From: a virus
Reading direction: 5' to 3' (one strand)
Virus record (IMG/VR): IMGVR_UViG_3300021226_000021
Coordinates: 1 to 29,474 of that record
DNA: 29,474 nucleotides
Shown here: piece after piece, positions 1-29,474 of the stretch
Layout of the letters: every line of letters starts with the position of its first letter
Numbering within the stretch: position 1 is the stretch's first letter
Notes under the pieces: generated by a model
The model's input: the letters and a program-made list of their open reading frames with translations, nothing else
Databases searched by the model: none
What the model was told of the DNA's origin: nothing
Position numbers and translations under genes: made by a program

Positions 1-183
1 TGTTTCTCTTGTTTTTGTGTGTGAGCATTACTGTAGCTTAATCGCGGTTGTAGAGTTTGTGTTGTTTTGGATCAGCGAGGTTAGTAGGTCGCGATTGTTG
101 ACGTATGTAGTCGATTGGTCGAATGCTCTGTTGGTCCTTCATCATGTGTGCTGGTGGTGCTAGTGCATTGATTTTTTGTTTTT
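1..183. other. Non-biological read tail beyond the P7 adapter
   Basis: This T/G-rich stretch lies outside the Illumina P7 sequence that starts at 184, so it cannot be phage DNA. It ends in a T-tract at 172-183 interrupted by one G, which matches the poly-T spacer that flow-cell oligonucleotides carry 5' of P7. The rest has no coding signal and reads like low-quality bases called past the end of a template. It should be trimmed. Confidence 0.85.
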
Positions 184-247
184 CAAGCAGAAGACGGCAT
201 ACGAGATGCCTAAGTGACTGGAGTTCAGACGTGTGCTCTTCCGATCT
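184..247 (+). other. Illumina P7 / index / read-2 adapter
   Basis: Positions 184-207 match the P7 flow-cell sequence, 208-213 (GCCTAA) is the sample index in reverse-complement form (TTAGGC, recalled as TruSeq index 3), and 214-247 is the read-2 primer region ending in CTCTTCCGATCT. The match is exact as far as can be read by eye. True insert begins at 248. Confidence 0.97.
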
Positions 248-530
248 GCCACATTAGTACTCATACCTCTAAAGTTCTAATAGTCCCCACCTAAGTGACT
301 GATTTGTAACACAAAAGTACTACCGGGGGAGGGGACAACTTGGGCCAATATGTGCGGAACCCTATAGCATACAAAAAAGGGCTAAAATAGGCCATTATTC
401 CACATAATGAAACAGCTCGTAAGTTGTTGATTTATAAGGAAAGATTTCCATAATGTGAAACAAGAAGAAATGGGGGACAGATGAAGATTAGAGTGTGTAG
501 TCTAAAGTGCATTAAAGTCCTAGAAAGTAC

Positions 531-559
531 TTGACAAGTTGAACAATGTGTGTTATAAT
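531..559 (+). promoter_or_regulatory. Sigma70 promoter P1 for the packaging genes
   Basis: TTGACA at 531-536 and TATAAT at 554-559 are both perfect consensus hexamers separated by 17 bases, with an extended -10 (TGT directly before TATAAT). The bases after the -10 box, through ACATA, are shared with the promoters at 5269 and 14993. The promoter implies transcription by unmodified host RNA polymerase. It reads into terS. Confidence 0.93.
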
Positions 560-581
560 AAATACATATAAGCAATTAAGG

Positions 582-612
582 AAGCTTAGATAATTATTAA
601 CTTAATAAGCTT
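582..612 (+). repeat. Inverted repeat in the terS leader
   Basis: AAGCTTA at 582-588 is complementary to TAAGCTT at 606-612. Between and overlapping them TTATTAA (594-600), C, TTAATAA (602-608) forms a second odd palindrome, so two alternative hairpins compete. No U-tract follows, so a simple terminator is unlikely. The function is unknown. Confidence 0.6.
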
Positions 613-614
613 AG

Positions 615-646
615 GCTTATAAGTAACTACATAGTTACTTATAAGC
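615..646 (+). repeat. Perfect 15-bp inverted repeat with a 2-base loop
   Basis: GCTTATAAGTAACTA at 615-629 is the exact reverse complement of 632-646, with only CA between. As RNA it would make a long, perfectly paired hairpin in the terS leader. As DNA it is a near-continuous palindrome suited to a dimeric protein or cruciform. It lacks a U-tract. The right arm runs six bases into the first 21-bp tandem repeat. An RNase III processing site, an operator or part of a packaging site are all possible. Confidence 0.85.
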
Positions 647-703
647 TGCACAGATTGACTCAGAAGCCGTACAGAAGGGCATAGAAGCCGCACAGAAGGA
701 CTT
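641..703 (+). repeat. Three tandem 21-bp repeats abutting the terS start codon
   Basis: Units run 641-661, 662-682 and 683-703. The second and third agree at 18 of 21 positions, and the first matches the third at 16 of 21. The shared core is AGAAGCCG, one variable base, ACAGAAGG. The last unit ends at the base before the ATG at 704 and supplies its Shine-Dalgarno (AAGGA, 693-697). A 21-bp period is two helical turns, so the units would face the same side of DNA, as in iteron-like binding sites. A terS or pac recognition site is a reasonable guess. Confidence 0.8.
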
Positions 704-1078
704 ATGAACATAGATGTTCCTGTTAGAAAAAGAGGCCGTCCTAAGAAGACAGATATTGTTGCCAAGACTCCCGGCAAGCGTAATGCTGTTGGAAGACCAA
801 AAGGGGAGCAGGCCATAATTAATGAATATCGTGCTAGGATGTTAAACAGTCCTAAGAGCGAGAAAGTTATTGAGGCCATCTATGGGGCAGCTTTGGACGA
901 TAACCACAAGAACCAAGCAGCAGCATGGAAGCTCATCATGGATAGGTTGTTGCCTCTCAGTCATTTCGAGAAAGACAAGAATGGTGGTGGCAGGGCTGCT
1001 GTGTCTATCACTATCACTGGTGTTGGTGGGGAGCAAACCATCATCTCAGGTGGAGACGAAGAGGTTATTGATGTCTAA
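704..1078 (+). CDS. terS: Probable terminase small subunit
   Basis: A 124-residue, basic N-terminal protein placed directly before the packaging genes. Residues 8-15 (RKRGRPKK) and 30-33 (GRPK) are AT-hook-like motifs that bind the DNA minor groove, common at the N terminus of small terminases of this size. The middle (about 45-80) is helical, and the tail is acidic. In the virus it would recognise the genome packaging site and load the large terminase. The start has AAGGA six bases upstream. The protein could itself bind the adjacent 21-bp repeats (inference). Identity rests on position, size and AT-hooks rather than on a catalytic motif. Confidence 0.72.
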   Translation: MNIDVPVRKRGRPKKTDIVAKTPGKRNAVGRPKGEQAIINEYRARMLNSPKSEKVIEAIYGAALDDNHKNQAAAWKLIMDRLLPLSHFEKDKNGGGRAAVSITITGVGGEQTIISGGDEEVIDV

Positions 1079-1601
1079 AGATGTTGTTGAACAGAAACTA
1101 AAGAAGCTTGGTTATAGTGATGCTGCCATTGCTGGTATGCTTGGAAACATCTCTGTTGAAACAGGGGACACGTTTAATTACAAGATGAAGCAAGAGGGAG
1201 GCCCGGGCTATGGGCTGTTACAGCTTGACTTCTTAAAACCACATTATGAAAAGTGGAAGAAGCAGAATAAAATAAAAGACAGTGCTGATGCTCAGCTCAA
1301 GTTTTTCCATGACACCGTTTATGGGAAGAGCCAGAACATCATTGGAGCAGGGAATGCTGCCAAACTGCGGGATGTGTTAGAAACAGAACAAGACCCTGCT
1401 GTTGTTGCTGATGTGTTGGCTAAGGGATGGTTTAAACCCAACCCAGAGCGTAACCCAAAGTATGATGAGAGAGCACAGTATGCCTTACAGGTGAGTGGTT
1501 ATCAGCCTCCTGTTCCTCCTGCTCCTGCTCCTCCAGAGCCTTCTTGGTGGGAAAACCCCTTAGCAAGAACAAAGAGTGCTTTAGGGAGTTTGTTTGACTA
1601 G
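1071..1601 (+). CDS. Lysozyme-like peptidoglycan hydrolase (phage tail lysozyme type)
   Basis: A 176-residue protein that probably cleaves the glycan strands of peptidoglycan. Residues 1-145 resemble the phage tail-lysozyme family (Phage_lysozyme2, PF18013, from memory): a helix ending NISVETG offers Glu30 as the likely catalytic acid, followed by GPGYGLLQLD. A Pro-rich linker (PPVPPAPAPPEP) and a short Trp-containing tail follow. No signal peptide is visible. The start at 1071 is chosen because GAGG lies seven bases before it and it overlaps the terS stop by eight bases. Further upstream the frame runs inside terS. The position between the terminase genes is unusual and may mean a virion-associated enzyme rather than the main endolysin, which is more likely the M15 enzyme at 14049. 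Confidence 0.7.
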   Translation: MSKDVVEQKLKKLGYSDAAIAGMLGNISVETGDTFNYKMKQEGGPGYGLLQLDFLKPHYEKWKKQNKIKDSADAQLKFFHDTVYGKSQNIIGAGNAAKLRDVLETEQDPAVVADVLAKGWFKPNPERNPKYDERAQYALQVSGYQPPVPPAPAPPEPSWWENPLARTKSALGSLFD

Positions 1602-2841
1602 TTTAGATATTAAGCTGTTGCCGTGGCAGCAAACTGTGTGGAATGACAAGAGTCGTTTCAAGGTGGTGGCTGCTGGACGAAGGACAGGTAAGAGCCGCTT
1701 GGCTGCCTATTTGTTGTTGTTCAATGCCTTGCAAGCAGAGAAGGGACATGTGTTCTATGTTGCCCCTACACAGGGACAGGCAAGGGACATTATGTGGCAA
1801 ACCCTGCTTGAGGTGGGGCATGCTGTCATCTCAGGAAGTCATGTTAACAACTTACAGGTGAAGCTTGTTAACGGAGCCACCATTAGTTTAAAGGGTGCTG
1901 ACAGACCAGAAACTATGCGAGGAGTATCCTTGAAGTTTCTGGTGATGGACGAATATGCAGACATGAAGCCAGAGGTGTGGGAACAGATTTTACGTCCTGC
2001 CTTGGCTGACCAGAAGGGACACGCCTTGTTCATTGGAACACCAATGGGCAGAAACCATTTCTATGAGCTGTACCAGTATGGCTTGTCTGAGAAAGATGAG
2101 ACATTCAAGAGCTGGCATTTCACCAGCTATGACAACCCTCTCATTGACCCAGAAGAGATTGAGAGTGCTAAGAAGAACATGAGCAGCTTTGCCTTTAGGC
2201 AAGAGTTCATGGCTTCGTTTGAGGCACAGGGTGGAGAATTGTTCAAAGAAGAATGGGTACAGTTTGATGAAGAGGAGCCTGATGGTGACTACTTCATTGC
2301 CATTGACTTGGCTGGCTTTGCAGATGAGAGCAAGGGAAGCAAGAGCAAGAAGCTGGATGACAGTGCCATAGCCATTGTGAAGACCAATGACAAGGGCTGG
2401 TATGTTAAGGATATTGTCTTTGGACGTTGGACAGTGGAAGACACAGCAAAGAAGATATTTGCTGCTGTTAAGAAGTATGAGCCTGTGTCAATTGGAATTG
2501 AGAAGGGCATTGCCAAGCAAGCTGTGATGCCTTATTTGTCAGATATAATGAGAAGAACACAGACGTTCTTTAGAGTGGAAGAGCTAAGTCATGGAAACAA
2601 AAAGAAAACAGATCGAATTGTATGGGCATTACAAGGGCGTTTTGAACACGGTCAAATTGTCCTTAACAAGGGAGAGTGGAACATACAGTTTCTTGACCAA
2701 CTCTTCCAATTTCCAAATACTCTTGTGCATGATGACTTGATTGATGCTCTGAGTTACATAGAACAGCTCAGTAAGCAAAGCTATGTGACAGACTTTGAAG
2801 AAGAAGAATTTGAACCAATGGACGCTTTAAGCGGATACTAA
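1594..2841 (+). CDS. terL: Terminase large subunit
   Basis: The 415-residue ATPase-nuclease motor that packages DNA into proheads and cuts the concatemer. The Walker A motif is GRRTGKS at 28-34, Walker B is LKFLVMDE at 113-120, and the FIGTPMGRNHFYE coupling motif follows. The C-terminal RNase H-like nuclease begins at FIAIDLAG (first metal Asp), with later acidic residues in EKGIAK and DDLIDALSY. The only start with a ribosome site is TTG at 1594 (GGGAG at 1584-1588, spacer five), since no in-frame ATG occurs before the Walker A region. It overlaps the lysozyme-like gene by eight bases. The length is slightly short for the family but complete. Confidence 0.96.
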   Translation: MTSLDIKLLPWQQTVWNDKSRFKVVAAGRRTGKSRLAAYLLLFNALQAEKGHVFYVAPTQGQARDIMWQTLLEVGHAVISGSHVNNLQVKLVNGATISLKGADRPETMRGVSLKFLVMDEYADMKPEVWEQILRPALADQKGHALFIGTPMGRNHFYELYQYGLSEKDETFKSWHFTSYDNPLIDPEEIESAKKNMSSFAFRQEFMASFEAQGGELFKEEWVQFDEEEPDGDYFIAIDLAGFADESKGSKSKKLDDSAIAIVKTNDKGWYVKDIVFGRWTVEDTAKKIFAAVKKYEPVSIGIEKGIAKQAVMPYLSDIMRRTQTFFRVEELSHGNKKKTDRIVWALQGRFEHGQIVLNKGEWNIQFLDQLFQFPNTLVHDDLIDALSYIEQLSKQSYVTDFEEEEFEPMDALSGY

Positions 2842-3296
2842 TGGATATATGTCCCCTTCCTTTAAGAAGTAATGAACTTAATGTTCGTAACCATCTCAAG
2901 ACAATTAAAGAACATGGTCTTGGCCCTGCTGACCCCCGACAACCTAATGATGCTTTTTGGAAAGCAAAGGCTAAGAAGTGGGGAGTGACAGAAGGGGATG
3001 CACGTGGTCGCCTATGCGCCAATTGTGAACATTACTTAAATACTTCTTTAATAACTAAATGTATTGAAGAAGGGCCAGCTAAGAAATTAAAAGCTTCTGC
3101 TCTTCCTTTGTCACCTAAGTGGGCTGATATTGAAAGTAAACCAGTAGCATATTGCACCTTGTATGACATTACTTGTTCTCCTATTCGTACTTGTGATAGT
3201 CAAGAACTTGGTGGCCCTATTGATGATATAAAGCAAAAAGCTATAGAGCTGGCTGACCTTGTTGGTAATTTTGATAACGAACTTGAGGCTGAATAA
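2841..3296 (+). CDS. Cysteine-rich putative metal-binding protein
   Basis: A 151-residue protein with six Cys in the central part: Cys59 and Cys62 (CANC), Cys74, Cys105, Cys112 and Cys118 (in CSPIRTCD). The pattern suggests a zinc or iron-sulfur site. The order CxxC, C, YC, C, RTCD and GGP reminds me of uncharacterised phage proteins next to terminase or portal genes, and loosely of high-potential iron-sulfur proteins, but no ligand can be fixed from sequence alone. The N-terminal half holds a conserved-looking DPRQPNDAFWKAKAKKWG segment, and the tail is acidic. Its ATG overlaps the terL stop by one base and its stop overlaps the portal ATG by one base, indicating translational coupling in the packaging operon. 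Confidence 0.65.
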   Translation: MDICPLPLRSNELNVRNHLKTIKEHGLGPADPRQPNDAFWKAKAKKWGVTEGDARGRLCANCEHYLNTSLITKCIEEGPAKKLKASALPLSPKWADIESKPVAYCTLYDITCSPIRTCDSQELGGPIDDIKQKAIELADLVGNFDNELEAE

Positions 3297-5266
3297 TGAA
3301 ATTTGATTCTGAAGAAACCTATAAGAGCAGCAGCCTTGCTGGTTGGGTGATTGAGAAAGCTGATAAATGGCGTGACCATTATACAAGCAATCACCAAGAG
3401 AAGTTTGATGAATACTATCGCTTGTGGCGTGGTCAGTGGGATGCTGCTGATCGGACACGTGAGAGCGAGCGAAGCAAGCTTATCAGTCCTGCTTTGCAAC
3501 AAGCTGTAGAGAGCAGTGTTGCTGAGGTTGAAGAAGCCACCTTTGGTCGTGGAAAATGGTTTGACATCCATGATGACATGCGTGATGGTGAACGAGAAGA
3601 CATCGCCTTCTTGCGTAATGCTCTGGATGAAGAGTTTAAATATACCAAGACACGCAAGGCCGTTGCTGAATGTTTGTTAAACGCTGCCGTGTTTGGTACA
3701 GGCATGGCTGAGCTTGTCCTTGATGAGGTGCAAGACTTCACACCAACTACACAACCCATCCTTGATGGAGCCATGCAAGCCGTTGGCGTGACAGTGAAGC
3801 CTCGTACAGTGGTGAAGATTCGTCCGATTCTGCCACAGAACTTCTTGATTGACCCTGTAGCTTCCTCTATCGAAGAAGCCTTGGGTGTGGCTATTGATGA
3901 GTTTGTACCTAAACATCAAGTAGAGATGCTCATTGAGAAGGGCATCTATCGTGATGTTGACCTAACAGCCTCAGCTCCTGATCAAGACCTTGAGCCTGAC
4001 CAAGACTTGGTGATTTACCAAGATGATAAGGTTCGTCTTACCAAGTATTATGGCTTTGTTCCTCGTAAGGAATTCAATGAAGCAATGGACTTGCCTCCTC
4101 CAAAAGAAGAGAGCAGCAAGAAGGAAGGCACAAAAGAACACGAGCTGGACGAAGAAAGCGAATATGTAGAAGCCATTGTTGTTGTGGCTAATGGCGGTCA
4201 GCTCTTGAAGGTGGAAGAAAACCCCTACATGATGCAAGATAGGCCTCTGATTGCCTTCCCTTGGGATGTGGTTCCCGGACGCTTCTGGGGTCGTGGCATT
4301 TGTGAGAAGGGATATAACAGCCAGAAGGCTTTGGATGCAGAGCTTCGTGCTCGCATTGACGCTTTGGCTCTCACTGTCCACCCAATGATGGCTATGGATG
4401 GTACACGTATGCCTCGTGGCTCTAAGTTTGAGATTCGTCCCGGCAAAACCATCATCACGAATGGCAATCCTGCTGAGATTATGATGCCATTTAAGTTTGG
4501 CAACCTTGACCAAGTGAGCTTTACACAGGCAGAAAGCCTCCAGCGCATGGTTCAGATGGCTACAGGAGCTATTGATGCAGCAGGAATCCCCGGAAGTATC
4601 AATGGAGAGGCAGCAGCAGGGGCTGTTAGCATGTCTCTGGGAGCCATTATCAAGCGTCACAAGCGTACATTGATTAACTTCCAAGACTCTTTCCTTATTC
4701 CGCTGGTTAGCAAGGTTGCTTGGCGTTATATGCAGTATGACCCAGACAATTTCCCTGCACAAGACTATAAGTTTGTAGCTTCCAGCAGCCTTGGTGTCAT
4801 TGCACGTGAGTATGAAGTGACACAATTGGTGCAGCTTCTGCAAACCTTGGGACAAGACAGCCCAATGTACCCCATGTTGGTGGAAGCTGTCATTGAGAAC
4901 ATGAGCTTGTCCAACCGAGAAGGCATGATTACCAAGCTTCGTGAGATTAATCAACCCAACCCACAGGCACAACAGGTGCAGCAAGCTCAGCTTGAGATGC
5001 AAATGGCAGCAGCACAGGCTCAGACAGCCCTCTATCAGGCACAAGCTGCTGAAAGCCAGAGCCGAGCAGCCAAGCTGCAAGCAGAAACACAGGCTGTTCC
5101 TGTCAGGCTGGAGAATGATCGCATCCGTGCCATCTCTTCCAACCTACAAGTGGGCAACCAAGATGATAAAGAGTTTGAACGCAGGGCTAAGCTTGCTGAG
5201 CTGGTCTTGAAAGAACGAGAAATTGCAAGCAAGGAAGCAATTGTTTCCAAACAGATGCAGCAATAA
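3296..5266 (+). CDS. Portal (head-to-tail connector) protein
   Basis: A 656-residue protein that would form the dodecameric channel at the special capsid vertex. Size, position after terL and the layout fit large podovirus portals. The N terminus (about 15-95) has Trp-rich helices (DEYYRLWRGQWDAADRTRE) and the ISPALQQAVESSVAEVEEA segment typical of portals. The middle contains PLIAFPWDVVPGRFWGRGICEKG, and residues about 390-450 look like the stem and tunnel-loop region. Residues about 550-610 are a Gln/Ala-rich coiled coil, forming a barrel-like C-terminal extension. The gene overlaps its predecessor by one base and is the last of the P1-driven packaging genes before promoter P2. Confidence 0.88.
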   Translation: MKFDSEETYKSSSLAGWVIEKADKWRDHYTSNHQEKFDEYYRLWRGQWDAADRTRESERSKLISPALQQAVESSVAEVEEATFGRGKWFDIHDDMRDGEREDIAFLRNALDEEFKYTKTRKAVAECLLNAAVFGTGMAELVLDEVQDFTPTTQPILDGAMQAVGVTVKPRTVVKIRPILPQNFLIDPVASSIEEALGVAIDEFVPKHQVEMLIEKGIYRDVDLTASAPDQDLEPDQDLVIYQDDKVRLTKYYGFVPRKEFNEAMDLPPPKEESSKKEGTKEHELDEESEYVEAIVVVANGGQLLKVEENPYMMQDRPLIAFPWDVVPGRFWGRGICEKGYNSQKALDAELRARIDALALTVHPMMAMDGTRMPRGSKFEIRPGKTIITNGNPAEIMMPFKFGNLDQVSFTQAESLQRMVQMATGAIDAAGIPGSINGEAAAGAVSMSLGAIIKRHKRTLINFQDSFLIPLVSKVAWRYMQYDPDNFPAQDYKFVASSSLGVIAREYEVTQLVQLLQTLGQDSPMYPMLVEAVIENMSLSNREGMITKLREINQPNPQAQQVQQAQLEMQMAAAQAQTALYQAQAAESQSRAAKLQAETQAVPVRLENDRIRAISSNLQVGNQDDKEFERRAKLAELVLKEREIASKEAIVSKQMQQ

Positions 5267-5268
5267 GC

Positions 5269-5297
5269 TTGACAAAGTAAAACTTTTGTGGTATAAT
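5269..5297 (+). promoter_or_regulatory. Sigma70 promoter P2 for the head genes
   Basis: TTGACA at 5269-5274 and TATAAT at 5292-5297 with a 17-base spacer and TGG before the -10 box (extended -10). It begins two bases after the portal stop. AGCTTGACAAA is shared with P3, and the ACAT after the -10 box is shared with both other promoters. It drives the two small genes, scaffold and capsid up to the terminator at 7598. Confidence 0.93.
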
Positions 5298-5331
5298 AAA
5301 CACATCAGCATCCATTACAGGAGAAATGCTC

Positions 5332-5574
5332 ATGGATAAAGAGTTACAAGAATATTATGAATCTCTTCTAGACTTGTTTGTACATAAAGGCTGGAGCGTA
5401 TATCAGGATGACCTTAAGCGTAGCTTAGACAATCTTTCTGACATTCGTAACACCTCAGATGCTAACATGTTCTGGTTTAGAAAAGGACAAGTGGAAGTTT
5501 TAGAAACTCTTCTTGGTTATCGTAATGCTATCGAAGCATCATATGCGGAGCTTACAGATGATCAGAGTGTTTGA
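5332..5574 (+). CDS. Small conserved-type head-module protein, unknown function
   Basis: An 80-residue, probably all-helical acidic protein with no catalytic motif. The ATG at 5332 is preferred over the one at 5326 because AGGAG (5319-5323) is eight bases from the former but only two from the latter. Similar small proteins of the form MDK-LEEYY, ending in a KGQ-ILDxLL segment, sit beside a zinc-ribbon protein between portal and scaffold in other podoviruses, as far as I recall. It is the first gene after promoter P2. Its stop lies 17 bases inside the next gene. A role in head assembly is inferred only from position. Confidence 0.75.
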   Translation: MDKELQEYYESLLDLFVHKGWSVYQDDLKRSLDNLSDIRNTSDANMFWFRKGQVEVLETLLGYRNAIEASYAELTDDQSV

Positions 5575-5791
5575 TTTCCTATGTCCTGATGGTCATGAAC
5601 AAGAACGATTTATTTCTGTAGAAGCAGAAACAGTAGATTGTAATGTTTGTGGCAAAACTGCCTTTCGTCAAATAAGCACTCCTAGAGTTAAGCTTGAAGG
5701 CATAACTGGTGATTTCCCCGGGGCTGCAATGAAGTGGGAAAAGAAACACCGAGAACAACTGGCGAAAGAGCAGAAGCGGAATGCCTCATAA
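5558..5791 (+). CDS. FmdB-type zinc-ribbon protein
   Basis: A 77-residue protein with a compact N-terminal zinc site: Cys9 and His13 (CPDGH), then Cys28 and Cys31 (CNVCGK). This resembles FmdB-type regulatory zinc ribbons, a family widely found in phage genomes with no settled role. The C-terminal 30 residues are highly charged (KWEKKHREQLAKEQKR), consistent with nucleic-acid or scaffold contact. The start at 5558 has GGAG seven bases upstream and overlaps the preceding gene by 17 bases; an upstream in-frame ATG at 5513 lies deep in that gene and lacks a ribosome site. It sits immediately before the scaffold gene. Confidence 0.78.
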   Translation: MIRVFDFLCPDGHEQERFISVEAETVDCNVCGKTAFRQISTPRVKLEGITGDFPGAAMKWEKKHREQLAKEQKRNAS

Positions 5792-5841
5792 GAGGGAACA
5801 TTCTAAATTTCTTCCATAATGCTATTAAGCACGGAGACTAT

Positions 5842-6606
5842 ATGGCAACATTTATTGACGACAGCGTACAAGACACACAAGAGGACATCTCTCAAGTAGA
5901 GCAAGTTCAAGAGGAACCTCAACAGGAAAGCCCTCAAGAACAAATCCCAGAGCGATACAAAGGTAAAAGTGCAACTGATTTGATTCGTATGCACCAAGAG
6001 GCTGAGAAGCTGATGGGGCGACACTCACAAGAAGTTGGAGAACTTCGACGTATCGTGGATGATTTTGTAAAAGCACAAGTCGTTACCAAAGAAGCCCCAC
6101 AGGACGAAGAGGTAGATTTCTTCTCTGACCCTCAGAAGGCTGTTGAACAGGCTGTTGCACGCCACCCTAAGATTAAAGAAGCAGAAGCTTTGAATGCACA
6201 GCTTGCAAAAGCTCAAGCATTGACAGCTCTTAAAGAAGCTCACCCGGACTATGCGGATATTATTAATGACGATGGTTTTAAGGAGTGGGTTGGCAAGAGC
6301 AAGGTACGAAGCGAGCTTCTTTCACGTGCAGACCAGCGGTATGACTTTGACGCAGCAGACGATCTTTTGACTACATGGAAAGAACGTCAGCAGATGTTGA
6401 GCAACACTGTTGAAATGCAAAAGGCTGATCGTAAACAGCAACTTAAACAAGCATCAACTGGTTCTGTTAAAGGAACTGGCGAGGCACAGAGCAAAAAGAT
6501 TTATCGTCGTGCTGACATTGTAGACCTCATGCGTAAAGACCCTGACCGATACATGTCCTTGCAGCCAGAAATCATGGCAGCATATGCAGAAGGAAGGGTT
6601 CGTTAA
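5842..6606 (+). CDS. Capsid scaffolding protein
   Basis: A 254-residue, highly charged, mostly helical protein directly before the capsid gene. The N terminus is rich in Gln/Glu/Asp (DTQEDISQVEQVQEEPQQES), the central part is coiled-coil-like, and the C-terminal 40 residues form a basic helical segment (KKIYRRADIVDLMRKDPDRY) ending AAYAEGRVR, a signature shared by many podovirus and siphovirus scaffolds that bind coat protein through this end. The ATG at 5842 is chosen because GGAG lies five bases upstream; the open frame extends further but has no ribosome site. It would template prohead assembly and leave before or during packaging. Confidence 0.85.
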   Translation: MATFIDDSVQDTQEDISQVEQVQEEPQQESPQEQIPERYKGKSATDLIRMHQEAEKLMGRHSQEVGELRRIVDDFVKAQVVTKEAPQDEEVDFFSDPQKAVEQAVARHPKIKEAEALNAQLAKAQALTALKEAHPDYADIINDDGFKEWVGKSKVRSELLSRADQRYDFDAADDLLTTWKERQQMLSNTVEMQKADRKQQLKQASTGSVKGTGEAQSKKIYRRADIVDLMRKDPDRYMSLQPEIMAAYAEGRVR

Positions 6607-6629
6607 TAACCTTATGAAAGACATTTAAA

Positions 6630-7577
6630 ATGGCAACTAGTACGTTCCCCACACAAACAGGCGCAGTAGGCCTGACCGAAGCTTCCAACTTCCTGCCCGA
6701 CTTGTGGAGTGATGAGATCATCGCTTCCTATAAGAAGAACCTCGTCCTTGCACAGTTTGTGCGTAAGATGAGCTTCAAGGGTAAAAAGGGCGATGCTCTG
6801 ATTATCCCTAACCCCTCACGTGGTTTGACTGCTCAAACCAAAGGTGAGAACACCGCAGTAACCATGCAGAACTTGTCACAAAGTTCTATCACTGTGAACT
6901 TGAATCAACACAAAGAAGTGTCCTACTTCATTGAAGACATCGTTGAAGTTCAAGCTCTTCCTTCTTTGCGTAAGCACTACACTGATGACGCTGGCTATGC
7001 TATGGCAAAGCAAGTTGATGATGACCTGTGGGCTTTGATTAAGAGCTTGGGTAATGGTGATGGTTCTTCATATGTCCATAGCCGTTCATTCCAATTCAAC
7101 ACCTCTACAGGTGCTTTGGAAGCCTATGATGCTGATGGTACTACCGACATTGGTGCATTCTCTGACATTGGTTTCCGTCGTGCCATCCAGTATTTGGATG
7201 ATGCTGATCACCCAATGGACGGTCGTGTGCTGGTTATTCCTCCTTCTGCTCGCAACACTTTGATGGGTATTGCTCGTTATACTGAGCAAGGCTTTGTTGG
7301 TGAAGTTGGCAATGCTAACACCATCCGCAATGGTGAAGTGGGTAACCTGTATGGTATCCCTGTTGTTGTGTCTAGCAACTGTCCCACCTTGGAAACAGGT
7401 GTGAAGGCGGCTGCTCTGTTGCACAAAGATTGGGCTGTTCACCTTGAACAAATGTCTGTGCGTTCACAGCAGCAGTATAAACAAGAGTACTTGGCTACTC
7501 TGTTTACTTCTGACATGCTGTATGGCACTAAAGTGCTTCGTGCAGATGCTGGTGTTGTGATGGCTGTCGCAGCCTGA
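6630..7577 (+). CDS. Major capsid protein
   Basis: A 315-residue coat protein, probably of the HK97 fold. It follows the scaffold gene, has no signal peptide, and contains an E-loop-like region (KGDALIIPNPSRGLTAQTKGENT), a long spine helix (AGYAMAKQVDDDLWALIKSLG) and a P-domain-like part (FRRAIQYLDDADHPMDGRVLVIPPSARNTLM is typical of the family, described here in pieces). The C-terminal GIPVVVSSNCP and the DMLYGTKVLRADAGVVM ending are characteristic of coat proteins in this group. The ribosome site is weak (GAAAG). A strong terminator lies just downstream, which would isolate abundant capsid mRNA from the fiber genes. The stop is doubled (TGATAA). Confidence 0.92.
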   Translation: MATSTFPTQTGAVGLTEASNFLPDLWSDEIIASYKKNLVLAQFVRKMSFKGKKGDALIIPNPSRGLTAQTKGENTAVTMQNLSQSSITVNLNQHKEVSYFIEDIVEVQALPSLRKHYTDDAGYAMAKQVDDDLWALIKSLGNGDGSSYVHSRSFQFNTSTGALEAYDADGTTDIGAFSDIGFRRAIQYLDDADHPMDGRVLVIPPSARNTLMGIARYTEQGFVGEVGNANTIRNGEVGNLYGIPVVVSSNCPTLETGVKAAALLHKDWAVHLEQMSVRSQQQYKQEYLATLFTSDMLYGTKVLRADAGVVMAVAA

Positions 7578-7597
7578 TAACCCACAAGGGAGTCCTC

Positions 7598-7619
7598 ACA
7601 AGGGGCTTCCTTGTTTTTT
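7598..7619 (+). terminator. Rho-independent terminator after the capsid gene
   Basis: ACAAGG (7598-7603) pairs with CCTTGT (7609-7614) around a five-base loop and is followed by a T-run through 7619. An alternative longer hairpin can form from CAAGGGAG a few bases upstream. No promoter was found between here and 7660, so the fiber genes probably depend on read-through. Confidence 0.82.
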
Positions 7620-7659
7620 AAGGGGCTTAACAAGGCTCTTTAAATAACAAGGAGAGTAC

Positions 7660-8898
7660 ATGGGAATATTTCGTGGTGTTGGAGGCACAGGAGAATCCTC
7701 TAGCGACTCAACAATTAATGCAACGACAGCTCTAGCTAATGCAGCAGCAGCTTCAGCAGCGGCAGCTTTGGCCTCTGAAACGGCTGCTGAGACAGCAGAA
7801 ACGAATGCAGCCTCCTCTGCTTCTTCTGCTTCTACATCAGCCACAAGTGCTGCTAGTTCAGCTTCTGCTGCCAGTACATCAGCCACCAATGCAGCTTCTA
7901 GTGCTTCTAGTGCCTCAAGCTCAGCAAGCTCAGCCAGCACACAAGCTACGAATGCAGCTTCTAGTGCATCTGATGCAGATACAAGTGCTACGGCTGCTGC
8001 TAGTTCAGCTTCTGCTGCTAGCACATCAGCCAGTACAGCAAGTACACAAGCTAGTAATGCAGCAACTTCTGCTACCAATGCTGCTTCTAGTGCAAGTGCT
8101 GCCTCAACATCAGCAACCAATGCTGCTGGTTCAGCAAGCACAGCTACAACTCAAGCAAGCAATGCAAGCACTTCAGCTACAAACGCTGCTAGTTCTGCTT
8201 CATCTGCAAGTACATCTGCTACAAATGCTGCCTCTAGTGCAACCAGTGCTTCTGGGTCTGCTTCAGCAGCTTCTACATCAGCAACTAGTGCTGCTTCTTC
8301 TGCTTCTGCTGCTGCTACTAGTGCAACTAATGCTGCTAGTTCTGCGTCTAGTGCTTCTACCTCTGCAAGCACAGCTACAACACAGGCAGGAATAGCCACC
8401 ACTAAAGCTTCAGAAGCTGCTACTTCTGCCACTAATGCTGCTTCCTCTGCCAGTGCAGCATCTACCAGTGCAACCAATGCTGCTTCTAGTGCTTCTACGG
8501 CAAGCACAGCAGCCTCTACAGCTACCACTAAAGCTTCTGAAGCCTCTACATCAGCAAGTAATGCAGCAACCAGTGCTACAAATGCAGCAGCCTCTGCTAC
8601 CCTTGCTGCTTCATATACCCCTTCTCAGACAGGGAATAGTGGTAAGTTTCTAACTACCAATGGTACAAACACATCATGGGCAGCAGTGGATGCCTTGCCT
8701 AGTCAGACAGGGAATGCTAATAAATATTTAAAGACTGATGGGACAACAGCTTCTTGGGCTACAGTGACCACAGCATCTTTTGTTTTCCCTTTCTATAAAA
8801 CTAATGGAACATCTGATACTATTCCATTGATTAGCAATACACTCTTGCCTTTCACAAATTATACAGGTACTGCTAAGAACATTGCTTTAACATCTTAA
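7660..8898 (+). CDS. Ala/Ser/Thr-repeat tail fiber protein
   Basis: A 412-residue fiber. Residues about 20-315 are almost only Ala, Ser, Thr and Asn in degenerate blocks such as [14 protein letters not shown], the low-complexity pattern of side-tail-fiber shafts (lambda Stf-like, Phage_fiber repeats PF03335 from memory), likely a trimeric coiled coil. The C-terminal part has two copies of a SQTGN-x-x-K-(F/Y)-L-x-T-(N/D)-G-T-x-x-SWA motif (about 320 and 347), then a short non-repetitive end. The N-terminal [12 protein letters not shown] may dock to the virion. AAGGAG precedes the ATG. The repeat DNA (GCTAGTTCTGCTTCT-like) is prone to recombination, so repeat number may vary. Confidence 0.85.
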
Positions 8899-8906
8899 GG
8901 AACAAC

Positions 8907-9314
8907 ATGGGCGCACGAATTGTCAAATCAATTTACACCGGGAGTGATGTCACGTCTCTTGGTGAAACCACTGCAAGTGACACCATTGATGGGGTTCTTG
9001 CACCCACCATCACTACATTGACAGATGGCGCAACCATCACACCAGCCTTTTCTGACAGTTGCAACTTCACTGTGACATTGGGTGGAAACCGCACATTGGC
9101 AAACCCAACTGGTTTGGTTGCTGGTCAAAGTGGTTCAATCTTCATTGTGCAAGATGGCACTGGTAGCAGGACATTGGCTTATGGAAGTTATTGGGACTTT
9201 GCGGCTGGCACTGCGCCAACGCTGACAACGACAGCAAATGCCGTTGACAGGATTGACTACATTGTTCGTTCAACAACATCAATTCATGCTGTGATGACAG
9301 CCAACTACTCATGA
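8907..9314 (+). CDS. Beta-rich fiber-associated protein
   Basis: A 135-residue protein of alternating beta strands. Its C-terminal 80 residues (TLGGNRTLANPTG, SGSIFIVQDGTGSRTL, WDFAAGTAPTLT, DRIDYIVRS) are a module commonly found at the end of phage fiber and spike proteins. It starts nine bases after the fiber gene with AAGGA in front of the ATG and its stop overlaps the next ATG (ATGA). It may be a fiber tip subunit, or the former C terminus of the upstream fiber now encoded separately. No enzyme motif is present. Confidence 0.75.
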   Translation: MGARIVKSIYTGSDVTSLGETTASDTIDGVLAPTITTLTDGATITPAFSDSCNFTVTLGGNRTLANPTGLVAGQSGSIFIVQDGTGSRTLAYGSYWDFAAGTAPTLTTTANAVDRIDYIVRSTTSIHAVMTANYS

Positions 9315-11728
9315 GCGCATTTCACGACAATGCTTTGATGGGGGCATCTGGTCAACAGGGCTACAAGATCAGCCGTAGTGTGCGTCTGCGTTCTAGTGCG
9401 TCTGCTTATTTGAATAGGACACCTGCCAGCACTGGCAGCAGACAAATCTTTACTTGGTCTGGGTGGGTAAAACGAGGAGCACTAGGTACTGGCATCAGCA
9501 ACCGTCGCGCTTTATTTTCTTCAGGAAACACCGCAAGCCCAAACAACGGCCTAGTGCTTCGGTTCTTTGACGATCAACTGTGCGTCAGCGCTACTGGCGG
9601 CACTACAATCGCCATGTACAGCTCGGCGGTTTATCGTGACCCTTCTGCGTATTACCACGTTGTTATGTCGGTTGACACAACACAGGCCACGTCCAGCAAC
9701 CGAGTTCGGCTGTTTGTCAACGGCTCTCAAATTACGACGTTTGCTACGGCGAGTTACCCAAGCCAGAACCAAAACTTCGACATTAACACTTCGTCGTTTA
9801 CCAGCTATGTCGGTGTGGAAAATGACGGCGGAACCCTTTCCTATTACTTCGACGGCTACCTCACTGAGATCAACTTCATCGACGGTCAAGCTCTTACACC
9901 ATCGTCGTTTGGTCAAACAAACGCTATTACTGGTGTATGGCAACCTATCAAATACACAGGTACATACGGCACAAACGGCTTTTACCTAAACTTCAGCGAC
10001 AACTCTGCCGCTACTGCCACAACCATTGGTAAGGACTACTCAGGCAACGGCAACAACTGGACACCCAACAACATCAGCGTGACTGCTGGTGTGACCTATG
10101 ACTCAATGATTGATGTGCCAACACCGTATGCTGATGGTGGTAATGGTCGGGGTAATTACTGCGTATTGAATAGGCTAGATGCGGATACCTCTGCTGTCTC
10201 AACTAGCATTACAAACGGCAATCTGACCGCATCTGGCACAACGTATGGCGCAACGGTTTATACCTGCTCTATGCAAATTCCTCAGACAGGAAAATGGTAT
10301 TGGGAGGTTGTTTATTCCACCATTACAACCACCATAGCATTGGGTGTGCGTAGCAGTTCAACTGGCTCAACTGATATTCAGTATTACAGCAATGGAAACA
10401 AAAATGTTGGTGGAACAACAACTGCTTATGGTTCAACATGGACTACTGGCGACATCATTGCTTGCGCTGTAGACCGTGACGCTGGAACGGTGACTTGGTA
10501 CAAAAACAATGTGTCGCAGGGCGCAATCAGCATCCCGAACAATGCGGCTGTATTCGACATTGCGTTTAACGTCCTGTCGCCATACGGCTCGACTACTTTC
10601 AATGCCAACTTCGGTCAACGCCCATTCAGCTACACACCACCCACAGGCTTCCTTGCACTGAACACGCAGAACTTGCCAACGCCTACTATTAGCAATGGTG
10701 CTAATTACATGAACGCATCTTTGTGGACTGGTGATGCGTCAACACCAAGAGCAGTTGTAAGCAACTTGGCATTTAGTCCTGACTTGGTTTGGACTAAAGA
10801 CAGAAGTGTTGGCTATCAGCACTCATTGCAAGACACGGTGCGTGGTACTGGTGCATCAAAGAAACTGTACTCATCTCTGACTGAAGCAGAGAATGGTGCA
10901 AACTCTGTCTATGGTCACATCAATTCTTTTGATGCTAACGGCTTTACTGTAGCAACAGGCTCTAGTGGCGCACAGCATGTAAATGCAAGTGGTGTGACCT
11001 ATGTTGGCTGGTCTTGGAAAGCTGGCGGCACTGCTGTATCCAACACATCTGGCTCAATCACATCAACGGTAAGTGCTGGTGCTACGCAAGGCTTTAGTGT
11101 GGTGACTTGGACGGGAAGTGGTGCGGCGGCTACTGTCGGGCATGGACTTGGTGTTGCGCCAAAGATGGTGATTATCAAAAACAGGACTACTGCGGCATCT
11201 TGGCCTGTCTATCACGCTTCGATTGGAAATACTGCGGCTGTGTTTTTGAATGCAACAAACGCATCAACAACTTCAAGCACTTATTTTAATAACACAAGCC
11301 CAACATCATCTGTTTTTAGTGTTGAAAGCGCCACGGCAACAAATGGTTCTACAAATTCAATGGTCGCCTACTGCTTTGCAGAAGTAGCTGGCTATTCCAA
11401 GTTTGGCTCATACACAGGCAATGGCTCTGCTGATGGGACTTTTGTGTTTTGCGGATTTAAACCCCGATTTGTGATGTTTAAGCGTACTGATGCTGTTTCT
11501 GATTGGGCTATGTATGACACATCCAGAAATACATACAACGAATCAAATTTAGAATTAAATGCCAATTTGTCTGGTGCTGAATTTAGTACAACAGGAACAC
11601 GACCAATTGATATTCTTTCTAATGGATTCAAATTGCGTGGAACAAATGGAGGTGGTAATGCCTCTGGTGGCACATACATATTCATGGCGGTAGCCGAAAA
11701 CCCATTCAAACTTTCTCTTGCGAGGTAA
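9311..11728 (+). CDS. Large carbohydrate-binding tail fiber (LamG plus SPRY-like domains)
   Basis: An 805-residue receptor-binding candidate. Residues about 35-215 are a LamG/concanavalin jelly-roll (TWSGWVKRG, YYHVVMSVDT, RVRLFVNGSQI, YFDGYLTEINFIDGQAL). A linker DYSGNGNNWTPNNIS follows. Residues about 290-450 resemble a B30.2/SPRY fold (GKWYWEVVYS, IIACAVDRDAGTVTWYKNN, PYGSTTFNANFGQRPF). The rest has repeated blocks of the form PDLVWTKDRS or PKMVIIKNRT or PRFVMFKRTD with YVGWSWKAGG and YCFAEVAGYSKFGSYTGNG, known from marine phage fibers. No catalytic residues stand out, so binding rather than cleavage is likely. Codon use is richer in GC than in the capsid genes, especially about 9460-9960. 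The ATG overlaps the previous stop. Confidence 0.85.
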   Translation: MSAFHDNALMGASGQQGYKISRSVRLRSSASAYLNRTPASTGSRQIFTWSGWVKRGALGTGISNRRALFSSGNTASPNNGLVLRFFDDQLCVSATGGTTIAMYSSAVYRDPSAYYHVVMSVDTTQATSSNRVRLFVNGSQITTFATASYPSQNQNFDINTSSFTSYVGVENDGGTLSYYFDGYLTEINFIDGQALTPSSFGQTNAITGVWQPIKYTGTYGTNGFYLNFSDNSAATATTIGKDYSGNGNNWTPNNISVTAGVTYDSMIDVPTPYADGGNGRGNYCVLNRLDADTSAVSTSITNGNLTASGTTYGATVYTCSMQIPQTGKWYWEVVYSTITTTIALGVRSSSTGSTDIQYYSNGNKNVGGTTTAYGSTWTTGDIIACAVDRDAGTVTWYKNNVSQGAISIPNNAAVFDIAFNVLSPYGSTTFNANFGQRPFSYTPPTGFLALNTQNLPTPTISNGANYMNASLWTGDASTPRAVVSNLAFSPDLVWTKDRSVGYQHSLQDTVRGTGASKKLYSSLTEAENGANSVYGHINSFDANGFTVATGSSGAQHVNASGVTYVGWSWKAGGTAVSNTSGSITSTVSAGATQGFSVVTWTGSGAAATVGHGLGVAPKMVIIKNRTTAASWPVYHASIGNTAAVFLNATNASTTSSTYFNNTSPTSSVFSVESATATNGSTNSMVAYCFAEVAGYSKFGSYTGNGSADGTFVFCGFKPRFVMFKRTDAVSDWAMYDTSRNTYNESNLELNANLSGAEFSTTGTRPIDILSNGFKLRGTNGGGNASGGTYIFMAVAENPFKLSLAR

Positions 11729-11731
11729 CTC

Positions 11732-12211
11732 ATGTTTTTACTCAACGGCAATCCACTTCCACTCGATACACCATTCACTATTGATGGCACAAGCTATCCA
11801 GCCAACTGGTTGCGCCTGACTTCCATTGAAGAAAAGAATGCTGTCGGCATCACAGAAGTGGAAGATCAAACAACTCAGTACGATGACCGCTTCTGGTGGG
11901 GCGTAGACAATCCAAAGCAATTGAACGACATCACAGTCACACCAGAAGAAGGTGAACCATATATTCAGCGTGGCCTGAAACATAACTGGATTGCACAGGT
12001 CAAGGACACGGCTGGCAAATTGCTGGCTCAAACTGACTGGATGGTGATTCGCAAGGCAGAACGTGATGTTGCTATTCCTGCGGATACCGTCACTTACAGG
12101 GCGGCTGTGGTTGCTGAAGCTAATCGGCTTGAGACTGCCATCAATGCTTGTTCTGATGTTCCTGCTTTGATTGGGGTTGTTTCTGCACAAGGATGGCCTG
12201 TAAATGAGTGA
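11732..12211 (+). CDS. Putative tail fiber assembly or chaperone-like protein
   Basis: A 159-residue soluble protein that follows the large fiber. The N terminus (FLLNGNPLPLDTPF) resembles short proteins paired with LamG-type fibers. The C-terminal half (LLAQTDWMVIRKAERD, then YRAAVVAEANRLETAI) recalls the tail assembly chaperone families in which a TDW motif is followed by a helical arm. GAGG lies upstream of the ATG, three bases after the fiber stop. The function as a fiber chaperone is inferred from this resemblance and position. The stop overlaps the next gene by eight bases. Confidence 0.65.
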   Translation: MFLLNGNPLPLDTPFTIDGTSYPANWLRLTSIEEKNAVGITEVEDQTTQYDDRFWWGVDNPKQLNDITVTPEEGEPYIQRGLKHNWIAQVKDTAGKLLAQTDWMVIRKAERDVAIPADTVTYRAAVVAEANRLETAINACSDVPALIGVVSAQGWPVNE

Positions 12212-12413
12212 AGAACTTATTACCAAAACAGAAGCAAGGCTCAATAGCCACGAGCAAGTGTGTGCAGAGAGGTATGCTGCCATTGAACGAAGTCTTTATG
12301 AAGGTAGTGCTCGCATGACTAAGATTGAATATTTGCTGTATGGTGTCATGCTATGTGTTCTTTTAGGCCCGGGTACAGCAGCAGAGTTTGTTAAGAAACT
12401 TATTGGAGTTTAA
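12204..12413 (+). CDS. Small single-pass membrane protein of the lysis region
   Basis: A 69-residue protein with a soluble helical N-terminal half (EELITKTEARLNSHEQ) and one predicted membrane helix (YLLYGVMLCVLLGPGTAAEF, about 43-62) near a short basic tail. Size and location before spanins and endolysin make a holin or pinholin partner possible, but no family is certain. The start is supported by AAGGA upstream within the preceding gene's end. Its stop (TAA at 12411) is in the same frame as the following gene, whose own start is an ATT six bases further on. Confidence 0.7.
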   Translation: MSEELITKTEARLNSHEQVCAERYAAIERSLYEGSARMTKIEYLLYGVMLCVLLGPGTAAEFVKKLIGV

Positions 12414-12416
12414 CAT

Positions 12417-13094
12417 ATTCCACTCAGCATTCTCCTCGCTGCCAATGCTTGTGTTGCTGCCATCAAGGAAGGATGTGAGCTATACAAGACTGTCAAGGAA
12501 TCCTTTGTTGAAGCCAAGGAAACCTATGACGAAGCAGCAGCCATTGTCACCGAAGTTGGGGGCTTTCTTGCCCCTCTCTTAGCCCTCTTTAAGGGCAAAC
12601 CAAAGCCTGTTGTACAAGCCAAAGTTAAGAAGAAAACTAAGAAGGAGCATGTACAAGAAACACAGGTGATGGCTGATGTTGTGAAACATCTGACAGAATT
12701 CTTTAGACTACAAGAAGAGCTTGCAGAGAAGATAAGAAGAGAAGAAGCACAGAGTAGGAATGTCTATGACCCACAGCAGAATGTCATGGAGGCTGCTCTA
12801 AACAGGGTGATGGCCTTAGACCAGATGGCTGCTCTAGAGGTAACCATAAGAGAGACAATGGTATATCAAGCCCCTCCTGAGATGGGAGCTTTATATTCTA
12901 AAGTGTTTGAGATGCGAGATGTTATTCGTGTTGAACAAGAGGAGGCAAGACTATCCCAAGAAGCTAAAGAAAGATATATCAAATGGCAACAAAGGCAAGC
13001 GGAGCAAGAGGTAGAAATACTAATAGCAATAACAGTGGGAGTGGGAATAGTAGCTGGATACCTCCACCTGTGGTTCCTGTACCTCAGCAAGTAG
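12417..13094 (+). CDS. Membrane-anchored helical protein with an apparent ATT start
   Basis: A 225-residue protein read from ATT at 12417. GGAG (12405-12408) sits eight bases upstream, an ideal distance, and no ATG, GTG or TTG occurs in frame until GTG at 12666, yet 12417-12665 is clearly coding: a hydrophobic PLSILLAANACVAAIKEG start, a helical YDEAAAIVTEVGGFLAPLLALF segment and a Lys-rich stretch. The rest is a charged helical domain (FFRLQEELAEKIRREEAQ) and a C-terminal membrane helix (ILIAITVGVGIVAGYLHLWF) ending the protein. This is a C-tail-anchored topology. A sequencing error at the start or read-through of the in-frame TAA at 12411 are alternatives. The function is unknown; a role in lysis is inferred from its neighbours. 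Confidence 0.72.
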   Translation: MPLSILLAANACVAAIKEGCELYKTVKESFVEAKETYDEAAAIVTEVGGFLAPLLALFKGKPKPVVQAKVKKKTKKEHVQETQVMADVVKHLTEFFRLQEELAEKIRREEAQSRNVYDPQQNVMEAALNRVMALDQMAALEVTIRETMVYQAPPEMGALYSKVFEMRDVIRVEQEEARLSQEAKERYIKWQQRQAEQEVEILIAITVGVGIVAGYLHLWFLYLSK

Positions 13095-13288
13095 AAAGAG
13101 ATTTGGGCTTCAAATATTTAGGGTGGTTAGCAGCTTGTGTCTTGGTGGCAATATTGCTTCCTCTTACAGGACTTCTTTATTCTAAGTTGTATGAAACACA
13201 AATTGAAATAAAGCACCACATCAATGAGCTTGACAGACTTAAACATGATATTGAAAAGATAAAGGAAAAACATGACAAAGACTCTTGA
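12983..13288 (+). CDS. Overlapping small membrane protein with a coiled-coil tail
   Basis: A 101-residue protein whose first 37 codons lie inside the preceding gene in another frame. Residues 1-37 are a low-complexity Ser/Asn/Gly then Pro-rich stretch (PPPVVPVPQQ), residues about 44-66 are a membrane helix (YLGWLAACVLVAILLPLTGLLY), and the rest is a charged coiled coil (KHHINELDRLKHDIEKIKEK). The ribosome site is weak (GAAAGA), so coupling to translation of the upstream gene is likely. A start after 13094 would need a TTG and leave the frame without its Pro-rich arm. It sits in the run of lysis-region membrane proteins and could be a holin-like or spanin-accessory protein. Confidence 0.7.
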   Translation: MATKASGARGRNTNSNNSGSGNSSWIPPPVVPVPQQVERDLGFKYLGWLAACVLVAILLPLTGLLYSKLYETQIEIKHHINELDRLKHDIEKIKEKHDKDS

Positions 13289-13598
13289 AAAGAATTCCCA
13301 ATTTAATCAGTTTGATTCTGATGGAGACGGTGTAGTTACTGATGAGGAATTGAATCGTTCAGAACGAATGATGATGCTTGAGAATATGGACAAGCTTGCT
13401 GACCAGCAACGTATTATGTCTTGGTTTGCTTTGGCACTTCCTCCTGCTGTCATTTGTTTTCTTGCTTCAGCCTTAGTAACATTAGAAAAAGTAAATGCAT
13501 TGAATGGTTTAGCAACTACATATTGTGCTGCTATGGGTACTATTGTTGTAGCATTCATGGCTGCTAATGCTTATACACGTGGAAAGATGCATGAATGA
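13272..13598 (+). CDS. EF-hand membrane protein, holin candidate
   Basis: A 108-residue protein that joins a canonical 12-residue calcium-binding EF-hand loop (DSDGDGVVTDEE, about 15-26, with Asp at 1, 3 and 5, Gly at 6 and Glu at 12) to two membrane helices (FALALPPAVICFLASALVTL and AAMGTIVVAFMAANAY) near a charged C terminus. Related EF-hand, two-helix proteins are found in marine phage genomes as far as I recall, without known function. Two helices and position directly before Rz suggest a holin whose activity could respond to divalent metal (inference). AAGGA precedes the ATG, and it overlaps its upstream neighbour by 17 bases and Rz by four (ATGA). Confidence 0.78.
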   Translation: MTKTLEKNSQFNQFDSDGDGVVTDEELNRSERMMMLENMDKLADQQRIMSWFALALPPAVICFLASALVTLEKVNALNGLATTYCAAMGTIVVAFMAANAYTRGKMHE

Positions 13599-14068
13599 AA
13601 GTATTATTAGCATGTGTTCTTATCCTTGTTGCATTAGGTGGTGCTTATTGGAAAGGCACATATGACAAGGGTTTAGCTGTTGCTGTAGAAGTGGCAGAAG
13701 CTAATGAACAAGCAAGACAAGTAGAAACACAAATGGCTGTTGTAGCAACAACTTATGCAACAACCTTAAGGAAGAATGAAAGTAATGCTCAAAAGAAAAT
13801 ATCTGATCTTCGTACTGCTGTTGCCTCTGGTGAGCGCAAGCTGTTCATTCCTACCGAAGCCCCCAACTGTGGTATACAAGCCTCCACAGATGCCTCCCCT
13901 GCCAGTGGAAGTGACACAGGAGAAGCACGAGCCGAACTTGACAGAAAGGTTGCTGATTCTCTTATCGCCTTAACAGCAGAAGGAGACACAGCAATTCGTA
14001 AGCTCAACACTTGCATTGAACAATATAACACAATTAAGGACAAACTAAATGACTCAGCTATCCGCTAA
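13595..14068 (+). CDS. Rz: Inner-membrane spanin (Rz-like)
   Basis: A 157-residue i-spanin. It has a single N-terminal membrane helix (VLLACVLILVALGGAYW, about 3-19) without a cleavage site, then a long periplasmic helical domain (about 25-80 and 110-150) with coiled-coil character and the AIRKLNTCIEQYNTI ending seen in Rz proteins. After the endolysin has cut the wall it joins the outer-membrane partner to fuse the two membranes. That partner is encoded inside this gene in the +1 frame (13776-13973). The ATG overlaps the upstream stop. The presence of a spanin pair is the best evidence for a Gram-negative host. Confidence 0.87.
   Translation: MKVLLACVLILVALGGAYWKGTYDKGLAVAVEVAEANEQARQVETQMAVVATTYATTLRKNESNAQKKISDLRTAVASGERKLFIPTEAPNCGIQASTDASPASGSDTGEARAELDRKVADSLIALTAEGDTAIRKLNTCIEQYNTIKDKLNDSAIR
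13776..13973 (+). CDS. Rz1: Outer-membrane spanin lipoprotein (Rz1-like) nested in Rz
   Basis: A 65-residue lipoprotein fully contained in the Rz gene, read one base forward. It has a basic N-terminal start (LKRKY), a hydrophobic core (LIFVLLLPLVSA) and Cys23 as the probable lipidated residue in a VSASC lipobox (Ser at -3 is a little off consensus). The predicted mature peptide is short and Pro-rich (FLPKPPTVVYKPPQMPPLP), about ten Pro in 43 residues, as in lambda Rz1. The start could be ATG 13776 or ATG 13785; both keep the signal peptide. A nested Rz/Rz1 arrangement is well known in lambdoid and other phages, which makes this call strong despite its overlap. Confidence 0.86.
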   Translation: MKVMLKRKYLIFVLLLPLVSASCSFLPKPPTVVYKPPQMPPLPVEVTQEKHEPNLTERLLILLSP

Positions 14069-14516
14069 CTTTTCCCTACATGAACTGTCCAAGAGTGAGA
14101 CAGCTTTGCGTATGGGCTTTGATAACACCCCTGCCAAGGAAGCAGAAGCTCACCTGAAGCTTTTGTGTGACAACATCCTTCAACCTGTGCGTGACCACTA
14201 CAAGAAGGGCGTTAAGGTGAATAGTGCCTATCGTAGCCCTGAGAGTAATGCAGCAGTGGGAGGCTCAAAGACCTCAGACCATTGCAAGGGCATGGCAGCA
14301 GACATTGAGATTCCCGGAGTGCCTAATGCTGAGCTGGCTGAATACATCAAAGCCAACTACAAGTTCACTCAGCTCATCCTTGAATTTTATACACCCGGCA
14401 TTCCTGACTCAGGTTGGGTGCATGTGTCATATGACCCTAACAACTTGAAGTGTCAATGCCTCACTGCTGTAAAAGAGAATGGTAAAACTGTGTATAAACC
14501 CGGACTAATTGCTTAA
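14049..14516 (+). CDS. M15-family endolysin (zinc peptidase)
   Basis: A 155-residue soluble peptidoglycan endopeptidase, probably cutting between peptide cross-link residues. The M15 zinc site is visible: His78 and Asp85 in SDHCKGMAADIE (76-87) and His125 in SGWVHVSY. YRSPESN (61-67) is the substrate-site motif ahead of it. There is no signal peptide, so export needs a holin, for which several small membrane proteins upstream are candidates. AAGGA lies eight bases before the ATG, and the gene overlaps Rz by 20 bases. The length is typical for small phage endolysins of this family. It is the best candidate for the main lytic enzyme, alongside the lysozyme-like protein at 1071. Confidence 0.9.
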   Translation: MTQLSANFSLHELSKSETALRMGFDNTPAKEAEAHLKLLCDNILQPVRDHYKKGVKVNSAYRSPESNAAVGGSKTSDHCKGMAADIEIPGVPNAELAEYIKANYKFTQLILEFYTPGIPDSGWVHVSYDPNNLKCQCLTAVKENGKTVYKPGLIA

Positions 14517-14524
14517 GGACATAT

Positions 14525-14716
14525 ATGAAACAGACAAAGAAACAAACAGCCAAGATTGGCAAGGTGATGCATGAGTACAAAACTGGTACTTTGCACTCAG
14601 GCAAGGGTGGCAAAGTAGTGACATCTCCCAAGCAAGCTGTAGCCATTGCCATGAGTGAGGCAAAGATGCCCATGAGAGGCCAGAGAACAGCCAAGAACAA
14701 GGCTAAAAAAGTATGA
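14525..14716 (+). CDS. Small basic protein (DUF6496-like)
   Basis: A 63-residue strongly basic protein, with Lys/Arg-rich ends. The central pattern KVMHEYKTGTLHSGKGGKVV followed by SPKQAVAIAMSEA matches, from memory, the small family DUF6496 found in phage and bacterial genomes with unknown role. Basic charge suggests nucleic-acid binding. AAGGA is placed before the ATG, eight bases after the endolysin stop, and its stop overlaps the next ATG. Confidence 0.75.
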   Translation: MKQTKKQTAKIGKVMHEYKTGTLHSGKGGKVVTSPKQAVAIAMSEAKMPMRGQRTAKNKAKKV

Positions 14717-14991
14717 AGGATAGCAGACTAGCCAGAGCTGGCGTTAGCGGCTTTAACAAGCCTAAAGCAACGCCTAGCCATCCAACCAAAAGCCACGTTG
14801 TTGTAGCCAAAGAAGGCGATAAGGTTAAAACCATCCGCTTTGGGCAACAAGGAGTGTCAGGAAGCCCCAAGAAAGAAGGGGAATCTGAAGCTTATAGGAA
14901 CAGACGAGAGAGCTTCAAAGCCCGACATGCCAGTAACATAGCCAAAGGTAAAATGTCTGCTGCTTATTGGGCTGATAAAGTCAAGTGGTAG
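14713..14991 (+). CDS. Small basic protein, unknown function
   Basis: A 92-residue protein rich in Lys, Arg, Ser and Gly with no hydrophobic segment. It has a short beta-like core (HVVVAKEGDKVKTIRFGQQG) and a C terminus ending HASNIAKGKMSAAYWADKVKW, a tail I recall from uncharacterised phage proteins near structural genes. Overlap with the DUF6496-like gene (ATGA) suggests joint expression. It is the last gene before promoter P3. A DNA-binding or minor virion component is possible but not shown. Confidence 0.7.
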   Translation: MKDSRLARAGVSGFNKPKATPSHPTKSHVVVAKEGDKVKTIRFGQQGVSGSPKKEGESEAYRNRRESFKARHASNIAKGKMSAAYWADKVKW

Positions 14992-14992
14992 C

Positions 14993-15021
14993 TTGACAAA
15001 TATAACAAACTATGTTATAAT
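14993..15021 (+). promoter_or_regulatory. Sigma70 promoter P3 for the tail genes
   Basis: TTGACA at 14993-14998 and TATAAT at 15016-15021, spacer 17, with TGT before the -10 box (extended -10). It starts two bases after the upstream stop codon and shares AGCTTGACAAA with P2 and TATAATA with ACATATAAG further on with P1. It drives the adaptor, nozzle, second fiber and ejection genes. Confidence 0.93.
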
Positions 15022-15042
15022 AGAAACATATAAGGAAATAGT

Positions 15043-15690
15043 ATGACATATTTAGAAGCTGTCAATAGTGTACTACGAAGACTCAGGGAGCGAGAAGTGT
15101 CCTCTGTGTCTGAAAGCTCCTATAGCAAGCTTATTGGTGACTTTGTTAATGATGCAACCAATGAGGTGGAGAATGCTTGGAGCTGGTCTGCTCTGAGAAC
15201 TACATTGACATTGACAACAGCAGCTAACATCTTCAACTATGAGCTGAACAGTAGTCAAAACAACTTCACATTGTTGGATGTTATCAACGACACACAGAAT
15301 CAGTTCATGAGCTATCGTGATGGTGCTTGGTTTGATAATGCTTTCTTGAATCAAGGCCCTGTTACAGGCTCTCCTCAGTATTACAACTTCAATGGTGTTG
15401 CCAATGATGGGGACACACAAGTTGATATCTACCCCATTCCTGATGGTGTGTACACAATTCGCTTGAATGTCATCTTGCGTAATCAAAACATGACAGGCGA
15501 TGGAGATGACATCCTTGTTCCTTCTCGTCCTGTGGTGCTCCTAGCCACAGCTAAGGCCATTGAAGAACGTGGTGAGGATGGTGGTGCATCTAGCATGAAT
15601 GCCTATGCTGCTGGTCGTTCTAGCTTGGCTGATGAGATTGCCCTTGATGCTGCTCGCCGTCCTGAAGACACTCTCTGGTATCCAGTATGA
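15043..15690 (+). CDS. Head-tail adaptor protein (gatekeeper-like)
   Basis: A 215-residue protein matching the layout of podovirus adaptors that join the portal to the tail nozzle (T7 gp11 and SU10 adaptor type). Features are an N-terminal helical bundle (TYLEAVNSVLRRLRE, then FVNDATNEVENAWSWSALR), a beta-rich middle (LTLTTAANIFNYEL, YIYPIP-like IYPIPDGVYTIRLNV) and C-terminal helices (VVLLATAKAIEERGEDGG). AAGGA is seven bases before the ATG. It is the first gene after P3, overlapping the nozzle gene by four bases (ATGA). Confidence 0.85.
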   Translation: MTYLEAVNSVLRRLREREVSSVSESSYSKLIGDFVNDATNEVENAWSWSALRTTLTLTTAANIFNYELNSSQNNFTLLDVINDTQNQFMSYRDGAWFDNAFLNQGPVTGSPQYYNFNGVANDGDTQVDIYPIPDGVYTIRLNVILRNQNMTGDGDDILVPSRPVVLLATAKAIEERGEDGGASSMNAYAAGRSSLADEIALDAARRPEDTLWYPV

Positions 15691-17273
15691 AACAACTTTC
15701 TAGTGCTGCTGTTGCTGCTCCCGGCTTCTATGGGCTTAACACCCAAGAGAGTGGAGCAGTGTTGTCAGATGGTTTTGCACTTGTAGCTTCCAATTGTGTC
15801 ATTGATAAATATGGACGTTTGGGAGCACGTAAGGGATGGGTTCAGAAAACCACAACAACTTCTGGTCTTAATGGTGCAAATATCTATAGCATCTTTGAAT
15901 ACTTGAATGCTGATGGTACATTTGATTATATAAGTGCTGGTAATAATAAGATTTGGCGTGGTGGCATTGGTGCTACATTAACAGACATGACACCAAGCAT
16001 GACCATCACAGACAACCATTGGCAGATGGCTTCTTTGAAAGACCATTGTTTAATGGTGCAAAAGAGCAACCTTCCTGTATTGTTCACACGTGAAAGTGGT
16101 AATGCTGTTTGTTCAACTCTTGTAGGACATTCAGGACATGCAGGAGTAGACTTCACTGCTCCAATTTTTGGCACAGGTACAAGCAATGCTCCTAGTACTT
16201 GCTTGGCTGCTTATGGACGCTTCTGGGTGGCAGGAAGCTCAGCATATCCTACTACGGTATTTTGGTCTACAGACATTGCTGATGATCATTTTCCTACATT
16301 TAACACTGGCGGTTCTCGTACCTCTGGTAGTATTAACATAGCTTCTAAACTTCCCAATAACACAGATGAAATTGTAGCACTTGCTGCACACAATGGTTTC
16401 TTAATTGTTTTCTGTAAACAAAACATTGTCATTCTGAATGGTGCTGAGACACCAGCTACAGCAATGACCATCTCTGATGTCATCCCCGGCATTGGCTGCA
16501 TTGCTAGAGACAGTGTACAGAAGACAGGTAATGACTTGTTATTCTTAAGTGCTTCTGGTGTACGTAGCCTTGGTCGTACCATTCAAGAGAAGAGCATGCC
16601 AATGCGTGACATCTCTAAGAACATACGAGATGACTTGTTTGATGTCATTGCCAGCACAGAAGCCAAGCTCATTAAGAGTTGTTATTCAGAAAAGTATGGC
16701 TTCTACTTATTAAGCTTTCCTTCAACAGCTTCTCCTATTGTCTATTGCTTTGATTTAAAACAAGCTCTTCCAGATGGTGCTTCTCGTGTCACCTCATGGA
16801 ACAACTATGCTGCCTATGCCCTCTCTGCAAATAGGGATGGTTCTTTATACATAGGAAAGCCAGCAGGGATTGGTGAGTATTATGGGTATCAAGACAACGG
16901 TGCTAAATATGTCTTTACATATTATACCAACTACTTTGACTTTGGACAACCCACTGTTAACAAAGTGGCTAAGAAGCTTGGCTTTGTGTTAATTGGAGGT
17001 GGTGGTCAACGCTTTGTTGCTAAGCTTGGTTTTGATTATTCAAATCAATATAGTAGCTATCCAGTTATTATGGATACAGGAACCTATTCAGAATATAATA
17101 TAGCTGAATATAACATAGGAGAGTATTCATCAGGTATTGTTATTGATGATGCTTATGTTTCTGTTGGTGGTCAAGGTAAGATTGTTCAAATGGGCTTTGA
17201 GGCTGAAGTATCTGGTGCTCCTCTAAGCGTACAAAAGATGGACATATTTATTAAGCAAGGAAGAATGTACTAA
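15687..17273 (+). CDS. Tail nozzle / stabilisation protein (P22 gp10 or T7 gp12 type)
   Basis: A 528-residue beta-propeller-like protein that would form the hexameric tail nozzle plugging the portal after packaging. It carries Trp- and Gly-rich repeats typical of propeller blades (GRLGARKGWVQK, ISAGNNKIWRGG, LAAYGRFWVAGSS, VFWSTDIADDHF, LAAHNGFLIVFCKQNIVIL). The N-terminal FYGLNTQESGAVLSDGFA is the conserved entry of the family (Phage_stabilise PF11134 from memory). The ending has NIAEYNIGEYSSG. Order after the adaptor agrees with short-tailed phages. No lysozyme domain is present. Confidence 0.85.
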   Translation: MKQLSSAAVAAPGFYGLNTQESGAVLSDGFALVASNCVIDKYGRLGARKGWVQKTTTTSGLNGANIYSIFEYLNADGTFDYISAGNNKIWRGGIGATLTDMTPSMTITDNHWQMASLKDHCLMVQKSNLPVLFTRESGNAVCSTLVGHSGHAGVDFTAPIFGTGTSNAPSTCLAAYGRFWVAGSSAYPTTVFWSTDIADDHFPTFNTGGSRTSGSINIASKLPNNTDEIVALAAHNGFLIVFCKQNIVILNGAETPATAMTISDVIPGIGCIARDSVQKTGNDLLFLSASGVRSLGRTIQEKSMPMRDISKNIRDDLFDVIASTEAKLIKSCYSEKYGFYLLSFPSTASPIVYCFDLKQALPDGASRVTSWNNYAAYALSANRDGSLYIGKPAGIGEYYGYQDNGAKYVFTYYTNYFDFGQPTVNKVAKKLGFVLIGGGGQRFVAKLGFDYSNQYSSYPVIMDTGTYSEYNIAEYNIGEYSSGIVIDDAYVSVGGQGKIVQMGFEAEVSGAPLSVQKMDIFIKQGRMY

Positions 17274-17274
17274 T

Positions 17275-17952
17275 ATGAGTAACTATACAAAGCTAACAGC
17301 TTACGATACAAAAGACAGTTTAACAACTGGTGACCCATTAAAGCGTATCAAAGGAACAGAGCTTGATGATGAGTTTGATGCCATTGCAACAGCCATTGCA
17401 ACAAAAGCAAACTTAGCAAGCCCTGAGTTTACAGGAACTCCTACAGTTCCTACAGCTTCTGCTGGTACAAATACAACACAAGCAGCTTCAACAGCCTTTG
17501 TTCAAGCAGCTATTGCTTTGCTCTATCCAGTTGGTTCTATTTACACCAATGCCACCAGTGCTGTAAATCCCGGCACTCTCTTGGGCTTTGGTACATGGAC
17601 AGCCTTTGGTGCTGGACGTGTCATGGTGGGCTTTAATGCAAGCAACTCTTTGTTTGACACAGCAGAAGAAACTGGTGGAAGTGCAGATGCTATTGTTGTA
17701 AGCCATACACACACAGCCACATCAACTGTTACAGATGCAGGACACTCACATGCTGTTGGTGGTCGTGACTCAACTGCTAACATAGGTGGTGACCCAAACA
17801 TTGAATTTGTTACAACAGGTAGTAGTGTTGCTACAACAACAGTTACAACTGGTATCACGGTAGCAACAACCAATGCTTCAACAGGCTCGTCTGGTACTAA
17901 TGCAAACTATCAGCCATACATCACAGTTTATATGTGGAAACGCACAGCGTAA
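17275..17952 (+). CDS. Second tail fiber with collar-like, histidine-rich tip
   Basis: A 225-residue fiber. The N-terminal region (LKRIKGTELDDEFDAIATAIATKANLASPEF) is a linker repeat common in podovirus fibers, and TVPTASAGTNTTQAASTAFVQAA joins it to a C-terminal tip. The tip begins LYPVGSIYTNATSAVNPGTL and GFGTWTAFGAGRVMVG, as in Gp10_C/tail-collar modules, and contains SHTHTATS and AGHSHAVGG, HxH motifs that bind metal in T4 gp37-like fiber tips. It ends YQPYITVYMWKRTA, the usual C terminus. It follows the nozzle by one base. Compared with the cassette at 7660-12211 it gives the phage a second possible receptor-binding protein. Confidence 0.82.
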   Translation: MSNYTKLTAYDTKDSLTTGDPLKRIKGTELDDEFDAIATAIATKANLASPEFTGTPTVPTASAGTNTTQAASTAFVQAAIALLYPVGSIYTNATSAVNPGTLLGFGTWTAFGAGRVMVGFNASNSLFDTAEETGGSADAIVVSHTHTATSTVTDAGHSHAVGGRDSTANIGGDPNIEFVTTGSSVATTTVTTGITVATTNASTGSSGTNANYQPYITVYMWKRTA

Positions 17953-17963
17953 AAGGAAACAAT

Positions 17964-18968
17964 ATGGGATTATTTGACGCATTGTCAGGAGCAGCATCAG
18001 GAGCTGGCTTTGGCCCTATGGGTGCTATTATTGGTGGAGGCCTTGGTCTTCTAGGGGGCATGCAAGCAAGCAAGGCTGCTAGTAGTGCTGCTAATGCTCA
18101 GCTACAAGCAGGGCGAGAAGCTAATGCAGCCAACTTAGAAGCTGCACGTATTGCTGCTGAAGCTGCTAAGTTTAAACCGTACAGCATCACCTCTGGCTTT
18201 GGTAGAGGCTTCTTTGATACAGAAAAGGGAACTGCTGGTTATGAAATTGATCCACGTTTAGCTTCCTTTAGAGACACCCTCTATGGGCAAGCTGAACAAA
18301 CAATGGGGAACATTGGTGATGCAGAGCAAATGGCTCGTCAGTATTACCAACAGCAAATGGGCTTGCTTGCCCCTCAACGTACACAGGAAGACATTGCTGC
18401 ACGTGAAGCTGGCTTACGCACAGGCCGTATTGGTCTTGGTGTTTCTGCTGGCTACGGTGGTGCTGGTGATGTGTCTGGTATGTTGAATCCAGATGAGTTT
18501 GCACGTATGCGAGCACGAGAACTTGCTAATGCTCAAATTGCAAATGAGAGCACTACATATGGACAAAACCTCATTGACAAACTAATTGCTCGTGGAACTG
18601 GTTTGTTCACTGCTGGTGCTGGTGTTGAGCAACTTGGTATGACACCTCTGACAATGGGTGCTGATATTGGTAATAAGGCTGCCATCTCTCAAGGACAACA
18701 AGCCAGTGCTTTGTTAGGTGGTGGTATGGCTGGCTCTAAAGCAATGCTTGATGCCAGTACCAATGCTGCACAATACAACCTTGCTGGTGGTTTAGGAGCA
18801 GCGGGTGCTCTTCAAAGTGCTGGTAAAACTATTGGTGGTATGGACTTTAGTAAAGTTACAAACCCATTTAGTGGTATGTTTACAAACCCAATGTTCTCAG
18901 ACTATTGGAGTTATGGCACTCCAACCACACCTACAATGCGTGGCAACTATTCATTCGGGAGTCAATGA
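17964..18968 (+). CDS. Ejection-type internal virion protein 1
   Basis: A 334-residue protein. It begins with a Gly/Ala-rich hydrophobic glycine-zipper segment (GFGPMGAIIGGGLGLLGG, about 13-30) followed by an Ala-rich helix (AANLEAARIAAEAA), as in podovirus DNA-transfer proteins that leave the virion and insert in the cell envelope. The rest is helical with Gln-rich (MARQYYQQQMGLLAPQ) and Gly-rich stretches and a short C-terminal tail. AAGG lies upstream of the ATG at 17964; an in-frame ATG further up at 17934 lies inside the fiber gene and has no ribosome site. No enzyme motif is seen. Confidence 0.75.
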   Translation: MGLFDALSGAASGAGFGPMGAIIGGGLGLLGGMQASKAASSAANAQLQAGREANAANLEAARIAAEAAKFKPYSITSGFGRGFFDTEKGTAGYEIDPRLASFRDTLYGQAEQTMGNIGDAEQMARQYYQQQMGLLAPQRTQEDIAAREAGLRTGRIGLGVSAGYGGAGDVSGMLNPDEFARMRARELANAQIANESTTYGQNLIDKLIARGTGLFTAGAGVEQLGMTPLTMGADIGNKAAISQGQQASALLGGGMAGSKAMLDASTNAAQYNLAGGLGAAGALQSAGKTIGGMDFSKVTNPFSGMFTNPMFSDYWSYGTPTTPTMRGNYSFGSQ

Positions 18969-20029
18969 TGGCAACAGATACAGTTGGAAGTCTCTTTAAC
19001 CTACCAACAGCAGAGCAAACACAACAGCAATACCTTGAGGGTATGATGACCTCTCCGGGTCAAATGAACCAGCTTAGCTTGCTTCAACAAGTGGCAGCAA
19101 TGGGACGTGATGCTGGTGCTGGATTGGGCTATGCTGGTGGACGCTTGTTTGGTGGTAAAGCTCCTAATGAAATTCGTATTCAAGGAGTGAACGAAGCAAT
19201 GGCAGAAGCCACCAAGATGGGCGGTACAGATGCTGAGATGTATGCTAACCTTGCTAAGGGCTTGGCTGCTCGTGGATTGACACAAGATGCTATGGCTGCT
19301 ACAGAAAGAGCACGTGCTGCTAAGCGTGATGAACAGGTGATGTCTTTGGCAGCAAGCCAAGAGGCTCGTGCTCAAGCTGCTGAAGGACGTGCTGTTACAG
19401 GAGAGGCTCGTGCTGCTGAAGAATTTACACAGAGAAAAGCTAAGTTTGAACAAGAAGCAAAGCTCTATCCCCTTACATTGAAGAAAGCTGGCTTAGAAGT
19501 GATAGGCTTAGAAGAAGCCATGAGAGGTGATGTTGGTAATAAAAACTTCTATGAACAAGCTGTAAGGACAGGTGTTAATCCAGCAACAAATGAGCCTTTG
19601 TCTGCTCAAGAGATTGCAGTTGCTAAGGGAAAGATTGTTGATATTAATACAAAGCTTGCAAATGTACAAGCTGAGATTAATATGAAACGTCAGCACTATG
19701 AAGCTCAAGCAAATCATTGGAAGGCACTAGAGGCACAAGGAGCTTCTCAGCTTCAAATTGCTCGTGAGAAAGCAAACCAAGAGAACTTCTCACAGCCAGC
19801 TTCTGTGCAAGTTCCTGCTGAGTTTCCGGGTGCTCCTCCTGTTAAGATGTATGTTGGTGCTATCAATCCTAAGACAGGCAAAGTGCGTGGCAAGGATGGT
19901 AACATTTATGACAATGTTAATCAAGCAGCCAAAGAGCAAGGCATTGGTGCTGCGCCAGTACAAACACAACCAACTCCGCCACAAACACAGCCTAATAAAA
20001 CCCCTCAGAAACCTTTGAGCGCATATTAA
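18968..20029 (+). CDS. Ejection-type internal virion protein 2
   Basis: A 353-residue, Ala/Gln-rich, largely helical protein (coiled coil about 110-270: RARAAKRDEQVMSLAASQEA, then AEEFTQRKAKFEQEAKLYP). The tail contains MYVGAINPKTGKVRGKDGN and a Pro/Gln/Thr-rich C terminus. Composition and location between two other ejection-type genes support a virion-internal role. Two adjacent ATGs exist (18965 and 18968); 18968 has GGGAG at a six-base distance, the other only three. It overlaps its upstream neighbour's stop, and its own stop shares a base with the next ATG. Confidence 0.75.
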   Translation: MATDTVGSLFNLPTAEQTQQQYLEGMMTSPGQMNQLSLLQQVAAMGRDAGAGLGYAGGRLFGGKAPNEIRIQGVNEAMAEATKMGGTDAEMYANLAKGLAARGLTQDAMAATERARAAKRDEQVMSLAASQEARAQAAEGRAVTGEARAAEEFTQRKAKFEQEAKLYPLTLKKAGLEVIGLEEAMRGDVGNKNFYEQAVRTGVNPATNEPLSAQEIAVAKGKIVDINTKLANVQAEINMKRQHYEAQANHWKALEAQGASQLQIAREKANQENFSQPASVQVPAEFPGAPPVKMYVGAINPKTGKVRGKDGNIYDNVNQAAKEQGIGAAPVQTQPTPPQTQPNKTPQKPLSAY

Positions 20030-22392
20030 TGGCAACATCTTTAAATCCAGAAGAACAAGTAATGGGCTCCTTTGGAGCCTCTGGTGTAGAACCGTCTAGT
20101 CGCTTTGACTTAGTTGGAGCTTTACAAGATGGATATACTCCTGCACAAATTGCTGATGAACTGGCAAGACGTAAGGGATTTAATATCACAGGAGCCAGAC
20201 AAGATGGCTACAGAGATGACCAAATCATCTCTCACTTGATGGGAGAGACAGCCTTCACTGGTTCCATGCAACGTCTCATTAATGCTGGTGGTAGTAGCAT
20301 CAAAGGTATTGCAGACCTCATGGGTGGTCTTAATAAAGAACGAGCCTTAGCAGAACGTACAGCAGCAGACATTGCTTCTGCTAATGCTCCAAAAGCTGGT
20401 CTTGCTGGTGAGTTTGCTGGAGCTATTGCTGACCCTGTAACTCTTCCAGCATTCGCTCTTAAAGGCTTGAAAGCTGCAACTCTGGTTGGCACTATGGCTA
20501 AGCAGGGTGCTGCACAAGGAGCACTTGGTGGCTTCTTAGAGCCTGTGCTTACAGAGGAAGAAAGCCGTTTGATGAACACTGTCAAAGGCACTGCTGTTGG
20601 CACTGTCTTTGGTGCTGGTATTGGTAAGGCTAGCCAAGGAGTTATCAACTTCCTTGAGAAGAAAGCCATCAAAGCAGCAGGAGAAGATGCTACAGCCGCT
20701 GCCATTGATGATGTGGCTAAAGCTATTGATGTTCCTCCTAGCAGAGAAGCACAACCTGTTACAGCTACACAGGCTCCTGTTGATTACACTGTTCCTGCTT
20801 ACATGCGTAAGGCAGAAGCTCAAGGTGTTCCTGTCCCTGAATTCAAGGCAGACCCTGTACAGATTAAACTTGTTGAAGACCGTATTGCTAAGACAGAAGC
20901 TGAGATTGCTAAGCATGAAGCAGACCTTGCTAAGGTGCAACAACAACAGCCAGAGAAAGATGTTGCAGACTTAATTGGTTTGAAAGAACCAACCAAAGTA
21001 CCAACAGAAAAACAAGTAGCTGCTCTGTTCAAAGCTCCAGAAGGGGAAAATCTTCCTGCGAAGTTTGGCCTTGTTGCTCCAACACCAGAAGCTCCTGCTA
21101 AACAAGTGGCTGCTTTATTTAAGAACGCAGCTCCTAGTGAAGTGCCTGTCATCAAACAACAAATTGTTGAAGCTACTAAACAAGGAACAGCACAACAATA
21201 TTTGATTCGACAAATTGAAACCAAGAAGGCTGAGGTTGAACGTCTTAAGGGAATGGTAGCTCCTGCTCCTAGAGAGTTTCCCATACAGGTTGAAACAAAG
21301 GTGCGTACAACTCCCCCAGAGCAGCTTGCACCACGTGTGCAACAAGCACCAGCAGCTCCTGCTCCAGCTCCTGTTGTTCAAGCAGCTCCACAGCCTACAC
21401 GTATTCAAGAGGCACAACCACCCGCAGCCCCACAGCCTGTACGCACACAGCAGCCAGCTCCTGCTGTTCAACAAGCTTCTCTTCCTCTGCTTCCTACTGC
21501 CCCTGCTGAGCCTTCTTTGCGTGTAACACCACAAGGAAGACTTCCAGAGATGGGTGGTAACGTGCTTGGACATCTTCCTGTCTCTGCATTGACAGACCCT
21601 AGATATATCAAGAAAGCTATGGATGTTCTAGGTGCTTCAACAGAAGAACAGTTTACTAAAATGAGTATTCCCCTGCTACAGCAGCGTGGTAATGTCTTGT
21701 CTGAGAGTGAAGTGAGACAGATTTTTGGAGCTCCTGCTGCCCCTTCTAGAGGCTTCCAGAGTGGTGGTGCTGCTGCCACTCCAAGAGAGCTGGTGTTTGC
21801 TGAGAGTGTTCCATTCCCTACAAACGCAGAGAAGCTGCTCACAGGTGGTCAAACACGTGGAGCTAACGTAGAACCTCCATCAGCTAATGAGCAGTGGAAC
21901 AGTTTGTTCTCCAAAGCCATTGGTGTCCTTGGTGCTAAAGGCAGACAACTGCGTGGGCGTGGTGAGTTTGGTGGAAGCCTTGAAGGAACCATGAAAGCTG
22001 GTGAGAAAGCTGCTGCCAGAATGCAACGAGAAGAAGGCTCAGTAGAAGATTGGGTGTTCAAGCAAGATGAGAAGGGGAACTTCCCTAACATCGACAAGAG
22101 CTGGAACAGAGCTGAAGTTGAAGCCTTTCGTCCTGTCTATGAAGAAGCACGAGCCACGCTGTCTAACAACCTCGCTGAGATTAATCGCTTGCGTGATGCT
22201 GGTGAACTGACAGAGAGTGCTCTGAACAACCTGACATACAGAAGCCAACTACCAATTGGTATTCTTGGTATCTATCAAGGACAACGAACAAAAGCTTCTG
22301 ACACCCTCAATGCTTTCAAGCTGGCTAAGTCTGAGTTTGAAGCTGGTAAGGAAGTGAAGGGACTCTTTCAACCCGGTGTTGATTGTCAATAA
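20029..22392 (+). CDS. Ejection-type internal virion protein 3
   Basis: A 787-residue multidomain protein. Residues 27-72 contain two helical repeats, each with DGY (34-36 and 59-61) followed by a P-A-Q-I or D-D-Q-I helix, a motif frequent in ejected phage proteins. Residues about 85-210 hold helices with glycine zippers (GTMAKQGAAQGALGGF, GTAVGTVFGAGIGKAS) that could insert in membranes. About 280-470 are helical with Lys/Ala and then Pro/Ala/Gln-rich low complexity (QQAPAAPAPAPVVQAAPQ). The C-terminal 200 residues are more globular, ending LPIGILGIYQGQR and a short tail. No protease or transglycosylase residues are evident. It sits between two other ejection-type genes. Confidence 0.75.
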   Translation: MATSLNPEEQVMGSFGASGVEPSSRFDLVGALQDGYTPAQIADELARRKGFNITGARQDGYRDDQIISHLMGETAFTGSMQRLINAGGSSIKGIADLMGGLNKERALAERTAADIASANAPKAGLAGEFAGAIADPVTLPAFALKGLKAATLVGTMAKQGAAQGALGGFLEPVLTEEESRLMNTVKGTAVGTVFGAGIGKASQGVINFLEKKAIKAAGEDATAAAIDDVAKAIDVPPSREAQPVTATQAPVDYTVPAYMRKAEAQGVPVPEFKADPVQIKLVEDRIAKTEAEIAKHEADLAKVQQQQPEKDVADLIGLKEPTKVPTEKQVAALFKAPEGENLPAKFGLVAPTPEAPAKQVAALFKNAAPSEVPVIKQQIVEATKQGTAQQYLIRQIETKKAEVERLKGMVAPAPREFPIQVETKVRTTPPEQLAPRVQQAPAAPAPAPVVQAAPQPTRIQEAQPPAAPQPVRTQQPAPAVQQASLPLLPTAPAEPSLRVTPQGRLPEMGGNVLGHLPVSALTDPRYIKKAMDVLGASTEEQFTKMSIPLLQQRGNVLSESEVRQIFGAPAAPSRGFQSGGAAATPRELVFAESVPFPTNAEKLLTGGQTRGANVEPPSANEQWNSLFSKAIGVLGAKGRQLRGRGEFGGSLEGTMKAGEKAAARMQREEGSVEDWVFKQDEKGNFPNIDKSWNRAEVEAFRPVYEEARATLSNNLAEINRLRDAGELTESALNNLTYRSQLPIGILGIYQGQRTKASDTLNAFKLAKSEFEAGKEVKGLFQPGVDCQ

Positions 22393-22400
22393 GGAAAACT

Positions 22401-24419
22401 ATGGCTGGTAAATTTGACCCTAAATGCACGTTGAACATCCTTGAGATGGCTGACATGCATAAGACAGTTGATGAGATTTTAAAGAGTGGACAACTGACAC
22501 AAGCAGAAGCTGATGCTTTGAAGACTGAGATGACAGGGCGCATCATCAAAGAAGGTGGAAGCGTCAAGAAGATACGAGCAATGGCTGCTGAGTTTGTAAT
22601 CAATGGCTACCTCACTGCCCCAACAAACATCTCAACTAACACCATGTCTGGTGCTGGACAGGTGTTGTTCTCTCCTATGTTGCGAGAGATTGAAGCTCTT
22701 GTTGGTAAAGTGACAGCATCCTCTGCTGACCAACGTAAAAGCGGTGAAGGCCTTGTTATGCTTAAAGGAATTCTTCAAGGCTTTGGAGAAGGCTTAGACT
22801 TTGCTAAGGCTGGATGGGTGACAGGCAAGCCCTTAGACTTGAAGTTTAACCCCACGGCTTTCAACATGACAGCCAAAGAGTTTAGGGATGCTCAGGTTAA
22901 GTATGGCTTTGATGATGTTAAGGCTGATGCTCTTAAGGAAGTGTTGTATGACCAAGCAACACAAGCCATCCCCGGAACAATAGGCAAGGTGCTTCGTGTT
23001 GGTTCTAAGGCTGGTGTGGCTATTGATGAGTTCTGGAAAGCCACTTTGCGTAGGATGGAGTTCAATGCTAAGGCATACAGGGATGCTGAGATATTAGCTG
23101 AGAAGCTTGGTGTGTCTAAAGAAGAAGCTTATGCCAAGGCAACAGAGCAACGTATGAACCCAGAGAATTGGGACAACCTTATGCGTGAAACTTTTGGCCT
23201 CAAAGGAACAACAGAGATTGCTAACTTTGCCAAAGAGAAAGTGTTTCAAGAAAACATTGGTGGTATTGCCAAGGTGGTACAAGAGATTCGTGCTAAGAAT
23301 CCCCTTACTGGTGCTTTGATTATTCCCTTTGTTAAGACTCCTTATAACATTCTTAAAGAAGGTGCAGCATACATGCCCGGAATTGGAGCATTGGCACGTA
23401 AGGAAATCATTGACCCATTAGTAGGCAAAGGAACAGGGAAGTTTGATTGGGCATTGGCTCAGCCTGTACAAAGAGAACGTCTTCTTGCTAAGCAAATGTT
23501 AGGCATGGCTGCAACCATGTATGTTAATTCATTGGTGGAACAAGGAACCATTACAGGTAGTAACCCCAAAGGGGACTTACCTAAATACTCTGTGAAGATT
23601 GGAGACTCTTGGTATAGCTATGCTCGTATTGAGCCTCTGTCTAGCTTGTTTGGTATTGTTGCTGATATGCATCAGACATACAACGAATACAAGAGAGACC
23701 CAAAATGGAATAAGAAAACAGAGCTTCAGATACTAGATCATTTTGGCACTGCTGCTGCACAAAGCGTAGCTGACAACATCTTGAACAAGTCCTTTGTTGA
23801 AGGGATTGCTAAGGTGGCTGCTGCTGTATTACATCCAGAGCGTTATGGTAATGCATTCGTAGAGGCCTATTCAACAACAGCAATTCCTGCTGGTGTGGCT
23901 GCTGTTGCACGAGGCTTTGACCCATATGAACGACAAGTAGTTGGCTTTACTGACAAACTTAAAGGACGTATTCCCGGCCTACGTGAAACACTTCCTGTAC
24001 GTTATGACAACATGGGGCAACCAATCAAGACAAGCGTGAGTGAGGTGCTTGCTGGTGTTAAAGTGTTTACACCAACAGAACTTCAGAAGCGTTTGAATGA
24101 AGTGGATGTAGACATTAAAGGTATTGGCAAGAAGGTTGGTAGAGTGGAACTTTCAGCAGAACAACTGTCACGATATGGACAACTTGCTGGTGGATACTTT
24201 GCTGCTGGTATAGAGAAGACAATGAACAGTCCACAATGGGGCAAACTTGATGGCTTTCAACAAGAGATGTATGTTAAGACCATTCTAGAGAAGAGCCGAA
24301 GTGCTGCTGCTAAGCAACTCACTGGTGAGCTTTATAAAACAAACCCCAAGTTTGCAACAGACTTCTATAATGAATATCTAATTAGCAAAGGCTTGCAAGG
24401 CCAAGTGCCATTGAAGTAA
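22401..24419 (+). CDS. Ejection-type internal virion protein 4
   Basis: A 672-residue protein, last in the rightward operon. The start is ATG 22401 with AAGGA five bases upstream (22391-22395, overlapping the previous stop); a TTG at 22383 in frame is not needed. The sequence is mostly helical with no signal peptide. A hydrophobic segment NPLTGALIIPFVKTPYNIL followed by KEGAAYMPG and QMLGMAATMYVNSLVEQG resembles the membrane-interacting, polyvalent-protein-associated region (LPD38-like, from memory) of large ejected phage proteins. It could form part of the DNA-transfer channel. It ends 20 bases before the bidirectional terminator. Confidence 0.72.
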   Translation: MAGKFDPKCTLNILEMADMHKTVDEILKSGQLTQAEADALKTEMTGRIIKEGGSVKKIRAMAAEFVINGYLTAPTNISTNTMSGAGQVLFSPMLREIEALVGKVTASSADQRKSGEGLVMLKGILQGFGEGLDFAKAGWVTGKPLDLKFNPTAFNMTAKEFRDAQVKYGFDDVKADALKEVLYDQATQAIPGTIGKVLRVGSKAGVAIDEFWKATLRRMEFNAKAYRDAEILAEKLGVSKEEAYAKATEQRMNPENWDNLMRETFGLKGTTEIANFAKEKVFQENIGGIAKVVQEIRAKNPLTGALIIPFVKTPYNILKEGAAYMPGIGALARKEIIDPLVGKGTGKFDWALAQPVQRERLLAKQMLGMAATMYVNSLVEQGTITGSNPKGDLPKYSVKIGDSWYSYARIEPLSSLFGIVADMHQTYNEYKRDPKWNKKTELQILDHFGTAAAQSVADNILNKSFVEGIAKVAAAVLHPERYGNAFVEAYSTTAIPAGVAAVARGFDPYERQVVGFTDKLKGRIPGLRETLPVRYDNMGQPIKTSVSEVLAGVKVFTPTELQKRLNEVDVDIKGIGKKVGRVELSAEQLSRYGQLAGGYFAAGIEKTMNSPQWGKLDGFQQEMYVKTILEKSRSAAAKQLTGELYKTNPKFATDFYNEYLISKGLQGQVPLK

Positions 24420-24439
24420 CTTCCTAGTTACCAAAAAGA

Positions 24440-24465
24440 AAGGGGACTTAATAGTCCCCTTTTTT
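24440..24465. terminator. Bidirectional Rho-independent terminator between convergent operons
   Basis: AAGGGGACT (24440-24448) pairs with AGTCCCCTT (24453-24461) around a TAAT loop, followed by T-run 24460-24465. Upstream lies AAAAAGAAA (24433-24441), which is a T-rich tail on the minus strand, so the same hairpin can stop both the rightward late transcript and the leftward operon. It lies exactly in the gap between the two converging gene sets. Confidence 0.92.
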
Positions 24466-24466
24466 G

Positions 24467-24658
24467 TTACTTCACTTGTTCAGTGTCTTCTAGATCAAAG
24501 AAGTCACCGATGTAGATTGTTAGGAATGGAAGCTTAAGAAGTACACCACAGAAAGCTACTACCTGTTCATCTTCTCCATTGGTAACAATGTGGCAGATGT
24601 CCTCATTGTACTCAATGTCCAACCCAATGCCCTGACGAAACTTAAATACAAAGCTCAT
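24467..24658 (-). CDS. Small protein, unknown function, last gene of leftward operon
   Basis: A 63-residue protein with alternating hydrophobic and acidic residues (FKFRQGIGLDIEYNED, then LLKLPFLTIYIGDFFDLEDTEQ), probably a small beta-rich fold. I do not recognise a family. An AAGGAG five bases before its ATG overlaps the reductase stop, so it is translated from the same mRNA. It ends next to the bidirectional terminator. Its placement after the reductase could mean a link to nucleotide metabolism, but there is no direct evidence. Confidence 0.72.
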   Translation of the reverse strand: MSFVFKFRQGIGLDIEYNEDICHIVTNGEDEQVVAFCGVLLKLPFLTIYIGDFFDLEDTEQVK

Positions 24659-24667
24659 AGATTCTCC

Positions 24668-26572
24668 TTAGATTTCACAAACACCAGCCACACATGCAAG
24701 CATCTGTGTACCTTCAACATTGTCTTCCACTTCAATCAAGCTATCCCAATCAATGTCTTGAGGGGTGATAGCCATCAAAGCTTCGTATTGCTCTTTCGTG
24801 CAATCTTCATATGGGGCTTGTCGATACGAGCCACCATCATAGGGCAAGAAAGACACACCACTCATCTCATCGAAGTGCTCCCATACAAAAGCTCCAACTT
24901 CCATCCACTCATGTTCCTTAACAGAGATGGTGACAGAGGGCTTATGCTCACACCAGTGACGCTGGAATACAAGCCACAAACGCAAGTGCTCAATGGCTGT
25001 CAGGCCATCACGAAGCAAGGCTCCCTCTGGTGCTTTCTTGGGGAAAGTGAACACCATCGTTTGGTCAGGTTTCATGACACAAGGCTCTGCTTGAACTCCT
25101 GATGCAACTAGATGTTGCGTAAGAGGGTCTTTAATATCCGCACGTACTCTACGATAATAGTAAGCAGCATGACGAGCGTGAATACCAGAAGCACTATCGG
25201 TAAGCTGACTAACAGTACCAGAAGGTTTAACGCAAGTGATAGCAGCAGATTGAGGAATGCCAAGCTGTTCTGCCAGAAGCTGGTTGGTTGCGATGCAGAC
25301 ATTCTTGATTTGCTCCAAAAGAACTCCAACACCCATATCATTGGGGTTATTGAGTCGAGGGTTGTCCATAATGCCTGTCATGGATACACCCAACAGACGC
25401 TCTTCTTCTGTGTTTTTCTGCCACACCTTACGTAGGTATGGGAAGTGTGTCAATGTGCTCTGGAATGTACCTAAGATTGTGGCTAAACGTGCCTTACGTT
25501 TCAAGCTATCAACGGTGTCATCAGAACGCACAACAATTTCTGACAAGTTACAGAACTGATATGGTCGAAGAATAATCTCAGAGCATGGGTTTGTACCAAA
25601 GTCAAAGTCTGGGTTTCGTCGTCCATTCTTCTTTACGATGTTCTTAGCTGCTTCACGATTGAAGACACCTCGCTCACCACTCTTGCTCTCATATAGGCTA
25701 GTCCATTCCTGCATGAAGATGCCCATGTCAGGACGCTCTGTGTAGCAAGCACTGTTGTTAGCCAATGCACGTTGTCCATCTTTCTCCCACCAAGCACCAC
25801 TCTTAGCATGGCGCATACGATCATCAGACAAGTTGGAAAGGCTAATCATAGCACTACGACGAACACCTCCAACCACCACAACCTCACCAACCTTACACAT
25901 AATGTCATGGCACTCAAGGCTGTTGAGCTTACGTCCCTTAGCATTCTTGAAGATGTTAATTACAAAAGCAAACAATTCCTTCAAAGGCTCAGGGCCACTA
26001 GCTCGTCCACCAAACACCTTCAGACGAGCACCAGCAGGCCTCACCTTAGATACATCGAACTTAGGAATCTCACCTGAGTAGAGCAAAGCAATGCATTGAC
26101 GCAGAGCTTTAGCCCATCCTTCTTTGCTGTCTGCAACTACGATAGTGGTATCACTATTGAAGAGCTGTTCTGGAATCTCAGGAAGCTTTTGTATAAACTG
26201 ACGTTCAACAGAAAAACCCACACCAGTACCACACAGAAGAATATACATAGCCTCATCGAAGGACTTAGGGTCATCCACAGGAAGATAAGAGCAATTATAA
26301 CCAGCAGTGTTATCACGTTCCAAGGCCTTTCCAGCAGTCATCACACTACGCATAGAAGGCATAACTTCCATGTTGTAGATGGCATCATACAGCTCTTTAT
26401 ACAACTTACCATCCAGCGTAAAGCTATGCTCTTTCTCCAAATGGTTTGACATAAAGTTTAAGTAACGAGCCACTGTCTCGTCCCAATTCTCTCGTCGTTG
26501 TTCATCATCCAAGTAACGAGCATACCGACTCTTTGCAATGTATTGCTCGTAACTTCCCATATAGTTCTTCAT
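24668..26572 (-). CDS. nrdJ: Class II (adenosylcobalamin-dependent) ribonucleotide reductase, monomeric type
   Basis: A 634-residue enzyme that reduces ribonucleotides to deoxyribonucleotides with coenzyme B12 as radical source and needs no second subunit. All key residues of Lactobacillus leichmannii RTPR line up by spacing: the first redox Cys94 (GYNCSYLP), the NPCSE motif with thiyl Cys330 and Glu332, the second redox Cys341 eleven residues later (FCNLSE), and the C-terminal pair Cys627 and Cys632 (CVAGVC) that receives electrons from thioredoxin. The LCGTGVGFSVER segment and the KPSGT loop (449-453) are also present. It is shorter than RTPR (739 residues), perhaps lacking an insertion. 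It implies a host that makes or imports cobalamin. The ATG overlaps the upstream small gene's stop. Confidence 0.93.
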   Translation of the reverse strand: MKNYMGSYEQYIAKSRYARYLDDEQRRENWDETVARYLNFMSNHLEKEHSFTLDGKLYKELYDAIYNMEVMPSMRSVMTAGKALERDNTAGYNCSYLPVDDPKSFDEAMYILLCGTGVGFSVERQFIQKLPEIPEQLFNSDTTIVVADSKEGWAKALRQCIALLYSGEIPKFDVSKVRPAGARLKVFGGRASGPEPLKELFAFVINIFKNAKGRKLNSLECHDIMCKVGEVVVVGGVRRSAMISLSNLSDDRMRHAKSGAWWEKDGQRALANNSACYTERPDMGIFMQEWTSLYESKSGERGVFNREAAKNIVKKNGRRNPDFDFGTNPCSEIILRPYQFCNLSEIVVRSDDTVDSLKRKARLATILGTFQSTLTHFPYLRKVWQKNTEEERLLGVSMTGIMDNPRLNNPNDMGVGVLLEQIKNVCIATNQLLAEQLGIPQSAAITCVKPSGTVSQLTDSASGIHARHAAYYYRRVRADIKDPLTQHLVASGVQAEPCVMKPDQTMVFTFPKKAPEGALLRDGLTAIEHLRLWLVFQRHWCEHKPSVTISVKEHEWMEVGAFVWEHFDEMSGVSFLPYDGGSYRQAPYEDCTKEQYEALMAITPQDIDWDSLIEVEDNVEGTQMLACVAGVCEI

Positions 26573-26724
26573 TCAAGTTCCTTTTCTATTTTATCAGCTT
26601 TATCTTCTATCACATCCATAAACCTGTCAACAAGGTCATCACTACTTATGTCCAACAGTTCTAATATTGTAACACAATCCTCACGTCTTAGCAAGTCTGC
26701 AATGTCGTACAACGTGAGGCTCAT
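26569..26724 (-). CDS. Small acidic protein, unknown function
   Basis: A 51-residue, acidic, helical protein (start MSLTLYDIADLLRRED; middle LELLDISSDDLVDRFMDVIE; end KIEKELE). It fills what otherwise looks like a 150-base gap. Its ATG overlaps the stop of the phosphoesterase gene (ATGA) and its TGA overlaps the reductase ATG, so it is almost surely translated by coupling. The LLDISSDDLVDRF pattern recurs in small phage proteins I have seen next to nucleotide-metabolism genes, role unknown. Confidence 0.8.
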   Translation of the reverse strand: MSLTLYDIADLLRREDCVTILELLDISSDDLVDRFMDVIEDKADKIEKELE

Positions 26725-27482
26725 GCGTAAGTCTCACGCAAGTAATTGAGACTAACAGGCAGCTCATCAAAGCTTCCTTCTACCACCTCATTAAACATCC
26801 ACACACCAGACCAAGAGCCGTTGGTTTGAGGGGTTAGATATTTCTCATCGTGTTGGTAGCAGATGCCAGCAAACAAGCCTGTCATGCGCTTACCATCAGC
26901 CCTACGAGCATAGGCAATGCCCCTATCCTGCACATGTCCCATGACACAGCTCATGTGCTTTTTAGCCAGCATCAACGAAGGCGAGCTGACAGGCCTTCCC
27001 ATAACGCCAGAGGTAAAGTAATGACAGTAAGCAATGCCGTCCAGAATAACAGGCTGAAGAAAATCATAACACTCCCAACCATAAGAAGCGAGGTTAAGGT
27101 CATGATAACCAATGAGGCCATCCAGTTTTCTATCGCTCTCGATAGCTCTTTGAATACGTTCTTCATGGTTTCCAAGTAGAAAAACAAGGCGTGGGTTCCA
27201 CTGTTTCTCTTTATTTCTTTTAAGACGCTGTTGTTCAGCTTTAATCGGAGACAGAAGAAGTTCCATTCCAGCACGCCCTGCTTCAATATCCGCTTGATAT
27301 GTTCTACCTTCAAAGCTTTTCTTCCCTACATCGTAAATTGAAAGGCTTGGCATATCCCAATGATCGCCAAGGTGGATGATGACATCTGGTTTCTTCTCTG
27401 CTGCATACTTGCCAACCCATTCCAGATGCTCAAGAGAAACTCCGGGTTTACATTGTGTGTCAGGAATAACTAAGTGTCTCAT
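26721..27482 (-). CDS. Calcineurin-like metallophosphoesterase
   Basis: A 253-residue dimetal phosphoesterase. Conserved blocks are DTQ (8-10), LGDHWD (38-43), GNHEER (104-109), His154 (AYCHYF) and GHVQD (182-186). The usual first block DxH is DTQ here and the last GHxH block is GHVQ, both variants found in phage members. The substrate cannot be read from sequence; proposals for phage relatives range from nucleotide or nucleic-acid phosphates to protein phosphates. It lies between the small genes and the ribonucleotide reductase, overlapping its upstream neighbour by four bases. Confidence 0.87.
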   Translation of the reverse strand: MRHLVIPDTQCKPGVSLEHLEWVGKYAAEKKPDVIIHLGDHWDMPSLSIYDVGKKSFEGRTYQADIEAGRAGMELLLSPIKAEQQRLKRNKEKQWNPRLVFLLGNHEERIQRAIESDRKLDGLIGYHDLNLASYGWECYDFLQPVILDGIAYCHYFTSGVMGRPVSSPSLMLAKKHMSCVMGHVQDRGIAYARRADGKRMTGLFAGICYQHDEKYLTPQTNGSWSGVWMFNEVVEGSFDELPVSLNYLRETYA

Positions 27483-27721
27483 TCTTCTTTATCTTTCCAC
27501 TTAGTGAGTGGGTCTACATAAGTTTTATTAAACTCTGCTTCAACATCATAGCCATAGACATTACTCAAGAAACGAGCAAAGGCTCGCATTGCATCAGGCC
27601 ATCGTGCTTCACTATCAAAGGTGGCGTATTGTGTCAATATAATATCAGGGTAATTACAAGAGTCGTCATTGTATCCCTTTTGTTCCACATGAAACATGTA
27701 GCGTGTTTTATCGTTGTCCAT
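27479..27721 (-). CDS. Small hypothetical protein
   Basis: An 80-residue protein, mildly acidic, with a mixed fold: aromatic N-terminal half (TRYMFHVEQKGYNDDSCNY), then AFARFLSNVYGYDVEAEF and a charged end. The ATG at 27721 is preferred because AAGGA (inside the ThyX stop region) lies a few bases upstream; a longer frame further up overlaps ThyX and has no ribosome site. The stop overlaps the phosphoesterase ATG. No family recognised. Confidence 0.72.
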   Translation of the reverse strand: MDNDKTRYMFHVEQKGYNDDSCNYPDIILTQYATFDSEARWPDAMRAFARFLSNVYGYDVEAEFNKTYVDPLTKWKDKEE

Positions 27722-27722
27722 A

Positions 27723-28337
27723 TTATTCCTTAATGCTTGGAAAGAGTTGCTTGATAATATCACGACACTGCTCAGCAATGAGGCGATGTTCTTTCTGTGT
27801 TGCTTTGTCACAACGAATGTCAATGTAATGAAGCCAGCTACGCAAGGTTCCATTCATGTACATGGTGCTTTCTGTTAGTCCTTCTGGCAGCACCTTACGT
27901 GCTGTCTCTTTTGCAATGCCCCTGTCTAAGGCAAGCTGATACAAAAGAGTGGACTCACGAATCATTCGGTCTTGGATGTCTGTCCACCACCCTTGAAGAG
28001 CAACGTCAGTTGTCTCAAGACTGTTTTGCCTATTCTTCTCATCTTGAAGGCGAGCCTCTGATGAAATGAATGTATTGGCAATGGCATACCGCTGACTGAA
28101 TTCTTGAAAGCTAAAACTTCTGTGTCTCAATATCTGTCTAGCAATGTCACGTGTTGTAACAATTTCCATACAAACATTGACCATCTCAAAGGGACTCCAG
28201 TGCTTATTATCTATCAAGTATTTAATAAGCTTAGGAGCTGTGGCTGTGTTGTTCTTGTTGTCTGGATTTGACACACGAGCCATCTCTGCAATGAGAGCTT
28301 CACCATTAGGTGTTGCCCATACAAGCCTAACTCCCAT
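27723..28337 (-). CDS. thyX: Flavin-dependent thymidylate synthase
   Basis: A 204-residue enzyme that methylates dUMP to dTMP with FAD, NADPH and methylene-tetrahydrofolate. The ThyX signature RHR then seven residues then Ser is exact (Arg71 to Ser81, RHRSFSFQEFSQR). Supporting blocks are WSPFEM (47-52) and ARKVLPEGL (146-154), and Tyr/Met/Asn/Gly in STMYMNGTLRSWLHY (158-171). The start ATG 28337 has AGAGG upstream; a longer reading would need a non-ATG codon. The gene overlaps the preceding small gene by 11 bases. With the class II reductase it secures dTTP supply for replication. Confidence 0.94.
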   Translation of the reverse strand: MGVRLVWATPNGEALIAEMARVSNPDNKNNTATAPKLIKYLIDNKHWSPFEMVNVCMEIVTTRDIARQILRHRSFSFQEFSQRYAIANTFISSEARLQDEKNRQNSLETTDVALQGWWTDIQDRMIRESTLLYQLALDRGIAKETARKVLPEGLTESTMYMNGTLRSWLHYIDIRCDKATQKEHRLIAEQCRDIIKQLFPSIKE

Positions 28338-28506
28338 CAGCAGCCTCTTCTGGCACTGCCAATGTAGCCCCTTGTGCAATGGCTTCTTTAAGCAGAGCTA
28401 TCAAGCCATATCGAAGGAGAGCTTCCTTGCCTTCTTTATCTGTCTCAAAGAAGCAATCGGCTGAGCCATCTTCATTCTCACGAAAGTTTGTAACTTCAAT
28501 CTTCAT
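28327..28506 (-). CDS. Small hypothetical protein upstream of thyX
   Basis: A 59-residue protein (start MKIEVTNFRENEDGSADC, then FFETDKEGKEALLRYGLIAL, and a short Ala-rich end). The pattern of a beta strand, ENEDGSA turn, acidic strand and helix is one I associate with small phage proteins of unknown role. ATG overlaps the previous gene's stop (ATGA); its TAG lies 11 bases inside thyX. Short but tightly wired into the operon. Confidence 0.8.
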   Translation of the reverse strand: MKIEVTNFRENEDGSADCFFETDKEGKEALLRYGLIALLKEAIAQGATLAVPEEAADGS

Positions 28507-28808
28507 GTTTCAAAACTCCTTACAACATGGGGTTCATCATAAACACCAATGACAGGGAACACTGCTGCTTTAGTAACTCTCATCTCAATGCGTTCAGCAG
28601 CATCTTTGAAAGAGCCAAACATAAAGTCTCCTGCTGCTTCTTTAATAACTTCAATTGCCTCTTCTTTGGTACGTGCTAGGATACATTGCAAGCCACCATA
28701 TTCACTGCTAGGAAACGGAACCCAATAGTTAACAAGGTATAGATACCATTGCTCATTGCTGCTTGGGTCTACGTGTTCTGGCAAGGGGTTTTTCCTTGGT
28801 CTTCCCAT
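28503..28808 (-). CDS. Small hypothetical protein with AT-hook-like start
   Basis: A 101-residue protein. Its N terminus MGRPRKNPLP resembles an AT-hook core (GRPRK), hinting at minor-groove DNA contact. The rest is a mixed alpha-beta domain (WYLYLVNYWVPFPSSEYGG, ILARTKEEAIEVIKEAA), and it ends with EPHVVRSFET. No family recognised. A strong AGAGG site precedes the ATG, which lies 56 bases inside the end of the HNH gene. The stop overlaps the next small gene. Confidence 0.78.
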   Translation of the reverse strand: MGRPRKNPLPEHVDPSSNEQWYLYLVNYWVPFPSSEYGGLQCILARTKEEAIEVIKEAAGDFMFGSFKDAAERIEMRVTKAAVFPVIGVYDEPHVVRSFET

Positions 28809-29226
28809 ATTCTTTCCTCTCTTCTTTCTCTAAAGCTGTCTTGTTTGAATGACATGGTTTGCACAGCACCTGTAAGTTTTCTTTCTCACAGAACATTCTA
28901 CCTATGTATGTTTCCCAATCAACAAAGCCTTTCTTTGGGTCAACAACAGGGAAGATGTGGTCAACTTGTACATCAGAAGCAATGAAGTGTCTTGAGCAAT
29001 GAGCACAAGAGTAATGCATTGCCATCTTGTTTGTCTTCTTGTTAACCTTCCTACCGATGTAGGCTGCCTTCAAAGCTTTGAACTTAGGAGGCCATCTACG
29101 TGTAGCTGTTCTTAAAGCAGAAACAACAAAGCTTCTAAATCTAGCTGCTGTCCATTCATTGTCGTTATACCTTTGTTCTGTACCACTGACAGAGGAGGTT
29201 TCCGAATCCTTCAACTTCTTTTTCAT
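28753..29226 (-). CDS. HNH endonuclease
   Basis: A 157-residue nuclease with a clear zinc-stabilised HNH fold: two CxxC pairs (Cys74/Cys77 in CAHC and Cys122/Cys125 in CKPC), the catalytic Asp89-His90 in VQVDHIFPV, Asn117 in ENLQVLC and His126 in CHSNKT. A basic N-terminal part (ALRTATRRWPPKFKALKAA) could contact DNA. It may act as a free-standing homing or packaging/repair nuclease; only the fold is certain. The frame stays open into the adapter, but ATG 29226 is the sensible start (GGGAG twelve bases away is weak). It overlaps the truncated HExxH gene by 62 bases. An automatic call would wrongly extend it through adapter-coded peptide. Confidence 0.82.
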   Translation of the reverse strand: MKKKLKDSETSSVSGTEQRYNDNEWTAARFRSFVVSALRTATRRWPPKFKALKAAYIGRKVNKKTNKMAMHYSCAHCSRHFIASDVQVDHIFPVVDPKKGFVDWETYIGRMFCEKENLQVLCKPCHSNKTALEKEERKEYGKTKEKPLARTRRPKQQ

Positions 29227-29279
29227 CGTGGCTTGTTTCTCCCATTGTGAATTTAATTGCATGTACAAGCTCATGAAAA
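29165..29279 (-). CDS. Truncated HExxH metallopeptidase-like protein (C-terminal end only)
   Basis: The last 37 codons of a gene whose start lies beyond the contig edge. The fragment reads F then HELVHAI, so HExxH zinc-binding helix (HELVH) is the first thing present, followed by KFTMGETSHDEKEVEGFGNLLCQ, in which Glu of EKEVEG would be the third ligand, and a short WYRTKV tail. This resembles small phage zinc-peptidase (minigluzincin-like) proteins. It stops at TAA 29165-29167 and overlaps the HNH gene in a different frame. Adapter begins right at its 5' side, so truncation is an assembly effect. Confidence 0.7.
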
Positions 29280-29337
29280 AGATCGGAAGAGCGTCGTGTA
29301 GGGAAAGAGTGTAGATCTCGGGGGTCGCCGTAGCATT
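29280..29337 (+). other. Illumina P5 / universal adapter (reverse complement)
   Basis: The 58 bases from AGATCGGAAGAGCGTCGTGT onward are the reverse complement of the TruSeq universal adapter through the P5 end. Two T-to-G differences are visible, at 29322 and 29333. Together with P7 at the left end, the contig has the strand topology of a single sequencing-library molecule. Phage sequence ends at 29279; the A at 29280 is ambiguous. Confidence 0.97.
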
Positions 29338-29474
29338 ACAAAAAAAAGAACTGAACAAGTATGAAGCAGTGGCAAGGAACGATATACTGCAGCGTATGAA
29401 GTAAAAACACAAGCACAGATAGTATATACGTCAATAGCATCAAGAAAAGTAATATAGAGACACTCCACTAGAGG
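29338..29474. other. Non-biological read tail beyond the P5 adapter
   Basis: This A-rich tail follows the end of P5. Read on the opposite strand it shows a T-tract directly before AATGATACGG, the mirror image of the left end and the expected poly-T spacer of the flow-cell oligonucleotide. Nothing in it looks coding. Confidence 0.85.

Follow-up and report, generated by a model that had tools for sequence, protein, structure and literature searches.

What is the role of a tandem array of 21-bp repeats that ends exactly at the start codon of a presumptive small terminase gene? The question arises from a window of 29,474 bases (the whole stretch of DNA that was analysed, corresponding to one virus record, IMGVR_UViG_3300021226_000021), in which only positions ~248-29279 are phage DNA. 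Positions 184-247 are an embedded Illumina P7/TruSeq adapter (P7, index GCCTAA and TruSeq read 2), and positions 29280-29312 are the read-1 adapter in reverse complement. The segments outside the adapters (1-183 and ~29313-29474) match none of the relatives compared and should stay unannotated. The late genes, namely the presumptive terS, tail lysozyme, terL, T7-like portal and major head protein, and internal virion protein, are on the plus strand of the window, and the nucleotide-metabolism genes are on the minus strand. In full-length relatives the rightward operon begins with terS, and the leftward early operon, which encodes a T7-type primase-helicase, a PolA polymerase and an exonuclease, starts across a divergent intergenic region of ~0.9 kb. 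Elsewhere in the window there is an Rz/Rz1-like spanin pair (13595-14068 and 13776-13973, judged by eye only), the lipoprotein-like second gene being nested in another frame of the first. A 412-aa open reading frame at 7660-8898, with low-complexity Ala/Ser/Thr repeats and DNA periods of 21 and 42 bp, is likely a fibre or structural protein.

The array itself consists of three units:

641-661, plus strand: repeat unit 1, ATAAGCTGCACAGATTGACTC; the most degenerate, 80% pairwise identity between genomes
662-682, plus strand: repeat unit 2, AGAAGCCGTACAGAAGGGCAT; 92% between genomes, though not the terS ribosome site
683-703, plus strand: repeat unit 3, AGAAGCCGCACAGAAGGACTT; 96% between genomes, with AGAAGGA at 694-700 as the presumed terS Shine-Dalgarno sequence

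The presumptive terS ATG occupies 704-706, immediately 3' of unit 3. An earlier note on this DNA had described three 21-bp tandem units running up to that ATG, and our analysis confirms the description. Units 1 and 2 are identical at 13/21 positions, units 2 and 3 at 18/21 and units 1 and 3 at 16/21, so that the units do become more degenerate with distance from the gene, as had also been claimed. Tandem Repeats Finder (TRF) reports 643-701 with period 21, 2.8 copies and a score of 69. The lag-21 self-match score in 247-703 is 17.5 versus a shuffled mean of 8.2 (sd 1.1), and none of 2000 dinucleotide shuffles of this region attains the score of the array at any lag from 3 to 60. Each 21-mer is in turn an imperfect 11+10 half-repeat of AGAAG..., AGAAGCCGCAC and AGAAGGACTT (TRF row 661-698, period 11). 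No other convincing copy of the unit was found in the window, where the only other matches have 3 mismatches.

The genes that follow the array are these:

704-1078, plus strand: presumptive terS; the 124-aa product has AT-hook motifs at its N-terminus, a helical middle part and a predicted beta hairpin at its C-terminus
1071-1601, plus strand: gene for a phage tail lysozyme-like protein (PF18013, E 9e-16), located between terS and terL
1606-2841, plus strand: large terminase gene terL (phrog_2, E 2e-45; Terminase_6N, E 5e-20)

The 124-aa protein is presumptively a small terminase on account of its position, its size, the AT-hook motifs, the predicted C-terminal beta hairpin and a weak similarity to DUF5681. 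Its gene is the first of the packaging operon and close to terL (1606), with the lysozyme gene between them. The Pfam hits to AT_hook (E 0.0046) and DUF5681 (E 0.011) are both below cut-off, there is no PHROG, NCBIfam or solved-structure match, and no helix-turn-helix is recognised in the sequence. The AF2 model is of low confidence (mean pLDDT 60.6), and a structure search with it gave Z values below 4 and BFVD matches that are unnamed or DUF5681 phage proteins; with a model of this quality, no TerS fold is among the structure matches listed. Cultured phages gave no TerS match, and nothing of use was found in the literature on DUF5681. The AT-hooks had earlier been taken to link TerS to the repeats. 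This argument loses its force, as RGRPKK and GRPKG are also present in distant TerS relatives without the array. Since, in addition, the units are the G+C-richer portion of the leader, the hooks do not explain the repeats.

Upstream of the gene, the following elements frame the array:

307-386, no strand assigned: non-coding block CCGGGGGAGGGG ... ATACAAAAAAGGGCTAAAATAG, outside the array; strongly conserved, with 95% pairwise identity across the clade
531-559, plus strand: sigma-70 promoter TTGACA-17-TATAAT with TG before the -10; 12/12 consensus positions, near-consensus in relatives too
561-586, plus strand: presumed first part of the transcript; almost invariant across the clade (97% pairwise identity)
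615-646, plus strand: perfect 15-bp inverted repeat with a 2-nt centre (GCTTATAAGTAACTA / TAGTTACTTATAAGC), a strong predicted RNA hairpin

The array thus sits in a leader of ~140 nt behind a sigma-70 promoter and a 32-bp palindrome, and transcription would start near 565, as judged from the promoter. The right arm of the palindrome overlaps unit 1. Its core, GTAACTA..TAGTTAC, is kept in most of the clade and is missing in three members (L015, L019 and L020). The palindrome is the only strong structure of the RNA leader (z -3.1 for 566-730) and could be either an operator or an RNA hairpin. Beyond it, no conserved RNA structure was detected in the array, in which pairing is weak and compensatory changes are absent. 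The tendency of the array to be single-stranded does not clearly exceed that of its shuffled versions (z 0.1-2.0), and we rejected the notion of a specially unstructured leader on these values. Rfam gave no family match other than the tRNA in L001, the relative that is closest to the window (98% identity over 1.8 kb). The block at 307-386 lies upstream of the promoter, within the divergent intergenic region, and its G-run and ATACAAAA..AGGG core are recognisable even in distant clades in which TerS is only ~65% identical. It may be a leftward promoter, an origin or a packaging signal.

To establish how widespread the array is, we searched viral contigs and obtained 24 close relatives, with TerS identities of 89-99%, and a further 16, for most of which the value is 52-62%. 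The earlier note had made its proposal depend in part on conservation of the repeat in relatives, and the array is indeed present, with 2-4 units, in 23 of the 24 close relatives, the remaining one being truncated upstream. Three units are the most common number, with four in L021, two in L010/L011 and two recognisable in L014/L024. Scanning the whole viral collection for the unit returned the 24 terS contigs and three others, in all three of which it falls inside an unrelated reading frame; in nine clade records examined from end to end, terS is the only place with near-perfect copies. The unit is absent from relatives with 53-74% TerS identity, most of which retain a near-consensus sigma-70 promoter before terS and the same AT-hook motifs, and it follows that the array is lineage-specific. 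The array is a real, conserved element of the leader in this lineage, while the promoter, the leader and the AT-hook protein are shared across the family. Throughout the family, short-period repeats that are unrelated in sequence abound in the intergenic region. We also considered whether helical-phase repeats are a feature of terS leaders in all clades (lag 10, z 4.5). However, the DNA upstream of the promoter, used as a control, has equal or stronger 9-11 bp periodicity, and this generalisation was therefore dropped. Because other clades, too, often have short direct repeats with a lag of 9-11 bp upstream of the promoter, the array is less special than it appears.

One account of such an array is slippage: a segment with the ribosome site was duplicated in tandem, only the last copy matters, and units 1 and 2 are tolerated leftovers. 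A copy number that varies from 2 to 4, the low conservation of unit 1 and the unrelated short-period repeats throughout the family are all in line with this account, and changes in copy number occur at the 5' end of the array. However, the pattern of conservation does not fit it well. Pairwise identity between genomes is 96% for unit 3, 92% for unit 2 and 80% for unit 1, compared with 71% for the spacer at 387-526, 86% for the promoter and 87% for the 5' end of terS. Unit 2 is thus nearly as conserved as unit 3 and far more than the spacer, which points to constraint beyond the role of a terS ribosome site. The units have not been homogenised either: within one genome they are 78% identical, and a unit resembles its counterpart at the same position in other genomes more closely than its neighbours in the same array. 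Individual conservation of units 3 and 2 also argues against a freely expanding minisatellite. Since the close relatives are only moderately diverged, this conservation is informative, not overwhelming. Together with the persistence of the array where the ribosome site lies elsewhere, these observations make us regard leftover duplication as a possible but rather unlikely explanation.

Natural variants in which the array and the gene are separated bear on the same issue. In two relatives a gene for tRNA-Trp lies in between, together with a ribosome site that is distinct from the array, CTTAAGGATAAAGATG:

L001, 450-523: tRNA-Trp gene between array and terS
L002, 2908-2981: tRNA-Trp gene between array and terS

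L010 and L011 have a shorter spacer, also with its own ribosome site. In all four genomes the array provides no start site, and it still has two or three near-consensus units. Ending exactly at the ATG is therefore a common property of the array, not an essential one. It may be that the tRNA genes were inserted too recently for the array to have decayed visibly. The proposal that the last unit supplies the ribosome site is supported for most members: AGAAGGA plays this role in the window and in most of the fused members, whereas spacer-bearing members use a site of their own. In the window the site is short-spaced: the aligned spacing of AGAAGGA to the ATG is 1, the median for the other window genes with a recognisable site being ~6. 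The leader ACATCTCC..AAGG, common to L001, L010 and L034, had prompted the idea that the fused array derives from a tRNA- or spacer-bearing ancestor. We did not adopt this idea, since in the tree the fused state of array and ATG is widespread and the spacer states are nested; no direction is claimed. Another kind of variation is a 40-52 bp insertion between units 1 and 2 in L005, L009, L013 and L014. It affects the same array junction in two separate branches, and some of the insertions have an inverted repeat of their own, CTTAGTTGTT..AACAACTAAG.

As 21 bp equal seven codons, the repeats might alternatively be a coding remnant, the 3' end of a small upstream open reading frame with seven-codon repeats (AAQIDSEAVQKGIEAAQKDL and then a stop) whose stop codon overlaps the terS ATG. 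The frame is open in many members and ends in ATGA in the window. Nevertheless, in the window a stop at 642-644 precedes the frame, which has no ATG, GTG or TTG start; in relatives the frame is broken by spacings of 32, 65 and 73 bp, and the ATGA overlap is not conserved (L007 and L014). With start, frame and stop not kept across relatives, a coding origin is largely refuted, and we consider it hardly credible. An N-terminal extension of TerS through the repeats was likewise discarded, because in the window unit 1 contains a stop and no start codon is present.

The position of the array invites comparison with known packaging sites. In SPP1, pac overlaps the promoters, the ribosome-binding site and the start of gene 1 (terS), and the terminase represses its own synthesis (PMC6316719). 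This precedent makes TerS autoregulation, suggested by the earlier note, a reasonable idea. SPP1 pac also contains direct repeats; however, the DNA-binding domain of SF6 TerS bound both SPP1 and SF6 pac DNA with no preference for the repeat boxes (PMC4737164), a result that calls for caution in taking repeats as recognition sites. Much as in SPP1/SF6 pac, direct repeats here lie at the ribosome site and start of the presumptive terS, in the leader up to the ATG. The likeness is one of arrangement, binding of TerS to pac and repression of its own synthesis being features of SPP1/SF6. There are also differences: here a single 21-bp unit is repeated in tandem and ends at the ATG, with no sequence relation shown; AT-hook motifs are present in the presumptive TerS, in which a helix-turn-helix is not recognised; and the array has no predicted bend (4-24 degrees in a wedge model, an indicative value that is not above shuffles). 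Short TerS recognition sites in the packaging region are known from lambda/HK97 cos, and in HK97 recognition has a 15-bp minimal site (PMC10370121); the array resembles these as a candidate only. Unlike in lambda/HK97, no fixed ends were seen in the relatives, and no cos cleavage site was identified.

If the array were a site of the SPP1 type, a TerS oligomer would bind the repeats on one face of the DNA, mark the concatemer for cutting by TerL (pac) and repress its own transcription or translation. Several observations fit such a site. The period of 21 bp corresponds to two helical turns, with 11+10 half-units, the 32-bp spacing inserted in L002 likewise corresponds to full helical turns, and the array is unique in the genome. 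Two complete relatives (39.1 and 39.9 kb) have exact terminal overlaps of 55 and 123 bp and assemble as circles whose break points are far from each other, neither being near terS or the array. Different break points, as for permuted headful genomes, are compatible with headful packaging, but they locate no start, and circular replicative DNA would look alike. On the other hand, contig ends near the intergenic region are scattered on both sides of the conserved block with no pile-up at the array, which gives no indication of physical ends near either the array or the block at 307-386. Absence of the array from TerS relatives with the same AT-hooks, the indifference of the SF6/SPP1 domain to pac repeats, the unremarkable bend and the presumptive identity of the 124-aa protein further weaken this possibility, which, like leftover duplication, we regard as possible but rather unlikely.

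Direct repeats spaced by about two helical turns beside AT-rich DNA are also characteristic of iteron-type origins of replication. It could thus be asked whether the array is an iteron-like part of an origin, with the adjacent AT-rich leader as the unwinding element. AT-rich DNA does lie directly upstream of the array, and in a complete relative the cumulative GC-skew minimum falls within the divergent intergenic region, although this minimum is confounded with divergent transcription. In the same region of other clades, ~350-600 bp before terS, there are tandem DnaA-box-like repeats, TGTGGATAAC, with a period of ~11 bp (L092, L093, L114, L117-L119, L139 and L149), and their sequence suggests a replication origin there. 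In the clade of the window, however, such repeats were not seen, and there are no DnaA boxes near the array. Moreover, unlike iteron-type systems, these phages have T7-type replication genes (primase-helicase and PolA polymerase), and the early genes that were examined include no recognised initiator of the iteron-binding kind, several early proteins being unannotated. An origin is accordingly very unlikely as the explanation of the array.

Taken together, our analysis favors, at a probability of roughly 45%, the array being a control element of terS and the late operon in their leader, with the last unit doubling as the ribosome site. Several lines of evidence argue for it. Units 3 and 2 are conserved at or above the level of the promoter and the 5' end of terS; the array is limited to the terS leader, downstream of a conserved promoter; it persists in L001/L002 and L010/L011, where it does not supply the start site; and in the window and most fused members unit 3 provides AGAAGGA. 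Against it weigh the negative results on RNA structure and single-strandedness, the moderate divergence of the close relatives, the possibly recent date of the tRNA insertions and the frequency of short repeats before the promoter in other clades. If this reading is right, the array would be a cis-acting element, old but confined to one lineage, and would belong to the 5' leader of the rightward operon of late genes (packaging and structural). The transcript would begin at the sigma-70 promoter at 531-559 and have a leader with the hairpin-forming palindrome followed by the 21-bp units. Unit 3 would act as a short-spaced Shine-Dalgarno site, a modest ribosome site for the presumptive terS. The upstream unit or units may be read by a regulator of phage or host origin, TerS itself being one candidate, and in this way the units would serve as a control site for expression of terS and the late operon. 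It is tempting to go further and suppose that an AT-hook TerS, from a family without a cultured member, recognises the helically phased 21-bp array in its own leader and couples the start of packaging to self-repression, the repeat sequences having been replaced in each clade and the architecture kept; we consider this decidedly improbable.

If the array only controls translation or transcription from the leader, it would be an unusual repeat in an otherwise ordinary regulatory element of a phage. To our knowledge, recognition sites of TerS are poorly understood, and specific binding has been demonstrated for very few phages. The array, being short, conserved, unique in the genome and next to terS of an uncultured phage family, offers a defined stretch of 63 bp on which binding and packaging could be tested.
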